DNA of 64,000 bases from Mangrovimonas xylaniphaga (GTDB lineage Bacteria > Bacteroidota > Bacteroidia > Flavobacteriales > Flavobacteriaceae): positions 62,001 to 126,000 of the forward strand of contig NZ_LBIP01000019.1 in the NCBI RefSeq assembly GCF_001280435.1, read 5' to 3'. The translations under genes were made by a program, and so were the position numbers. Below are positions 1-64,000 of this stretch, piece by piece. Under the pieces are notes generated by a model, which did no database searches, was not told the origin of the DNA, and saw only the letters and a program-made list of their open reading frames with translations. Every line of letters begins with the position of its first letter. Position 1 is the stretch's first letter.

Positions 1-1620
1 AGAATTAGTCTTCAAAATTACAAATCGAATGAGGTTCAGTTAAAATTGGGAGATGCCTATAGATTAAATAAGAACTATCAGGAAAGTTTGGATGTTTATG
101 GAACTATTGATTTTGCTAGTTTACAGGCCTTTCGGAAGGTGGTGTACTTTGAAGGCTTGGGAGATACTTATTACAACACAAAATCATATTCCAAAGCGAT
201 ATTGAATTATAAAAAGGGACTTCAGGTTGCTCAAGAGCATTTAATTACTCCAAAGGTTACGGACTTGAGTTCCAAAATTGCACAGGCTTATAATTCGCAA
301 GGGGAAGTACAAAAGGCTAAAAAATTATTTGATAATTCATTAAATCTGGCTTCGAAGGAGAATAAGAAAAGAGCGGTGGAAGAGAAAATAACCGTGGCGG
401 AATTTAATAGTGAAAACCAAAACTATTCCGATGAAATCAAGTTAAGGAAAGAGGCTCTGGACGATATATCAGATATTCAACTTCAAGATTCTATAATAGA
501 CAATGAAAGTGCGCTTACACCGCAAAAGCAGAATTATAAGATAGGAAATGCCTATTTTCTTCAGAAGGATTTTGACAGTGCCATTTCCTATTTGGAAAGA
601 AGTATCAAAGAAGCGGATGACAAGGAAGATTTGGTGGTGAAAAAGGATGCCACTCGTAAATTGTCTGATGTATATGCCGATGCAGGAGATTTTGACAAAG
701 CCAGGAAAACTTTTGAGGAGTACACCGCAGCGGTAGATGAACTTTACATTAAAAAGGAACAGGAAATTTCGCAGTTGGCACGTTTCAACAGGAGTATTAT
801 TGAAAAGCAAAATAGGATTAATAGTTTGGAAAGTGACCGACAATTATCTGAAAGTAAATACCAGCTTTCCAACGAGCGCAACAAGCGCCAACAATTGATC
901 ATTTATTCCTTGGTGTTTGGAGTTGTATTGCTTTTGGTGACGGCCTATTTCATGTTCAAATACATCAAGCAACAACGTTTGGCAAATAATTTACTGGCAT
1001 TAAAATCTTTGAGGAGTCAAATGAATCCACATTTTATTTTTAATGCTTTGAACTCGGTAAACAGTTTTATAGCCTTGAATGATGAGCGTACCGCCAACAA
1101 ATATTTAAGTGATTTTTCTTATTTGATGCGGGCTGTCCTGGAAAACAGTGAGGAAGACTTTATTCCACTGCAGAAGGAAATTGAATTACTAGAACTCTAT
1201 ACCAAATTGGAGCATTTTAGGTTCAAGGACAAGTTTGATTATAGCATTACCGTGGATGACCAAATTAATGTTGGGGATTATAAAATTCCGCCTATGTTGT
1301 TACAGCCTTATATAGAAAATGCAGTGTGGCACGGTTTGCGCTATAAAAATGAAAAAGGTCATTTATCTATTGCCATAGACAAGGTAAGCGAGGACGAAAT
1401 AGGTATTACCATTGCAGATGATGGTATAGGAAGGGAGCGTTCCAAAGCACTGAAAACGGAAAGACAACAGCAGCAAAAGAGTAAAGGGATGGACAATATC
1501 AAAAAGCGAATTTCCATTCTAAACGACATGTACAAGGATAAAATTGATGTAAGGATTGAGGACTTTCAGCAGGAAGAAGATTCAGGGACTAAAGTGGTAG
1601 TTACCCTGAAAAAGGATTAG
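1..1620 (+). CDS. TPR-containing LytS-type sensor histidine kinase (5' end outside window)
   Basis: The reading frame is open to the first base, so the true N-terminus lies outside the window. The visible part starts with several TPR-like helical repeats (roughly the first 260 residues), then a short coiled coil, one membrane segment (LIIYSLVFGVVLLLVTAYFM) and a His_kinase domain of the LytS/YehU type with the signature NPHFIFNALNSVNSFI. A HATPase region with DDGIGRERS and KGMDNIKKRI follows. In this family the His of the NPHF motif is autophosphorylated and passes phosphate to a LytTR regulator, which is the next gene 51 bp downstream. The input signal is unknown; the TPR region is probably periplasmic, as in related Bacteroidota sensors. 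Family assignment is secure, biological role is not. Confidence 0.93.
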   Translation, partial: RISLQNYKSNEVQLKLGDAYRLNKNYQESLDVYGTIDFASLQAFRKVVYFEGLGDTYYNTKSYSKAILNYKKGLQVAQEHLITPKVTDLSSKIAQAYNSQGEVQKAKKLFDNSLNLASKENKKRAVEEKITVAEFNSENQNYSDEIKLRKEALDDISDIQLQDSIIDNESALTPQKQNYKIGNAYFLQKDFDSAISYLERSIKEADDKEDLVVKKDATRKLSDVYADAGDFDKARKTFEEYTAAVDELYIKKEQEISQLARFNRSIIEKQNRINSLESDRQLSESKYQLSNERNKRQQLIIYSLVFGVVLLLVTAYFMFKYIKQQRLANNLLALKSLRSQMNPHFIFNALNSVNSFIALNDERTANKYLSDFSYLMRAVLENSEEDFIPLQKEIELLELYTKLEHFRFKDKFDYSITVDDQINVGDYKIPPMLLQPYIENAVWHGLRYKNEKGHLSIAIDKVSEDEIGITIADDGIGRERSKALKTERQQQQKSKGMDNIKKRISILNDMYKDKIDVRIEDFQQEEDSGTKVVVTLKKD

Positions 1621-1671
1621 GACGATTAAAGTACATCTCATAAGATATAAAAACAACCAAATTCTAGCATT

Positions 1672-2406
1672 ATGAAACTAAGAGCCATTATTGTTGAGGA
1701 CGAAGAGACCAGCAGGGAGATTTTAAAGAATTATCTAAAAAAGTATTGTCCCAATGTGGAAGTTTTAGGTGAAGCAGCCAATGTTGAGGAAGCGCTGGTG
1801 TTGATAAGAAATCAAGCTTTGGATTTGGTGTTTTTGGATGTTGAAATGCCGTATGGTAATGCTTTCGATTTATTGGATAGGGTAGGAGATATTAGCTTTG
1901 AAACAGTATTTGTTACGGCTTACAATCATTATGCCATCGATGCCTTAAATGCCCATGCGTCTTATTATTTGATGAAACCGGTTTCTATAGACGAACTTAT
2001 CAAAGCGGTAGACTATGTTACCGAAGTAAAAACGAAGGAAAATGCACTACAAGATCAGGTGTTGGTTCCTAAAACCAATGGGGTTAATGGGAAGATTACA
2101 ATACCCCAACAGGATGGGTTTGAAGTTTTAAATACAGCCAATATTTTGTACTGCAAAGCCGATGACAATTACACTGAAATTTACCTTGATAACAACCGAA
2201 AAAAACTGGTAAGTAAAACGCTAAAATACTTTGAGGATGCCCTAATAGGTAGTAGTTTTGTAAGAGTCCATAAAAGCTATTTAGTGAATATAAATGAAGT
2301 CACTAAATATGTAAAAGGGAAGGGAGGAAGTGTTGTGTTGAGCAATGGTAAGGAAATCATGGTTTCGGCCTCCAAAAAATCAGATCTGCTATCTTATTTT
2401 AAATAA
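1672..2406 (+). CDS. LytTR-family response regulator
   Basis: A 244-aa two-domain regulator. An N-terminal receiver domain (about residues 1-120) has the acidic pair EDEE, the phospho-acceptor Asp in DLVFLDVEMP, Thr in VFVTAYN and Lys in YYLMKPV. A C-terminal LytTR DNA-binding domain (about 140-244) contains ILYCKADDNYTEIYL and FVRVHKSYLVNI. It follows the LytS-type kinase by 51 bp on the same strand and is almost certainly its partner. Target genes cannot be inferred from the window. Confidence 0.95.
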   Translation: MKLRAIIVEDEETSREILKNYLKKYCPNVEVLGEAANVEEALVLIRNQALDLVFLDVEMPYGNAFDLLDRVGDISFETVFVTAYNHYAIDALNAHASYYLMKPVSIDELIKAVDYVTEVKTKENALQDQVLVPKTNGVNGKITIPQQDGFEVLNTANILYCKADDNYTEIYLDNNRKKLVSKTLKYFEDALIGSSFVRVHKSYLVNINEVTKYVKGKGGSVVLSNGKEIMVSASKKSDLLSYFK

Positions 2407-2441
2407 TTCTACGTTTTTTAAACGTCATCAAATAAAAAAAT

Positions 2442-2960
2442 ATGCCAGTTATAAAACCCGTAAACGGAAGGTTTCCTCAGGTTCCTGAGGATTGTTTTGT
2501 GGCCGAAAATGCCACAATTGTTGGAGAGGTGAGCATGGGCTCGCAATGTAGTGTTTGGTTCAATGCGGTGATTCGCGGAGATGTTCATTTTATAAAAATG
2601 GGGGATAAGGTAAACATCCAGGATGGTGCTGTAATTCATGCCACTTATCAAAAGTCACCTACAACTATCGGGAACAATGTGTCCATTGGACATAACGCCA
2701 TTGTTCATGGTTGTACTGTTCACGATAATGTGTTGATTGGTATGGGAAGCATTGTGATGGATGATTGTGTGATTGAAAGTAACAGTATCATTGCTGCTGG
2801 TGCTGTGGTGACCAAAAATACGGTAGTGGAATCGGGGAGTATTTATGCCGGTGTTCCCGCTAAAAAAGTTAAGGATATCAGCGAAGATTTAATTTCCGGA
2901 GAAATTGATAGAATTGCCAACAATTACGTGAAATACTCTAGCTGGTTCCAAGAGGCCTAA
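2442..2960 (+). CDS. gamma-carbonic anhydrase-like hexapeptide-repeat protein
   Basis: A 172-aa left-handed beta-helix protein of the gamma-CA/PaaY/YrdA family, built from hexapeptide repeats (e.g. IGNNVSIGHNAIVHG, VLIGMGSIVMD). The conserved histidines expected to bind metal at trimer interfaces are visible in VIHAT and IGHNAIVHG, and RGD occurs in the usual place (VIRGDVHFI). Members are metal-dependent trimers; some are active carbonic anhydrases and others have unclear roles, so activity is not claimed. It ends 4 bp into the stop of the convergent murI gene. Confidence 0.9.
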   Translation: MPVIKPVNGRFPQVPEDCFVAENATIVGEVSMGSQCSVWFNAVIRGDVHFIKMGDKVNIQDGAVIHATYQKSPTTIGNNVSIGHNAIVHGCTVHDNVLIGMGSIVMDDCVIESNSIIAAGAVVTKNTVVESGSIYAGVPAKKVKDISEDLISGEIDRIANNYVKYSSWFQEA

Positions 2961-3736
2961 AGTGAAATGTGCTGGACTTTGTAGTTCTCTCCTAACAGCG
3001 ATTCCATGACTTGAGGTGTTCCTGTTGTGTAGAAATCGTAGGACGTTTTTGTAGGTTCAGTATTTAATAAATGGTGCTGTTGCAGGATGGCCTTGGTTTG
3101 TCTTGCGACAGCTGCACCCGAATCGATGATTTTAACCGATTTAGGAAGGATTTGAAGCAGTAACGGCATCAAATAGGGGTAATGGGTGCAACCTAGCACC
3201 AAATAGTCTACATTGGCATCTATCATAGGTTGCAAATATCCTTTCAATAAGGCTTCCATTTCTTCAGAATCCATCTTTCCACTTTCAATCAATTCAACAA
3301 TGCCATCTCCAACTTGTTCAATAACATTTATGCCATTGCTGTATAGATTGGTAGTGGTATGAAAAAGTTCGCTTGAAAGTGTTCCCTTGGTTGCCAAAAT
3401 ACCAACTGCTTTGGTATGGGTATTTAGCGAAGCAGGTTTGATGGCAGGTTCAATTCCTATAAATGGCACATCAAAGGTACTGCGAAGCAATTTGATGGCA
3501 TTTGTCGTAGCCGTGTTGCAGGCCACCACAATGAGTTTACTTCCTTTGTTTAATAGGAATTCTGTGTTTTTAAAACTAAGGTCTATGATCTGTTGTTTGG
3601 TTTTGGTGCCATAGGGAGCGTTGCTGCTATCAGCCAAATAGATGGTGTTTTCATCGGGCAAGAGCAACTGGATCTCTTTCCAAATAGAAGTTCCGCCAAC
3701 ACCGGAATCGAATATACCAATAGGTTGTTTACTCAT
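2957..3736 (-). CDS. murI: glutamate racemase
   Basis: A 259-aa enzyme that interconverts L- and D-glutamate to supply D-Glu for peptidoglycan. The family signatures are clear: FDSGVGG near the N-terminus, the first catalytic Cys in VVACNTATTNA and the second in LVLGCTHYPYL, with His next to it. Length is normal. It is the last gene of the minus-strand envelope cluster; a terminator-like hairpin separates it by about 14 bp from the Skp-like gene upstream, so it is either read through or has a very short leader. Confidence 0.97.
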   Translation of the reverse strand: MSKQPIGIFDSGVGGTSIWKEIQLLLPDENTIYLADSSNAPYGTKTKQQIIDLSFKNTEFLLNKGSKLIVVACNTATTNAIKLLRSTFDVPFIGIEPAIKPASLNTHTKAVGILATKGTLSSELFHTTTNLYSNGINVIEQVGDGIVELIESGKMDSEEMEALLKGYLQPMIDANVDYLVLGCTHYPYLMPLLLQILPKSVKIIDSGAAVARQTKAILQQHHLLNTEPTKTSYDFYTTGTPQVMESLLGENYKVQHISL

Positions 3737-3750
3737 CGATACAAAAATAA

Positions 3751-3780
3751 AAAAGCCGCTTAGGTAAAGCGGCTTTTTTT
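3751..3780 (-). terminator. hairpin terminator between skp-like gene and murI
   Basis: An inverted repeat AAAAAGCCGCT / AGCGGCTTTTT with a short loop (TAGGTAA region), flanked by A and T tracts so it could terminate in either direction. It lies just after the stop of the minus-strand Skp-like gene and only about 14 bp before the murI start, so it may act as a partial terminator inside the cluster. Confidence 0.75.
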
Positions 3781-3798
3781 AATTTTTTTGTGAATGGC

Positions 3799-4308
3799 TT
3801 AGAAACCTAATTCTTTCTTAACGTCTGGTAAAAGGTCTTTGCCATCAGCAACCAATACGCCTCCACCTTGAGTAGAATCTAACACGTAGTTGAAACCTTG
3901 AGCTTTTGCTACTTTTTGGATGGCAGCTTTTGCTTTATCGAAAATTGGCTTCAATAATTCAGCTTCTTTCTTTTGAAGGTCTTGTTGTGCTTGCGCTTGA
4001 TATTGACGAATGCTTTGCTCCATAGTTTGTACTTCTTGAGCTCTTTTAGCGTTTTCTTCGTCTGTTTTGGTGTCTACTTCAGCTTGGTATTGCTTCATTT
4101 TGTTTTGAAGCTCTGTAGCCATGGTTTTAATTTCAGCCTCGTAAGTCTTAGTTAGTTTTTCAATTTCTGCTTGAGCAGTTTTCATTTCCGGCATTGCTTC
4201 AACTAAGTCAGTTGTGTTAATATGAGCAACTTTACTTTGTGCAACTGAGAAACTCGTAGCTCCAACAAAAAGTACGGCTGCAAATAAAAGGGTCTTAAAT
4301 TGTTTCAT
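3799..4308 (-). CDS. OmpH/Skp family periplasmic chaperone
   Basis: A 169-aa protein with a cleavable signal peptide (FKTLLFAAVLFVGATSFSVAQ) and a mature Skp/OmpH domain: an N-terminal strand (SKVAHINTTDLVEAMPE), long charged helices rich in Lys, Glu and Gln (tentacles), and the C-terminal FNYVLDSTQGGGVLVADG part of the oligomerisation core. Skp trimers hold unfolded outer-membrane proteins for delivery to BamA, which is encoded in the same cluster. It is the shorter of two tandem Skp paralogues. Confidence 0.93.
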   Translation of the reverse strand: MKQFKTLLFAAVLFVGATSFSVAQSKVAHINTTDLVEAMPEMKTAQAEIEKLTKTYEAEIKTMATELQNKMKQYQAEVDTKTDEENAKRAQEVQTMEQSIRQYQAQAQQDLQKKEAELLKPIFDKAKAAIQKVAKAQGFNYVLDSTQGGGVLVADGKDLLPDVKKELGF

Positions 4309-4348
4309 TTTTAAAGTATTACGTGTTTAAATATTAATGTTATTGTGG

Positions 4349-5398
4349 TTAATTTCCTGTACTATCTTTTGCTTTTGTTTGTTCTTCCCGTTCTTTCTTG
4401 GCCTTTTCACGTTCAGCCAGAATGCGTTGACGGCGTTCTTCAAGCTCTTTTTGGCGAGCTTCTCTTTCGGTTAATTTTTGTTGTCTTTTTTCTTCAGCAA
4501 TTTGTTCAGCGGTTTTTTCTCCCGTTTCACTTTGCTCACTTCCATTTTCATCTACATTGTCGCTGCCTTCTTTTTGGGCATCACTGTCCTTTTCGGTAGG
4601 TTTTCCAGTTTTTGCAGCTCTTATACTATCTCTTTCAGCTTTGGCTTTGGCTCTTTCTTCCAAGATTTTTTGTCTTCTAGCTTCGGCAGCAGCTTCTAGA
4701 GAGTCGCGTCTTTTTTGTTGCGCAGCTTTTCGGTCTTCAATTTCTTTTGCCTTTGCGGCCTGTTTGGCTTCCAAGGCTGCTTCACGCTCTTCCAACTCTT
4801 CATTGATTTCCGGTACCACCTCTTCATCTTCTGCAGCTCTACGCTCTGCTCTGTTTTGAGCTTGGGTACGTTTGGATGCTCTCGTGATGCTTCGGATGAC
4901 CAATTCACTGATGTCATATCTTTCGGCAGAGTACAGCATTACCAAATCGGCTGACTTATCAAATACGAAATCGTACTTTTTATTGGCTGCAATTTCCTGA
5001 ACCGCGGCAAATATCTGGTCTTGGATAGGCTGAATCAATTGGCGCTTTTGCGTAATCAAATCGCCTTCCGGTCCAAAACGTTTTTGTTGATAATCTAAGA
5101 TTTCCTGTTCTTCAAATGAAATGTCTTCCAAACGTTCTTCGTAAAGTTCTTTGGTAAGAAGGACACGCTCATTGTCGAGTTGTTTCTTTTTTTGATCCAC
5201 CACATTCAAACGTTGCTCGATTTCTGCTTTCCACTCCTGAGCCTTTTTTTCCAATTGATTTGAAGCTTCTTGATATTCGGGAACGTTTTCCAAGATGTAT
5301 TCGGTATCTATGTAGGCAACTCGCACACCTCTCTGGGCGTTGGAGACCAAGCTACTTAGACCTATCATTATCATTAAAAAAAGAACTCTATACTTCAT
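4349..5398 (-). CDS. OmpH/Skp-like protein with a long charged C-terminal extension
   Basis: A 349-aa protein. A signal peptide (ends near LVSNAQ) is followed by a complete OmpH/Skp domain (about residues 25-180: VRVAYIDTEYILENVPEY ... KYDFVFDKSADLVMLYS). A roughly 165-residue tail is extremely rich in Glu, Lys, Arg and Ala, low in complexity and predicted to be coiled coil or extended helix. Ordinary Skp is about 160 aa, so the tail roughly doubles it. It lies between bamA and the short Skp gene, consistent with outer-membrane protein biogenesis. The function of the tail is unknown. Confidence 0.9.
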   Translation of the reverse strand: MKYRVLFLMIMIGLSSLVSNAQRGVRVAYIDTEYILENVPEYQEASNQLEKKAQEWKAEIEQRLNVVDQKKKQLDNERVLLTKELYEERLEDISFEEQEILDYQQKRFGPEGDLITQKRQLIQPIQDQIFAAVQEIAANKKYDFVFDKSADLVMLYSAERYDISELVIRSITRASKRTQAQNRAERRAAEDEEVVPEINEELEEREAALEAKQAAKAKEIEDRKAAQQKRRDSLEAAAEARRQKILEERAKAKAERDSIRAAKTGKPTEKDSDAQKEGSDNVDENGSEQSETGEKTAEQIAEEKRQQKLTEREARQKELEERRQRILAEREKAKKEREEQTKAKDSTGN

Positions 5399-5570
5399 CT
5401 GTTGTTGTTTTGTGATTTATTGATCTTTTCTCTAAACCTTTAAAATGACAGATTTTGTGTTGATTCCGCCATTTGAATTTAGCTTTTCCAAATTAACGAA
5501 ATATATTCTGAAAAATTTTAACAGTCATGCTAAATCCTTCTGACAGATATTAGAAAATATCATGCCAAAG

Positions 5571-8174
5571 TTAAAATTGTTGACCAATAATAAAGTGCGT
5601 TTCCCAACCATTGCTTCCAGTGGAACCAGGTACAGGATCAAATCCGTAACCGAAATCAATTCCTAACAATCCGAAAGCAGGCATAAAAATACGCAATCCT
5701 GCACCAGCAGAACGTTTAAGTTCAAACGGGTTGTAGCTTTGGAATTCGCTAAACGCTGCTCCACCTTCGGCAAACATAAGGGCATATATTTTTGCCTGTG
5801 CACCCAAAGTGATAGGGTAACGTAATTCCAAAGAAAACTTGTTATAGATAGAAGCACCATCATCTGTAATGGAACCATCTTCTTCAACTGGTCTGATAGA
5901 TTGGTTTGGATATCCTCTTAATTGAATGATCTCTCTACCGTCCAAAGAGTAGTTTCCTAAACCATCTCCACCAAGGAAGAAACGCTCAAAAGGAATAATT
6001 CCTCTGTCTTGGTTGTAGGCTCCTAGGAAACCAAATTCCAACCCTGAACGTAATACCAATTTGTCAACGATACGCGTATACCAATCTCCTTTAAACTTTA
6101 TTTTGTAGTACTCCAACCAATTGAAACGTTGTTGGTCAATTTCCGCTATACGGGCTGCGTCATCTGAATCTGTTGGATCCAAAGAATCGCGCTCATCTTT
6201 AAGTTCTGCATAGTCTACTTTGCTGAACAATGAATACGGAGGAGATAATTTTGCAGTAATGGCAAAACTAGAACCTCCCATTGGGTAGATTGGGTCGGTA
6301 TAAGTGTTGTTTCGGCTCAAACCAATAGTGTAGGCAAAACCGTTTGAATATCCGTCTCCAAAGGTAAATAACCCCGTGTTGTAATTCTTTAAGTCGTAAT
6401 GTTGGAAACTTAAAGCTTGAGACAAGTGGAAGTAATCATCCGGAACAGATAAACGTTTAGAAAGCCCAACAGAAACCCCTGTAATGTTAAAACGTTTGTT
6501 CTTGTCGGCATCTCTTGTTTCATAGTTGTACAAGAATTGCTTTGTGTGTGAGATAGAGGTAGAGAACTGTAATGGACGTTTTCCTCCTAACCATGGCTCG
6601 GAAAATGAGAAACTATAGGTTTGGTAAAATCTACTGGCTTGTAAGCGTAAGGCCAAACTTTGTCCATCTCCCATTGGAACCGGCTTATAGGCATCTTTGT
6701 TGAAGATGTTTCTCATGGAGAAGTTGTTGAACGATAATCCTAAGGTTCCAATGAAACCTCCACCACCATAACCTCCTTGAAGTTCAATTTGGCTGGATCC
6801 TTTTTCTACAACTTGATATTCTATATCCACCGTACCATCTACGGTATTGAAGTTTTTCATGTTTGGGGTAATCTGCTGTGCATCGAAGAAGCCCAACTGC
6901 CCAAGTTCACGAATGGTTCTGATCACATTTTCCTTACTGTACAATTGCCCCGGTTTGGTACGCAATTCACGGTAGATAACGCGGTCATTGGTTTTGTCAT
7001 TTCCGGATACGGAAACTTCGTTGAAATAAGCTGGTTTTCCTTCGGAAATTCTTATTTCCATATCGATGATGTTCCCGTCGGCACTTACTTCAACAGGGTT
7101 GATTGTAGAGAACAAATACCCTGTGTTTTGATATTGGTTTGTAATGTCCAAACCGTCTGGTTTGGTATCGTCGGCAATACGCTTTCTCAATTCCACACCA
7201 TTGTAAGTGTCTCCTTCTTTAATTCTAAGGATGCTGTGCAGTTGCTCGTCGGTGTACACACTGTTTCCAACAAAGGTGATTTTTCCGAATTTGTACTGTT
7301 CACCCTCTTCCAAATCGATTAATAAGGAAATGGTTTTGTCGTTATTGTAGATGATGGAATCCGAGATGATTCTGGCATCTCTATATCCATTTTCTTTGTA
7401 TTTATCGATTACGCTTACAAGGTCTTCTTTATAGTCGGCATCAATAAATTTGGAACGTTTTAACACCCTAATAAAGTTCTTTTGTTTGGTGTTTTTCATT
7501 GCTTTTCTAAGCTTTTCGTCCGCAATTTTGTCATTGCCAGTAAACTCGATGCTCTTAACTTTTACTTTTTGCCCCTTGTCGATGTTAACCAACATATCGA
7601 CACGGCTTTTTTGGATGGAATCCTGAACTTCCTTAGTGATTACGTTCACTTTGGTGTTCAAAAATCCGTCCTTTTTATATTTGGAAGTCAGGTAGTTTCT
7701 TGTGGTGGTGATAAGGTTTTCGGTAACCTTAACCCCTTTGGTCAACTTGTTTTCGTTGATGACTTCTTCTTTTTTTGATTTCTTGATACCGTTGATAGTA
7801 ACTTCATTAAGTTCTGGTAAATCCACTAAGTGGATCTCCAAATAGGCCAAATTACCTTCGGTTTTTACTAAATAAATATCAATGCTGCTGAAAAGGTTGG
7901 AGTCCCAAAGCTTTTTAATGGCTTTAGAGATATTTTCACCAGGAATGGTAACTTCTTCACCTTTTCTTAAGCCAGAATAAGAGATTACGGTATTGGCACT
8001 AAAGTTAGTGTCTCCAGTTACGGAAATGTCTTCAATGATGTAGGATGTACCAGTGTTGAAATTGTTTTGAGCTGTGTTTACACTTGAACAGAAAAGAAAT
8101 AGTGCAATAAAAATTGAATGTAGGTATGTTTTCAAAAGTAGTTTCTTAGCTAAGTTGTTCACTGGTTTTTCCAA
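5571..8174 (-). CDS. bamA: outer-membrane protein assembly factor BamA
   Basis: An 867-aa Omp85 protein: a hydrophobic leader (SIFIALFLFCSSVNTAQ), about five POTRA domains (approximately residues 45-460, with repeated ITFVGN / VNINGI-type strands), and a C-terminal 16-strand barrel ending in FIIGQQF, with aromatic Phe last as expected for an outer-membrane barrel. BamA is the essential insertase for outer-membrane proteins. Its start overlaps the end of uppS by 29 bp, suggesting translational coupling. The chosen ATG gives an unusually long N-terminal leader, but no better ATG is present nearby. Confidence 0.96.
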   Translation of the reverse strand: MEKPVNNLAKKLLLKTYLHSIFIALFLFCSSVNTAQNNFNTGTSYIIEDISVTGDTNFSANTVISYSGLRKGEEVTIPGENISKAIKKLWDSNLFSSIDIYLVKTEGNLAYLEIHLVDLPELNEVTINGIKKSKKEEVINENKLTKGVKVTENLITTTRNYLTSKYKKDGFLNTKVNVITKEVQDSIQKSRVDMLVNIDKGQKVKVKSIEFTGNDKIADEKLRKAMKNTKQKNFIRVLKRSKFIDADYKEDLVSVIDKYKENGYRDARIISDSIIYNNDKTISLLIDLEEGEQYKFGKITFVGNSVYTDEQLHSILRIKEGDTYNGVELRKRIADDTKPDGLDITNQYQNTGYLFSTINPVEVSADGNIIDMEIRISEGKPAYFNEVSVSGNDKTNDRVIYRELRTKPGQLYSKENVIRTIRELGQLGFFDAQQITPNMKNFNTVDGTVDIEYQVVEKGSSQIELQGGYGGGGFIGTLGLSFNNFSMRNIFNKDAYKPVPMGDGQSLALRLQASRFYQTYSFSFSEPWLGGKRPLQFSTSISHTKQFLYNYETRDADKNKRFNITGVSVGLSKRLSVPDDYFHLSQALSFQHYDLKNYNTGLFTFGDGYSNGFAYTIGLSRNNTYTDPIYPMGGSSFAITAKLSPPYSLFSKVDYAELKDERDSLDPTDSDDAARIAEIDQQRFNWLEYYKIKFKGDWYTRIVDKLVLRSGLEFGFLGAYNQDRGIIPFERFFLGGDGLGNYSLDGREIIQLRGYPNQSIRPVEEDGSITDDGASIYNKFSLELRYPITLGAQAKIYALMFAEGGAAFSEFQSYNPFELKRSAGAGLRIFMPAFGLLGIDFGYGFDPVPGSTGSNGWETHFIIGQQF

Positions 8175-8886
8175 ATCGTCGTTCTCTGTTTTGATAATTG
8201 ATCAAAGCCTCATATAAATCTTCCTTGCTGAAATCAGGCCACAATATATCGGTAAAATATAATTCGGCATAAGCAATTTGCCACAATAGGAAATTGCTTA
8301 TTCTCTGCTCCCCACTAGTCCTAATAAGCAGGTCTACATCAGGCAAATTTTGCGTGTAAAGATGCTTATTTATAATTGATTCGTCAATAGTTTCGGGAGA
8401 AATTATATTATTTTTAACGTTATCCGCTATTTTTTTAACCACACTCACCAATTCTTCCCTAGAGCCATAGCTTAAAGCCAAAGTAAGGGTCATTCTTGAA
8501 TTTTCTTTGGTTTTGTCAATAACTTCCAAAAGTTCCGCCTTGGCATTGGTTGGAAGGTCATTCAAATTTCCAATGGCATTAAGGCGTATGTTGTTGTTTT
8601 GTAGGGTGTTTATTTCCTTCTTGAGGGACTTAACCAAAAGCTTCATCAGGGTTTGTACTTCCAGTTTTGGTCGGTTCCAATTTTCGGTAGAAAATGCATA
8701 CAGGGTTAGGTTTTCAATGCCAAGTTCGGCACTGGCCTCTACAACCTGTCGTACCGCTTTGGTGCCGTTTTCGTGCCCTACGGCTCTTAAAAATCCTTGT
8801 TGTTTTGCCCATCGGCCATTACCATCCATGATAATGGCGACATGTTTGGGAAGTTTGTTGGTGTTTATTTGGTCTTTTCTACTCAT
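8146..8886 (-). CDS. uppS: isoprenyl (undecaprenyl) diphosphate synthase
   Basis: A 246-aa cis-prenyltransferase making the C55 lipid carrier for cell-wall synthesis. Signatures: HVAIIMDGNGRWAKQQG with catalytic Asp, LTLYAFSTENW, and DLLIRTSGEQRISNFLLWQIAYAEL near the C-terminus. A longer frame runs upstream to 8979, but it overlaps the DUF6089 gene and is unlike the family. The start MSRKDQ at 8886 is 1 nt after the preceding stop and matches the usual family length. It is part of the envelope cluster with bamA. Confidence 0.96.
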   Translation of the reverse strand: MSRKDQINTNKLPKHVAIIMDGNGRWAKQQGFLRAVGHENGTKAVRQVVEASAELGIENLTLYAFSTENWNRPKLEVQTLMKLLVKSLKKEINTLQNNNIRLNAIGNLNDLPTNAKAELLEVIDKTKENSRMTLTLALSYGSREELVSVVKKIADNVKNNIISPETIDESIINKHLYTQNLPDVDLLIRTSGEQRISNFLLWQIAYAELYFTDILWPDFSKEDLYEALINYQNRERRFGKTSEQLS

Positions 8887-8887
8887 T

Positions 8888-9577
8888 TTAAAAATTACAA
8901 TAACAAGGTTTTTGCCCAAACGTATAGGTAAGGGTGATTCCTGAAAACACATACCAATCGTTACTGTTTGTATTTCCAAATCCTAGATTGCTGTCATTGT
9001 CAAAGTCTGGAACACTACCATCCAATTCATCCGAAAAGGTATAACGAGCGCCAACTTCCAGGGCTAATACAAAGCTGCTAGTAATGTTGGTTTTTATACC
9101 AAGGGTGATAGGGATTCCAAATGCCCAACTGCTGGTGCCCTCTTCAACAAGGTCACCATTGGACAAGAAATAAAAATTATCGTGTTTTGCCACACTCATC
9201 CCTGTAAAAAGGTAAGGTGTTACTTGTGTGCCACTTTCGTGAAGGTTGAAGTCGAAAAAGGTGAATTCCATCCCACCAGCTATTTCTAAAAGTCCGTTGG
9301 AGAAAGCAAAACCTCTTTCCTTACGTCTTGGGTCATCCGATTTATTGTCGTCGGCTTCCAAATCAGTATAGATTAACGATAGTCTAAAGGAATGCCTAGG
9401 GCTGCGGTTCCACTTTACAATGCCCCCAAAAGCAGGTGAATTTGGAGAGATGTAATTGGTTGCGCCAACATCGCCAATAAAGTTGCTGCCTCCCGCAAAT
9501 ACCCCAACCTCATAAATTTGAGCACTTAGGGACTGTGAAAGAAACATGCTTAAAAAAAGGAGAATTAAATACCTCAT
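8888..9577 (-). CDS. DUF6089-type outer-membrane beta-barrel protein
   Basis: A 229-aa protein with a signal peptide (ILLFLSMFLSQSLSAQ) and a mature part of alternating amphipathic strands typical of an 8-stranded outer-membrane barrel: YEVGVFAGGSNFIGDVG at the start and ITLTYTFGQK near the end. Bacteroidota proteins with this opening, placed directly upstream of uppS-bamA, are classed as DUF6089; their role is unknown but the context suggests the envelope. The stop is 1 nt before uppS. Confidence 0.85.
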   Translation of the reverse strand: MRYLILLFLSMFLSQSLSAQIYEVGVFAGGSNFIGDVGATNYISPNSPAFGGIVKWNRSPRHSFRLSLIYTDLEADDNKSDDPRRKERGFAFSNGLLEIAGGMEFTFFDFNLHESGTQVTPYLFTGMSVAKHDNFYFLSNGDLVEEGTSSWAFGIPITLGIKTNITSSFVLALEVGARYTFSDELDGSVPDFDNDSNLGFGNTNSNDWYVFSGITLTYTFGQKPCYCNF

Positions 9578-9676
9578 AGGTTTTTCAAAGTTTGCAAATA
9601 TAATAAATATGATTAGCCTATAACAATTTGAAACAAATTGTCTTACAGTTAAACAGTATTTACAGGGATTTATTGC

Positions 9677-10555
9677 CTAATTTCTTTTGTCTTCACCCCA
9701 AAGTAATTTTTTCCTTAGGGTGGTTATAAAGCTTTCGTGTACAAGCTCTACCATTTTAATAGTGAAGGGCGCTTTTTTGATGGTTACCACGGTGGAATTG
9801 TGCAAGGTGGTAATGCGGGAATCCAAGGAAATTAAATAATGATCTTCTCGTCCGTCTACCTTTAATTGGATCTTGGTGTCGTCTGAAATTACCAAGGGCC
9901 TTGCGTTAAGGTTGTGCGGTGCGATAGGAGTGATTACTAAATTGTGGGCTTCGGGCATAATTACCGGTCCGCCACAACTTAAGGAATATCCTGTGGATCC
10001 TGTAGGTGTGGAAATGATCAGCCCGTCAGACCAATAGGAAGTAAGGTATTCATCATCCAAATGTGTTTCCACGGTGATCATGGAAGTGGTGTTTTTTCTG
10101 CTTACCGCAACTTCGTTGAGGGCAAAACTGGTTTCAATTAAGTCCTTGTTTTCTGGCTCGGTAGTGACGCTTAACAAAATGCGTTCGGAAATCTTGTAGT
10201 TACCTATTAAAATGTTGTTTAGTGCATTTTCTATTTCATCGGTTTGGATGGTTGCCAAAAATCCTAGTCGACCGGTATTGATACCTACAATGGGTATATT
10301 GCAATCACGAACATGGGTAATTGCCCTTAGTATAGTACCATCCCCACCTATGCTGATCAATAAATCGTAGCTATTGTCAAGTGTGGTAAAAGTGTCGAAA
10401 TTGTAAAGGTTGATATTGTGTTCATTTTGCAACATCTCAAAAAAAGAGTGCTCTACATAGACCTCGGCTTTTTTACTTTTTAAAAAATCGAGGAGGGTAG
10501 CAATGCAAAATGTGGTATTGCTATTATAAAACTGACCGTAAATGGCTATTTTCAT
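9677..10555 (-). CDS. nadK: NAD kinase
   Basis: A 292-aa ATP-NAD kinase that makes NADP. The signature GGDGT is in LLISIGGDGTILRAI; NTGRLGFLAT, an NE/D region (FALNEVAVSR) and STPTGSTGYSLSCGGPV complete the active site. Normal length. It is 3 nt downstream of the CBS-domain gene and 99 bp upstream of the DUF6089 gene, within the same minus-strand cluster. Confidence 0.97.
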   Translation of the reverse strand: MKIAIYGQFYNSNTTFCIATLLDFLKSKKAEVYVEHSFFEMLQNEHNINLYNFDTFTTLDNSYDLLISIGGDGTILRAITHVRDCNIPIVGINTGRLGFLATIQTDEIENALNNILIGNYKISERILLSVTTEPENKDLIETSFALNEVAVSRKNTTSMITVETHLDDEYLTSYWSDGLIISTPTGSTGYSLSCGGPVIMPEAHNLVITPIAPHNLNARPLVISDDTKIQLKVDGREDHYLISLDSRITTLHNSTVVTIKKAPFTIKMVELVHESFITTLRKKLLWGEDKRN

Positions 10556-10558
10556 GCC

Positions 10559-11215
10559 TTAAATGTTAAGGTATTTGTTTAGGTATTCAGAACGATACTT
10601 AAGGTTTTCGAGGTAGGAGTCTTGTTCGTGTCCTGAAATAATGTTGTAACTGTATCTTCTAAAAGTGTGCATGATGTCGTTAAGACCACCGTGCCCAACT
10701 TTTAGCGTTACCTGAACCAAGTCGTTGTCCATTTTGGATATGAAAGCCCCCAGAAGTTTACCATCGTTGGACTCTACAATCTGACTGATTTCACTAAAGG
10801 AATAATCGTGAATCCCTTTTTCTATAATCAAAATGTTACCAGCTTCAGAAAAAAATGGGGTTTCGTTGAAAAGGTTGATAATGTCATTGAGTTCGTAATA
10901 GCCTAAATAGGTATTGTTCTCATTTAATACAGGCATGATGTTGCTGTCATGTTTGGCAAAAGCCTCAAGGACGTCCAGCCAATTGGTACTGGTACGAACA
11001 AAAAAGCCTTCAATGGCATATCTCACTTCCGAAACCAATTTGGAACCTTCAAAACAATGTGCATCCGTTTCAGAAACACATCCTAAATACACGGTGTTAT
11101 CTTCAATAGGAATATGCGAATAGGTAAGCTCTTTAAATAATAATTTAAGATCGCTGATCTTGTTCTTAAGACTTAAAGGTTTAATATCATTGATTATGTA
11201 CTGTTCTAAAGACAT
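10559..11215 (-). CDS. CBS-domain protein
   Basis: A 218-aa cytosolic protein whose first ~130 residues form a pair of CBS motifs (TYSHIPIEDNTVYLGCVSE ... DSNIMPVLNENNTYLGYYEL). The C-terminal ~80 residues resemble a small ACT-like module (VQVTLKVGHGGLNDIMHTF). CBS pairs usually bind adenine nucleotides. It is coupled to nadK by a 3-nt gap, so it may sense nucleotides for that step, but this is inference. Confidence 0.85.
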   Translation of the reverse strand: MSLEQYIINDIKPLSLKNKISDLKLLFKELTYSHIPIEDNTVYLGCVSETDAHCFEGSKLVSEVRYAIEGFFVRTSTNWLDVLEAFAKHDSNIMPVLNENNTYLGYYELNDIINLFNETPFFSEAGNILIIEKGIHDYSFSEISQIVESNDGKLLGAFISKMDNDLVQVTLKVGHGGLNDIMHTFRRYSYNIISGHEQDSYLENLKYRSEYLNKYLNI

Positions 11216-11304
11216 GGCTCCAAAGTATACTACTGCAAATTAATTAAAAATAACTACAAAAAGCGTTAAGGACTTTGTATTTTTGTTGGTCAAATAAAAA
11301 GTAG

Positions 11305-12018
11305 ATGACTAAGTTAAGTGTAAACATAAACAAGATTGCCACCTTAAGGAATTCCAGAGGGGGTGATGTGCCCAATGTAGTGCAATTTGCAAAAGATGTT
11401 CAAGAGTTTGGAGCCCAAGGGGTCACTATTCATCCGCGGCCAGATGAAAGGCATATTCGTTATCAGGATGTGTATGATTTAAAGCCTGTTGTTTATACTG
11501 AATACAATATTGAAGGAAATCCCATCAAAGAGTTTATGGATATGGTTTTGGAAGTAAAACCAACCCAGGTGACTTTGGTGCCAGATGCCGAAGATGCTAT
11601 TACCTCAAATGCCGGGTGGGATACGATAAAGCATAAGGATTTTTTAGTGGATATTATTGCTGAATTCCAACGAAACGGCATTAGAACTTCCATCTTCGTA
11701 GATCCAGTGATGGCGCAAATTGAAGGCGCCAAAGCTACGGGGACTGATAGAATAGAGCTTTACACTGAAGCTTATGCGCACCAATATGGATTGGGAAATA
11801 AAGACGCAATCAAACCTTATAATGAATGTGCGGTTTTGGCCCATGAACTTGGTTTGGGCATCAATGCCGGTCATGATTTGTCGTTGGATAACATTAAGTT
11901 TTTTAAAGAGAACATTCCAGGGTTGTTGGAGGTGTCTATTGGTCACGCATTGATTTCGGAGAGTTTGTATTTGGGTATTGAAAATGTAATTCAAATGTAT
12001 TTACAGCGCTTAAAATAA
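11305..12018 (+). CDS. pdxJ: pyridoxine 5'-phosphate synthase
   Basis: A 237-aa TIM-barrel enzyme joining 1-deoxyxylulose 5-phosphate and 3-amino-2-oxopropyl phosphate in the DXP-dependent vitamin B6 pathway. Visible signatures are LSVNINKIATLRNSRGG, GVTIHPRPDERHI, VTLVPD, RIELYTE and GLGINAGHDLS ... VSIGHALI. Length is normal. It is divergent from the CBS/nadK cluster across an 89-bp AT-rich gap. Confidence 0.97.
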   Translation: MTKLSVNINKIATLRNSRGGDVPNVVQFAKDVQEFGAQGVTIHPRPDERHIRYQDVYDLKPVVYTEYNIEGNPIKEFMDMVLEVKPTQVTLVPDAEDAITSNAGWDTIKHKDFLVDIIAEFQRNGIRTSIFVDPVMAQIEGAKATGTDRIELYTEAYAHQYGLGNKDAIKPYNECAVLAHELGLGINAGHDLSLDNIKFFKENIPGLLEVSIGHALISESLYLGIENVIQMYLQRLK

Positions 12019-12047
12019 TTCCGAGTAATAATCAAGAAACATTTAAG

Positions 12048-12812
12048 ATGCAGTTACACTCAAATATTATAGGAAGCGGAAGTCCATTCATCATTTTACA
12101 CGGTTTTTTAGGAATGGGGGACAACTGGAAAACCCTAGGAAAGAAATTTAGTGACGAAGGCTATGAGGTCCATTTGGTAGACCAACGCAACCACGGCCGT
12201 AGTCCCCATGCCGATGCGTTTGACTATGAGATACTCACTGAAGATTTAAAAGAATATATCACTTCCCACCATCTCTCGGAGGTTGTTTTGTTGGGACATT
12301 CCATGGGAGGGAAAACAGCCATGATGTTTGCCTCCAAATATCCCGAATTGGTATCTAAATTGATTGTTGCCGATATTTCTCCAAGGTTTTATCCAGTACA
12401 CCACGACACTATTTTGGAAGGTTTGAGCCAATTGGATTTTTCGGTGATTTCGAATAGGGGAGAAGCCGATGAGGCTTTGTCTCGTTATATAACGGATTTT
12501 GGTATACGCCAGTTTTTGTTGAAGAATCTGTATTGGAAGGAAAAAGGGCAGTTGGCCTTAAGGTTGAATTTGGAGGCGTTGAAAGCTAATGTAGGTGAAG
12601 TAGGTGAAGCCCTGCCGGTACATGCTAAATTTGAAAAGGACACCTTGTTTTTGAGAGGTGACAGATCTGAATATATTTCACTTCAGGATGAAGCTTTGAT
12701 CAAGGCGCATTTTCCTAAGGCCCAAATAGAAACCGTGTCCAATGCCGGCCATTGGCTGCATGCCGAAAATCCAAAAGAGTTTTTTGAATACGTTGTTAAT
12801 TTCGTAGGATAA
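12048..12812 (+). CDS. alpha/beta-fold hydrolase (YbfF-like)
   Basis: A 254-aa cytosolic alpha/beta hydrolase. The oxyanion region is HGFLGMGDNWKTL, the nucleophile Ser is in GHSMGG, the acid is probably the Asp in the LRGDRSEY segment, and the catalytic His is in AGHWLHAENP; DQRNHGRS is typical of YbfF-type esterases. The physiological substrate is unknown. It is 29 bp after pdxJ on the same strand. Confidence 0.88.
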   Translation: MQLHSNIIGSGSPFIILHGFLGMGDNWKTLGKKFSDEGYEVHLVDQRNHGRSPHADAFDYEILTEDLKEYITSHHLSEVVLLGHSMGGKTAMMFASKYPELVSKLIVADISPRFYPVHHDTILEGLSQLDFSVISNRGEADEALSRYITDFGIRQFLLKNLYWKEKGQLALRLNLEALKANVGEVGEALPVHAKFEKDTLFLRGDRSEYISLQDEALIKAHFPKAQIETVSNAGHWLHAENPKEFFEYVVNFVG

Positions 12813-12842
12813 TATTCGTATTTTTAATAAAAATACGATCTT

Positions 12843-13190
12843 ATGAAACTAGTTCTCAGAATTTTATTGTCGGCGGTTGCCGTTGTGATTTTGGCAAAAT
12901 TATTGCCGGGAGTTGAGGTTGTTGGCTTCACTTCTGCAATTATTGTTGCCATTGTATTGGCATTGCTCAATGCTATTGTAAAGCCCATCTTGGTAATTTT
13001 AACCCTTCCTATTACCATTTTTACGCTCGGTTTGTTTTTGTTGATAATCAATGCGTTGATTGTGCTCATGGCTAGTAGCTTTATCGATGGTTTTGGAGTG
13101 AGCAGTATTTGGACGGCCATTTTGTTCAGTATCCTTTTGTCTATCTTGGAATCTATATTGTACTCTGTTTTAAATGAGGATAAAAAATAG
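12843..13190 (+). CDS. small integral membrane protein of the phage-holin 4_2 superfamily
   Basis: A 115-aa protein made almost entirely of three to four hydrophobic helices, with the family-typical LPGVEVVGFTSAIIVAIVLA start, NAIVKPILVILTLPITI centre and DGFGVSSIWTAI loop. The family (PF04020) is named after holins but is widespread as a housekeeping membrane protein of unknown role in bacteria, so this is not evidence for a prophage. Confidence 0.85.
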   Translation: MKLVLRILLSAVAVVILAKLLPGVEVVGFTSAIIVAIVLALLNAIVKPILVILTLPITIFTLGLFLLIINALIVLMASSFIDGFGVSSIWTAILFSILLSILESILYSVLNEDKK

Positions 13191-13213
13191 ACTGAATTTC
13201 AAGCTCTTAAAAC

Positions 13214-13244
13214 TTTGTTGAGTTGCAAAAAATATGTACTTTTG
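13214..13244 (+). promoter_or_regulatory. Bacteroidota-type promoter of tig
   Basis: TTTG at 13214-13217 is followed after 19 bp by TACTTTTG at 13237-13244, which matches the Bacteroidota -33 (TTTG) and -7 (TAnnTTTG) elements, 27 bp before the tig start. A 9-bp inverted repeat, GTTGCAAAA / TTTTGCAAC, overlaps the -7 box. Confidence 0.6.
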
Positions 13245-13270
13245 CAACCCAATTTTTATACGATTCAAGA

Positions 13271-14593
13271 ATGAATATTACAAGAGAAAACATTGACGCA
13301 TTAAATGCTGTTGTAAAAGTAGACATCTCTAAAGATGACTACAGCGATAAAGTGGAGAAAATCCTTTCAGATTACCGTAAGTCGGCTAACATTCCTGGTT
13401 TCAGAAAAGGACATGTGCCAATGACCATGGTAAAGAGACAATATGGTAAAGCTGTCTTGGTGGATGAGGTTAACAAATTGTTGCAAGACGCATTGAACAA
13501 ATACCTTACGGAAGAGAAGCTAGATGTTTTAGGAAATCCATTACCTAAGCCGCAGGATGATTTGGATTGGGATGCTGACAATTTTTCTTTTGAATTCGAA
13601 TTAGGTCTAGCACCTCAGTTTGACGTAGAATTGAAATCTAAAAAAGCAATTACTCAATACAATATTGTTGCCGACGAGAAAATGTTGGACAACCAAGTGG
13701 AATACATCCGTAAGCAATACGGTAAATTGGTGTCTAAGGAGGAAGCTTCTAAAGATGACGAAATTACTGGGGTATTCGCTAACGAAGAAAAAGAAATCAA
13801 CAACACTGCTACCATCACTTTAGATAAAGTGAAAGGTAAAACCAACGAGAAGAAATTTGTTGGTGCTAAAGTTGGAGATGTCATTACATTAAACACTAAA
13901 GGATTGTTTAATGACGATCACGATTTAATGCACTTCTTGAAAGTATCTCACGATGATGCTCATGGATTGGATGTTGACGTAACTTTCACTGTTACTGAAA
14001 TCAACACAAGAGAATTGGCTGATTTGGATCAAGAATTGTTCGATAAATTATTTGGAAAAGGAGTAGTAACTTCGGTAACTGAGTTGAAAGAAAAAATCAA
14101 AGTAGATTCTGAAAAGCAATTTGCTCAGCAAGGTGATCAAAAATTGTTGAACGATGTAACTGAGTATCTTGTAGAGAATACGAAGTTTGATTTGCCAGCT
14201 GCCTTCTTGCAAAAGTGGATCCAAACTGCTGGTGAAGAGCAATTGGATGCAGACCAAGCTAAAGAAGAGTATGAGAAGTCTGAAAAGAGCATGCGTTACC
14301 AATTGATCGAAGGTAAATTGATCCAAGATCACAATCTTCAGGTAACTTTTGAAGATTTGAAAGCTCATGCCAAGGAAATGATCAAAGTACAAATGGCACA
14401 GTTTGGGCAAATGGATCCTGCTGATGAAGAATTGGAAAACATTGCAGCTAGAATTTTGTCTAACCAAGATGAAGTGAAGCGTTTGTCAGAGCAATTGATG
14501 AGCCAAAAACTATTGGATCTTTACAAAACTGAAGGAAATCTTAAAGTAAAAGAGATTACTTATGACGATTTCGTAAAAGAGTTTTACTCTTAA
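13271..14593 (+). CDS. tig: trigger factor
   Basis: A 440-aa ribosome-associated chaperone. The N-terminal ribosome-binding domain carries the signature NIPGFRKGHVPMTMVKRQYG, with the GFRK loop. A PPIase-like middle region and a helical C-terminal substrate-binding domain follow. An in-frame extension to 13223 exists, but ATG 13271 (MNITRENIDALN) is the family-typical start and lies just after a promoter. A strong terminator follows. Order tig-clpP-clpX is the classical arrangement. Confidence 0.96.
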   Translation: MNITRENIDALNAVVKVDISKDDYSDKVEKILSDYRKSANIPGFRKGHVPMTMVKRQYGKAVLVDEVNKLLQDALNKYLTEEKLDVLGNPLPKPQDDLDWDADNFSFEFELGLAPQFDVELKSKKAITQYNIVADEKMLDNQVEYIRKQYGKLVSKEEASKDDEITGVFANEEKEINNTATITLDKVKGKTNEKKFVGAKVGDVITLNTKGLFNDDHDLMHFLKVSHDDAHGLDVDVTFTVTEINTRELADLDQELFDKLFGKGVVTSVTELKEKIKVDSEKQFAQQGDQKLLNDVTEYLVENTKFDLPAAFLQKWIQTAGEEQLDADQAKEEYEKSEKSMRYQLIEGKLIQDHNLQVTFEDLKAHAKEMIKVQMAQFGQMDPADEELENIAARILSNQDEVKRLSEQLMSQKLLDLYKTEGNLKVKEITYDDFVKEFYS

Positions 14594-14621
14594 TTGTTAC
14601 AGAATAAATGATTATATTTAG

Positions 14622-14654
14622 AGCGTAAAACTGATCGGTTTTACGCTTTTTTTT
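14622..14654 (+). terminator. rho-independent terminator of tig
   Basis: A 10-bp perfect stem AGCGTAAAAC / GTTTTACGCT with a 6-nt loop, followed by a run of T. It lies 29 bp after the tig stop, so clpP probably has its own promoter. Confidence 0.88.
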
Positions 14655-14728
14655 GACCTTCAAAAATCCAGGTCAATTTCCACCTGTACAGCCTCAGGTT
14701 TTATCAATTATTAACAACAATTAGACAT

Positions 14729-15406
14729 ATGAATTTCGGAACAGAATTTGAAAAGTTTGCAATAAAAGATCAGGGAGTTAGCAGTACTTACTACAATAAA
14801 ATTATCAGCAGTATGTACCCAACCAACTTAACTCCAAACATTATAGAAGAACGCCAAATGAATGCCGTGGCTATGGATGTGTTCTCACGTTTAATGATGG
14901 ATCGCATCATTTTTATGGGAACTGGTATTAATGATCAAGTGGCAAATATCATTCAGGCGCAGTTGTTGTTTTTGGAAAGTACCGATGCTTCCAAGGACAT
15001 TCAAATATATATCAATTCTCCAGGAGGTAGCGTGTACGCCGGATTGGGAATTTACGATACCATGCAATTGATTAAGCCAGATGTTGCTACCATCTGTACA
15101 GGGATGGCAGCGTCAATGGCAGCAGTATTGTTGTGTGCTGGTGCAAAAGGAAAGCGTAGCGGATTGACCCACTCAAGAGTCATGATCCACCAGCCATTGG
15201 GAGGTGCGCAAGGGCAAGCTAGTGATATTGAAATCACCGCTCGCGAAATTTTGACCTTGAAAGAAGAACTTTATAAAATAATTAGTAAACATTCGGGACA
15301 GGACTACGACAAAGTGTATAACGACAGTGATAGAGATTACTGGATGAAAGCAGATAAAGCTTTGGAGTATGGAATGATTGATGAGGTTTTGGCCCGTAAC
15401 GTATAA
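14729..15406 (+). CDS. clpP: ATP-dependent Clp protease proteolytic subunit
   Basis: A 225-aa ClpP. The catalytic triad is visible: Ser in GMAASMAAVLLCAG, His in SRVMIHQPLGGAQG and Asp in NDSDRDYWM. The tetradecamer works with ClpX, encoded 36 bp downstream. Normal length with a short N-terminal propeptide region. Confidence 0.97.
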   Translation: MNFGTEFEKFAIKDQGVSSTYYNKIISSMYPTNLTPNIIEERQMNAVAMDVFSRLMMDRIIFMGTGINDQVANIIQAQLLFLESTDASKDIQIYINSPGGSVYAGLGIYDTMQLIKPDVATICTGMAASMAAVLLCAGAKGKRSGLTHSRVMIHQPLGGAQGQASDIEITAREILTLKEELYKIISKHSGQDYDKVYNDSDRDYWMKADKALEYGMIDEVLARNV

Positions 15407-15442
15407 ATATCGCATTGATATTTAAATTGAATTTTTGAATTT

Positions 15443-16675
15443 ATGGCAAAGGAAGAATTAGAATGTTCGTTTTGTGGTAGGAAAAAGCCAGAAACCAATC
15501 TGCTGATTGCAGGATTGGATGCTCATATTTGCGATCGTTGTATCGAACAGGCTCATGGTATTGTTTTGGAAGAGTCCAAGCAAAGTGACAATTCCGAATT
15601 ATCTACAGAGTTAATGCTAAGAAAGCCTCAGCAGATCAAAGGCTTTTTAGACGAGTATATCATTGGGCAGGAATACACCAAAAAGGTGATGTCTGTTGCG
15701 GTATACAATCACTATAAACGTTTATTACAACCTGCTAGCGAAGATGATATTGAAATCCAAAAGAGTAATATCATCATGGTTGGGCAAACTGGTACCGGAA
15801 AAACCTTGATGGCCAAAACCATCGCCAAAATGCTCAACGTGCCCTTGGCTATTGTGGACGCTACGGTGTTGACGGAGGCAGGATATGTTGGAGAAGATGT
15901 AGAAAGCATATTGACGCGTTTGTTGCAAGCTGCCGATTACAATTTGGAGAAAGCTGAAAAGGGCATCGTGTTTATTGATGAAATAGACAAGATTGCCAGA
16001 AAGAGTGATAACCCTTCAATTACCAGAGATGTTTCTGGTGAAGGGGTGCAACAGGCCTTGTTGAAACTGTTGGAAGGTACTGTGGTAAATGTTCCGCCAA
16101 AAGGAGGACGTAAACATCCAGACCAGAAGTTTATTGAAGTGAATACAGAGCACATTCTGTTTATTGCAGGTGGTGCTTTTGATGGTATTGAGCGCATTAT
16201 TTCAAAACGTCTCAATATGGCGGCTATTGGTTATAAGGCAGCTCATGACGATGATCAGGTTGATGCCAACAATTTGCTTCAATACATCATCCCAAAAGAC
16301 TTAAAGGATTTTGGATTGATACCTGAAATCATTGGGCGTTTACCGGTGCTTACCTATATGGATCCGTTGGATGCTGCAACTCTGCGCGCTATTTTAACAG
16401 AACCTAAAAATGCCATTATCAAGCAGTATAAGAAATTGTTTGAGATGGATGATATAGACTTCACAATCACTGATGAGGCTCTTGATTATATTGTTGAAAA
16501 GGCTATTGAGTACAAACTTGGAGCTAGAGGATTACGTTCTTTATGTGAAGAAATCCTAACGGATGCCATGTTTGAAATGCCTAGCAGCGATGATAACAAG
16601 CTAAACGTGACCAGAAGTTATGCAGAGGATAAGTTGAACAAGACGGCTCTTAAAAAGCTTAAGGCTGTATCTTAA
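15443..16675 (+). CDS. clpX: ATP-dependent Clp protease ATP-binding subunit ClpX
   Basis: A 410-aa AAA+ unfoldase. The N-terminal zinc-binding domain has CSFCGRKK ... CDRC; Walker A is GQTGTGKT, the pore loop GYVGEDVE, Walker [12 protein letters not shown], and sensor/arginine-finger motifs follow, ending with [12 protein letters not shown]. It feeds substrates to ClpP. A terminator follows 21 bp after the stop. Confidence 0.97.
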
Positions 16676-16696
16676 TCATCAGTATAAAATTGAAAT

Positions 16697-16727
16697 AAAA
16701 AAGCCGCTCATAATGAGCGGCTTTTTT
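16697..16727 (+). terminator. rho-independent terminator of clpX
   Basis: A perfect 14-bp stem (six A, GCCGCTCA / TGAGCGGC, six T) with a 3-nt loop. The A and T flanks make it bidirectional in form. From here to 16,976 no other gene or structured element is visible. Confidence 0.9.
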
Positions 16728-16976
16728 GCTATTTGGATCAATAATTAATATTCTGCAATACTATTTTTTGAAAAAGGTTCGCCCTTTTGTGAGTTCTAAA
16801 ATTGCATTGGAATTATGACAATTTTAAGGGAGAATTGTCAACATTAACTATGTAAATATAGTAGCATTTGTATAAGATAAAAATGACGAGACAGATTATT
16901 GGACAAATGCAATTAAATAATCGTTATGCGGATTTTTGAATTGGCGTTAATCGGATTTTTAAGCAAGTTTTAATTT

Positions 16977-18491
16977 TTAAAAATTCAATTTCAATAATTC
17001 ATCCATATACTCCCTATTGTTGGATAACCTTGGCACCTTATGCTGGCCTCCCAATTTGTTGTGCTGTTTTAACCAATCGTAAAATAAATGCTCTCTCGCG
17101 ATATTGATTTTGGGCATGTTTAGGGTTATATTATTGAAGCGTTTGGCTTCATAGTCGGAGTTTAATGATTTAAGGGCACTGTCAAAAAGTTCACCAAATC
17201 GATTTAGATCTTTCGGGGGTGTTTTAAATTCTATCAACCATTCATGAGAGCCTTTTTCGTGGCCGTTCATGAAAATTGGAGCAGCGGTATATTCCACAAT
17301 TTCAGAAGAGGTTTGTCGGCAAACATCCTTAAGGGCGTCTTCGGCATTTTCAATAATCAATTCTTCTCCAAAAACATTAATATGGTGTTTGGTGCGCCCA
17401 GAAACTTTCACGCGGTATGGATTAAGAGAGGTAAACCTAATGGTATCTCCAATTTTATAGCGCCACAAACCGGCGTTGGTAGTAATAACAACGGCGTAAT
17501 TTTTGTCCTTTTCAACATCACTTAAAGGAATGACTTTTTCTTCAGGAGTCCCGTAAGTGTCCATAGGAATGAATTCATAGAAAATACCGTAATCCAACAT
17601 AAGCAATAATTCGTTGGAATTGTTTTGGTCTTGAATGGCAAAAAAGCCTTCAGAGGCATTGTAGATTTCGTAATACCTAAAGTCCTTTTTAGGGAGGATG
17701 GCTTGGTACTGGTCTACATACGGCACAAAGCTCACGCCTCCGTGAAAATACACTTCCAAATTCGGCCATACATCGGTGATGCTTTTCTTTCCAGTGGTGT
17801 CCAATACATTATTTAAAAGTACCAGCATCCAAGAGGGGACGCCGGCCAAACTCGTTACATTTTCATTGATGGTTTCATCTACAATGGCCTGCATTTTATG
17901 CTCCCAGTCACTCATTAGCGACACCTTGCTGCTAGGAGTGCTACTAAACTCGGCCCAAAAAGGCATGTTGTCAATCAAAATTGCCGATAGGTCTCCAAAC
18001 ACGGTGCCGTTTTCCTTGTAAAGTTCCTTGCTGCCACCTAATCGAAGACTTTTTCCTGTGAATAGTTGCGAGTCTTCATTGTTGTTGAGGTACATGCACA
18101 GCAAGTCCTTGCTAGCTGCATAATGGCAATCTTCCAAGGATTCATAACTTACAGGAATGAACTTGCTTTTGGCATTTGTGGTGCCACTGGACTTAGCGAA
18201 CCACTTTATTGGGCTTGGCCAAAATATATTGTGTTCACCCAAACGGGAACGCTCTATCACGTTTTGATAATCCTCATAACAAGAAATCGGAATTCGGTCA
18301 GCAAACGTTTGATAGCTTTTGATGGAGTCGAAATCATATTTTTTGCCAAATTCGGTGTCTTTGGCAATGGTAATAAGATCCAATAACAATTCATTTTGTA
18401 CTTCGTTGGGGTATTTTAAAAACAGCTCAATTTGATGAAATCGTTTTTTTAAAAACCACGAGGCAATGGAATTTACTAAAGGAATTGGCAT
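16977..18491 (-). CDS. GH3-type acyl-adenylate-forming enzyme (auxin-responsive-promoter family)
   Basis: A 504-aa protein of the plant-GH3 superfamily (PF03321; not glycoside hydrolase family 3). It has the ATP/acyl-adenylate motifs SSGTTNAKSKFIPV, YNASEGFFAIQD and NAGLWRYKIGDTIRF. Plant members conjugate amino acids to carboxylic acids; the bacterial substrate is unknown. An upstream in-frame start at 18530 is possible, but MPIPLVNSIASWFLKKR at 18491 is the usual start. It is divergent from the DUF2797 gene. Confidence 0.88.
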   Translation of the reverse strand: MPIPLVNSIASWFLKKRFHQIELFLKYPNEVQNELLLDLITIAKDTEFGKKYDFDSIKSYQTFADRIPISCYEDYQNVIERSRLGEHNIFWPSPIKWFAKSSGTTNAKSKFIPVSYESLEDCHYAASKDLLCMYLNNNEDSQLFTGKSLRLGGSKELYKENGTVFGDLSAILIDNMPFWAEFSSTPSSKVSLMSDWEHKMQAIVDETINENVTSLAGVPSWMLVLLNNVLDTTGKKSITDVWPNLEVYFHGGVSFVPYVDQYQAILPKKDFRYYEIYNASEGFFAIQDQNNSNELLLMLDYGIFYEFIPMDTYGTPEEKVIPLSDVEKDKNYAVVITTNAGLWRYKIGDTIRFTSLNPYRVKVSGRTKHHINVFGEELIIENAEDALKDVCRQTSSEIVEYTAAPIFMNGHEKGSHEWLIEFKTPPKDLNRFGELFDSALKSLNSDYEAKRFNNITLNMPKINIAREHLFYDWLKQHNKLGGQHKVPRLSNNREYMDELLKLNF

Positions 18492-18538
18492 ATTTGCAGT
18501 ATCTTTAAAAAAAGTAACTAAAAATAACATTTTTTTTT

Positions 18539-19333
18539 ATGACCTACCAAGGAGTTCTCACAAAAATGGAGACCGAGTATGGCCATCCCATACAATATTA
18601 TTTGGTGTTTAAAAATGACTTTTTAAACCTAAACCAACTGCTAAATAGAACGATAAGCATTCAGTTTGTGAAATATGAATGTTTGAATTGTGGCTTGGAT
18701 AAGCCAATTTATAGACAGGGGTTTTGTAAAAGTTGCTTTTTTGAAGTACCGCAGGCTGCAGATTGGATAATGAGACCAGAATTGAGTATGGCGCATCTAG
18801 GAAAAGAAGATCGCGATTTGGAATACGAAAAGAAAGTTCAGTTACAACCGCATATTGTGTATTTGGCCAATTCCAGTAGCGTGAAAGTAGGAGTGACCCG
18901 TAAAACGCAAGTGCCTACCAGATGGATTGATCAAGGGGCGCATGAAGCCATTGAAATTGTAGAAGTGCCTAACCGGTATTTGGCGGGAATCACTGAGGTG
19001 GCCCTGAAAGAACATGTGTCTGATAAAACCAATTGGCGTACCATGTTGAAAAATGAAGTGGTAGATGAAAATTTGGTGGAATGGCGCGAACGTCTGTTGC
19101 CTTTTGTGCCAGAGGAAGCTAGGGAATACATTATAGAGTCCAATACAGAAACAGATATGGAGTTTCCCGTAGTGCAATATCCACAAAAGCCTAAGAGCTT
19201 AAATTTATCAAAAACACCTTCTTATACCGGAAAGCTTTCTGGCATCAAGGGACAGTATCTCATCTTCGAAGATCAAACCGTTTTTAACGTGCGTGCCAAT
19301 GAAGGCTTGGTAGTTGATATCTCAATAGGCTAG
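18539..19333 (+). CDS. DUF2797 protein
   Basis: A 264-aa protein of unknown function. It contains a four-Cys zinc-ribbon-like motif near residue 40 (CLNCGLDKPIYRQGFCKSCF), a central segment VKVGVTRKTQVPTRWIDQGA and a small C-terminal beta domain. The central motif resembles a GIY-YIG-like core, but catalysis is not established. Convergent with rpsU across a palindromic terminator. Confidence 0.85.
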   Translation: MTYQGVLTKMETEYGHPIQYYLVFKNDFLNLNQLLNRTISIQFVKYECLNCGLDKPIYRQGFCKSCFFEVPQAADWIMRPELSMAHLGKEDRDLEYEKKVQLQPHIVYLANSSSVKVGVTRKTQVPTRWIDQGAHEAIEIVEVPNRYLAGITEVALKEHVSDKTNWRTMLKNEVVDENLVEWRERLLPFVPEEAREYIIESNTETDMEFPVVQYPQKPKSLNLSKTPSYTGKLSGIKGQYLIFEDQTVFNVRANEGLVVDISIG

Positions 19334-19360
19334 AGCAAGACAAGTAAGACATAGAAAAGA

Positions 19361-19382
19361 AGGCTACCCTAGGGTAGCCTTT
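19361..19382. terminator. bidirectional terminator between DUF2797 gene and rpsU
   Basis: A perfect palindrome AGGCTACCCTAGGGTAGCCT, with A-rich sequence on the left and TTCT on the right. It sits midway between two convergent genes. Confidence 0.75.
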
Positions 19383-19392
19383 CTCGTGTATA

Positions 19393-19587
19393 TTAAATAT
19401 CTTCTTGGTCTCTTAAGTTTTGGATATAAGAAGCTTTTTGAATTTCACGTCGTCTTCTTACGGACGGCTTCGTGAAAAATTGCCCCTCTCTTAAGTTTTG
19501 CATCACCTTGACATTTCTGTGCTTACGCTTGTATCGCTTCAATGCACGTTCAATACTTTCGCCTTCTTTAATTACAATTTTTATCAT
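19393..19587 (-). CDS. rpsU: 30S ribosomal protein S21
   Basis: A 64-aa basic protein with the S21 pattern: IKIVIKEGESIERALKRYKRK at the N-terminus, then FTKPSVRRRREIQKA. S21 lies near the anti-Shine-Dalgarno end of 16S rRNA, and in Bacteroidota it helps occlude that sequence, consistent with the lack of Shine-Dalgarno sequences seen here. Confidence 0.96.
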   Translation of the reverse strand: MIKIVIKEGESIERALKRYKRKHRNVKVMQNLREGQFFTKPSVRRRREIQKASYIQNLRDQEDI

Positions 19588-19708
19588 AGATATTTAAATT
19601 TGTTAACCCTCAATGTAATTTTTTAATTGAACTGTGCAAGTAAAACATGAAAACTTTACATAATTTATATTGAAACTAGTTTAAGGTGTTTAATTTTAGT
19701 AGTTTATA

Positions 19709-22348
19709 TTAGTTGTCGGATTTCTCTTTTTTCTTACCAAACAAGCCTCCCAAAATGTCTTTTACGCCTTCGGTAATGGCTTCTTCTGTTTTGCTGCTAT
19801 CACCTGTTGCATTATTGGAAGTATCAGGAGTTTCTTCTTTGGAATTGCTTCCCATCAATCCTCCCAATAAATCCTTCACTTGGTCAGATCCTGAATTGAT
19901 GAGTTTGTTTTTTTGCATTTCCACCAATTGTTTTGTCAAATTGGAAGCGGCACTGGTCAAATCTGTTGAGATTTTAGGACTTGCATAAGTCCCTCCAATA
20001 TTAGCCGAAATAGGAACGGTCATGTTTTTAACATCCTTGTCATCCATTTTGGCAAGTAGTTTATTCACATCGCTTCCCAAATATTTCGCAGGGACATTAA
20101 AGACTGTATTGTAGGCTAAAGACATGTCAAATCCATGAGATCCGGAAACTTCAATATCAATGTCTTCATATTTAATATGGAAAGGTTTTACGTTTACTTT
20201 TCCATCGGCAAACTCCAATTTGGTTTTAAGATCCTTTAAATCCAGTTTGTCAAAATCTATAAAGGACATTTCGTCTTTCAACTTGTTCAGTACAGGGCCT
20301 TCTTTTGGCTCTATTTTAGAGGTCAAAAGTTCCATAGCAGCATTTCCCGTTACGGAATTCAGGTCAGGAGCCAAGTCGCTGTTAAGCGCTCCAGAAAGAT
20401 TGATGCTGGAATTCATCTGTCCTTGTAATGCTTTTGCAATTGGAGCCAATGCCTGAAACAATTGCAGGTCATTAAAGGATTGGGCAATGTCAAAATTAGA
20501 AGCGCCTAATTTGAAATCGAAGGTCGGTGTCTCCGTTTTGGTAGAAACCGTTCCGTCAATTGCCAACTTCCCTTGGAAAATATCACTGCTCATATCAGAC
20601 AAAATCGCCTGTTGGTCTTTAATGGTCAAGGTTCCTTTAACGTTTTTAAGGTTCAGGTTGTCATAGACTACAGTATTGGCCTGGGCTGAAATTTTACAAT
20701 CCAAAAAGTCTGGGATTTTTAGGGTTTCCGTAGTTTGTGGCTCTGTTTGGGTTTCCGTTTCAACAGAAGTGTCTTCTGTCATAAAATCATTCACTACAAA
20801 TTTGTTAGAGCTCAAATTGAAATTCCCTTGAAGTGTCTTTTCGCTAAATACAAAGCCCATAAAATTATTAAGAGTTCCCGAGGCCTTAAAATCGGAGTTG
20901 CCGGTCTTGGCATCAAAGGTATTTAAGGAAACACTTTGAGGAGAAAATGACAGGTCTGCCTTTGCAATTTCTACAGGGTTCAGCATACTTTCCGAAGAAA
21001 ATACAACGTCTGTAATATTTAAGTTTCCATTGGCCTTAATGCGTTCGTAGGCATTTGTTTCCAAAGCATTCATATCGAAAGCCGTTTGAATGTTGGCTTT
21101 TAGGATACCACTTAATTCCTCTTCCAATTGCAGAGGATAGGCCTTGGAGATATTTCCTAAATTCAAGGTGCCCTCTGCTTTGGCAATTACAGCCATGTTT
21201 TTGGTCAAGTTTTTAATAGTTGCCGACGATTTAAAGATGTCTTGGTCAATCTTAAAATTCAAAGCATCGATGGCAACATACGTGTCGTCCGGATTACCAG
21301 TGCTGTTTTTAACCGTGGTATTTATTTGGATGTTTTCAACCCTTTTTGGTAGGTCAGGATATTTAAAGGACGCATTGTTGGAAATCATGGTAATATCCAA
21401 GGTTGGGATCGTGGTTTCGGAAAGCTGACCTTTTACAATTCCTGATAATTTGAAATCTCCATTGGTTTCTACGCCATTTAAGTCTTTGGCATAGGCTTCT
21501 GGTACCAAAGCCAACAAATCCTTGAATGAAGATCCTGGGTTTTCAAACGTAATGTCCAATTCCTGTGCATTTTCCAACAGTTTTACATAACCGTCAAATT
21601 GCAATGGCAAAGCGTTGATGTAGCCTTTGTTGTCCTTAAAGGTGTACATGTTCTGTTTCAAATCCAATCCAATAACTGCATCAAGTTTCAAATGCATGTT
21701 AGAAAGGTATTGGGTGCTGTCCATTGCGAAGTTGATGAATAAGTCTGTATTGGTGTCCAATTGTGAGCGTTCCGCAGAGAACTGTCCTTTTCCAGAGTGG
21801 TTAAGGTTGGCAACACGTACTTCCATGTTTGAAGAGGCGTCCACATAGTTCAAGTTGGTATTGCTGATACTGTAATCTTGAATGTCGATTGTGAAATTTC
21901 CACTGTTTTCTGTGGAAGGGTCTTCGGAGGAAGGTGTGTCGCTTTCTTTGGCAATGTCGTAATTGCTGTTCCCTTCTTTATCGGTTAGAATATTCACCAA
22001 AGCGTCATCAATACTAAAACTGCTAATGGCAAGTGGCTCGGTTTCGAAATCCTTAAAAAGTTCCATGATGGACATGTTCAAGGCAATAGATTTTACTGAA
22101 GCTAAGGTTTCGCCTTCAAAAGGCGCCAAATTGGTAATGGATAAATTGTCAATTGTGACATGAGCCTTCGGAAAGTTGCTGATGAGACTCAGGTTAACAT
22201 CCTCGAATTCAACCTTGGCATTCAGATTGTCATTTAAGGTTGTTTTGATCATGTCCTTGATTTGGGACTGAAACAGTAATGGGATGGCAACTAGCAATGC
22301 AATGATTACAACAATGATAATTCCAATAATTTTAAATACTTTTTTCAT
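19709..22348 (-). CDS. AsmA-like (bridge-type) envelope protein
   Basis: An 879-aa protein anchored by one N-terminal membrane helix (IIGIIIVVIIALLVAIPLL). A long periplasmic part of beta-strand repeats contains AsmA features: NLSLISNFPKAHVTIDNLSI near the N-terminus and LTSKIEPKEGPVLNKLKDEMSFIDFDKLDL ... DIEVSGSHGFD in the C-terminal AsmA_2 region. A low-complexity Ser/Glu/Lys tail ends it. AsmA-like proteins are proposed to carry phospholipid or affect outer-membrane assembly; the exact role here is unknown. It stands alone. Confidence 0.85.
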   Translation of the reverse strand: MKKVFKIIGIIIVVIIALLVAIPLLFQSQIKDMIKTTLNDNLNAKVEFEDVNLSLISNFPKAHVTIDNLSITNLAPFEGETLASVKSIALNMSIMELFKDFETEPLAISSFSIDDALVNILTDKEGNSNYDIAKESDTPSSEDPSTENSGNFTIDIQDYSISNTNLNYVDASSNMEVRVANLNHSGKGQFSAERSQLDTNTDLFINFAMDSTQYLSNMHLKLDAVIGLDLKQNMYTFKDNKGYINALPLQFDGYVKLLENAQELDITFENPGSSFKDLLALVPEAYAKDLNGVETNGDFKLSGIVKGQLSETTIPTLDITMISNNASFKYPDLPKRVENIQINTTVKNSTGNPDDTYVAIDALNFKIDQDIFKSSATIKNLTKNMAVIAKAEGTLNLGNISKAYPLQLEEELSGILKANIQTAFDMNALETNAYERIKANGNLNITDVVFSSESMLNPVEIAKADLSFSPQSVSLNTFDAKTGNSDFKASGTLNNFMGFVFSEKTLQGNFNLSSNKFVVNDFMTEDTSVETETQTEPQTTETLKIPDFLDCKISAQANTVVYDNLNLKNVKGTLTIKDQQAILSDMSSDIFQGKLAIDGTVSTKTETPTFDFKLGASNFDIAQSFNDLQLFQALAPIAKALQGQMNSSINLSGALNSDLAPDLNSVTGNAAMELLTSKIEPKEGPVLNKLKDEMSFIDFDKLDLKDLKTKLEFADGKVNVKPFHIKYEDIDIEVSGSHGFDMSLAYNTVFNVPAKYLGSDVNKLLAKMDDKDVKNMTVPISANIGGTYASPKISTDLTSAASNLTKQLVEMQKNKLINSGSDQVKDLLGGLMGSNSKEETPDTSNNATGDSSKTEEAITEGVKDILGGLFGKKKEKSDN

Positions 22349-22433
22349 AGGTGTTGAGTAGGTTTGTGTAAAGATATACGTATCTGCTTATAGATTGGTT
22401 GGGGATTGAAATGTTTAATAAAACTTTAGGAAT

Positions 22434-23138
22434 TTAGACAAGTTGGAGTTCTTCGTTTACCTCCAGTTGGAACCGTCTTTTCATGATATAAACGCCCAAA
22501 TACAAAAATGGTGTGTCGCACAGTGCTACAATGACTTTGAATAAAACGCCTGACACCAATAGGCCTGTAAAATTGGTCCATTCAATGATATGAAAGGAGC
22601 ACAAGAGGAATACAATGGTAAAGGTGTCTATGAACTGCGAGAACCAAGTTGAAAAATTGTTGCGTAGCCAAAGATGCTTGCCTTTGGTAAGCCGTTTCCA
22701 AAAATGGTATACTTGAATGTCAATAAATTGGGCAAATAAATAGGCGAGCATGCTAGCGCAAACGGCGATGGCTGAATTCCCAAACACATGGGCAAACGTA
22801 TCATCTTTTACATGCGACCAAGACGTGGCGGGCACTGCATTGGCCACCAAAATAATCAGTAACGAAAATACGGAAGCAAAAATTCCTGTAAGTACCACTT
22901 GGTTCGCTCTTTTTTTGCCGTAAATCTCACTAATTAGGTCGGTAATCAAAAAGGTGATTGGGTAGGGAAGAATGCCCACCGATATTTCAAAAAGTTTGGT
23001 ATTGAACACTTCAATATGGAGGGGATACCAATAAAAAAACTTCTGAAAAATGAGGTTGGAAACTACCAATGACGTGATAAATAAAGCTGCCAATATCAGA
23101 TAAATGCGTTGTGCCGCGAGTTTGTCTTTTAAAGTCAT
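22434..23138 (-). CDS. queuosine precursor transporter (YhhQ/VUT family)
   Basis: A 234-aa membrane protein with about six helices. It shows the family features YPITFLITDLISEIYGKKRANQVV after the second helix and NNFSTWFSQFIDTFTIVFLLC later. Proteins of this family import 7-cyano-7-deazaguanine or related bases for tRNA queuosine. Divergent from folK with 73 bp between starts. Confidence 0.9.
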   Translation of the reverse strand: MTLKDKLAAQRIYLILAALFITSLVVSNLIFQKFFYWYPLHIEVFNTKLFEISVGILPYPITFLITDLISEIYGKKRANQVVLTGIFASVFSLLIILVANAVPATSWSHVKDDTFAHVFGNSAIAVCASMLAYLFAQFIDIQVYHFWKRLTKGKHLWLRNNFSTWFSQFIDTFTIVFLLCSFHIIEWTNFTGLLVSGVLFKVIVALCDTPFLYLGVYIMKRRFQLEVNEELQLV

Positions 23139-23211
23139 ATTTTATTTGTGGATAAATACGTTTTGTAAATATAAAGGATTAATATTTCTTTTAGTTACTT
23201 TGACCCTGATT

Positions 23212-24345
23212 ATGGATAAAGCGCACACATTTTACATTGCATTGGGGAGCAATACCAGAGACCGTTTTCAACATCTTCAAAAGGCTATTAATGTCATTTT
23301 TGAACGTATTGGAAGGGTAGACCGCATTGCCAAAGTGTACAATACACCTGCTTTGGGATTTGAGGGAGACGATTTTTTGAATACCTGTATTTCGGTGGTG
23401 TCGAAGTTGGCTCCAGAGGAAGTCATGCAAGAATTATTGAGTATTGAAAAAGAGTTGGGACGCACGCGTTCTGAGCAATCGGGGTATGCATCCAGACCTA
23501 TTGATTTGGATGTGATTTTAATTGATGATTTGGTGCTGGATTCAGAAAGTTTGATCATTCCGCATCCTCGCATGCAGTTACGCCAATTTGTATTGCAACC
23601 CTTGAATGATATTGCTTCGGAAGTAATCCATCCAGTTTTGCAACAAAGTGTTGGGGGTTTGACTCGTTTATGTGAAGATGATAGTGACGTGCGGTCTATT
23701 GACGCTACTTTGCAGAATCCGATGGAGGCTTATGGATTTTCGTCTAAAAACTATATTGCTATTGAAGGAAATATAGGGGCTGGTAAAACCAGTTTGGCGA
23801 CGATGATCTCTGAAGATTTTAATGCGAAGCTTATTTTGGAGCGCTTTGCAGACAATCCGTTTTTGCCGAAGTTCTATCAAGAACCACAGCGCTATGCCTT
23901 TGCCTTGGAGATGTCGTTTTTGGCCGATCGCTATCAGCAGATCAGTGATGATTTGTCGCAGTTGGATTTGTTTAGGGATTTTATTGTGAGCGATTATGAT
24001 GTATTTAAATCTTTGATATTTTCAAAAGTGACTTTAATGGAGGATGAATTTAAGCTGTATCGAAAGCTTTTTTACTTGATGTATAAGGACATTGCCAAGC
24101 CTGAGCTGTATGTTTATTTGTATCAAAAAATTGACAGACTTCAGCAAAATATTCGCAAACGTGGTCGAGATTACGAGCAGCAGATAGAGGATGCATACTT
24201 GGAGAAAATCAATGCGGGGTATTTGGAGTTTCTGCGGAATCAAAATGAACTCAACGTAAAGATTATTGATATCACTGATCGGGATTTTGTAGTTAATAGA
24301 GCCGATTATCTTTGGTTGTTAAAAGAAATAAACGATGGTATTTAG
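23212..24345 (+). CDS. folK: bifunctional HPPK (FolK) - deoxynucleoside kinase fusion
   Basis: A 377-aa two-domain enzyme. Residues ~1-165 are 6-hydroxymethyl-7,8-dihydropterin pyrophosphokinase of folate synthesis, with FYIALGSNTRDR, LGRTRSEQSGYASRPIDLDVILID and HPRMQLRQFVLQPL. Residues ~175-377 are a deoxynucleoside kinase with P-loop IEGNIGAGKTSLATMI, ERFADNPFLPKFY and a DRLQQNIRKRGRDYE lid. An open frame runs back to 23104 but overlaps the divergent gene; ATG 23212 is the sensible start. Such fusions are frequent in Flavobacteriia. The next gene starts 11 bp before its stop. Confidence 0.93.
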   Translation: MDKAHTFYIALGSNTRDRFQHLQKAINVIFERIGRVDRIAKVYNTPALGFEGDDFLNTCISVVSKLAPEEVMQELLSIEKELGRTRSEQSGYASRPIDLDVILIDDLVLDSESLIIPHPRMQLRQFVLQPLNDIASEVIHPVLQQSVGGLTRLCEDDSDVRSIDATLQNPMEAYGFSSKNYIAIEGNIGAGKTSLATMISEDFNAKLILERFADNPFLPKFYQEPQRYAFALEMSFLADRYQQISDDLSQLDLFRDFIVSDYDVFKSLIFSKVTLMEDEFKLYRKLFYLMYKDIAKPELYVYLYQKIDRLQQNIRKRGRDYEQQIEDAYLEKINAGYLEFLRNQNELNVKIIDITDRDFVVNRADYLWLLKEINDGI

Positions 24346-24814
24346 GATTGTTCAACAACCGGACCTAAAGTTGGTGGGGATGCGTTCCAAGGTTTCTTTT
24401 GAAACCATGGGGCTGGAAACCGCAAGGTTAGGTAGGGAGTTGATGCCAAGGCTAGCTGAGATTTCATCCCGAATTGGCGAGTATACTTGGTCGGTTCAGG
24501 TTTATGAGTCTTTTAATTTTGAAACCCTGAGTCCTCAAACCCAATTTGACAAATGGATAGGTGTTGAGGTGGAAAATTTTGATAACATGCCAGAAGGTTT
24601 GGAATCTTTAGTAATTAAAGGCGGCAAATACTTTGTGTTCGACTACAAAGGAAGTATAGCCAATTACCCACCCGTTTGGACATCGGTGTTTGAAAAATGG
24701 CTGCCCCAATTGGGATATGCCGTGGATGATCGGCCGCATTTTGAAAAATTGCCGGCATCTTATAATCCGAGGCAGGAGGTAAATGAAGAGGAAATTTGGA
24801 TTCCTATTGGATAG
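24335..24814 (+). CDS. GyrI-like / effector-binding domain protein
   Basis: A 159-aa stand-alone GyrI-like (AraC effector-binding fold) protein: FRIVQQPDLKLVGMRSKVSFE at the start, WIGVEVENFDNMPEGLESLVIKGGKYFVFDYKG in the middle and a final IWIPIG strand. Such proteins bind small hydrophobic ligands or modulate gyrase; the role here is unknown. It overlaps folK-dNK by 11 bp, so the two are translationally coupled. Confidence 0.85.
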   Translation: MVFRIVQQPDLKLVGMRSKVSFETMGLETARLGRELMPRLAEISSRIGEYTWSVQVYESFNFETLSPQTQFDKWIGVEVENFDNMPEGLESLVIKGGKYFVFDYKGSIANYPPVWTSVFEKWLPQLGYAVDDRPHFEKLPASYNPRQEVNEEEIWIPIG

Positions 24815-24825
24815 TTTTCTTGCGC

Positions 24826-25362
24826 TTATTTCAGTGCTTTCAGCTTACTAAACACATCCCAAACCACCACACCGCAACTCACGGAAATATTCAAGGAGTG
24901 CTTGGTGCCGTATTGCGGAATTTCCAATACCATGTCGCTGGCAGAAACCACTTTTTGAGCAACGCCTTTTACTTCGTTACCGAATACCAAAGCATATCTA
25001 GTGTTGGCTTCAGGAGTAAAATCATTCAGCATCACAGCATTTTCAGCTTGTTCAATGGAAACCACTTTGACGTTTTCAGCTTGTAGTTTTTCCACGACTT
25101 CCATAGTGTCTTTGGCATATTCCCAAGTTACTGTATCGGTACTGCCCAAAGCTGTTTTGTGAATGTCCTTATGAGGTGGGGTAGCCGTAATGCCGCAGAG
25201 GTAAATTTTTTCAACCAAAAAGGCATCGCTGGTTCTAAATACCGAACCAATGTTGTTCAAACTTCTAATGTTGTCCAAGACGATGATGAGCGGTGTTTTT
25301 TCTGAGGTTTTAAATTCTTCAACACTCAGGCGGTCCAATTCGCTGTTTTTTAACTTTCGCAT
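24826..25362 (-). CDS. TrmH/SpoU-family RNA 2'-O-methyltransferase
   Basis: A 178-aa SPOUT methyltransferase with the three motifs NIRSLNNIGSVFRTSDAF, LVFGNEVKGV and LEIPQYGTKHSLNISVSCGVVVWD. It transfers methyl from SAM to a ribose 2'-OH in tRNA or rRNA; the target nucleotide cannot be read from sequence. It has no extra N-terminal RNA-binding domain, so it is a minimal member. Convergent with the GyrI-like gene. Confidence 0.92.
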   Translation of the reverse strand: MRKLKNSELDRLSVEEFKTSEKTPLIIVLDNIRSLNNIGSVFRTSDAFLVEKIYLCGITATPPHKDIHKTALGSTDTVTWEYAKDTMEVVEKLQAENVKVVSIEQAENAVMLNDFTPEANTRYALVFGNEVKGVAQKVVSASDMVLEIPQYGTKHSLNISVSCGVVVWDVFSKLKALK

Positions 25363-25639
25363 GTGCTTACTTTAGGGTCAAAAATCTGTAGGATGAGACT
25401 GTTTTTTGTAGGTTCCAAGCAGGGTTTGTTGCATGGAAATTATCAACAGGATGTAAATAACTTCTAAGGGTTCCATTTTAAAAACCATCAAAATATAAGT
25501 ACATTAGCCATCCTTAATTCTACTTGTTTTCGGTACATTTTCAAGGATGAAAAGACAGGAGATATCTGGTGTTTTCATTGTAATTCAAAATGTATCGAGG
25601 ATTATGAAGCAAAAATAATACTTATAAATCAATTTACAC

Positions 25640-28252
25640 TTGGCAAAAAAAGCTAAAAAAGAAACCCCGTTAATGAAGCAGTACAACAGTATTAAGGCTA
25701 AATACCCTGATGCCCTGTTGTTGTTTAGAGTTGGAGATTTTTATGAGACCTTCGGGGAGGATGCCGTTAAGGCAGCTAAAATTTTGGACATTATTTTGAC
25801 CAAACGCGGTGCTGGAAGTGAGAGTGAAACAGAGCTGGCTGGATTTCCGCACCATTCCATGAATACCTATTTGCCCAAGTTGGTAAAGGCGGGGGAACGT
25901 GTGGCCATCTGCGACCAATTGGAAGATCCCAAACAAACGAAGACCATTGTAAAACGTGGAGTTACCGAACTGGTAACGCCAGGGGTTGCGCTTAACGATG
26001 ATATTTTGCATTCCAAAACTAATAACTTTTTGGCGGCGGTGTGTTTTGGTAGAAATGTAATGGGCGTGTCGTTTTTGGATGTGTCTACGGGAGAGTTTTT
26101 GATCTCGCAGGGAAATGCCGAATATGTAGATAAGTTGCTTCAAAATTTTAGTCCAAGTGAGGTATTGGTGTCCAAGCCAAAACGCAACGAATTCAAAAGT
26201 GTGTTTGGAGAAGATTTCCATACGTTCTATTTGGAGGATTGGGTGTTTAAGGATGATTATGCCAATGAAACCCTATTGAAACATTTCAATACAAAATCCT
26301 TAAAAGGGTTTGGAGTGGAAGATCTCTATGAAGGAATTGTGGCTTCAGGAGCTATTTTGCATTATTTGGGAGAAACCCAGCACCACAAATTACAACATAT
26401 CACCTCCATTCAGCGTGTGACACAAAAGGAACATGTATGGATGGATCGATTTACCATTAAGAATCTGGAACTCTACCATTCCACGAACCAAAATGCAGTG
26501 ACCTTGGTTGAGGTAATTGATAAAACCATTTCCCCTATGGGAGGGCGTTTGCTCAAACGCTGGTTGGCATTGCCGTTGGTGGATTTGGGGAAAATACAGG
26601 AACGACATGAGGTGGTGGAACACCTTAAAGACGAGTCGGTGTTACTAGGAAAAGTTCAGGGGCACATTAAGCATATTGGCGATTTGGAGCGTTTGATCTC
26701 CAAAGTGGCCACAGGTAAGATCAATCCCCGTGAGGTCATTCAACTTAAGAATGCCTTGGAAGCTATTGTGCCTATTAAAGCCATGCTTTCTGGAAGTAGT
26801 AATGCAGCGCTTGAAAAGTTGGGCAATGCCTTGCAGATGTGTGAAGAGTTGCGCCAACGTATTAAAGGGATTTTAAATGAAGAAGCGCCTGTAAATATTT
26901 TGAAGGGAAATTCCATTTCCTCGGATTATTCAGCGGAATTGAAAGAACTGCGAGAGTTGTCCACTTCAGGGAAGGATTATTTGGATAACATGTTGGAGCG
27001 TGAAAGCGAGCGTACAGGAATTACATCTTTGAAGATTGCTTCCAACAATGTGTTTGGTTATTATATAGAGGTAAGAAATACACATAAAGATAAAGTTCCT
27101 GCGGAATGGATAAGAAAGCAAACGCTGGTAAATGCCGAGCGTTATATTACCGAGGAACTCAAGGAATACGAAGCCAAAATTTTGGGAGCTGAAGAGCGTA
27201 TTTTGGCTATAGAGCAGCAATTGTTTGCGGAATTGGTAAGTTGGATTGGTTTGTTTATTCAGCCTGTGCAAAAGAATGCCTCGTTGATTGCCCAATTGGA
27301 TTGCTTGTGCGGATTCGCCCAATTGGCCTTGGAACGCAACTATACACGTCCCGAGGTGAACGATACCCATGTTTTGGATATTAAAAATGGAAGGCACCCA
27401 GTTATTGAGCAACAGTTGCCTCACGGCGAAGCTTATATTGCCAATGATGTGTTTTTAGATAGAGACCAACAACAGATCATCATGATTACGGGGCCTAACA
27501 TGTCCGGTAAGTCGGCAATTTTGAGACAAACCGCCCTCATCGTGCTTTTGGCGCAAATAGGAAGTTTTGTGCCGGCCGAAGCGGCGAGTATTGGGCTTAC
27601 GGATAAGATTTTTACGAGAGTAGGTGCCAGTGATAACATTTCTATGGGAGAATCGACCTTTATGGTAGAGATGAACGAAACCGCCTCTATTTTGAACAAT
27701 GTGTCCGATCGTAGTTTGGTGCTTTTGGATGAGATTGGTCGTGGAACCAGTACCTATGACGGTATTTCCATTGCTTGGGCCATCAGTGAGTATTTGCACG
27801 AACATCCAAGTCGCGCCAAAACCTTATTCGCTACCCATTACCACGAGCTGAACGAAATGGCAGAAACCTTCGAACGCATTAAAAACTTCAACGTTTCTGT
27901 AAAGGAATTAAAAGACAATGTGCTTTTCTTGAGAAAGCTTGTAGAGGGAGGTAGTGCTCACAGTTTCGGAATCCATGTAGCTAAAATGGCGGGAATGCCA
28001 CAGCAGGTGATCCACAGAGCCAACAAAATTCTAAAGCAATTGGAGAAATCGCATTCCAGTGAGGAGCTTACGGATAAGGTGAAAAACCTTAATGACGAGA
28101 TGCAATTGAGCTTTTTTAATCTTGATGATCCGTTGTTGGAGCAGATCCGGGAGGAGATTGTAACTACCGATATTGATACCTTAACACCGGTGGAAGCCCT
28201 AATGAAGCTGAACGATATAAAACGTATGTTGCTGAAAAAGAAACAGGCGTAA
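25640..28252 (+). CDS. mutS: DNA mismatch repair protein MutS
   Basis: An 870-aa MutS. The N-terminal mismatch-recognition motif is [14 protein letters not shown]; connector, lever and clamp domains follow. The ATPase has Walker [27 protein letters not shown], Walker [17 protein letters not shown] and THYHELNEM. The start is TTG at 25640 because no in-frame ATG exists between the upstream stop (25625) and the conserved N-terminus; the first internal Met is residue 12. The 277 bp upstream hold no clear gene. Confidence 0.96.
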
Positions 28253-28281
28253 AAAAAATAAATATTTTTATTGAAAAAGGC

Positions 28282-28311
28282 TTTGCATTTCTAAGAATTG
28301 TATTAAATTTG
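28282..28311 (+). promoter_or_regulatory. promoter of the tRNA-Gly/tRNA-Leu operon
   Basis: TTTG at 28282-28285, an 18-bp spacer and TAAATTTG at 28304-28311 match the Bacteroidota -33/-7 consensus, about 45 bp before the tRNA-Gly 5' end. Confidence 0.65.
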
Positions 28312-28356
28312 CCCTCGCAATTGAGATAGACGTTCTTTTAAATAAATTGCTTTATT

Positions 28357-28428
28357 GCGAAAGTAGCTCAGGGGTAGAGCATCACCTTGCCAAGGTGAGG
28401 GTCGCGGGTTCAAATCCCGTCTTTCGCT
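28357..28428 (+). tRNA. tRNA-Gly (anticodon GCC)
   Basis: A complete cloverleaf: acceptor GCGAAAG/CTTTCGC, D arm GCTC...GAGC, anticodon arm TCACC-TTGCCAA-GGTGA with GCC, T arm GCGGG-TTCAAAT-CCCGT, and a single discriminator T. CCA is not encoded. Co-transcribed with tRNA-Leu 20 bp downstream. Confidence 0.96.
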
Positions 28429-28448
28429 CTGAACTATAATGGTAATAC

Positions 28449-28532
28449 GCTGAAGTGGTGGAATTGGTAGACACGTTGGACTTAAAATCCAATGAACATT
28501 AGTTCGTGCGGGTTCAAGTCCCGCCTTCAGTA
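28449..28532 (+). tRNA. tRNA-Leu (anticodon UAA), island integration target
   Basis: A class II tRNA with acceptor GCTGAAG/CTTCAGT (first pair G-T), anticodon stem TTGGA with loop CTTAAAA (anticodon TAA), a variable arm GAACATTAGTTC and T arm GCGGG/CCCGC. CCA is not encoded. Its last 14 nt belong to the 72-bp repeat duplicated at 45884, so the present 3' end was probably supplied or rebuilt by the integrated element. Confidence 0.96.
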
Positions 28533-28590
28533 CTGCAAAAATCCGTAACAGGCTTGTTTATCAAGAAGTTGCGGATTTTTTGTTTTTATA
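28519..28590 (+). repeat. left attachment-site repeat (tRNA-Leu 3' end plus terminator)
   Basis: A 72-bp sequence repeated at 45884-45955 in the same orientation, with differences only at 28551 (G/T) and 28560 (A/G). The first 32 bp (28519-28550) are identical and hold the tRNA 3' end, so strand exchange most likely happened there. Confidence 0.95.
28537..28580 (+). terminator. tRNA-Leu operon terminator (left, island-derived copy)
   Basis: Stem AAAAATCCG-T-AAC / GTT-G-CGGATTTTT (13 bp with one wobble) topped by a small CTTG/CAAG hairpin, ending in a T run. The same structure occurs in the right repeat. Confidence 0.85.
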
Positions 28591-28592
28591 AT

Positions 28593-28600
28593 TGTACGGT
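28593..28600 (+). promoter_or_regulatory. TGTACGGT site at the left island end (possible integrase arm site)
   Basis: TTGTACGGT begins 2 bp inside the left repeat. The same 8-mer TGTACGGT occurs twice at the right end upstream of the integrase (45725 and 45736). A tyrosine integrase with an N-terminal arm-binding domain is expected to bind such sites; binding here is inferred. The remainder up to 28,814 is AT-rich with no gene; TACATTTG at 28748-28755 is a weak -7 candidate for the following operon. Confidence 0.4.
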
Positions 28601-28814
28601 TTCTGTATTGTGGATTATGTTTTATGTAGTTGCTTAATTCTTCTTTTTAGGGCAATATACTATGGAAAACATATGTTTTATCCCTTTCTTATTAACTTGA
28701 TTTACTTAGTAAAAAATAAACCTTCATGTATATTATAAATAAATTATTACATTTGCATAAATATTTAATGAACATATTAAGTATATTTACGTTGCTACCA
28801 ATCAGTTAATAAGG

Positions 28815-29015
28815 ATGACAAAAGAAGAAATTTTAGAAATTGAAGGAGTGTGGACTGCGGAAGAAGTTGCTGGGATAAAAAGTTGGATAAAGGAAGAAGG
28901 AGAAGATGATATCCATGAGCAACATGCTCTAGCAGAAAAACAAGCTAAAACAATTTTGGAAATTGCACATGTAGATTTAAATGAGTTGAAAGTTCCGTTT
29001 ACTTTCAATTTGTAG
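28815..29015 (+). CDS. small acidic protein of unknown function, partner of the cysteine-protease-like gene
   Basis: A 66-aa acidic protein, mostly predicted helical (KEEILEIEGVWTAEEVAGIK, QHALAEKQAKTILEIAHVDL), with no signal peptide or membrane helix. I do not recognise a family. It ends 4 nt before the 512-aa predicted cysteine protease, so the two are surely co-translated. Size, acidity and order are like an inhibitor/antitoxin, ribosomally made substrate or adaptor, but nothing in the sequence decides between these. It is the first gene inside the island next to the tRNA. Confidence 0.75.
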   Translation: MTKEEILEIEGVWTAEEVAGIKSWIKEEGEDDIHEQHALAEKQAKTILEIAHVDLNELKVPFTFNL

Positions 29016-29019
29016 CTAT

Positions 29020-30558
29020 ATGGCATATAAAGTTCTAGAGTATTCTGCGGAAAATCTTAAACGCTGTTTTTCTGATCAGGCAGAGGCACATGATGAAATA
29101 ATTTTTAGTAAGAGGCATTTAGCGTGCTTTGAAGATTATTTTGCACACATTCAAATAGCTACGATTATAGTCGAAGAAGACTATGTTAATCGAGACTTTT
29201 TGGAAGATTATTCTTCTTATTATGTGAGAAGTTTCAAAGAGTACAAGAGAGATTGTATTAGACTTCACTTTTTTAAAAATGAGATAACTTCTGATGATTT
29301 TTCCAATATTCTAAAGGGAGGAGAAGGTTCTGAAATTCTTACGGAGCAGTTGCAGCTCAATTATAGAGGCTTTATGGTTTTAAAGCCATTGCCTACTACC
29401 ATAATAGGGAAAACATGTATATCTACTTATGATCATGATGGTAGAAGATATTTTCCTTCAATTCGCACTTATAAGGCTAATTTATATGGAATACCTTTAG
29501 AGGTTAAATCTCTAGCTTATCAAGAGCAAGATAGTATTGTTGCAGCATGTGCTTCAAGTTCAATATGGAGTGCATTTCAAAGGACAGCAGTCCTTTTTCA
29601 ACATTCATTGCCATCCCCCGTAGAGATCACAAATTGGGCAACAAAATATTTTCCATTTGCAAACAGACATTTTCCTAATAAGGGGTTGACTGGTGAACAA
29701 ATGGCAATTGCTATCAGGGAGGTCGGACTTGAGCCTTTCCTATACAATGTTAGGGATTATGATAGGTTAAAAGCCTCAACCTATGCTTATTTAAAAGGAG
29801 GTATTCCAGTTGTCTTAGGGTTTGATTTATGGGATTTGAGTGATGATGTACCTAGGCAAAGAGGTAAGCATGCGGTAACAATCACGGGTTATAGTGTTGG
29901 CGGTGATGTTACAAATAGTTATGATGTAGTGGAAGAACTTCAGCTAACATCTTCGCGGATAGATAAACTATATGTTCATGACGATCAGATAGGACCATTC
30001 GCAAGAATGGTTTTTGGAGGTTCGAAAATTATGACTAGAAGAGGAGAGTGTCTAGGATTAGATACTTCTTGGCTTGATGGAAATAATCACGAGGATAATA
30101 TTAAAGCTACACCTGATATCCTAATCATACCGCTTTATCATAAAATTAGAATCCCTTTTGAAACAGTTTTAGCTTCTGTAAACCTTTTTAACTCACTTTT
30201 TATCTTAGTAGCAGAAAAGGTTCCAAATTTTAATTTGTTTGAATGGGACATTTATTTGTCAGATATTAGAGACTTCAAAAATGATATACTGAGTGATGAT
30301 AAATTATGTCCAGATGAAAAAGAGTTTATTTTGACGGCGAAATATCCTAAATATTTATGGAGAGCTTCGGGTAAAATTGGAGATGAATGTAAGTTGGAGT
30401 TTATTATAGATGCAACTGATATTGAGCAAGGATCTTCATTTCTTTCAAGAATCTCTTATGACAAAATTGTTGAAAAACAATATAAAGTTCTTTTGCACGG
30501 TTTCGATTCAAATATAGTTTCGGATTTGACTGTTAAAGAGATGATTGAATCTTTTTAA
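29020..30558 (+). CDS. predicted papain/C39-like cysteine protease domain protein (unrecognised family)
   Basis: A 512-aa soluble protein. Residues ~160-345 look like a papain-like cysteine protease or transpeptidase fold: Gln168/Gln170 and Cys177 in YQEQDSIVAACASSSIWSAF, His284 in RGKHAVTITGYS, and an Asp/His-rich strand YVHDDQIGPFARM (~318-330) that could supply the third residue. The pattern resembles C39-like peptidases (Cys followed by a helix, HAVTITGY strand). The ~160-residue N-terminal and ~170-residue C-terminal regions are not recognised. There is no signal peptide, so it acts in the cytoplasm. It lies in an operon with the 66-aa acidic protein and is convergent (7-bp gap) with the type I RM operon. 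Role in defence is inferred from location only. Confidence 0.7.
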   Translation: MAYKVLEYSAENLKRCFSDQAEAHDEIIFSKRHLACFEDYFAHIQIATIIVEEDYVNRDFLEDYSSYYVRSFKEYKRDCIRLHFFKNEITSDDFSNILKGGEGSEILTEQLQLNYRGFMVLKPLPTTIIGKTCISTYDHDGRRYFPSIRTYKANLYGIPLEVKSLAYQEQDSIVAACASSSIWSAFQRTAVLFQHSLPSPVEITNWATKYFPFANRHFPNKGLTGEQMAIAIREVGLEPFLYNVRDYDRLKASTYAYLKGGIPVVLGFDLWDLSDDVPRQRGKHAVTITGYSVGGDVTNSYDVVEELQLTSSRIDKLYVHDDQIGPFARMVFGGSKIMTRRGECLGLDTSWLDGNNHEDNIKATPDILIIPLYHKIRIPFETVLASVNLFNSLFILVAEKVPNFNLFEWDIYLSDIRDFKNDILSDDKLCPDEKEFILTAKYPKYLWRASGKIGDECKLEFIIDATDIEQGSSFLSRISYDKIVEKQYKVLLHGFDSNIVSDLTVKEMIESF

Positions 30559-30565
30559 AGCTAAC

Positions 30566-31258
30566 TTATAGCTTCATCCCATACATCTGGTTGTCGAGTT
30601 CTTTCCAGTTTAAAATATGCTTGGAGAGCTCAGCCCAGAATTCTTTCGAATGGTTTTTAACCTTGGTATGGGTCAATTCATGTACGATAAGGTAATCGAT
30701 AAGTGAGAAGGGGAGCTTAACGGCTTCAATATTTATAATGATGTTGTTGTTGGAGGTGCAGCTTCCCCAGCGCTTTTCGAGCTGTCTAAATTTAAGCTCA
30801 TTAAAGGTTAGCCCCGTGGTTTTAGACCATTTACGTACCCTAGGCGCAATTTTCTCCTTGGCTTTCGCTTTAAAAAATTTGGCAAAGGCTTTTTTGAGTT
30901 CCGATTGTTCGTTAAGACGTTTTGGGAGCGTAACCTTGAACTTAGACTCTGTAAAGTCTATCTCTATGTTGTCGAGCTCATTGTTGATGAACAGCTCCAC
31001 ATAGTATTTCCTTCCCAAGTATTGTATTCTGGATCCGGTTACGATGTCATCGTCCATAATGGCGCTAACAAGCTCTAACTTGTCTAAAATCCATGTTGCT
31101 TTTTTTAGGATCAGCTTGTGTGCAAGATCTTCTGGGATCGACTTCCCTTTTAAAATCACTCCGTCCCCTTTTTCAACGCTTATATAATGGGATTTCAGTC
31201 CTTCCTTTGGTTGGAAGGTATATTCTATGGTTTTATTTCCGTATCGGACTTTAGGCAT
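30566..31258 (-). CDS. YgjP-like zinc metallopeptidase
   Basis: A 230-aa protein of the YgjP/DUF45 family (PF01863). An N-terminal beta region is followed by KFRQLEKRWGSCTSNNNIIIN and the zinc motif YLIVHELTHTKVKNHSKEFW (HExxH, second His ligand downstream). Such genes are often the last gene of type I RM operons, as here: its start overlaps hsdR by 8 bp. The function of this partner is not settled; proteolytic control of HsdR is a reasonable guess. Confidence 0.9.
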   Translation of the reverse strand: MPKVRYGNKTIEYTFQPKEGLKSHYISVEKGDGVILKGKSIPEDLAHKLILKKATWILDKLELVSAIMDDDIVTGSRIQYLGRKYYVELFINNELDNIEIDFTESKFKVTLPKRLNEQSELKKAFAKFFKAKAKEKIAPRVRKWSKTTGLTFNELKFRQLEKRWGSCTSNNNIIINIEAVKLPFSLIDYLIVHELTHTKVKNHSKEFWAELSKHILNWKELDNQMYGMKL

Positions 31259-34200
31259 CCTTATTCTTCTTAATTACTTCCACAAGATCCTTTGCCTTTT
31301 CTTTAGCTTCGGAGCGTTCTATTTTGGCTGAAGTTAGATAGCGTCTAATCTTGTTTTCAATATCCTTTTGAACACGTCCTTTGGCTTGCCAGCCAACAAT
31401 GTTCAATTCTCCTTCAATAAGCGCAAAAATAGTCTTTGTGGCGTCTTCTGCATCTCCATTGAACAAAACTTTCATAGAGTTGTATACAGCTCTTTCCCGT
31501 TCGGTTTTAAAGCCTTTCTCTTCGCCTTCCTTTTGTTGGCTGATTATCTCGTCTTGGATATCGGCATAAGCTTTAAGTAATTCCAATTGAGTGATGCGAT
31601 CCTCGTTTTTTTGTTTGATAAGCTCATCCAGTCGTTGCGCCAAAGGTTTATAAAAGTCGGGATTTTTGTCCAGTCCAACTTTTATGGTGTGCTTTAGGTT
31701 GTTGCGCATTTTCAACTCCTTTGTAGCAGGGGAGGCGTTCAAGATCTCTTCCTTGAACTTTTCTTTGTCTATGATTGAGATCGGTTCTTCCAATAGGTTT
31801 TCAACTCCCTCGGCCTTTAAATGTTCGTCGATCATCCCTTGAAGCATTTTGCTTTCATCTTTGGAGATCTTTAACTCGTCATCATCTGGGAAAGCATTTC
31901 TCGCGCTTAGCTTTATCTCATTAAAGAGTTTAAAGTCTGCTTGGTACTTCATGGCCTTTACATTAGGAAGCACGATATTGATCGACTTGTTGAAAGCCTT
32001 TAGTAAAACTTTGAACTCATCTCGCTTGTCGACTGGTTCAATATACCGCACGGCTGCATCTATGTATTCAAAGCGCTTGTACTTACGGTCAATTTTAAGG
32101 GGCTTAAAGAACTCAACTAGCTTGGTGTGGTTCATTTCAAGCTTGGGAAGCTCTTCGTTAATATTCTTTAGGATATCGTCTGGTCTAAGGTCGCCAGAGA
32201 ATATCTCTAAGGCTTGGATCAGGTAAGCTGTGATCCCGTTATAATCTAATATATAGCCCGCATTTTTTCCCTCTCTAGAACGGTTTACTCTGGCAATGGC
32301 CTGTAAAAGGTTATGCTCTTTAAGCGGTTTGTCCAAATATAGACATGAGGCTATCGGGGCATCCCAGCCCGTTAACAGCATGTCGGAGACTATGATAAAG
32401 GCGGTATTGTCGAATTTCCTTTTACCTGACTTTTCGGTTTTGGATTCATCTCCAAAAGGAAGCTTAAAGTTTTCCGTTATGGTTTTGACATCTTCAGGAG
32501 GAATTACCCAAATAGGTTTCTTGTTGTCTGGGTTGTTTTTGTTCCATTCCAAGGTTTCAAAATACTCCTTGGCAATAGGATCACTCTTAGGGGATCCAAT
32601 ACTCATGACAACTTTAGACTCAAAATCATGATAGCCCTGTTCCCTTAACGCTTCTAAGGCCTGTTTATACCTGATGGCATGTGGGCGACCACTACAAACG
32701 ATCATAGCTTTGTGTCCGTCTAGATAAATTTTGTCTTTAAAATGGTCTAGGATATGTTTGCTGATATCTTGAATACGTTCTTTGGAGAGCTGGTATTTTT
32801 TAAGCGCTTCACTTTTAAGCCTGTCTTTCTTTTCTTCTGAGTACTCTCCAAATTTTTCTTCGAATTCCTTGTCTAGCTCTTCTTTTTTGATGTCTATTTT
32901 GGCAATGCCTTCATCGTAAAGTAACTCTACGGTAGCGCCATCGGCAACCGCTTCTTTTATGGTATAGACATCAATATATTTACCTCCGTAAAACTCCCCA
33001 AGGGTAGACTTGTCTTCTTTAGAAATCGGGGTTCCTGTGAAGGCTATAAACTTTGCGTTTGGCAATACGGTTCTCATAAAGGCAGCCAGAAAACCGTAGT
33101 GGCTTCTATGGGCTTCATCTACCAAAACATAAAGGTTCTCTTTAGTGGATAGTTCTTCAAGGTCTATTTCCTCTCTCTCTATTTCCACCCATATGTTTTT
33201 TTGAAGCTCCTTTGTGATTTTTACCAGCTTTTTGCCCTTTAAATGTTTTTCGATCATCAGGTTGCCTCGTTCTTCCAGCTCTGTTTGATCGGTTTGGGAG
33301 GTTGCTTCTTTATCAGTCTCCTGAAACTTTTGAATAGTGGTTGTTATGATTCCTCCATAGTCATTGCGTAGCAACTTGTCTAAATGCGCAACCGAAGAGG
33401 CTTGATGTACGTTTTTAAAGCCTACGTTACGAAAGGTCGTGGTAATTTGCCTATCCAGATCCTTTCTGTCTGTCATGATAAGTACGGTAGGGTTTTCAAA
33501 ACCGAATTCAGGCGCCTGTAATTTACGGGTAACGTAAGCCATCGTCAATGACTTTCCAGATCCTTGTGTGTGCCATACGACACCACCTTCGCCAGACTGC
33601 AACTTAGCAATGGTTTTATTGGTAGCCCTTAATTGTTGGTAACGCGGCAGTTTTTTTATGGTTCTGCCTTCATCCAGTTCAAACAAAGTGAAATGTCGAA
33701 TGATATCTAGCACACGTTCCTTTCTGAAAATGGAATATAAAAGGATAGCTTGCTCGGCAGGGGTTTGACCTAAAAAGCTAAGATTATCCTCCCTGCTGGG
33801 TTTAAATACAGAATAGAATTGTTGGGGTGCGTTTATAGCTCCATATTTACCGCCAACAGCCCAAATGCCACAGCATATCTGATTGAAATGGAATAGCTTT
33901 TCGGAGTTTTTTTGGTAGTAATCCAGATCTCCATAGGCTTTATCCCAAGCATTTTGAGCGAAAGGAGACTTGCACTCAATGACTCCAATGGGAAGCCCGT
34001 TGATATAGACCACTAGATCAGGTATGGAGTTCTGGTAGATCCCGTGGTACTTTATCTGGTTGACAACAAGGTAGTCGTTCTTGCTTTTGCCTTTAGATGT
34101 ATAGTCAATAAAATGAACCGCCTTGTACTCTTCTTTTCCGTTTATGACTTGCTTAACGCTATAAGTACCGCCTCTAAGTAACTCCCAAGTTTTTTGGTTG

Positions 34201-34439
34201 ATCTCCATTAAGGAGGAGCCGTTAACCGTTGTAAGCTCATTATAGGCTTTATTTAGGTTAGCCTCATTGATCCAAGGGTTGATCTTCTTTATGGCTGCTA
34301 AAAGCCTCTCCTTTAAAATAACTTCCGTTATGTCTACACGTTCATCTTGAACAGTAGCATCCCAATATTGGTAGCCCATTTTTTGAAAGAGCTTTATTGC
34401 GGGAAGTTCGCTATGGATGTATTCTGGAGAGTTGTTCAT
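31251..34439 (-). CDS. hsdR: type I restriction endonuclease subunit R
   Basis: A 1062-aa motor-nuclease. The N-terminal PD-(D/E)xK nuclease is in SIPDLVVYINGLPIGVIECKSP; the SF2 helicase has Walker A WHTQGSGKSLTMAY, DEAH box LVDEAHRSHYG, FTGTP and the C-terminal QAIARVNRSREGK motif. The long helical C-terminus probably contacts HsdM/HsdS. It translocates and cuts DNA when unmethylated target sites are met. The gene looks intact. It starts 4 nt after the preceding PD-(D/E)xK gene and overlaps the metallopeptidase gene. Confidence 0.97.
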   Translation of the reverse strand: MNNSPEYIHSELPAIKLFQKMGYQYWDATVQDERVDITEVILKERLLAAIKKINPWINEANLNKAYNELTTVNGSSLMEINQKTWELLRGGTYSVKQVINGKEEYKAVHFIDYTSKGKSKNDYLVVNQIKYHGIYQNSIPDLVVYINGLPIGVIECKSPFAQNAWDKAYGDLDYYQKNSEKLFHFNQICCGIWAVGGKYGAINAPQQFYSVFKPSREDNLSFLGQTPAEQAILLYSIFRKERVLDIIRHFTLFELDEGRTIKKLPRYQQLRATNKTIAKLQSGEGGVVWHTQGSGKSLTMAYVTRKLQAPEFGFENPTVLIMTDRKDLDRQITTTFRNVGFKNVHQASSVAHLDKLLRNDYGGIITTTIQKFQETDKEATSQTDQTELEERGNLMIEKHLKGKKLVKITKELQKNIWVEIEREEIDLEELSTKENLYVLVDEAHRSHYGFLAAFMRTVLPNAKFIAFTGTPISKEDKSTLGEFYGGKYIDVYTIKEAVADGATVELLYDEGIAKIDIKKEELDKEFEEKFGEYSEEKKDRLKSEALKKYQLSKERIQDISKHILDHFKDKIYLDGHKAMIVCSGRPHAIRYKQALEALREQGYHDFESKVVMSIGSPKSDPIAKEYFETLEWNKNNPDNKKPIWVIPPEDVKTITENFKLPFGDESKTEKSGKRKFDNTAFIIVSDMLLTGWDAPIASCLYLDKPLKEHNLLQAIARVNRSREGKNAGYILDYNGITAYLIQALEIFSGDLRPDDILKNINEELPKLEMNHTKLVEFFKPLKIDRKYKRFEYIDAAVRYIEPVDKRDEFKVLLKAFNKSINIVLPNVKAMKYQADFKLFNEIKLSARNAFPDDDELKISKDESKMLQGMIDEHLKAEGVENLLEEPISIIDKEKFKEEILNASPATKELKMRNNLKHTIKVGLDKNPDFYKPLAQRLDELIKQKNEDRITQLELLKAYADIQDEIISQQKEGEEKGFKTERERAVYNSMKVLFNGDAEDATKTIFALIEGELNIVGWQAKGRVQKDIENKIRRYLTSAKIERSEAKEKAKDLVEVIKKNKDA

Positions 34440-34443
34440 TGCG

Positions 34444-35529
34444 CTATTGTTTGAATATCACGGTACCATCAATAAAAAATTCAATTGCTTTGGAGGATTC
34501 ATTAAAAAATTCAAGTTCCGAATATTTGGAGTATTCTTGGCTGGCTAATATTTTAACAATATCATCACTAATCCCTACAGATGTTTGTCCAAAAAAGAAT
34601 CTACTAAAGTATTCTTCGGACAATAAATCCCACGGAGAAGGAATGTTTTTTATTATTGAGGAAAAAGGGCGGCCTAGCCTCCAGAATTGTTTTTCTCCTA
34701 TTTCTACTAAGTTGAAATAGTGTTCTTTAAAAACAATTCTTTCTCCCTTTACGAGTCTTTCTGCATTTGAGAAGTCACCTATCATATAAAACCAAGCAGC
34801 ATAATGAAACCTCATTGGGGAGGTGTCTAATTTCACTTCATCTGTTTCATTAATAGGGTCTACAAAATGTAATGTTGAATTTTCCGAATGCCTTTCATCT
34901 GACCATTCAGGGCAAAATCCTAAGGATTTTATAACATTAAAACCGCTACTATTTGTACTTATAATATTTGCACCACTTGAACATTGTTTTAACGCCTTGG
35001 ATAACTTACTTTTTACTGTCTTCGAAGAGGTTGTTTCTTTTCCTTTTGATTCTGCTAGGCAAATTTGGTTAGACAAATTTTTGGCTTGGCAAACAAAATC
35101 AGGAGTTGATGATTTAGAGGGGATTGAGATCCCTTTATTGTCGCAAAAAAACTCGAAATCATTTATAAAAGGGTAGCCATTATCTTGTAGAAATAAATAT
35201 ACTAGCCCTTGGGAAATCTCTCCAATTCTACTGGTTCTAGAAAAGTCTCTTAAACTATTGATCCTATTGGAGTCAATTCTTGCGTTTGGGGTTGATGTAT
35301 GCATTAAATTTTCAAGGCTCAATAGGGTTGCAATGTGGTCATACCAAGCACTTCGTTTCGTAAGATTTTGAGAGCATATTGTCATTGCAATTCCATGGGC
35401 CAATCTCCAGCTAGTGAACTGAAAATTGGAATGCTTCTGCTTAACAGGGCTTAAATTCTTGTGGGGTGTTGTGACAGATGTATTTGTATATTCTTCTGTT
35501 ACTACTTCTCGATTATTTATGAATAACAT
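34444..35529 (-). CDS. unrecognised PD-(D/E)xK nuclease-like protein inside the hsd operon
   Basis: A 361-aa soluble protein between hsdS and hsdR. The central part has the hallmarks of a restriction-type nuclease core: Glu104 in a helix (RIGEISQGLVYLF), Pro143-Asp144 in SSTPDFVCQAK, and Glu160-x-Lys162 in ICLAESKGKE, then a helix rich in Lys (VKSKLSKALKQC). N- and C-terminal regions (1-95, 200-361) are not recognised. It is 26 bp after hsdS and 4 bp before hsdR, so it is co-expressed with the type I system, but it is not an HsdM, S or R component. Possibly a second effector nuclease or a modifier of HsdR. Confidence 0.75.
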   Translation of the reverse strand: MLFINNREVVTEEYTNTSVTTPHKNLSPVKQKHSNFQFTSWRLAHGIAMTICSQNLTKRSAWYDHIATLLSLENLMHTSTPNARIDSNRINSLRDFSRTSRIGEISQGLVYLFLQDNGYPFINDFEFFCDNKGISIPSKSSTPDFVCQAKNLSNQICLAESKGKETTSSKTVKSKLSKALKQCSSGANIISTNSSGFNVIKSLGFCPEWSDERHSENSTLHFVDPINETDEVKLDTSPMRFHYAAWFYMIGDFSNAERLVKGERIVFKEHYFNLVEIGEKQFWRLGRPFSSIIKNIPSPWDLLSEEYFSRFFFGQTSVGISDDIVKILASQEYSKYSELEFFNESSKAIEFFIDGTVIFKQ

Positions 35530-35555
35530 GTTTTTTTTTGGTTGATTTTTTTATA

Positions 35556-36785
35556 CTATTTAACTGTGATATTTGCGACTTTAACCCTAACCTTTCCCGT
35601 TAACAACTGCTGCATGAGCCCTTTTTTAAGGTCTTGGAAGGATGTTTTCTTTTCTTCTAAAACCTCTAGCTTATCGTCTACAGTACTTAAAATCTCGGCT
35701 ATTTTTTGTTGCTCTTCTAGGGGGGGCAACTGGATTAGTAACTTTTCCATACCTCCTTTTGTGACATGTAGCATAGTAGAGCCATGGGATTCATTTTTCA
35801 TTCTTCTAGTTACATCATCAAGTAAATAGTAATGAAAGGTCTTTAGCAGGTTGTTCGAGTGAGTAATTTTCCAAATATGATAGTGGTAAATTGCCTTTTC
35901 CCCTTGCCACCAAACTGGGCCAAAAGTAGCAGACCACATATAAAGAAGGTCTCCAGTGGAACAATATTGATGCTCGGGTAGCTTTAAGTTGGAATAGTAA
36001 AATTCTTTTCCTGATCCTGTAAGGTTTTGAAGTCTTATGACAGGAGTCCCTTTGTCTTCCCATTCACTTAATTTATAAGCTCTACCATTATAAAAAGTTG
36101 CAACTTCAGATTGTTTTACAACTTTCCAACTCTTAGGAATCTCACCTAGATGAGAATCTTTAAACTCGGTATGTCCAATACCTTTGGTTAGGAGGCGTTG
36201 CATTAAGCCTTTTTTGAGGTCTTGGGTTTCGTCTATTTGTTGCTGGATGATGTCTATTTTGGCATCTACCGTGCTTAGGATGTCTGCTATCTTTTGTTGT
36301 TCTGGAAGGGGAGGGTTGGGGATCTCGAAACCTCTAATTCGAGACAAGGCCAATTTGGGTTGGGCGTTATTTGTTTGTTCTCTTTCAATAGCATTCTGGA
36401 CTATTGGTGATAATAGAACTTGTAGTAAATAGTCTTTGTTAATCTTAATATTGGTTAATTTGTCTGCATTTTCTGTTAGGTTTGCTCCATCTAATTCATT
36501 AGGTATCTTTCCCACAATCCCCAATGTGCCAGCTACTGAAATGAACAAGTCTTTTTTGCTTATAGTGTATCTTTTAATAGAAGGAAAAACATGGTCTGGG
36601 ACGAATAATATATTTTGTAAATCTACTCCCCCCATATACATGTCAGCAACCCTTATGTAAGGATGCTTTGTGGTTTTTTCTTGAAGACTTTCCCCTTTAG
36701 GTAATCTTTTTCCACCTTTAACATCGGCAATATCTTCTATTTTAGTTAAATCCCATTCTGACGGGAAAATTTCAGCCTTTATCAT
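35556..36785 (-). CDS. hsdS: type I restriction-modification specificity subunit S
   Basis: A 409-aa HsdS with two target-recognition domains (about residues 1-150 and 215-345). Each is followed by a conserved helical spacer: PPLPEQQKIADILSTVDAK at the centre and PPLEEQQKIAEILSTVDDK near the C-terminus, each ending in DLKKGLMQxLLT. The two TRDs differ, so a bipartite asymmetric target is expected. Its start overlaps the hsdM stop by 4 bp. Confidence 0.95.
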   Translation of the reverse strand: MIKAEIFPSEWDLTKIEDIADVKGGKRLPKGESLQEKTTKHPYIRVADMYMGGVDLQNILFVPDHVFPSIKRYTISKKDLFISVAGTLGIVGKIPNELDGANLTENADKLTNIKINKDYLLQVLLSPIVQNAIEREQTNNAQPKLALSRIRGFEIPNPPLPEQQKIADILSTVDAKIDIIQQQIDETQDLKKGLMQRLLTKGIGHTEFKDSHLGEIPKSWKVVKQSEVATFYNGRAYKLSEWEDKGTPVIRLQNLTGSGKEFYYSNLKLPEHQYCSTGDLLYMWSATFGPVWWQGEKAIYHYHIWKITHSNNLLKTFHYYLLDDVTRRMKNESHGSTMLHVTKGGMEKLLIQLPPLEEQQKIAEILSTVDDKLEVLEEKKTSFQDLKKGLMQQLLTGKVRVKVANITVK

Positions 36786-38344
36786 AGCCCTAATTCATTT
36801 AGGAATTTCTCAAGTCTAGTATTAATGGTATCTTCTTGCTCCACCAAGTTCTTTAGCTTCGATCTTACCTTACTAAGGTCGATTTCTGGCTCTGGCTCAC
36901 TGGTGTCGATATAACGGGAGATGTTCAGATTATAGTCGTTCTCGGCTATCTCTTTAAGGTCAACTACTCGCATGTATTTGTCAACCTCTGTAGCCTCATC
37001 ATAAGCCTTTACAATTTTGCTAATATGTTTGGGCTTTATTTCATTTTGGTTTTTGCCCTCTTTGTAGTCGTTACTGGCGTCAATAATGATAACCTTACCC
37101 TTTTGGGCTTCGGTTTTATTTTTATTAATGATCCAAACCGAGGCAGGGATGCCCGTATTGTAAAACAGGGCACTTGGCAGGCCTACAATACCTTCAACCA
37201 AATCAGCTTCCAATAAGGCTTGTCTAATTTTACCTTCGCTACTACCTCTAAACAATGTGCCGTGAGGTAAGACCACGCCTGCTTTACCGTCTTGCTTTAA
37301 AACAGCTATCATGTGTTGTATAAATGCCAGATCGGCATAGCCTCTAGGAGGGATGCCGTACTGCAAGCGCGCATAGGGGTCACTAACTACTGAATTGTAT
37401 TGTGGGGTAACTTTTTTCTCCTTACCGTTTTTGTCCAGTTTTGTTTCTATGTTGGTTTCAGCAGGAGTCCACCATTCCCCAATGGAAAATGGGGGATTGG
37501 CTATCACACGGTCGAACAAGTCCAGTTCATTCGCTTCATTACGGTGCTTTGGATCTACAAGGGTGTCTCCCTTTCTAATGTCGGCATCCATAAAGTTATG
37601 AAGGATCATGTTTAGCTTACCAATAGCCCAAGTGCTCAGGTTTTTCTCTTGTCCGTAAAGTGAAACGTTTATGTTGTTGCCAACTTTCCCGTTTGGTTGC
37701 TCGGCAATATATCTTGCAGACTCAATTAGCATCCCACCAGATCCACATGTTGGATCGTATACTTTTTGTTTGGGCTCAGGCTTAATAAGTTGCACGATTA
37801 ACTGTACCACACCTCTAGGGGTATAGAACTCGCCTCCTTTTTTTCCTGCATCATCGGCAAATTGCTTTATGAGGTATTCATATGCATCCCCCAAAATATC
37901 TCCAGACTCCAGATGTTCATTGCGTAAGGAGTGCTGGTTGAAGTGTCTTAATAGGCGTTGCAAAAGCTCGTCGGAAAGTTTTTCCTTGTCTCCAAACTTT
38001 GTCGCGGTCATAACGCCCTCCAAAGAGGTGTTTTCACGTTCTATAGCAGCAAAGGCCTTGTCTAAAGCTATACCTATGTTTTCGGTGTGCTTTTTTAGGT
38101 TGTCCCATCTGGATTCTTCTGGAAGGAAGAAATAGGTTTCGTCTTCAGCTTCTTCTCTGGAATAGCCTTCGCATTCCATGATGTTTTCCACTTCTTCCTC
38201 AAAGACGTCATTAGAGCGCTTAAGAAAGAGTAATCCAAAGATGTAATTTTTAAAGTCGGAGGAGTCGATGCTTCCCCTTAATATGTTTGCAGACTCCCAT
38301 AACCAAGATTCAAGGGTGTCTAGTTTAAGTTTGTTTTGTGTCAT
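36782..38344 (-). CDS. hsdM: type I restriction-modification methyltransferase subunit M
   Basis: A 520-aa N6-adenine methyltransferase. An N-terminal HsdM_N helical domain (LESWLWESANILRGSIDSSDF) precedes the SAM-binding motif VYDPTCGSGGML and catalytic motif IANPPF. The C-terminal coiled-coil region contacts HsdS. First gene of the operon hsdM-hsdS-nuclease-hsdR-metallopeptidase. The 521 bp upstream contain the phased CAACGGTT array, a likely control region. Confidence 0.97.
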   Translation of the reverse strand: MTQNKLKLDTLESWLWESANILRGSIDSSDFKNYIFGLLFLKRSNDVFEEEVENIMECEGYSREEAEDETYFFLPEESRWDNLKKHTENIGIALDKAFAAIERENTSLEGVMTATKFGDKEKLSDELLQRLLRHFNQHSLRNEHLESGDILGDAYEYLIKQFADDAGKKGGEFYTPRGVVQLIVQLIKPEPKQKVYDPTCGSGGMLIESARYIAEQPNGKVGNNINVSLYGQEKNLSTWAIGKLNMILHNFMDADIRKGDTLVDPKHRNEANELDLFDRVIANPPFSIGEWWTPAETNIETKLDKNGKEKKVTPQYNSVVSDPYARLQYGIPPRGYADLAFIQHMIAVLKQDGKAGVVLPHGTLFRGSSEGKIRQALLEADLVEGIVGLPSALFYNTGIPASVWIINKNKTEAQKGKVIIIDASNDYKEGKNQNEIKPKHISKIVKAYDEATEVDKYMRVVDLKEIAENDYNLNISRYIDTSEPEPEIDLSKVRSKLKNLVEQEDTINTRLEKFLNELGL

Positions 38345-38509
38345 TTATTCTATGTGTACTCGATATCTAATCGGAGTTTTTTAAGTGTATTTGGGTTTGG
38401 TTGGTGTTGGTGGTTTCAAGTTTTAAAAATAAAGTTTCTAAACTAAAATGCCCTACGGAAATCCTTTTTTCTTTCAGAAGGGTTTTTTGATGCTTTTTGT
38501 TGTGTTTTT

Positions 38510-38525
38510 GGGTACAAATGTAACC
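38510..38525. promoter_or_regulatory. imperfect palindrome GGGTACA-AA-TGTAACC upstream of hsdM
   Basis: Arms match at six of seven positions. It is the same motif as the perfect GGTTACA-TT-TGTAACC upstream of the integrase and a weaker copy at 41173. It sits 4 bp before the CAACGGTT array. Probable repressor or activator site; the binding protein is unknown. Confidence 0.5.
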
Positions 38526-38529
38526 ACTG

Positions 38530-38647
38530 CAACGGTTCAGCAACGGTTCGGCAACGGTTCAACAACGGTTGGAGGGCATTTTTGCAACGGTTCGATGAAG
38601 TGTTGCAACGGTTCAGCAACGGTTCAACAACGATCATTGCAACGGTT
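38530..38647 (+). repeat. helically phased array of eight CAACGGTT boxes
   Basis: Exact CAACGGTT occurs at 38530, 38541, 38552, 38563, 38585, 38606, 38617 and 38640. Spacings are 11, 11, 11, 22, 21, 11 and 23 bp, close to whole helical turns, so a protein could bind all of them on one face of DNA. The typical unit is GCAACGGTTCA. Located upstream of hsdM; could be iterons (replication), an operator array, or another protein-binding scaffold. Confidence 0.85.
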
Positions 38648-38865
38648 GGGGGAGGGGTTTAAAGCTTCTTGGGGTAGTACAAAATTATTCAAACCTAGAT
38701 TTTGGGGTGTACTTGTTTGAAGATAGTAGTTACAAATAATGATATCTATGTTTTATATCTGGCATTTTATTTTAAGTTGTCCTCTTCTTTATTTCATGTC
38801 CTGCTCTGAAACAACTCTAATTAAAGGACGTAACTTTTAAGTCTTTGTTGTACTGTTTTAGTAAG

Positions 38866-40059
38866 TTATTTGATAACACCAAAGTTTTTTATATATTCTT
38901 TCAATAATGGGTCTACAAATGCGTATATACCTCGATTTACTTTGTATATGATGTCGTTTTCTACAAGATTAGATAAGTTTGTACTGTATTCATTTTGAGG
39001 GTATCCTATTTTCTTGGAGATAAAGTCATTTTGGACATTCTCCGATTCACATTGTGCCATTGCTTCGAGAATAAGTTGATATTTACCTGATCCTGCTCCT
39101 TTTAATTTAGTTTCTAGACTATTCTTCCGTACTTCAGTCACCACTTTTTTCTTAGCTTTTTCAAAATCTTCTTCATCTAAATGATCATCATCTGAAACAG
39201 TTAGAATTTCGCTTCCTATTAAATGGGTTGGCTCAGGGAACCCTGATGAAAAAGCTGCACATTTATCTAGAACTTTGGCATCATATGTTGCGCCTACTTT
39301 CATGAATCCATCCTTTAGGATATCTTTAAGCTCTTCGTCATCAAATCTGTTTATAGGAATGTCCTTGAGAGTTCTTAAGATGGAAGCATGTTCCGTCCCC
39401 ATCTTTTGTACGGCTCCTTTTATGCCTGCGCAGAAAAATATAACTTTTTTTAAGCCTTCACGAGACATTTTTTCAGTAGAAAGCTTTAGGAAGGTTGCAA
39501 TGCCTATTGAGGGGTCTAAACGGTCTATTTCGTCTATGAAAATTATAAGTCCGTCCTTTCCTTTTTTTATAAGCTCCTTATAAACGGTTTCAATTTCCTT
39601 TACAAATTGGTTGACTAAATTTAGTATGGATTTTTCTTTTTCCTCTTTTTTTGAAAGCTTAACAAAGCCTGCAATATCAATTTCTAGGTTCCACCCTTTT
39701 ACATGCTTTTTTAGAGAACTTTGAAGTTCATCTAGTATAGCTTCAATTAGGTTTTCAAGACTTTGTTCTGAAACGCAATCAACCCAAGCCGTATGGAAGT
39801 TAAATTTTGTTTCTTCAGAAGGAAAATTAAATTTATTTGCTAGAGCCTGATTACCTGCAGCGAGTAGGGAGCTTTGAAATAGTAAAGAACTCTTACCAAT
39901 ACCTCTCTCCCCAGTAATGATTGAGTGACTAGGATTTGAGTTTGAAGTTTGGAAAAAAGCGTCAATTATTTCATCGACTTTTGTTTTTCTTCCTTCGAAC
40001 CGATTGGGGTCATCTACAGGTCTGTTTGGAAAAAATGGATCTACAAATCTTTTTTTCAT
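38866..40059 (-). CDS. Orc1/Cdc6-like AAA ATPase
   Basis: A 397-aa protein. An N-terminal stretch (RFVDPFFPNRPVDDPNRFEGR) leads into an AAA core with Walker A ITGERGIGKSSLLF (~48-61), Walker B GLIIFIDEIDRLD (~170-182) and a sensor region (KVIFFCAGIKG). The C-terminal ~80 residues look like a winged helix (FISKKIGYPQNEYSTNLSNLV). Such stand-alone ATPases occur in defence islands and in mobile elements, where they may sense or bind DNA. No effector domain is fused, and the flanking genes are not tightly coupled. Function unknown. Confidence 0.75.
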   Translation of the reverse strand: MKKRFVDPFFPNRPVDDPNRFEGRKTKVDEIIDAFFQTSNSNPSHSIITGERGIGKSSLLFQSSLLAAGNQALANKFNFPSEETKFNFHTAWVDCVSEQSLENLIEAILDELQSSLKKHVKGWNLEIDIAGFVKLSKKEEKEKSILNLVNQFVKEIETVYKELIKKGKDGLIIFIDEIDRLDPSIGIATFLKLSTEKMSREGLKKVIFFCAGIKGAVQKMGTEHASILRTLKDIPINRFDDEELKDILKDGFMKVGATYDAKVLDKCAAFSSGFPEPTHLIGSEILTVSDDDHLDEEDFEKAKKKVVTEVRKNSLETKLKGAGSGKYQLILEAMAQCESENVQNDFISKKIGYPQNEYSTNLSNLVENDIIYKVNRGIYAFVDPLLKEYIKNFGVIK

Positions 40060-40160
40060 TTTAGTTGTTTTAAATTAGATGAAAATAGTGCCATTTCTGT
40101 TAAAAGGGCTCTTTAATTGTGGGCTTATAGGGTTAACAATGTTTGTCTAGCTCTAGTAAA

Positions 40161-40361
40161 TTAGTCTTTCTGAAGAATAAAAGTCAAATTCACACAATAT
40201 AAATTATTCGCGTTGGAGACCGTAGAAAATTTATCCACAACTTGATACCCTTCATCGAGATATTTATTGATTAGGTTTAACTCTACTTCCTTATGACCAT
40301 AACCTTGATCATAGTCTATATTGTTAATATTGATATTAACTGAAATAACTTTTTGTTGCAT
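40161..40361 (-). CDS. small protein of unknown function
   Basis: A 66-aa protein with alternating strands and one helix (HKEVELNLINKYLDEGYQVVDK ... NNLYCVNLTFILQKD). The pattern loosely recalls small DUF4177-type folds, but I would not assign it. It is 3 nt downstream of the membrane/coiled-coil gene, so the two form a pair. Confidence 0.65.
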   Translation of the reverse strand: MQQKVISVNININNIDYDQGYGHKEVELNLINKYLDEGYQVVDKFSTVSNANNLYCVNLTFILQKD

Positions 40362-40364
40362 AAT

Positions 40365-40862
40365 CTATTTTTCTTTTTGTTCAAGAATTCCTTTAATACG
40401 TTGAATGTATTTTTCTTGTTCCTTTGCAGCATTTCTACTTTTCATAACATCAATAGTCTTTGTTTTTAACTCGACCTGTGAATAATAGCTAACTAGGGTA
40501 CTTAAGGCATTCAGCTTTGCAGTTTGTTTTAAGTTTTCTGATTGTCTTTTTTGCTGTGTTTCTGATTTCTCTTGAGCATTCGCTGAACGCTCCAATTCTA
40601 GTCTAGTTTCTTTGAGTTCTTGACGTTGTAGAGCAAGTTCCTTGCGCTGAAGCAAAATCGTGTAAATTATACCTGCAAAAGCTAAGCCTGAAAATAAACT
40701 GTTTATTGTGCCAAAACTATCCCCTAATAAGGCCTTGTCCTCTAATTTTGGTAGAAATAGTTGGACTGCATATATTGAAAGGATCCATACGGCTACAACA
40801 ATAACTAAAAGTATGTACAATGCATTTAACTTATCGGTGCCCCGTGATTTGTTATTGTTCAT
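40365..40862 (-). CDS. membrane protein with coiled coil resembling putative abortive-infection (AbiC-like) proteins
   Basis: A 165-aa protein with two membrane helices (ALYILLVIVVAVWILSIYAV and TINSLFSGLAFAGIIYTILL) and a cytoplasmic coiled coil (QRKELALQRQELKETRLEL). The GDSFGTINSLFSGLAFAGIIYTILLQRKEL-type stretch is typical of Gram-negative proteins annotated as putative phage abortive-infection membrane proteins. The effector part expected at the C-terminus of larger members is absent, leaving only a short helical tail. Defence function is inference. Its upstream region carries the second copy of the repeat block. Confidence 0.7.
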   Translation of the reverse strand: MNNNKSRGTDKLNALYILLVIVVAVWILSIYAVQLFLPKLEDKALLGDSFGTINSLFSGLAFAGIIYTILLQRKELALQRQELKETRLELERSANAQEKSETQQKRQSENLKQTAKLNALSTLVSYYSQVELKTKTIDVMKSRNAAKEQEKYIQRIKGILEQKEK

Positions 40863-41172
40863 CTTTAATTATGCTTGAGATTTTTTAAAACGTTTCTTCT
40901 GAGTATTTTCATATAATAAGACTTTATGCTCCGTTTTATTGTCTACTCTTCTTGGGGTGTTCTTTGAGAATGAAAAGTGGACTTGTCCAGAAAGTCTGGT
41001 CTAGTAAATTATGAGAAAATCCTGCTTTTTGAAGCATGTAATACATTGGTTGATTCTGTTGGTGGCAACTAAAATAAAAAAAAAGTACTAAAAATTAAGT
41101 TTCTTTTTAGATGTCTTCTGTGAGGTTTTTTTCTTTCAGAAGGGTAATTTGGTGCCTTTTCTTGTGTTTTTT

Positions 41173-41188
41173 GGGTGCAAATTTAACC
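41173..41188. promoter_or_regulatory. degenerate palindrome GGGTGCA-AA-TTTAACC
   Basis: Third and weakest copy of the GGTTACA-NN-TGTAACC family, in the same position relative to CAACGGTT boxes as the copy upstream of hsdM. Recognised mainly by the shared context rather than symmetry. Confidence 0.35.
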
Positions 41189-41192
41189 ACTG

Positions 41193-41234
41193 CAACGGTT
41201 CAGCAAGGGTTCAACAACGATCGTTGCAACGGTA
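41193..41234 (+). repeat. second, shorter CAACGGTT array
   Basis: CAACGGTT at 41193, CAAGGGTT 11 bp later, then a perfect palindrome CAACGATCGTTG (41215-41226) and CAACGGTA. The hsdM array ends with a similar CAACGATCATTG. The block appears copied, and has fewer and more diverged boxes than the hsdM copy. Confidence 0.7.
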
Positions 41235-41306
41235 AGTATACAATAGGAGAGGGAGTGTTTTTTTACTTCTATGTTTAGAAAGTACTTCTAGAATGTGAGG
41301 TGTTAA

Positions 41307-41385
41307 AAAGTAATCAAGAAACCAGTGTTGATTTGTTGACTTGGTAGTTAAAACATTGGTTATAGAGTGGTTTCCTGATTACTTT
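41307..41385. repeat. 18-bp inverted repeat, possible large hairpin
   Basis: AAAGTAATCAAGAAACCA (41307-41324) and TGGTTTCCTGATTACTTT (41368-41385) are reverse complements at 17 of 18 positions, with a 43-nt loop. There is no coding frame around it. Such a hairpin fits an origin, a recombination site or a structured transcript. Confidence 0.7.
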
Positions 41386-41414
41386 ATGGTAACATTTAGT
41401 CAACAGTAACAGTT

Positions 41415-41517
41415 GTTGAATTGTAGGAGTTTTTCTGGTTGAATATAAGTTGACTTAATGTTGTTCGTTCAATTCGTTGAGAAATATATAGTTACAATTA
41501 CATTGCAACAATTCAAC
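41415..41517. repeat. 10-bp inverted repeat flanking an 83-bp AT-rich spacer
   Basis: GTTGAATTGT (41415-41424) and ACAATTCAAC (41508-41517) are perfect reverse complements. The spacer holds a further related GTTCAATT. It ends 23 bp before the stop of the primase-like gene. Weaker than the preceding inverted repeat. Confidence 0.4.
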
Positions 41518-41539
41518 TGGAAAGAACGGAATTAAGGAG

Positions 41540-42745
41540 CTAAGCACTAGCTAGCGCTGGTAAATAATCATTTTTGTTAAATGTGAAGTACCTTCCTTTG
41601 CGCTTCTCACTGCTGACCATTTGCTTATTGTCCAAAGGGTTTATGGATAAAAAATGGAAGTCATAGGATCCATTTGTGCTAGTTAATTCAAAGTGATCTT
41701 TTAATATGGTCGAGACCTTATGGGTGTTTACCCTTAGGTTATTGTTGGCTAGTTTGTCTTTCAATTCCCCTACAGAATATTTTAACTCATCTACATCATA
41801 TTTAATGAAGTCGTCCATTATGAGCTCTGAAATTTCTTTATGGAGGTATGTTTTATTTCCATTGATTAAGCGATCGAGAGCCGCCGTATGAATTTGAGTT
41901 TTGCTAAACCACATACGAGTCCTTTTTTTTGTCAGTATTTTGCGAGTATTTAAAAAATGCATAAAATAGGGCAGTTCTTTATGGAGTTCTTTTAAAAGGT
42001 CTGGGTTTTCGTTTTCATCGGCCAAGGCAGGAACTCTACGGATCCAGTACCTAATTTCGTTTTTATCTATGTTTATAAAATTATCTTCATTGTTGGAGCA
42101 TAGGATGAATTTTCCAAAGAAGTTAGCTTCGACTTTATCCACTCCTTTAGACTCGGTTTTGTAGGTGTTGGCTGTTGAAAGGTTTTTTATACGCTCACTA
42201 TCCTCCCTTTTGTCTAATAGCACTTCGTCTACAGAAACTATTAACTTTGATGACCAATCGGAATTGAAGCGACTTCTGAAGTCTTCATTTTTGTTTATAG
42301 TCATATTTCCTTGGAAGATCAATTTAAGCCAATTCAAAAATGTTGTCTTTCCAGTTTTGCGCTCTTCACTTACCAGACATAATATAGGTAGGATCTGCGT
42401 GGGCTTTTTCCAAAGAATGGAGAGGTAGTCCAATCCTAAGTCATATTGGCTTCCAAAAATGTGTTTTAAGAAAGCTTCGGTTTTTTTGAATTCACCTAAT
42501 TTAAATTCATGAATAACTTTTTCATACTTGTTGTAGAACCCTTCGATATTCTCTTGAAAATTTGTGTGAGATGGAATTAAACAGAACCCATCAAAGCGCT
42601 CTATGGTGTCAATTATTGCCTTTCCTTCATCTGTGATGATTTCACTTTTTTTCCAACGCAATAAAGCGTTGTATTTATCTCCGCTATGTAAAGGCACTTG
42701 GGCCTTCTTGTAATAGTCTGTGCCGATTCTTAAATACTTGCTCAT
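41540..42745 (-). CDS. primase-helicase-like (DUF5906/SF3-type) ATPase
   Basis: A 401-aa protein. The central ATPase has Walker A in VSEERKTGKTTFLNWL and Walker B in SKLIVSVDEVLLDKRED, with a sensor-like FILCSNNEDN, as in SF3-type helicases of virulence-associated-E/primase families. The C-terminal ~100 residues look like a winged helix. No primase catalytic domain is visible at the N-terminus, so the protein may be only the helicase part. Mobile elements use such proteins to replicate after excision. Fourth gene of a tight minus-strand unit led by the HTH gene. Confidence 0.8.
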   Translation of the reverse strand: MSKYLRIGTDYYKKAQVPLHSGDKYNALLRWKKSEIITDEGKAIIDTIERFDGFCLIPSHTNFQENIEGFYNKYEKVIHEFKLGEFKKTEAFLKHIFGSQYDLGLDYLSILWKKPTQILPILCLVSEERKTGKTTFLNWLKLIFQGNMTINKNEDFRSRFNSDWSSKLIVSVDEVLLDKREDSERIKNLSTANTYKTESKGVDKVEANFFGKFILCSNNEDNFINIDKNEIRYWIRRVPALADENENPDLLKELHKELPYFMHFLNTRKILTKKRTRMWFSKTQIHTAALDRLINGNKTYLHKEISELIMDDFIKYDVDELKYSVGELKDKLANNNLRVNTHKVSTILKDHFELTSTNGSYDFHFLSINPLDNKQMVSSEKRKGRYFTFNKNDYLPALASA

Positions 42746-42749
42746 GTGA

Positions 42750-42920
42750 TTAATATAAGTTTTTAGTAATGTAGCCGTAATTTCTTTTGCTGCCTTTTCG
42801 GACTTCTAAGGTTATCCTTAGGCCTTCGGATTCAGGATCTAATAACTGTAAAGAACTCAAGGCGGTTGTTGCTTCTTTGATTAGGTTGGATTTGCGAACT
42901 TGTTTTTCTAATGTGGTCAT
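42750..42920 (-). CDS. 56-aa small protein upstream of the primase-like gene
   Basis: An intact short frame: starts MTTLEKQVRKSNLIKEAT and ends NYGYITKNLY. It is 4 nt before the primase-like start and 3 nt after the preceding small gene. The tight tiling without overlap argues that it is translated. No family recognised; the N-terminal half is basic and helical, then an LRITLEVRKG strand. Confidence 0.6.
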   Translation of the reverse strand: MTTLEKQVRKSNLIKEATTALSSLQLLDPESEGLRITLEVRKGSKRNYGYITKNLY

Positions 42921-42923
42921 AAC

Positions 42924-43094
42924 TTAAAGTAATGTTTGTGTTAGTAAACCGAATTTTTTGTTGTCGTCTTTTTTAAACTTGAACAGTATAATTACACCTG
43001 TAAGATGAGGGTCTCTTTTTAAAAGTTCTTTGGACTCAGAATATGCCTCATTAAATAGAGTTAATACTCGATAATTGATTTCGATGATTTTCAT
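42924..43094 (-). CDS. 56-aa small protein between HTH gene and second small gene
   Basis: An intact short frame: starts MKIIEINYRVLTLFNEAYSE and ends GLLTQTLL. Its ATG is 1 nt after the HTH gene stop, and its stop is 3 nt before the next ATG. The spacing supports translation in an operon. No family recognised. Confidence 0.6.
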   Translation of the reverse strand: MKIIEINYRVLTLFNEAYSESKELLKRDPHLTGVIILFKFKKDDNKKFGLLTQTLL

Positions 43095-43095
43095 A

Positions 43096-43380
43096 TTATA
43101 TTCTTACAGGAGTTAGACAGGCTAGTAATTCGTTCTTTTTGTAGTATCTCCTATTCACAATGCCATAGGAAGTGACCTTACCTTTCTTTGTCCAGTTCCA
43201 AAGGGTGCTGGAGTCAATTTTAAGGAGTTTACAGGCTTCAGCTCTAGTTAAAAGCTGATCTTCTTCTTTTTGAATAAGAAGATCCCGTTTAAGATCTTTT
43301 ATTTGTTTTTTGATGCCTTCTTGGATGAGGCTTGAAAATTGTTCAGGGGTGATGTCCTGTACCATTATCGTGTTTGCCAT
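43096..43380 (-). CDS. helix-turn-helix (excisionase/HTH_17-like) protein
   Basis: A 94-aa protein: an N-terminal helix-rich part (TPEQFSSLIQEGIKKQIKDL), then a MerR/Xis-type HTH, QLLTRAEACKLLKIDSSTLWNW, with the wing KKGKVTSYGIVNRRYYKKNEL. Such proteins act as excisionase or regulator in Bacteroidota elements. It heads a four-gene unit with the primase-like ATPase and lies just downstream of a strong palindrome (43446-43481) that may be its own operator. Confidence 0.87.
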   Translation of the reverse strand: MANTIMVQDITPEQFSSLIQEGIKKQIKDLKRDLLIQKEEDQLLTRAEACKLLKIDSSTLWNWTKKGKVTSYGIVNRRYYKKNELLACLTPVRI

Positions 43381-43445
43381 AATAAAATCTTTTGATTAAA
43401 AATTAACTATGGCAAAACTCGATATATTAAAACTCAGAAGAGGAA

Positions 43446-43481
43446 GCAATATTGCGCTTTTTTTTGCGCAATATTGCGCAA
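43446..43481. promoter_or_regulatory. nested palindrome, probable operator of the HTH/primase operon
   Basis: TTGCGCAATATTGCGCAA (43464-43481) is a perfect 18-bp palindrome. A further GCAATATTGCGC at 43446-43457 pairs with GCGCAATATTGC at 43466-43477 across eight T. It lies about 66-100 bp upstream of the HTH gene. In the minus-strand transcript the loop is A-rich and no U tract follows, so it is a poor terminator and a good protein-binding site. Confidence 0.6.
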
Positions 43482-43484
43482 ATT

Positions 43485-44429
43485 CTATTTAATCAGTGCT
43501 TTACATGATTCGTAATGAGCTGTTCTTTTGTTTTTTCCAGATTGACGAGTGCATACTTTGTCTATAATTATTGAGGGTTTAAGTTCTGCTAAAAAATCCA
43601 TGTAATCTTTTCTTCGCTCTGTTATTAAGTTGTCTTTCTCCATTGCAAAATAAATAAAGCTATAATTTGCTGTAGTGTACCTAGTGTCTTCTTTGTAGGT
43701 TTTATGAAGCTTTTTGAATAGAATGTAGGCAGCCTCACTTTTGAATATTGACATGGGGTAGCCACTGTTTGATTTCTTGTTGATTATAGAGGGGGCTTCA
43801 TTTGGATCATTATCTAGTAGCTTGATATTTTTTAATTCGTCATAGGCTAGCTCAAGGTACTTTATTAGCAGGGGGATTTTTCTTCTTATGGAGTAAAAAT
43901 CAAGCCAATCATATTCAAAGGATTCGATGAAATCTCTTTTACATTTGCAGTCGCTTGCAGAATGATCTTTAAGTTTTCTCATTTCATCATAAGTTAACTT
44001 GCATATGCCGCATGAATCGGTATGTAAATATGTTTTGAAACTATAGTCGGTAAATTCATTTGCTATAGTTTTTTGTTTAGTTTTTTTTATTCTAAAGAAA
44101 TCGGATACGGGCTCAAGAACATATCCACAGGATGGGTCGAAATAGGACCAATACTCCTCTTCCATGTGTTTTATTGGGTACATTTCCACCGTCTGTAATA
44201 AGTCGGAAACTTGAATTGCTGTAATATAAATTTCTTTAATGAAAATTAAATTGTTTATAGGCGTCTTATGTAGGAATTTTGCGAACTTTTCAGTGTTTAA
44301 AAAGTATATTTCAGAATCCCTTGCTTCCTCAATAAATATGTTTATTAGTTGTATTTTTTGAGAATGCTGAAATTCCAACATTTTTTTTACGAGATTTAAT
44401 TCGTAATGTATTTGGTATAAAGTTTTCAA
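43485..44429 (-). CDS. unrecognised protein with Cys motif, next to the integrase
   Basis: A 314-aa soluble protein with a possible zinc site (CGICKLTYDEM ... DCKCKRDF: CxxC then CxC about 20 residues later). The rest is mainly helical with many aromatic residues; the C-terminal KSEAAYILFKKLHKTY part resembles a small helical domain. It starts 4 nt after the integrase stop, so the two are co-expressed. Perhaps an accessory factor of integration; not assigned. Confidence 0.7.
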   Translation of the reverse strand: MKTLYQIHYELNLVKKMLEFQHSQKIQLINIFIEEARDSEIYFLNTEKFAKFLHKTPINNLIFIKEIYITAIQVSDLLQTVEMYPIKHMEEEYWSYFDPSCGYVLEPVSDFFRIKKTKQKTIANEFTDYSFKTYLHTDSCGICKLTYDEMRKLKDHSASDCKCKRDFIESFEYDWLDFYSIRRKIPLLIKYLELAYDELKNIKLLDNDPNEAPSIINKKSNSGYPMSIFKSEAAYILFKKLHKTYKEDTRYTTANYSFIYFAMEKDNLITERRKDYMDFLAELKPSIIIDKVCTRQSGKNKRTAHYESCKALIK

Positions 44430-44433
44430 TTGA

Positions 44434-45705
44434 TTAGAAGTATTTAGTTAATTCAAGTGCAAGGTCTTTATTGCTTTTTCCAATATATTGTAAGAACATT
44501 TTTTCGGTGCTATGTCCAGTTACGTATATCAGGTAAGAGGTAGGTATTTGACCATAAAAATTTGTGGCAAAGGAACGTCTACCTATGTGGGAGGATACTA
44601 GCTCGTATTTTTTGTAGTCCTTTTCAATTTTTCTGTATATCTTACTTTTGGGAAAGGTTTCTTGTTTTTTGCTACCCCTAACTATATTGTCGATTTTTGC
44701 GAGTTCACAGACATCTTTAATGTAGTCATTGTATTTTTGATCTGAGATAGGTCTTGGGAATTTTCCGTTCCTTTTTTCAAGGATATCAAGAACCTTTTTG
44801 TGTAACGGTACGGTCATTGTCTTGTTGGTTTTTTTTTGCGTGAATTCGATCAGAGGCTTTCCATTTTCAACTCTAATCATGTCTTTATTGAACCTCATGA
44901 AGTCAGAAACTCTTTGCCCAGTGTAGCAACTAATGACCAGCCAATCTCTCGCGTTTAAAATGCTTTCGGTTAACTCTTTTGGATCAATATCATCTGCTTT
45001 TTCAAGGTTTTCTATTTGTTCTATCTCTTCAAAGGTGAGGTAGATATTTTCAACCTTTTTGAATTTTGGTTTTAACTTTTCTAGTTGGTAACTTGTTTCT
45101 ATACCATTATACTTAGCGTGGTTGCACACTGTCTTAATGGTTCTGACGGCTTTTGCTATCGTGTTTTTAGAATATGACTTTGATAGACAGTAATTTTCAA
45201 AATCTTTTTGGAACAATAGGTCTATATCTTTTATTAGTAACTTTCGACCTAATGTGTTCTCGTAGCGCTCTAGTAAGTTCTGGACGGTTTTGTACTTCTT
45301 TATTGTGCTACTCGTTATTTCATTTTTTTTAAATTCAATGAAGTCCTTATAATATGCTAATAGTTGATCGAGTTTTCTATTTGGTTCTAATGAGGGTTTG
45401 TAATAGTCGTCCATTACGTCTTGTAGCCATTCTTTTGAAATATTGTCAGGGTGAGTTCTATTAAAGGCTTCTAAGATGTGGTTTTCTATCTTGTTTAACT
45501 CCTGATTCACCTCAGTTTGTTTATTGGCTATGTCAATATCCTTTATCCGCTTTAGTGGATGTTTTTTAATCCAGTATTCCTTTGAAATTAAATACTTCGT
45601 TTTACCTCCTACGGTAAAGTCTTTTTTGTCGTGACGATAAAGCAATCTTAAGGATAAGTTGGCATCCCTTTTTCGGGATCTGTATAAAAAGTTAACTGAA
45701 GCCAT
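44434..45705 (-). CDS. tyrosine-type site-specific integrase of the island
   Basis: A 423-aa recombinase. An N-terminal arm-binding region (SVNFLYRSRKRDANLSLRL) and a SAM-like core-binding domain (LLAYYKDFIEF ... LYERY-like) precede the catalytic domain. The active-site residues are visible: Arg in CYTGQRVSDFM, His-x-x-Arg in SSHIGRRSFATN, His in VTGHSTEKM and Tyr in MFLQYIGKSN near the C-terminus. It lies 179 bp inside the right repeat, the end far from the tRNA. It should catalyse integration at the tRNA-Leu 3' end. Confidence 0.96.
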   Translation of the reverse strand: MASVNFLYRSRKRDANLSLRLLYRHDKKDFTVGGKTKYLISKEYWIKKHPLKRIKDIDIANKQTEVNQELNKIENHILEAFNRTHPDNISKEWLQDVMDDYYKPSLEPNRKLDQLLAYYKDFIEFKKNEITSSTIKKYKTVQNLLERYENTLGRKLLIKDIDLLFQKDFENYCLSKSYSKNTIAKAVRTIKTVCNHAKYNGIETSYQLEKLKPKFKKVENIYLTFEEIEQIENLEKADDIDPKELTESILNARDWLVISCYTGQRVSDFMRFNKDMIRVENGKPLIEFTQKKTNKTMTVPLHKKVLDILEKRNGKFPRPISDQKYNDYIKDVCELAKIDNIVRGSKKQETFPKSKIYRKIEKDYKKYELVSSHIGRRSFATNFYGQIPTSYLIYVTGHSTEKMFLQYIGKSNKDLALELTKYF

Positions 45706-45724
45706 TAGTGGTGGTTTAAAAAGT

Positions 45725-45745
45725 TGTACGGTAAATGTACGGTAA
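45725..45745 (+). repeat. tandem TGTACGGTAA direct repeat upstream of the integrase
   Basis: TGTACGGTAA at 45725-45734 and again at 45736-45745, an 11-bp period, starting 20 bp before the integrase ATG. The 8-mer TGTACGGT also occurs at the left island end. Likely binding sites of integrase or the excisionase-like HTH protein. Confidence 0.6.
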
Positions 45746-45789
45746 TATCCAATTTAAATCCAAATAATTCAAACTAAAAAAAAGCTATG

Positions 45790-45805
45790 GTTACATTTGT
45801 AACCC
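45790..45805. promoter_or_regulatory. perfect palindrome GGTTACA-TT-TGTAACC upstream of the integrase
   Basis: Seven-bp perfect arms with a 2-bp centre, 85 bp before the integrase start. Related to the palindromes at 38510 and 41173. Confidence 0.55.
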
Positions 45806-45883
45806 TAGTAAAATTAAGGGTTTTGGGCTTTTTTTTGTTGTAATTTTTTGAAGCTTAAATAGGTGTGGATATGTGAAAAGTAC

Positions 45884-45955
45884 TCCCGCCTTCAGTACTG
45901 CAAAAATCCGTAACATGCTTGTTTGTCAAGAAGTTGCGGATTTTTTGTTTTTATA
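45884..45955 (+). repeat. right attachment-site repeat
   Basis: A 72-bp copy of the tRNA-Leu 3' end plus terminator (two differences from 28519-28590). By the usual logic of tRNA-targeted integration this is the displaced chromosomal end, so the sequence right of it (45956 onward) was once directly downstream of tRNA-Leu. Confidence 0.95.
45902..45945 (+). terminator. displaced tRNA-Leu terminator (right copy)
   Basis: Same 13-bp stem with an inner CTTG/CAAG hairpin as at 28537. The two base differences (45916, 45925) both fall in unpaired positions. Confidence 0.75.
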
Positions 45956-46034
45956 TGATTTTCTTCAAATTACTTGAGTAATCTGTTTATTTCCTTTTTG
46001 TTGGGAAATGTTTATTTCAATAGAGCTATTTTTC

Positions 46035-46610
46035 CTAACGTTTTTTAGGCGGCATGGTACCAAAAACAATGTCCCAAAGTGGCGAGCTTACCCCATAGGC
46101 TTTATCATCGAATTTGTGATGGTGTAAGTGATGGTGTTTCCATAGATACCGAAACCAATTTTTTGGAGGCCTTCGAGCATGGATGATGTAGTGGATATAT
46201 AAGTATGCAGCGTATCCAAAAAAGAATCCGGGCCAAAATAAATAGGTGTATTCTCCCATAATTACATAAAATAGGGCAAAGAAGAGTGCTCCAAGAAGTA
46301 TGGCAAGAGGAATGGGCATGGCCAGTAAGCCTTCGTCCTTAGGGTAGGCATGATGTACGCCATGAACCGTGTATTGCCAATTTGCTTCATTTTTATAATC
46401 TTCGCCGGAGTGGTATAAAAACCGATGGGCCAGGTATTCAATAAGGGTAAACAACAGGAGCCCTAAAATCAAGAGTAAAAGTTTGTTTGCAAAAAATAAG
46501 TCAATCTTAAAAAAGCTATAGATTAAAACGGCAAGGGATAATAGCAGGTAAACGCCCACTGCTAACATAGAGTTGGTTTTTACAACTTTGTAAGTCCTAT
46601 TTTCATTCAT
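46035..46610 (-). CDS. fatty-acid hydroxylase / sterol-desaturase superfamily membrane protein
   Basis: A 191-aa membrane protein with about four helices. The di-iron histidine clusters are EYLAHRFLYH, HGVHHAYPKD and KHHHLHHHKF. Related to FA2H-type enzymes that hydroxylate the acyl chain of lipids at C2; in Flavobacteriaceae these may act on sphingolipid-like or amino lipids. It is the first gene right of the island, transcribed towards it. The exact substrate is unknown. Confidence 0.88.
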   Translation of the reverse strand: MNENRTYKVVKTNSMLAVGVYLLLSLAVLIYSFFKIDLFFANKLLLLILGLLLFTLIEYLAHRFLYHSGEDYKNEANWQYTVHGVHHAYPKDEGLLAMPIPLAILLGALFFALFYVIMGEYTYLFWPGFFFGYAAYLYIHYIIHARRPPKNWFRYLWKHHHLHHHKFDDKAYGVSSPLWDIVFGTMPPKKR

Positions 46611-47009
46611 GCTACGACATTTTATTTCTTAAAAATAAAACACAAGGGAAGTGGCAAACCTTTGGCTCATTCCCTTTATGTCTAAATGCAAGGCGCATTA
46701 TTTTGGGGCTAGGTGCTATGGTTTAGCATACAATTTACAAAATTCTTGGATAAGGAGCTTGTTGAGACTTCTTTTGAATGTAAGTGTTCCTTTGAAGAGC
46801 CGTAAATTTTCAATTTTGAGAAATGGTCTCATTTATTGTTTCTTCAATAGAATGTTTGGAAAGGAATAGGAATGCAATTGGGTTAATTGGAGCTTGCTTG
46901 TTGAGGATGTAGTAAATTATAACCGTAATTTTTTTCTACCTTTCACAGAAACAATTTATTTTTGAGAATATTTCAAAAACCTAGAAACTTTAGGATTCAG
47001 TTTAAATTT
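46611..47009. other. 399-bp divergent intergenic region
   Basis: Separates the hydroxylase (minus) and the PUL regulator (plus) and should hold both promoters. TATTTTTG at 46957-46964 fits a -7 element for the regulator, but no good -33 element is seen. A 72-codon open frame (46651-46869) starting at GTG has no coding character and is not called. Confidence 0.6.
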
Positions 47010-49805
47010 ATGAAATTACGTTGTTTCAAGCTTTCTTTACTATTTTTTGTGGTAGCTATGGCTTCTTCATTTGCGCAATATGCTCCCTATTTTCAAAATT
47101 TTTCATTAGCAGAATATAAGGCAGGTAACCAGAACTGGGATGTTTCGAGAGCCGAAGGAGGAAAGGTGTATGTGGCCAACAGTAACGGTCTTTTAGAGTT
47201 TGACGGCTTAACTTGGACTCTAAATGAATTGCCCAACAAAACAACGGTACGTTCTGTTTTGGCATACAAGGATGTGGTATATACGGGATCTTACGAAGAA
47301 TTTGGGTATTGGAAGGCCAATGGAGATGGCAGGTTGCACTATACTTCCCTTTCGGATAATATTAAATCCCAGATATCCAACAATGAGGAAATTTGGCAGA
47401 TCATTGCCTTTAAGGACCGCGTCATTTTTAAATCCTTTCTTAATTTATATGTCTTGCTTCCTGATGGTGCAATTGATAAAATTAATCCCAGCTCCACCGT
47501 TATTTCTTGTAGCGTAGTGGGTGATCAACTGTTTGTAGCCACGCTAAACGATGGTATTTTCGTTTTGGAAGATGACGTGTTGAAACCCTTTTTGAGAGAT
47601 GACAGGTTATTGGACACCAAAGTGATTAAAATGGAGGCTTACCAAAATGGCGTTTTAATTGCAACTTCATTGAAAGGTTGTTTTCTGTATCGTAACAACC
47701 ATCTGTTCAAAACCTCATTTCCCATTAACGAAACCCTTATTAAGCATCAATTGAATGACTTTAGCATGTTCAAAGATGGAGGAATGGTGTTTGGAACCAT
47801 ACAGGATGGAGTATATATGACTAATGACAAAGGGAATGTGCTTTTTCATATCAACAAGGAAAATGGCTTGGAGAACAATACCATTCTTAGGCAGCACGTG
47901 GATATGGAACAAATGTTATGGTTGGGGCTAGACAATGGATTGGCATCGGTAGATTTGAGTAGCCATAACTATTTTTTCAATGATGTTTCCGGAAGGTTAG
48001 GTAGCGTGTATGATGTTATCAATTATCAAAATGTCATTTATATAGGAAGTAATACAGGGTTATTTTATTTAGATTCTCAAAACAAGTTACAATTTATTGA
48101 AGGGTCTCAAGGACAGGTTTGGAATTTGGAAGAAGTTGACGGTGAGCTTTTTTGTGGCCACAACGATGGCACCTATATTGTGGAAAACAAACAACTATTT
48201 CCTGTTTCAACCTTTACGGGGGGCTATACGATAAAAAAGGTGCCTGAAGCGGAAGATACATATGTTCAGGGATCCTATACGGGATTGATAAGGTATCATA
48301 AGAAATCTGGCGAATGGCAGGTGAAGCACTTGGGCAGAACGACGATGCCTATTCGATTTTTGGTGTTCGAAGATGAGCATACAGCTTGGGCGGCGCATGC
48401 CTATAAAGGTTTATATAAAGTGAAATTTGACAATGGATATGACACCATTACAAGTATAGAAAATTACGATGGCAAGGGAATTTGGTCCAATTTTAATGTG
48501 AGGGTTTACAAAATAAAGAATGATATCTGTTTTAAGACAAATGAAGGATGGCAAAAGTACGAGCCCATATTAGATAGTATTGTACCCTATAAATTGTTAA
48601 ATGAGAATTTTGGGAGGGAATCCTACGTCATTTCAGAAGATGATGTAGATAAGGTGGTCCTGAAAACAAAAAATGATGTGATAAGGTTTGTCTCTTTTGA
48701 AGATGACGAGGGAGACATGTTTTTGAGTAGCAGTTATTTTAAAAATAGGTTGATAGTTGGAAATGAAAATATATCAAAGATTACCGATTCAACATATGCA
48801 CTCAATTTGAATGATGGGTTCATGTTGATTGATGATGCATTGGACATGAGTCGAGAGTTAACCCTGCCGCAGGTGGAGAGTATTGAAATAGATAAGGAAC
48901 CCGTTGGTATGGATGTGTCGGGGCCGATTGAAATAGAATTTGACAAAAGTTTGGCTATAGCTGTATCTTCTCCAAAGTCTGAAAATCATTTTTTTGAATA
49001 CAGTTTTCTCAATTTAGATTCCAGCAAATGGTACAGAATGGATAGTCGTAAACTGGAATTGTCCAATTTGTCCAACGGAAATTATCAATTGGGTATAAGG
49101 GCTAGCAATGCATTTCAGGAGCATTCCCCCATGCGTGTTTTGGAAGTGTATATCCTGCCTCCATGGTATAAGGATACAATGGGATTTGTATTGTATGCTT
49201 TATTGATTGCAGCTCTCTTGGTGATTATTTATTTATATCATAGGCATAAAATAGAAAAGGAGCAGCGACTATTACAATTGAAATTTGAAAAGGAGCAGGA
49301 AGAGCTGCTTAGAAAAAAGACTCTTGAAAATGAAAAGGAAATAGTACACCTAAAAAATGAGTCCTTGCAAAATGAGTTGAAATTGAAAAGCAAGCAATTG
49401 GCCAATACGGCTATGGCTTTGGTTAAAAAGAATGAAACCCTTCAGGAAATTAAAAAGGAACTTTCCAAAAGCCAGGAAAGTTTTGATAATTACTATGCCT
49501 ATAAAAAGATTGTTAAAAAGGTGGACAATTCAATTGAGCATAAAGATGAGTGGAAAATTTTTGAATACAATTTCAATCAGGTGCATGAGGAATTTTTTAA
49601 TGGATTGAAATCAAAGTTTCCAAAGCTAACTCATAAAGATTTGAAGCTTTCGGCATACATCAAAATGAATTTGACCAATAAGGAGATTGCTCCGCTTATG
49701 AATATTTCCGTAAGGGGTGTGGAAACCCATAGATACCGTTTGAAAAAGAAATTTGATTTAGAGAATGATACTTCGTTGACGGATTTTTTGCATAATTTCA
49801 AATAA
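47010..49805 (+). CDS. PUL regulator: beta-propeller/Y_Y_Y sensor with LuxR-type HTH
   Basis: A 931-aa one-component membrane regulator. Signal peptide (KLSLLFFVVAMASSFAQ); a large periplasmic sensor of propeller repeats (~25-640, e.g. NGLLEFDGLTW, WLGLDNGLASVDL); a Y_Y_Y domain (~650-730, NHFFEYSFLNLDSSKWYRM ... YQLGIRASNA); one membrane helix (FVLYALLIAALLVIIYLY); a cytoplasmic coiled coil; and a C-terminal HTH (~870-931, DLKLSAYIKMNLTNKEIAPLMNISVRGVETHRYRLKKKF) like LuxR/GerE. There is no histidine kinase or receiver, unlike hybrid two-component PUL sensors. Start 47010 gives the signal peptide at the N-terminus; the longer frame to 46962 is unlikely. It most likely activates the downstream susC operon on sensing an oligosaccharide. 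Confidence 0.9.
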   Translation: MKLRCFKLSLLFFVVAMASSFAQYAPYFQNFSLAEYKAGNQNWDVSRAEGGKVYVANSNGLLEFDGLTWTLNELPNKTTVRSVLAYKDVVYTGSYEEFGYWKANGDGRLHYTSLSDNIKSQISNNEEIWQIIAFKDRVIFKSFLNLYVLLPDGAIDKINPSSTVISCSVVGDQLFVATLNDGIFVLEDDVLKPFLRDDRLLDTKVIKMEAYQNGVLIATSLKGCFLYRNNHLFKTSFPINETLIKHQLNDFSMFKDGGMVFGTIQDGVYMTNDKGNVLFHINKENGLENNTILRQHVDMEQMLWLGLDNGLASVDLSSHNYFFNDVSGRLGSVYDVINYQNVIYIGSNTGLFYLDSQNKLQFIEGSQGQVWNLEEVDGELFCGHNDGTYIVENKQLFPVSTFTGGYTIKKVPEAEDTYVQGSYTGLIRYHKKSGEWQVKHLGRTTMPIRFLVFEDEHTAWAAHAYKGLYKVKFDNGYDTITSIENYDGKGIWSNFNVRVYKIKNDICFKTNEGWQKYEPILDSIVPYKLLNENFGRESYVISEDDVDKVVLKTKNDVIRFVSFEDDEGDMFLSSSYFKNRLIVGNENISKITDSTYALNLNDGFMLIDDALDMSRELTLPQVESIEIDKEPVGMDVSGPIEIEFDKSLAIAVSSPKSENHFFEYSFLNLDSSKWYRMDSRKLELSNLSNGNYQLGIRASNAFQEHSPMRVLEVYILPPWYKDTMGFVLYALLIAALLVIIYLYHRHKIEKEQRLLQLKFEKEQEELLRKKTLENEKEIVHLKNESLQNELKLKSKQLANTAMALVKKNETLQEIKKELSKSQESFDNYYAYKKIVKKVDNSIEHKDEWKIFEYNFNQVHEEFFNGLKSKFPKLTHKDLKLSAYIKMNLTNKEIAPLMNISVRGVETHRYRLKKKFDLENDTSLTDFLHNFK

Positions 49806-50032
49806 AGCCCCTTCTAAATTATCTAAAACGCACTTTTTTTCTACGTCATTACTACTTCATTTAACGTTTTCGTAAACAACCTTGGAGACTAATTTGTACA
49901 TTTAGAATACGTCAAACAAGAAATCTTCCCTATCTAAAACCAAATGGCGTATTTAAAATGTAAATGGTTTTTTATAAATCATCCCAATACATTTTACCTT
50001 GGAATCAACTAATAATTCTAATTCAAATGTAT

Positions 50033-53000
50033 ATGAAAGCAAAAATTATTCTACTAACTTTTTTGTTGTTTTCTTTTGAAGTTTTCTGTCAGGAAATCAC
50101 AGTTAGTGGTGCAATTACTAGTGCTGAAGATGGCATGCCTCTCATAGGGGTTAACATCATTGTAAAGGGGACTACTAGAGGTGCTACTACAGATTTTGAC
50201 GGGAGGTATACTATTAATGTATCTAAAGGAGAACAACTCGAATTTACCTCCTTGGGGCTTAAACCTGTCACCATAACCGTAGGCGATGATACTATCATCA
50301 ACGTGGTTATGGAAGAAGATATTGAGTCTTTGGGTGAAATTGTTGTGGTGGGGTATGGTACCCAGAAAAAATCGGATTTGACCGGTTCCATTTCCACCGT
50401 AAAATCAGAGGAAATTGAAAAAACACCGGCCGCCAATGTTATGCAGTCTATGCAAGGAAAGGTCGCAGGTGTGCAAGTGGTTAGTGCCGGTTCTCCTGGT
50501 GACTCTCCAACTATTCGTCTACGTGGACTTGGGAGTTACGATACCAGCAATGCCAATCCTTTATATGTAGTGGACGGGATGTTCTATAACAATATCGATT
50601 TCCTGAACTCAAAGGATATTGAGACTCTAACGGTACTAAAAGATGCGTCTTCCTCTGCAATTTATGGTGTAAGGGCAGCCAATGGGGTGGTAATCATTAC
50701 CACTAAATCTGGGGTGCGTGAGAGAAAACCTCAATTTGAATATGATGGCTATACGGGAGTACAATATGCCCAAAATGTTGTGAAGATGGCTAATGCCGAA
50801 CAATTTGTGACTATGGCCTATGAATCCGGATCTCAGGCAGATGTGGATTACGTGTTAAATGCTATGGAGCGCTTTGGTAGAAGTAGGGTGAATCCTAATG
50901 TGCCAAATGTCAATACCGATTGGTACAAGGAAATTTTAAGACCAGCCACCATCTCCAGTCATAGTATTGGTGTGAGTGGGGGAAGCGAGAATACAACCTA
51001 TTCTGTGGGGACCAACTATTTTGCCCAGGAAGGAATTTTGGATATGAAAAACGAATATGAGCGTTTTAATATTAGATCCAAAATAGACATCAATATTACG
51101 GATCGCTTCAGAACGGGAGTGAATTCTATTTTCAGTAACGCAACCAAATACAATGCGGAAAATGGGGCTTGGTTCAAAGCGTATTTTGCAGTGCCAATCA
51201 TGCCAGTATATGATGAACAGAATACCGAAGCAACGCCTATCAGATATTCCAATGCGCAGTTATTGGGTTACCGTGGTACACAAAACCCATTTCCGGATAT
51301 GAGCTATAACAACAACCAGTTGAAAATACGAAAGTTGTTGACCAATATTTATTTTGAATATGAGTTCGTGCCAGATAAATTGACCTTTAAAACCAGTTAC
51401 AGTCATGACTTTTCTGCGCTGGATGAGCGTTATGTAGATTTACCATATACTCTTGGAAATAATGTTCAGACCATTTCTTCGATAAGACAAAACCAATTGA
51501 CATATTCCAATCAAATTTGGGATAATATCCTAACCTATAATGATAGTTATGGGGATCACAATTTAACCCTTATGGCAGGAACGTCCTACAGAGATGAGGC
51601 CAGTCATAAGCTGAATGTGAGAGGGGAGAATATCACAGGTATTGGTTACGAATCTTCTTGGTACTTGAATTTTGCGGAAGATGGGTCGATTGTCTTGGCC
51701 GGTGACGGTGACGATGGAGATATTGGAAGACGCTTGTATGGCGTGTCCTATTTTGCAAGAGCCGCTTATAACTATAAAGAAAAGTATTTACTATACGGAA
51801 CCATTAGAGCGGACGGTTCTTCCAAATTCACCAAAGACCCTTGGGGGTATTTCCCTTCAGTAGGTATTGGATGGGTGATTTCTTCAGAAGACTTCATGAA
51901 CGAGAATGGTGTTTTCGATTATCTGAAATTAAGAGCGAGTTGGGGAGAATTGGGTAATGACAATGTTGCGGCAAGTTCAGGATCCAATACCATTACCAAC
52001 ATCTCTATTCCAATAGGTGATGTACAAACACCAGGGTTTACCTCAACCTCAACCTTTACCAACAATACATGGGAGGTTATTGAGGAAAAAAACTTCGGAC
52101 TTAACTTAAAAACATTCAATAATCGCTTGTCTATCGATGCCGATTATTACATCAGGGATACCAAAAATGCCATCATGCCGGTATTTGTTCCAATTATTAA
52201 CTCAAATGTATTGAGAAACTCAGGGGTAATCAGAAACCAAGGATTTGAAATTGGGTTGAATTGGGATCAAGCCGTGAATGATGACTTCAGTTATCATATT
52301 GGGGCCAACTTCACAACCTTGAAGAATGAAGCGAGAAGCTTGACAGATCCTTATATCGATTCTGGTTCTGCCGAATTCCGTCAAAGAACTATGGTGGGTG
52401 AGCCAATTCAGGCCTTTTTTGGATATGAAACTGCTGGAGTATACCAAAACCAAGCGCAAGTTGATGCAGATCCAATTGCCGTTGAAAATGGTTTAGAGCC
52501 GGGAGATTTAATTTACCGCGACCAAAATAACGATGGAGTTATCAATGATGATGACCGAGTGGTATTAGGATCCTTTTTACCGTCCTTTATGTATGGTGGA
52601 AACATAGGCGTGTCTTACAAAGGCTTTGATTTGTCAGTAGCAGTCTATGGGCAAACAGGTAACAAAATACTCAACAGAAAAAGAGGAGAAATCATCTTTA
52701 CCCAAGATACCAATATGGATGCAGACCTTGCTATAAATAGATGGCATGGAGAAGGTACCAGTAATTCTTACCCCTCTTCAAAAGGGTTGCGTAAGGGTTG
52801 GAACCAAAAAATGAGCAATTTTTGGGTAGAGGACGGAGATTTCTTTAGAATACAAAATATTCAATTGTCATATACAATTTTGGGTGAAAAACTGGCAGGC
52901 AAAAACATGCCCGAAACAAGACTCACCTTTACTGCAGAAAGACCGTTTACATTCTTCAAGTACAACGGATTTGATCCAGAAGTTGCTAATGGAGTGGATA

Positions 53001-53056
53001 GACAAACCTATCCAATACCAGCAGTATATACAATTGGACTTAACATAAAAATTTAA
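50033..53056 (+). CDS. SusC-like TonB-dependent outer-membrane transporter
   Basis: A protein of about 1007 aa: signal peptide (KAKIILLTFLLFSFEVFCQ), an N-terminal carboxypeptidase-D-regulatory-like domain (ITVSGAITSAEDGMPLIGVNIIVKG), a plug (VMQSMQGKVAGVQVVSAGSPGDSPTIRLRG, VLKDASSSAIYGVRAANGVV) and a barrel ending in YTIGLNIKI. ATG 50027 (two codons earlier) is equally possible; the frame further upstream is not a signal peptide. It imports oligosaccharides with the SusD lipoprotein. First gene of the PUL operon. Confidence 0.96.
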   Translation: MKAKIILLTFLLFSFEVFCQEITVSGAITSAEDGMPLIGVNIIVKGTTRGATTDFDGRYTINVSKGEQLEFTSLGLKPVTITVGDDTIINVVMEEDIESLGEIVVVGYGTQKKSDLTGSISTVKSEEIEKTPAANVMQSMQGKVAGVQVVSAGSPGDSPTIRLRGLGSYDTSNANPLYVVDGMFYNNIDFLNSKDIETLTVLKDASSSAIYGVRAANGVVIITTKSGVRERKPQFEYDGYTGVQYAQNVVKMANAEQFVTMAYESGSQADVDYVLNAMERFGRSRVNPNVPNVNTDWYKEILRPATISSHSIGVSGGSENTTYSVGTNYFAQEGILDMKNEYERFNIRSKIDINITDRFRTGVNSIFSNATKYNAENGAWFKAYFAVPIMPVYDEQNTEATPIRYSNAQLLGYRGTQNPFPDMSYNNNQLKIRKLLTNIYFEYEFVPDKLTFKTSYSHDFSALDERYVDLPYTLGNNVQTISSIRQNQLTYSNQIWDNILTYNDSYGDHNLTLMAGTSYRDEASHKLNVRGENITGIGYESSWYLNFAEDGSIVLAGDGDDGDIGRRLYGVSYFARAAYNYKEKYLLYGTIRADGSSKFTKDPWGYFPSVGIGWVISSEDFMNENGVFDYLKLRASWGELGNDNVAASSGSNTITNISIPIGDVQTPGFTSTSTFTNNTWEVIEEKNFGLNLKTFNNRLSIDADYYIRDTKNAIMPVFVPIINSNVLRNSGVIRNQGFEIGLNWDQAVNDDFSYHIGANFTTLKNEARSLTDPYIDSGSAEFRQRTMVGEPIQAFFGYETAGVYQNQAQVDADPIAVENGLEPGDLIYRDQNNDGVINDDDRVVLGSFLPSFMYGGNIGVSYKGFDLSVAVYGQTGNKILNRKRGEIIFTQDTNMDADLAINRWHGEGTSNSYPSSKGLRKGWNQKMSNFWVEDGDFFRIQNIQLSYTILGEKLAGKNMPETRLTFTAERPFTFFKYNGFDPEVANGVDRQTYPIPAVYTIGLNIKI

Positions 53057-53066
53057 AAATCGCATT

Positions 53067-54605
53067 ATGAAAAATATAGAAAGATTAATAACAAAAGGTG
53101 CCTTGGCATTGTTGGTCTTGGTCGGTTTTCAGGGCTGTAACAGTAAGCTTGACGAGCAGGAAGGGCAGCTTAATACAGGGGATGTGGATTATACAAACAC
53201 CAGTGATATGATCCTTCCTTTAATTGGTGCTTATCAGGCATTTTATACCAGAGGATGGGAAGAACCACTATTGTTATCTGTTAGAGGAGACGATGTTAAT
53301 GCAGGAGGTTTGGGAGATCAACAGGATTTTGCAGAAACAGATTTGTTCAATTACAATAAGGACTATTGGATGTACAATTCTCTTTGGAATCTGCACTATT
53401 CAGACATTGCAAGTGTGAATAACGCTTCCGAATTGATCCAGAGCTATAAAGATTTCGCCGATGAAAGCTATTATGACGAAGCCGATCAATACATGGCGGA
53501 AACCAGAGTGCTAAGAGCCTATTTACACCTAAATTTAGCAAAGGTTTGGGGAGATATATTCATTATCAACACTTCTCAACCCGATGGGGAAATTGCGCAA
53601 GGGGTGGCAACAAAAGAAGAAGTGATGCAGTACATTTCAGACATGATGGACGAGGCTATTCCAAATTTGCCGGACATGAGGCCTAACCAAAGAAATGATG
53701 TGCAGGGAGGGGTTACCCAATATACGGCCTATGCTATCAAGGCGTTAGCAAATCTAGAAATGGAGAATTACCAAGAGGTGGCCAATGCTTGTGGAGCGAT
53801 TATAAATTCCAATAAGTTTTCACTGTATCCTGATTTTTATCAACTGTTTAAGATACCTGGAGAGCTAAGTGATGAAAGCCTTTTGGAAATGCAATTCTCA
53901 GATTATGGTTCTGGAACAGGAGATACCTTTTACCATACCTATGCCCCTTTTGGACCTCAAGGCTGGACGCCGGCGAGAGCCAATGCCGAAGGCGGTTGGG
54001 GATTCTATGAGCCTAGTATGAAGTTTATCAAGTTTATGTTGGATAGAGGGGAAGAGGTTCGTTTGCAAACCAGTGTATTGTTTACAGATCGAGGTTTGGA
54101 TGAATTGATGGACGACCCTAATTATGCAACACTTCCAAGTTGGATTTCCAATACAACACCAGATGGAGATGTTATTAACGATTATTCTAGAGCCTTATTT
54201 GCAAGTGGAAAACATTATTTGCCATCCGTACAGTTAACGGAAGGTAGAAATGCCTATGGGGCAGGGAAAAACATGATTTGCATTAGGTATGCAGAGGTGT
54301 TATTAATGTATGCCGAAGCACTTACCCGTGGGGCAAGTGGTAACGGTATGACTGCAGACCAGGCGGTGAATTTAGTAAGAGAAAGAGCAGGATTGTCTTC
54401 TCTGTCAGGAGTGACCTCTCAAGATGTAATGGACGAGAAATTTGCAGAATTGGCTATGGAATGGGGGATTCGTTACTATGATATGATCAGGCTAAACGAA
54501 TACAATGAGTTAAGCTATGATGGAAGAACTTTTTCTGCAGATAAAGAATTGTTGCCTTATCCACAAGCTCAAGTAGATGCCTTACCATTAGGAAACGGAA
54601 ACTAA
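53067..54605 (+). CDS. SusD/RagB-like surface glycan-binding lipoprotein
   Basis: A 512-aa lipoprotein with lipobox LVGFQGC (Cys24), then the SusD TPR-helix scaffold (MAETRVLRAYLHLNLAKVWGDI is the diagnostic segment) and the C-terminal RYAEVLLMYAEALTR ... LVRERAGL helices, ending with YPQAQVDA. It forms the lid on SusC and binds the glycan. It starts 10 bp after susC. Confidence 0.96.
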   Translation: MKNIERLITKGALALLVLVGFQGCNSKLDEQEGQLNTGDVDYTNTSDMILPLIGAYQAFYTRGWEEPLLLSVRGDDVNAGGLGDQQDFAETDLFNYNKDYWMYNSLWNLHYSDIASVNNASELIQSYKDFADESYYDEADQYMAETRVLRAYLHLNLAKVWGDIFIINTSQPDGEIAQGVATKEEVMQYISDMMDEAIPNLPDMRPNQRNDVQGGVTQYTAYAIKALANLEMENYQEVANACGAIINSNKFSLYPDFYQLFKIPGELSDESLLEMQFSDYGSGTGDTFYHTYAPFGPQGWTPARANAEGGWGFYEPSMKFIKFMLDRGEEVRLQTSVLFTDRGLDELMDDPNYATLPSWISNTTPDGDVINDYSRALFASGKHYLPSVQLTEGRNAYGAGKNMICIRYAEVLLMYAEALTRGASGNGMTADQAVNLVRERAGLSSLSGVTSQDVMDEKFAELAMEWGIRYYDMIRLNEYNELSYDGRTFSADKELLPYPQAQVDALPLGNGN

Positions 54606-54627
54606 AACGACTTTAAACGAATTTAAG

Positions 54628-56337
54628 ATGAAAAAAATACTAAAATATACCCTAGGGCTTTTAGCCATACTTATGGTGTTTTCCTGTTATGATGGTATTG
54701 ATCCAATTACCGAAGTAGATCCAGGACCGGATGCAGGAGCCCCTACCGTAGATATTATGAAACCTGCCGATGGATTTTCAATTTCAGATCCAGAACCTAT
54801 ATCGTCTTTGGAAATTGAATTTGTGGCGGAAGATGATATTGAGTTAATTCTAATTACAGTTTCTATAGACGGCAGCCAAATAGCTTCCTATGATAGTTTT
54901 ACGGATTATCGAGTGGTAAGCAGAGAGTTGGTTTACGATAATGTTGAGGTGGGAGAGCATACTTTGGAAGTGACAGCTACCGATATTGTGGGAAATGTAT
55001 TTACAAAGACCCATAATTTTTCCAAAGAACCTCCATACGTACCTATGTATGCTACGGAGATTTTCTATATGCCTTTTGATGGTGATTATACCGAGTTGGT
55101 ATCTTCTACAGCGGCAACTGAAACAGGTGCCCCTGGATTTGCAGGAGAATCTTTTGCTGGATTGAATGCGCTTCAAGCAGCCACTTCAGCGGCACAAGAC
55201 AATTACGTGTCATTTCCAATAGCAGATCTAGAGTTGTCTACAACTATGAGTGGAGCATTTTGGTATAAGGTGGATGCCACGGCTACAAGATCTGGAATCT
55301 TGACGATTGGTGCCAATGCCGATGATCGTTTTCAAGGATTTAGATTGTTTAGGGAAGGTAATGACGTAGAGCAACGTATTAAATTAAACGTTGGTACCGG
55401 TACAGGTGAAAGTTGGAATGATGGAGGAGTTATTGCCGTGGCCGATAACGAATGGGTTCATGTGGCCTTTACCATTTCTGATACCGAAACCAAGATTTAC
55501 TTTAATGGGGTACTACAGTTAACAAGCACATTGGCCGCTCCAATAGATTGGACTGGTTGTACAGAGCTTAATATTGGGGCTGGAGGTCCAACGTTTAGTT
55601 ATTGGGATCATTTAGGTGATACTAGTGCTATGGACGAATTGAGATTGTTCAGCTCAGCCTTATCCCAAAATGAAATTATAGAAATGATCGCCCAAAGTGA
55701 TCAAGTGTTGTACATGCCATTTGATGGTAGTTTTAATGATGTGGTTAGTGATATCACAGCAACAGAGACAGGAACTCCCGGATTTGCTGGCGATTTTTAT
55801 GAAGGAATCAATTCGTTTCAGGCTGCCACTACCACAATGGAAGATAGTTACCTTTCGGTACCTTTTGATGGATTGGGATTGGGAGATGCTTTTAGTGGTA
55901 CCTTCTGGTATAAAGTAAATGCCACTGCAACTAGGTCTGGGATTTTAACCGTAGGGGCCAATGCTGATGACCGTTTACAAGGATTTAGACTCTTCAGGGA
56001 AGGTAACGATGTAGAACAGCGCATCAAGTTGAATGTTGGAATAGGATCTGGCGAAAGTTGGAATGATGGTGGTGTCATTACCGTTGCTAATGGGGAGTGG
56101 GTACACGTTGCCTTTACCGTGTCAGCTACCGAAAGCAAGATATATTTCAATGGCGAATTGCAATTAACTAGCACGTTCTCTTCTCCTGTAGATTGGACGG
56201 GTTGTACCGAGCTTAATATTGGAGCTGGTGGTCCTACATTTAGTTACTGGGATCACTGGGGAGATACCAGTGCAATGGATGAACTGAGAATTTTCGATAA
56301 AGAATTGAGTCAAGAAGAAATTCAAAGCATGCTCTAA
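54628..56337 (+). CDS. double-LamG surface lipoprotein (probable SGBP, SusE position)
   Basis: A 569-aa lipoprotein (lipobox LMVFSC). An N-terminal Ig/PKD-like module (~40-135, APTVDIMKPADGFSIS ... EHTLEVTATDIVGNVFT) is followed by two concanavalin-A/LamG domains (~147-355 and ~362-569) that are strikingly similar to each other (both contain ATRSGIL, GANADDR, GFRLFREGNDVEQRIKLNVG and WTGCTELNIGAGGPTFSYWDH). Its location directly after SusD and its lipoprotein nature suggest a surface glycan-binding protein that captures the polymer. Confidence 0.88.
   Translation: MKKILKYTLGLLAILMVFSCYDGIDPITEVDPGPDAGAPTVDIMKPADGFSISDPEPISSLEIEFVAEDDIELILITVSIDGSQIASYDSFTDYRVVSRELVYDNVEVGEHTLEVTATDIVGNVFTKTHNFSKEPPYVPMYATEIFYMPFDGDYTELVSSTAATETGAPGFAGESFAGLNALQAATSAAQDNYVSFPIADLELSTTMSGAFWYKVDATATRSGILTIGANADDRFQGFRLFREGNDVEQRIKLNVGTGTGESWNDGGVIAVADNEWVHVAFTISDTETKIYFNGVLQLTSTLAAPIDWTGCTELNIGAGGPTFSYWDHLGDTSAMDELRLFSSALSQNEIIEMIAQSDQVLYMPFDGSFNDVVSDITATETGTPGFAGDFYEGINSFQAATTTMEDSYLSVPFDGLGLGDAFSGTFWYKVNATATRSGILTVGANADDRLQGFRLFREGNDVEQRIKLNVGIGSGESWNDGGVITVANGEWVHVAFTVSATESKIYFNGELQLTSTFSSPVDWTGCTELNIGAGGPTFSYWDHWGDTSAMDELRIFDKELSQEEIQSML
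55066..56334 (+). repeat. tandem duplication of LamG module within the SGBP gene
   Basis: Two copies of about 640 bp with a 215-codon offset (YMPFDG at residues 147 and 362). Protein similarity is high while the synonymous codons differ at many places, so the duplication is not very recent and the protein sequence has been conserved. Confidence 0.85.
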
Positions 56338-56352
56338 ATCAAAAATGAATTG

Positions 56353-56375
56353 CTCTGGTTATCCTGTAATCAGAG
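56353..56375 (+). promoter_or_regulatory. hairpin after the SGBP gene
   Basis: CTCTGGTTA / TAATCAGAG pairs over 9 bp (one G-T) with a 5-nt loop. It is the first of two hairpins between the SGBP and GH144 genes. Confidence 0.45.
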
Positions 56376-56400
56376 GTGTTATTTGAGTTAGTTTAGTTGG

Positions 56401-56438
56401 TTTTAGCGGCATTTTAATCAAATAAAATGCCGCTAAAA
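56401..56438 (+). terminator. strong 16-bp hairpin between uptake genes and enzyme genes of the PUL
   Basis: TTTTAGCGGCATTTTA / TAAAATGCCGCTAAAA, perfect 16-bp stem with loop ATCAAA. Only a weak U tract (TTCTT) follows, so it may be a partial terminator or an RNA-stability element rather than a full stop. It lies 22 bp before the GH144 start. Confidence 0.75.
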
Positions 56439-56460
56439 TTCTTAATCAACGGGTAAAAAA

Positions 56461-57837
56461 ATGAAATCACAAAATTATATCAAGATACTTTTGTTGTTGT
56501 CAGTAGTGATGCTGACATTCAATTGTAAAGAGACGAAAGAAACCAAAGAAGAAGCAAAAAAAGAGCCAACTGAAATTTCAGAAACCTTATCTGATGATAC
56601 GCTTTTGGACACTGTTCAAAAACAAACCTTCGAATATTTTTGGGAAGGAGCAGAGCCCAATTCAGGAATGGCTAGGGAACGTCTGCATATGGACGATGTG
56701 TATCCAACCTCTCCAAAAAATACTGTGACTATTGGCGGGAGCGGATTTGGAGTGATGGCCATCTTGGTGGGGGTAGAACGAGGATTTATTACAAGGGAAG
56801 AAGCCTTAGAACGCTATCATAAAATTGTCGATTTTCTGGGAAAAGCAGACCGTTTTCATGGTGCTTGGCCACATTGGTTAAATGGAGAAACTGGAAAAGT
56901 GGTGCCGTTCAGTAAAAAGGATGATGGAGGTGATTTGGTGGAAACCGCTTTTTTGGTCCAGGGACTGCTCACGGTATATGAGTATTTCAAGGATGGTAAT
57001 GAAAGTGAAAAAGACCTAGCGAAAAAAATAGACTATTTGTGGCGAGGAGTAGAATGGAATTGGTATACCAAAGGAGGTGAAGATGTTCTGTATTGGCATT
57101 GGTCTCCAAATTTTGGTTGGGATATGAATTTCCCTGTGGGAGGCTATAATGAATGTTTGATCATGTATGTTTTGGCTGCAGCCTCGCCAACACACCCTGT
57201 TTCCAAATCGGTTTATGATAAAGGATGGGCAAGAAGTGGAGCCATTACTTCTAAGGACTCGATGTACCATCGTGCCTTAGTGCTTGATTATTATGAACAT
57301 GATGACCATGCCATAGGGCCTTTATTCTGGGCGCATTATTCCTATTTAGGGTTGGATCCAAGAGGACTTAAAGATCAATACGCTGATTATTGGGAATTGA
57401 CACAAAACCATGCCATTATTCACCATGAATATGCCAAGGAAAACCCTAAGCATTTCAAAGGCTATGGTGATAGCTTATGGGGCTTGACCTCAAGTTATTC
57501 CATGAAAGGTTATGCAGGTCATAGGCCAGGAAACGACTTGGGGGTTATCTCGCCTACAGCAGCCTTGTCCTCCTTTCCGTATACCCCAAAGGCTAGTATG
57601 AAAATGCTGAAGTATATGTACAAAAATCAAGACTCCTTGATTGGGAAATATGGACCTTATGATGCTTTTAGTCTTCAGGAACCTTGGTTCTTACCACGGT
57701 ATTTGGCCATCGATCAAGGGCCTATTCCTGTAATGATTGAAAATTATAGAACAGGACTGTTTTGGAAATTGTTTATGCAGAATAAAGATGTACAACATGG
57801 TTTGAAAAAACTGGAGTTTACTGTTGATAGAAATTGA
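56461..57837 (+). CDS. GH144-like glucanase lipoprotein (glucoamylase-family fold), copy 1
   Basis: A 458-aa protein with lipobox LTFNC. An (alpha/alpha)6 barrel of the 'Glycoamylase' family (PF10091) shows the typical motifs FEYFWEGAEPNSGMARER, VTIGGSGFGVMAILVGVERG, RFHGAWPHWLNG, KDDGGDLVETAFLVQGLL, YWHWSPN and IDQGPIPVMIENYRTGLFW. The characterised family GH144 (e.g. from Chitinophaga pinensis) contains endo-beta-1,2-glucanases, so this enzyme is predicted to cut beta-1,2-glucan. The lipoprotein signal suggests the cell surface or outer-membrane periplasmic face. Substrate confidence is moderate. Confidence 0.85.
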   Translation: MKSQNYIKILLLLSVVMLTFNCKETKETKEEAKKEPTEISETLSDDTLLDTVQKQTFEYFWEGAEPNSGMARERLHMDDVYPTSPKNTVTIGGSGFGVMAILVGVERGFITREEALERYHKIVDFLGKADRFHGAWPHWLNGETGKVVPFSKKDDGGDLVETAFLVQGLLTVYEYFKDGNESEKDLAKKIDYLWRGVEWNWYTKGGEDVLYWHWSPNFGWDMNFPVGGYNECLIMYVLAAASPTHPVSKSVYDKGWARSGAITSKDSMYHRALVLDYYEHDDHAIGPLFWAHYSYLGLDPRGLKDQYADYWELTQNHAIIHHEYAKENPKHFKGYGDSLWGLTSSYSMKGYAGHRPGNDLGVISPTAALSSFPYTPKASMKMLKYMYKNQDSLIGKYGPYDAFSLQEPWFLPRYLAIDQGPIPVMIENYRTGLFWKLFMQNKDVQHGLKKLEFTVDRN

Positions 57838-57841
57838 TGGA

Positions 57842-59206
57842 ATGAAATTGAAATATTATTTGCAAATATTTTTGGTATCCCTTGTGATTTTTTCATGTGG
57901 AAACGATGATGGTCCAGGCTATCAAGAACCTTACGATCCCACAGATGATGATCCCGTTGTGATAGACCCGTTGCCTGAAATTGAGTTGTTGGACTTGGTG
58001 CAAGAACGCACCTTTAAATATTTTTGGGATTATGCCGAAAGTAATTCCGGGGCCGCCAGGGAACGTTACCATCTCAACGATCCTAGCAACGACCAAAATA
58101 CCGTAACCAGTGGAGGCAGCGGATTTGGTTTGATGGCTATTTTGGTGGGTATTGAAAGAGGATACATTTCGAGAGCTGAAGGGGTAGAAAGATTGGCACA
58201 AATCCTAAACTTTTTTGAAACAGCCGACAGATTTCACGGTGCGTGGTCGCATTGGATAAATGGTACTAATGGCAATGTCTTGCCTTTTAGTAGCATGGAT
58301 GATGGAGGTGATATTGTGGAAACTGCTTTTTTGGTTCAGGGATTAATCTGTGTCAAGGAGTATTTCAAAAATGGTTCTGAAGAAGAAATCAATTTGGCCA
58401 ATCAGGCAGATGCTTTGTGGAAAGGCGTGGAGTGGGACTGGTACACTCAGGAACAGAATGCCTTATACTGGCATTGGAGTCCAAACCATAACTTCGCTAT
58501 CAACTTGGAATTGGTAGGCTATAACGAAACTTTAATTGCCTTTATATTGGGAGCCGCTTCACCGGATCATCCTATTTCAGCGGAAGTTTACCATCAAGGT
58601 TGGGCCAATAATGGGGCTATTGTGTCTTCTGAGACTGATTATGGAATTCCTCTGGTTTTGGATCATGTGGGTTCGGGAACGGGACCCTTATTTTGGGCAC
58701 ATTATTCCTATTTGGGCTTGGATCCTAGAAATCTTTCCGATCAGTACGCCAATTATTGGACTTTAAATACCAACCACACCTTGATAAATTACGAGCATTG
58801 TGTGGACAATCCCGGTAATTATGCTGACTATGGTCCAGATTGTTGGGGATTAACGGCTAGTTATTCAAGAAATACCGACGGTTCTGTAGGTTATAACGCC
58901 CATGATCCAGAAAATGATACAGGTGTTATTTCACCTACGGCGGCGGTAAGTTCTATTCCCTATACTCCTGAGGAATCTTTGGCAGCCATGCAATATTTCT
59001 ATGCCAACGATTTACTTGGTCCTGCAGGTTTTTATGATGCCTTTAGTCCGCAATTCAACAATTGGGTAACCGAGAGGTATTTGGCCATAGACCAAGGGCC
59101 TCAAATTATCATGATTGAAAATTATAGAACAGGTTTGCTTTGGGAGTTGTTTATGCAAAATGAAGATGTTCAAAATGGCCTCAATATTTTGGGCTTTAGT
59201 TATTAA
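57842..59206 (+). CDS. GH144-like glucanase lipoprotein (copy 2)
   Basis: A 454-aa paralogue of the previous gene, with lipobox LVIFSC and the same motifs (FKYFWDYAESNSGAARER, VTSGGSGFGLMAILVGIERG, RFHGAWSHWING, MDDGGDIVETAFLVQGL, YWHWSPN, IDQGPQIIMIENYRTGLLW). By eye about half of residues agree with copy 1. An in-frame ATG at 57824 lies inside copy 1; ATG 57842, 4 nt after its stop, puts the signal peptide at the N-terminus. Two paralogues suggest division of labour (endo/exo or surface/periplasm). Confidence 0.87.
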   Translation: MKLKYYLQIFLVSLVIFSCGNDDGPGYQEPYDPTDDDPVVIDPLPEIELLDLVQERTFKYFWDYAESNSGAARERYHLNDPSNDQNTVTSGGSGFGLMAILVGIERGYISRAEGVERLAQILNFFETADRFHGAWSHWINGTNGNVLPFSSMDDGGDIVETAFLVQGLICVKEYFKNGSEEEINLANQADALWKGVEWDWYTQEQNALYWHWSPNHNFAINLELVGYNETLIAFILGAASPDHPISAEVYHQGWANNGAIVSSETDYGIPLVLDHVGSGTGPLFWAHYSYLGLDPRNLSDQYANYWTLNTNHTLINYEHCVDNPGNYADYGPDCWGLTASYSRNTDGSVGYNAHDPENDTGVISPTAAVSSIPYTPEESLAAMQYFYANDLLGPAGFYDAFSPQFNNWVTERYLAIDQGPQIIMIENYRTGLLWELFMQNEDVQNGLNILGFSY

Positions 59207-59212
59207 AATATA

Positions 59213-60001
59213 ATGAAGAATCGATTAAAAGTATATGTGTTTCTATGTTTGTTGCTATCTGCAGGAAGCATAATTGCACAGCAAGAATTTTATCAAAAAC
59301 AATTGTTTATCCATGGAAATGATACGTTAAAATACCGGATCATGTACCCCAAAGATTTTTCGGAAAGTAAGCAATATCCATTACTGCTTTTTTTACATGG
59401 TGCTGGGGAACGGGGAAGTGACAACACTTCTCAACTGGTACACGGCAGTGCATTATTTGCCAATGAAAAAAATAGAGAAGATTTTCCAGCTATTGTCATT
59501 TTTCCGCAGTGCCCAAAAGAAAGTTATTGGGCCAATGCTGATGTGGATAGGAGTTCATACCCTATCAGTTTAAAATTCCCAAAAGATGCAGCGCCTACCC
59601 CTGCTATGGATATGGTGCTAAAACTTATGGATGCATTCACTGTAAAATCTTTTGTCAAAAAAGAACAGGTTTATGTAGGAGGTCTATCCATGGGCGGAAT
59701 GGGGACATTTGAAATCCTCTCCAGGAGGCCTGATATGTTTGCCGGAGCCATTGCCATTTGTGGTGGTGGCAATACAGAGTTGGCTGAAAATTATGCCACC
59801 AAAGTGCCTATGTGGATTTTTCACGGGGCCAATGACGATGTGGTCAGGCCACAATTATCAATAGACATGGTGAGCGCCATTTTAAAATATGGCGGTAAAC
59901 CTAATTTTAATTTATACGCCAAAGACAATCACAATAGCTGGGATTCCACATTTGCAGAACCGGGATTGTTGCCTTGGCTTTTTTCTCAATCTAAACTTTA
60001 A
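59213..60001 (+). CDS. secreted alpha/beta-hydrolase (prolyl-oligopeptidase/esterase type)
   Basis: A 262-aa protein with a signal peptide (FLCLLLSAGSIIAQQ). Alpha/beta hydrolase: oxyanion FLHGAGERGSDN, nucleophile Ser in GGLSMGGMG, acid Asp in FHGANDDVVRP and His in KDNHNSWDS. Short members of this kind in PULs are usually carbohydrate esterases; here it could remove acyl groups from the glucan. It is 6 bp after GH144 copy 2 and 2 bp before the GH3 gene. Confidence 0.85.
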   Translation: MKNRLKVYVFLCLLLSAGSIIAQQEFYQKQLFIHGNDTLKYRIMYPKDFSESKQYPLLLFLHGAGERGSDNTSQLVHGSALFANEKNREDFPAIVIFPQCPKESYWANADVDRSSYPISLKFPKDAAPTPAMDMVLKLMDAFTVKSFVKKEQVYVGGLSMGGMGTFEILSRRPDMFAGAIAICGGGNTELAENYATKVPMWIFHGANDDVVRPQLSIDMVSAILKYGGKPNFNLYAKDNHNSWDSTFAEPGLLPWLFSQSKL

Positions 60002-60003
60002 CC

Positions 60004-62334
60004 ATGAAGACATTATCAACCCAATTAAAAACAATTGCAGTAGGAGTATTTGTTGTGTCACTTTTAGGATGCAACCAACAAGAATCTAAAACTGAGGAAA
60101 GTTTCAGTTTTTCGCAGGAAAACCCTTTTCAATCCAAAGTGGATTCGGTTTTGGGGTTAATGACATTGGAAGAAAAACTAGGACAATTGAACTTGCCTTC
60201 TTCAGGGGATATTACCACGGGTCAGGCCCAAAGTTCCAATATCGCTCAAAAGATAGAACAAGGCCAAGTAGGAGGTTTGTTCAACATTAAGTCTGTTGAA
60301 AAAATAAGGGAAGTGCAACGTTTTGCGGTTGAAAAAAGCCGTTTGAAAATTCCATTGATTTTTGGAATGGATGTGATTCACGGTTATGAAACTACGTTTC
60401 CAATTCCATTGGGATTATCAGCCTCTTGGGATATGGATATGATCAAAAAAACGGCTCAAATGGCGGCTCAGGAAGCCACGGCCGATGGAATCAACTGGAC
60501 CTTTTCACCTATGGTGGATATTTCGAGAGATCCACGATGGGGGCGTGTTTCCGAAGGAAATGGCGAAGATCCTTATTTGGCCAGTGAAATTGCAAAAGCC
60601 ATGGTAGCAGGGTACCAAGGAGACGATTTAACAGCTGACAACACCATGATGGCTTGTGTGAAACACTTTGCCTTATATGGAGCGCCAGAAGCTGGTCGGG
60701 ATTACAATACGGTAGACATGAGTCATATTCGCATGTACAACGAGTATTTTCCACCGTATAAAGCTGCTGTAGATGCTGGTGTAGGGTCGTTGATGGCCTC
60801 ATTTAATGAAGTTGATGGCATTCCGGCCACTGGGAATAAGTGGTTGATGACTGATTTATTGCGACACGATTGGGGCTTTAATGGCTTTGTAGTAACCGAT
60901 TATACTGGAATTCCTGAAATGATAGATCATGGTATGGGAGATTTACAACAAGTTTCGGCCTTAGCACTTAAGGCAGGTATCGATATGGATATGGTGGGTG
61001 AAGGCTTATCGGGAACGCTTAAGAAATCCTTGGATGAAGGAAAAGTGTCCATGGAAGATATTGACACTGCCGTAAAGCGCATCTTGACCGCCAAGTTCAA
61101 ACTGGGCTTGTTCGAGGATCCCTATAAATATTGCGATTTGGAACGCCCTAAAAAAGACGTATTCACTAATGAAAATAGGGCTTTTGCCAGAAGGGTGTCT
61201 GCCGAATCAATGGTGTTGCTTAAAAATGACAATAATTTACTGCCTCTTAAAAAATCGGGGACAATTGCTCTTATTGGGCCTTTGGCCAATACTGCTGTTA
61301 ATATGGCGGGTACTTGGAGTGTGGCAACCAAACAGGACAAATCCAATCCCGTTTTGGAGGGGCTTAAAACCGTTGTTGGTGACCAAGCAAATATTCTTTA
61401 TGCCAAAGGAAGTAATGTAGATTATGATGTGGACTATGAAAAACGCATTACCATGTTTGGGAAGGAAATTCCACGAGATAATAAAAGTGACAAGGAATTA
61501 TTAAATGAAGCTTTGGCGGTAGCGGCCAAAGCCGATGTTGTTGTAGCTGCCATTGGAGAGTCTGCCGAATTGAGTGGGGAAAGCAGTAGCGTGACGAACC
61601 TTCAAATTCCACAAGCGCAAAGAGATTTGCTACATGCCTTATTGCAAACAGGAAAGCCTGTGGTTATGGTGCTTTTTACCGGACGTCCTCTGGCTATAGT
61701 TGAAGAAAATGAAAAAGTGCCTGCTATCTTGAATGTTTGGTTCCCGGGGAGTGAAGCTGGATTGGCAATTTCCGATGTATTGTTTGGAGACGTGAACCCT
61801 TCAGGTAAGTTAACGGCGACTTTCCCAATGAATGTTGGTCAAGTGCCAATTTTCTATAACCATAAAAATACGGGACGGCCTTTAAGTAATAAAGAAGGGA
61901 AATTTGAAAAATTCCGCAGTAACTATTTAGATGTTCGCAATGAACCTTTATATCCATTCGGTTACGGTTTAAGTTATACCAAGTTTGAATACGGTAATTT
62001 CAATATTAGTACAACTAGTTTGTCCATGGATGGCACTTTGGATGTTTCGGTAGATGTTTCGAACGGTGGAGATTACGATGGAAAGGAAGTAGTGCAACTT
62101 TACATCCGTGATTTGGTTGGGTCTGTAACAAGACCGGTTAAGGAATTGAAAGGCTTCCAAAAGATTGAATTGAAAAAAGGAGAAACCAAAACCGTAAACT
62201 TTAAACTAACTGTAGAGGATTTGAAATTCTATAATTCGGAATTGGATTTTGTGGCCGAACCGGGAACTTTCCAAGTGTTTGTTGGAACGGATTCAACAAC
62301 AGAGATGATGAAGGAATTTGAATTGACAAAATAA
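60004..62334 (+). CDS. glycoside hydrolase family 3 beta-glucosidase (lipoprotein)
   Basis: A 776-aa BglX-like enzyme with lipobox VSLLGC. The N-terminal GH3 barrel has the nucleophile Asp299 in GFVVTDYTGI and motifs GMDVIHGYETTFPIP, CVKHFALYG and DPRWGRVSEG. A C-terminal alpha/beta sandwich and a fibronectin-III-like domain (YDGKEVVQLYIRD) follow. It probably releases glucose from the oligosaccharides made by the GH144-like enzymes; GH3 enzymes active on beta-1,2-glucooligosaccharides are known in other beta-1,2-glucan loci. Confidence 0.93.
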   Translation: MKTLSTQLKTIAVGVFVVSLLGCNQQESKTEESFSFSQENPFQSKVDSVLGLMTLEEKLGQLNLPSSGDITTGQAQSSNIAQKIEQGQVGGLFNIKSVEKIREVQRFAVEKSRLKIPLIFGMDVIHGYETTFPIPLGLSASWDMDMIKKTAQMAAQEATADGINWTFSPMVDISRDPRWGRVSEGNGEDPYLASEIAKAMVAGYQGDDLTADNTMMACVKHFALYGAPEAGRDYNTVDMSHIRMYNEYFPPYKAAVDAGVGSLMASFNEVDGIPATGNKWLMTDLLRHDWGFNGFVVTDYTGIPEMIDHGMGDLQQVSALALKAGIDMDMVGEGLSGTLKKSLDEGKVSMEDIDTAVKRILTAKFKLGLFEDPYKYCDLERPKKDVFTNENRAFARRVSAESMVLLKNDNNLLPLKKSGTIALIGPLANTAVNMAGTWSVATKQDKSNPVLEGLKTVVGDQANILYAKGSNVDYDVDYEKRITMFGKEIPRDNKSDKELLNEALAVAAKADVVVAAIGESAELSGESSSVTNLQIPQAQRDLLHALLQTGKPVVMVLFTGRPLAIVEENEKVPAILNVWFPGSEAGLAISDVLFGDVNPSGKLTATFPMNVGQVPIFYNHKNTGRPLSNKEGKFEKFRSNYLDVRNEPLYPFGYGLSYTKFEYGNFNISTTSLSMDGTLDVSVDVSNGGDYDGKEVVQLYIRDLVGSVTRPVKELKGFQKIELKKGETKTVNFKLTVEDLKFYNSELDFVAEPGTFQVFVGTDSTTEMMKEFELTK

Positions 62335-62365
62335 AAGCTTAAAGAATAAACGATCATTTTGAAAT

Positions 62366-64000
62366 ATGAATAAAATTAAGTTTTTATTGGGGTTTGCAAT
62401 AGTAGCCGTATCAATTCCATTTAAATTGTTGGCACAGTCAAACGGGAAAACCGAGTGGTTTGATCCTAATGTACCAGCAACAACTTATTGCAACCCAATA
62501 AATATAGGATACAATTATACCACTGAAAATCATAATGGGATTCCACTGTCCCGTCGCTCAAGTGCCGATCCTGTAATTATTACTTATAAAGGAGATTATT
62601 ATTTGTTTGCTACCAATCAGGCTGGATTTTTCTGGAGTAAAGATATGTCCGATTGGAATTTTGTTTATGGCAGTTTTCAAAGGAGTCCAGGAGATGATGA
62701 CCAATGCGCACCTGCAGCCTGGGTGGTAAATGACACCTTGTTTTATGTGGGCTCCACTTGGAAGAGAGATCACCCAGTTTGGAAAACAGCCAATCCAAAA
62801 TCAGGAAGATGGACGAGGCATGTCAATACAGCAATGCTCCCAACTTGGGACCCTGCCATTTTTCAGGATGACGATGGTAAAGTATATATGTATTACGGTT
62901 CAAGTGGAAAATTGCCGCTTGTAGGAGTTGAGGTAGATTATAATACTTGGTTGCCAAAAGGTAATCAAGCCGATTATGAGACATTATACCAAGCAACCGA
63001 AGTGGAGGATATTCAAAAACCATATGGAGAAATAAAAGCCGTTGTTGGCTTGGATCCTGCCACACATGGTTGGGAACGTTTTGGGCCAAATAACGACATG
63101 GAGCCTGCACCTTGGGGCAATTTTATTGAAGGCGCTTGGATGACTAAACATAATGGCAAATATTATATACAATATGGAGCTCCAGGCACTGAATTTAAGG
63201 GTTATGCTAATGGGGTTCATGTAGGAGATCATCCATTAGGGCCATTTATGTACCAAAAACACAATCCCATGTCCTACAAGCCGGGAGGCTTTGTAGTAGG
63301 TGCTGGTCACGGCAATACATTTGCGGATAATTATGGTAATTATTGGAATACAGGAACCTGTAAAATTTCTGTAAAAGATCGTTTTGAACGAAGAATTGAC
63401 ATGTTTCCAGCTGGCTTCGATCAGGATGATATCATGTATTCTATCACCGCCTATGGTGATTTTCCAATTTATCTTCCAACAGAAAATAGAGACCATACAA
63501 AAGGAGCCTCGGCAGGATGGATGTTACTGTCTTACAAAAAAACGGTAACAGTTTCCTCTGTTGAGGAATGTGCAGATGTTGAAACAAATAGAATGGATCA
63601 TGGAGGTAAAAAAGTATATGAAAGAATCTGTTATGATGCTTCAAACTTAACCGATGAGAATATTCAAACGTATTGGTCTGCCACAACGGCTGATAAGGGA
63701 GAGTGGCTTCAAGTGGATCTAGGCAGAAAAATGGAAATAAATGCGTTGCAAATAAATTATGCCGATCATAAAGCAACCCAGCACAATAAAGCCATGGACA
63801 TATATTACCAATATGAAATTTTTATGTCTGGCGATGCTGAAAATTGGACCTTGGTGGTTGATAAATCTAAAAACGATAAAGACGTACCGCATGATTATGT
63901 AGAATTGACAAAATCAATACAAGCGCGTTATATCAAGATGGTGAATATCCATAACGCTTCAGGGTTATTTGCAGTTTCAGACTTTAGAGTTTTTGGAAAT
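62366..64000 (+). CDS. GH43-like glycosidase with F5/8-type C module (3' end outside window)
   Basis: An open frame from ATG 62366 to the window end (545 codons, no stop). Signal peptide (KFLLGFAIVAVSIPFKLLAQ), then a five-bladed propeller with GH43 features: Asp in SSADPVIITYKGDYY, Asp in TWDPAIFQDDDGK and Glu in NFIEGAWMTK. The C-terminal part (~420-545) is an F5/8C/CBM32-like module (QTYWSATTADKGEWLQVDLGR ... IQARYIKMVNI). Which glycosidic bond it cuts is unknown; it suggests side groups on the substrate. It starts 31 bp after the GH3 gene. Confidence 0.85.
   Translation, partial: MNKIKFLLGFAIVAVSIPFKLLAQSNGKTEWFDPNVPATTYCNPINIGYNYTTENHNGIPLSRRSSADPVIITYKGDYYLFATNQAGFFWSKDMSDWNFVYGSFQRSPGDDDQCAPAAWVVNDTLFYVGSTWKRDHPVWKTANPKSGRWTRHVNTAMLPTWDPAIFQDDDGKVYMYYGSSGKLPLVGVEVDYNTWLPKGNQADYETLYQATEVEDIQKPYGEIKAVVGLDPATHGWERFGPNNDMEPAPWGNFIEGAWMTKHNGKYYIQYGAPGTEFKGYANGVHVGDHPLGPFMYQKHNPMSYKPGGFVVGAGHGNTFADNYGNYWNTGTCKISVKDRFERRIDMFPAGFDQDDIMYSITAYGDFPIYLPTENRDHTKGASAGWMLLSYKKTVTVSSVEECADVETNRMDHGGKKVYERICYDASNLTDENIQTYWSATTADKGEWLQVDLGRKMEINALQINYADHKATQHNKAMDIYYQYEIFMSGDAENWTLVVDKSKNDKDVPHDYVELTKSIQARYIKMVNIHNASGLFAVSDFRVFGN

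What the first reader, a model, noticed from the sequence alone, without database searches (positions are those of the whole stretch)
28815..30558. Two-gene module: 66-aa acidic protein plus papain/C39-like cysteine protease at the defence end of the island
The pair is separated by 4 nt. The large protein shows Gln168/Cys177/His284 and an Asp-rich strand, a plausible cysteine-protease triad, between two unrecognised regions, and has no signal peptide. The partner is a small acidic protein that could be inhibitor, substrate or sensor. A cytoplasmic protease kept with a small partner next to a type I RM system in a mobile island is a good candidate for an undescribed anti-phage or toxin-antitoxin-like system.
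Basis: partly seen in the sequence, partly recalled or inferred. Interest (0 to 1): 0.78.

Follow-up and report, generated by a model that had tools for sequence, protein, structure and literature searches.

The report
Papain-like protease with conserved small partner
A two-gene unit on a mobile island makes a protein-cutting enzyme of the papain fold and a roughly 60-residue companion; the same pair turns up, rarely and often among anti-virus genes, in unrelated bacteria, so it is a good but untested candidate for an undescribed bacterial defence module.

Summary
The pair is real. The 512-aa protein belongs to a widespread but rare, unnamed family: 35 loci in Bacteroidota, Planctomycetota, Pseudomonadota and plasmids, about 1.5-2.5% of genomes surveyed. 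A model of the window protein (pTM 0.84) has a papain/C39 core (staphopain Z 13.8; PCAT1 C39 peptidase Z 12.6, rmsd 2.1). Cys177 and His284 are confirmed. The better oxyanion Gln is Gln170, not Gln168, and the acid is Asp321/322. The small partner is real and is the new part. A 50-90-aa ORF adjoins the gene in 31 of 35 loci, and its C-terminal tail (V-[S/D]-x-E-x-L-x-R-P-x-[T/S]-I/L) is conserved while its body is not. In one deep clade the partner lies downstream of the protease instead, so it is not a leader ORF. Its acidity is peculiar to this window. Neighbours include Argonaute, type I/IIG restriction, a DRT-type reverse transcriptase, a PD-T4-6 kinase and ThiF/multiubiquitin genes. PADLOC 2023 and NCBIfam have no model; Pfam gives only a weak C39_2 hit. 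Best reading: a defence-associated protease controlled through the tail of its partner. That mechanism is inferred: the model of the joined pair was not confident, and no toxicity or phage data exist.

The parts
28519..28590 (+). left attachment repeat at the 3' end of tRNA-Leu; island boundary
   Evidence: 72-bp direct repeat with 45884-45955, 2 mismatches; single copy (empty site) in same-genus genome G001; tRNA-Leu at 28449-28533
28815..29015 (+). small partner gene, 66 aa
   Evidence: counterpart next to the protease gene in 31 of 35 loci; codon-position bias in relatives
28968..29012 (+). conserved C-terminal tail of the partner (HVDLNELKVPFTFNL)
   Evidence: leave-one-out motif test, 0.07% of control ORFs score as high
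29020..30558 (+). papain/C39-fold cysteine protease-like protein, 512 aa
   Evidence: model pTM 0.84; staphopain Z 13.8, PCAT1 Z 12.6; family alignment
29527..29529 (+). codon of Gln170, presumed oxyanion residue
   Evidence: invariant in A1, nearly invariant in A2
29548..29550 (+). codon of Cys177, presumed nucleophile
   Evidence: invariant in A1, nearly invariant in A2
29869..29871 (+). codon of His284, presumed catalytic base
   Evidence: invariant in A1 and A2
29980..29985 (+). codons of Asp321-Asp322, presumed third member of the triad
   Evidence: Asp322 invariant, Asp321 nearly invariant in A2
45884..45955 (+). right attachment repeat of the island
   Evidence: integrase gene 44434-45705 next to it

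Best explanation
The two genes form one functional unit. The large protein is a cytosolic cysteine protease: a central papain/C39 domain (about residues 139-375) between an N-terminal alpha/beta domain and a C-terminal domain. The small, mostly helical partner binds the large protein through its conserved C-terminal tail and keeps it inactive, as a plug or docking inhibitor. Infection, or another insult sensed through the partner's body or the protease's flanking domains, relieves this, and the freed protease cleaves host or phage proteins and stops the infection. Shown here: the fold, the invariant catalytic set, the near-constant small partner, tail conservation, gene-order swap, rarity, mobility and frequent defence neighbours. 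Inferred: binding, inhibition, trigger, targets and the anti-phage role.
For: Papain/C39 fold of the window protein and invariant Gln170, Asp171, Cys177, Trp183, His284, Asp321/322. A partner ORF is adjacent in 31 of 35 loci: upstream in 26, and downstream, starting between 7 nt before and 2 nt after the end of the large gene, in 5 (L038, L042-L045). The swapped order argues for interacting proteins, not a leader ORF. Tail motif by leave-one-out: 13 of 25 partners beat 99% of 2,776 control ORFs. In L003/L007 and L002/L006/L009 the last 15 residues keep 11-12 identities while the body is 17-30% identical and the protease 57-65%, as expected if the tail is what the protease recognises. Neighbours: class I pAgo with REase partner and PDC-S39 (L003), SNF2/HKD helicase, IIG restriction and PDC-S06 genes (L004), PD-T4-6-like kinase (L009), Ppl-like ATPase (L012), DRT class III-A RT (L038), PDC-M71B plus HsdR-like gene (L045), IIG RM (L059), ThiF/multiubiquitin/DUF6527 genes (L013, L014, L041, L057, L058), type I RM in the window. 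Sporadic: 3 of 149 relatives besides the window's own genome excluded or not as listed, and 10 of 395, 6 of 369 and 6 of 294 genomes, these three counts including the centre genome.
Against: The read-through model of partner plus protease gave the partner block-mean pLDDT of only about 30-73, with the tail among the lowest, so no binding site is supported. No defence enrichment was tested against random loci; the neighbours scanned were picked by hand. Three of the 31 partners (L012, L059, L065) are supported only by position, and L039, L060 and L066 have no recognisable partner. No activity or toxicity data exist.
Confidence: 0.38

Rival explanations
1. The partner is the protease's substrate. 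The conserved C-terminal tail is the recognition or cleavage site and the variable body is released as a small effector or signal, a mirror image of C39 peptidases that cut a conserved leader from a variable peptide.
For: Closest core geometry is the C39 peptidase of PCAT1 (rmsd 2.1 over 133 residues); conserved tail with a fast-diverging body; small size and adjacency.
Against: No conserved Gly-Gly site, no ABC transporter domain in the large protein and no secretion gene conserved beside it. In the closest pair L004/L005 the body is conserved (84%) better than the protease (69%).
Confidence: 0.25
2. The unit is a plain addiction (toxin-antitoxin) pair that stabilises islands and plasmids, without a specific anti-phage role.
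For: Found on plasmids and on an att-flanked island; two close-packed genes with a small partner.
Against: Its neighbours are often defence systems. The partner has no convincing DNA-binding domain match in Pfam or NCBIfam.
Confidence: 0.12
3. The protease belongs to bacterial ubiquitin-like pathways and removes or matures ubiquitin-like modifiers.
For: ThiF genes, most with multiubiquitin and/or DUF6527 genes, lie within a few kb in 5 of 35 loci on three separate branches. Papain-fold Ub/Ubl proteases (UfSP2, ZUP1) are among the fold matches, Z about 10.5.
Against: About 30 loci, the window included, show no such close neighbour; some of these operons carry their own JAB peptidase (L058).
Confidence: 0.1
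4. The papain-like domain is not a protease but an acyl- or amide-transferring enzyme (as in BtrH or phytochelatin synthase) that modifies the partner or a small molecule.
For: Phytochelatin synthase is a fold match (Z 12.0) and one member has a weak BtrH_N hit (E 0.029).
Against: Stronger and more numerous matches to proteases; C39_2 is the most frequent Pfam hit, though in only 5 of 35 members.
Confidence: 0.1

Closest known systems
C39/C39-like peptidases (Pfam PF13529; ComA/PCAT1 peptidase domains)
   Same: Papain-like core with Q-C-H-D set; L013 scores 24.7 bits against a cut-off of 24; fold match Z about 12; small protein encoded nearby
   Different: No ABC transporter, no double-glycine leader, two extra conserved domains, conserved tail at the C-terminus of the partner; the window protein itself is below the Pfam cut-off (16.4 bits)
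Staphopain-staphostatin pair
   Same: Papain-fold protease (Z 13.8) whose gene has a small partner gene beside it; as a working model, a small protein occupying the active site
   Different: Staphopain is secreted and staphostatin is a folded beta-barrel (own knowledge); here the pair lacks a signal peptide and the partner is short, helical and mostly unstructured in the model
Toxin-immunity pairs with papain-like toxins (e.g. PDB 9l5u, 8ssm)
   Same: Papain-like domain paired with a small neutralising protein (fold matches Z about 11)
   Different: No delivery domain and no secretion-linked genes seen in the loci examined; the partner has a conserved tail instead of a variable folded immunity domain
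Bacterial gasdermin/caspase-type protease defence modules
   Same: Working analogy only: intracellular protease plus a small partner among defence genes
   Different: No gasdermin-like partner recognised and the protease matches papain-like, not caspase, folds

Membership tests
Papain-like (clan CA) cysteine peptidases | papain-like fold | tested here: met
   Model pTM 0.84; staphopain Z 13.8 over 172 residues, many papain-like chains with Z above 10
Papain-like (clan CA) cysteine peptidases | conserved Cys-His-Asp/Asn set with upstream Gln | tested here: met
   Q170, C177, H284, D321/D322 invariant in 15 sequences; H284 and D322 invariant, the rest at least 90% in 35; distances in the model could not be measured
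Papain-like (clan CA) cysteine peptidases | proteolytic activity | not testable with these tools
   needs enzyme assay
C39 leader-peptidase/ABC transporters | fusion to ABC transporter and double-glycine substrate leaders | tested here: not met
   Pfam finds no transporter domain in the large proteins; partners share no Gly-Gly motif
Peptidase_C39_2 (PF13529) | score above Pfam cut-off | tested here: inconclusive
   L013 24.7 bits versus cut-off 24; window protein 16.4; 5 of 35 members hit at E up to 0.05
Known anti-phage defence systems (PADLOC-DB 2023) | match of a component to a PADLOC model | tested here: not met
   No match for either window protein or any of the 35 large proteins
Anti-phage defence in general | protection against phage | not testable with these tools
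   only context evidence
Toxin-antitoxin pair | toxicity neutralised by the partner | not testable with these tools
   adjacency only
Ubiquitin-like pathway peptidase | constant association with E1/Ubl genes | tested here: not met
   5 of 35 loci

The most novel reading that the evidence does not exclude
A previously undescribed two-gene bacterial immune module in which a papain/C39-fold protease is controlled by a small protein that is recognised through its conserved C-terminal tail, with a divergent body that acts as trigger sensor or released effector.
Probability: 0.35. Interest if true: 0.82.

Novelty: new variant of a known kind. Interest (0 to 1): 0.64.

Why it matters
Bacterial immune proteases known so far are, as far as I know, mostly caspase-, trypsin-, Lon- or subtilase-like. 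A papain/C39-fold protease with a dedicated small partner, shared by Bacteroidota, Planctomycetota and Pseudomonadota, would add a new kind of effector and a compact control device. The conserved tail and catalytic Cys give directly testable mutants.

Tried and rejected
Leader ORF or regulatory upstream ORF: rejected as the main reading, because in L038 and L042-L045 the partner follows the protease gene. Acidic partner as DNA or substrate mimic: rejected as a family feature, because charge runs from -10 to +7. Phage structural or lysis protein: no match in 50,697 phage records, one weak PHROG hit of 35, only 3 relatives in IMG/VR. Modelling the pair: read-through fusion of L008 with 17 rows; partner not confident, so inconclusive. 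The first alignment of the fusion misplaced the window's partner row, which was dropped. Further viral-contig scans with single sequences, and a DNA pattern for YVHDD..GP.A, gave no new relatives. Profile search of solved structures by sequence: nothing significant. Viral fold library: no match at E of 0.001 or better. Literature: ten searches for papain/C39-like proteases in phage defence or with ThiF/multiubiquitin found no description of this family; most subscription papers and most preprints were not searched. Known folds of the N- and C-terminal domains were not tested separately. The flank gene 46035-46610 gave no match in four related genomes, so the empty site was shown by DNA comparison instead.

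Full report
What is there. Two ORFs on the + strand, 28815-29015 (66 aa) and 29020-30558 (512 aa), lie 4 nt apart. They are the first genes inside a 17.4-kb island that starts at the 3' end of a tRNA-Leu. The island is flanked by a 72-bp direct repeat with two mismatches (28519-28590 and 45884-45955) and carries an integrase (44434-45705). A genome of the same genus has one copy of the repeat, after which its sequence is collinear with the window from 46925 on (85.9% over 15.4 kb); the other same-genus genome also has a single copy in the stretch examined. The site is therefore empty in the first genome; about 1 kb beyond the right repeat, with the gene 46035-46610, is absent there too. Type I restriction genes follow on the other strand.

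The large protein is a real, unnamed family. tblastn-confirmed relatives were found in Planctomycetota, Pseudomonas and Herbaspirillum genomes, in plasmids of Hymenobacter, Shewanella, Pseudomonas and Mesorhizobium, in three viral contigs and in genome surveys. After removing duplicates 35 loci remain, the window included. The family is rare: 4 of 149 relatives as tallied (the tally may count the window's own genome, and one of the four is a weak, broken match), 10 of 395 genomes of the window's phylum, and 6 of 369 and 6 of 294 others, each of these three counts including the genome the search was centred on. The tree mixes phyla, consistent with horizontal transfer. Pfam gives only C39_2, below the cut-off for the window protein, above it for L013 (24.7 bits versus 24), and at E up to 0.05 in 5 of 35 members. 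NCBIfam and PADLOC have nothing.

Fold and active site. The AlphaFold2 model of the window protein (13 aligned sequences) has mean pLDDT 81 and pTM 0.84. Residues 139-375 match papain-like enzymes: staphopain C Z 13.8 (rmsd 3.6, 172 residues), PCAT1 C39 peptidase Z 12.6 (rmsd 2.1, 133 residues). Gln170, Asp171, Cys177, Trp183, His284, Asp321 and Asp322 are invariant in 15 sequences, and invariant or at least 90% conserved in 35. Coordinates of the model are not exposed by the tools, so distances were not measured. Conserved residues outside the core (E52, Y55, R81, F84-F85, Y115, W447, D464) show that the flanking domains matter too.

The small partner. Scanning both sides of the gene, a 50-90-aa ORF adjoins it upstream in 26 loci and downstream, starting between 7 nt before and 2 nt after the end of the large gene, in five others (L038, L042-L045), where the partners are 65-66 aa and end in SQIxAxxVILTx or a close variant. 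Three of the upstream cases (L012, L059, L065) rest on position alone. L010 (truncated large gene), L039, L060 and L066 show none. The upstream partners share a C-terminal tail, roughly V-[S/D]-x-E-x-L-x-R-P-x-[T/S]-I/L. In a leave-one-out test with close relatives withheld, 13 of 25 tails beat at least 99% of 2,776 control ORFs from the same loci (0.25 expected), and the window's tail is at 0.07%. The motif window was seeded from tails chosen by eye, so this test is somewhat optimistic. Closely related partners differ mainly at third codon positions. In L003/L007 and L002/L006/L009 the tail keeps 11-12 of 15 residues while the body is 17-30% and the protease 57-65% identical; in the closest pair L004/L005 the body is conserved too. 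Acidity is not a family trait.

Surroundings. Where neighbours were examined, many are defence genes: a class I prokaryotic Argonaute with its REase partner and a PDC-S39 candidate (L003), SNF2/HKD helicase with IIG-type restriction and PDC-S06 genes (L004), a PD-T4-6-like kinase (L009), a HamB-like helicase (L011), a Ppl-like ATPase (L012), a class III-A defence reverse transcriptase (L038), PDC-M71B next to an HsdR-like ORF (L045) and IIG restriction (L059). ThiF, multiubiquitin and DUF6527/DUF6791 genes are close in L013, L014, L041, L057 and L058. Others have transposases, recombinases or housekeeping genes. No random-locus control was run, so 'defence-associated' is a strong impression, not a measured enrichment.

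How it most likely works. The near-constant partner, the swap in gene order and the conserved tail argue that the two proteins interact and that the tail is the contact. The most likely reading is a regulated cysteine protease held in check by its partner and released on infection. The chief rival is that the partner is the substrate. A read-through fusion of L008 (partner, 16-residue linker, protease) was folded to decide between them, but the partner's residues were at low confidence, so the question stays open.

Status. The family and the partner are not described in the libraries and papers I could search. In the evidence field the survey count '3 of 149' means the three matches other than the window's own genome listed.

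Noticed in passing
window 34444-35529 (-): 361-aa ORF between the hsdS-like and hsdR-like genes with no Pfam or PADLOC match; a motif like DFVCQAKN...CLAESKG hints at a nuclease-type domain.
   Followed up: no
window 38866-40059 (-): AAA_16 ATPase with a C-terminal segment weakly like AbiEi antitoxin, at the other side of the RM operon.
   Followed up: partly
L012:7914-10073, L013:7836-10016, L020:7890-9998: These large proteins carry an extra C-terminal domain with a GHPxLTGxKxARIAGE...SGRYS motif that is absent from the window protein.
   Followed up: no
L043, 60-aa ORF ending 127 nt upstream of the large gene: Short Pro/Tyr-rich ORF (GYQP repeats) besides the usual downstream partner.
   Followed up: no
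L010:5899-6987: Truncated large gene in Herbaspirillum lacking the catalytic Cys region, no partner found: probably a decayed copy.
   Followed up: partly
L014, L041: Partners of another tail type (IKAAQ..RKFA[LW]R) next to convergent ThiF genes (multiubiquitin gene seen in L014): a possible subtype.
   Followed up: partly
window 45956-46925: Region beyond the right att repeat, with a 191-aa membrane hydroxylase-like gene (46035-46610), is also missing from same-genus genome G001.
   Followed up: partly
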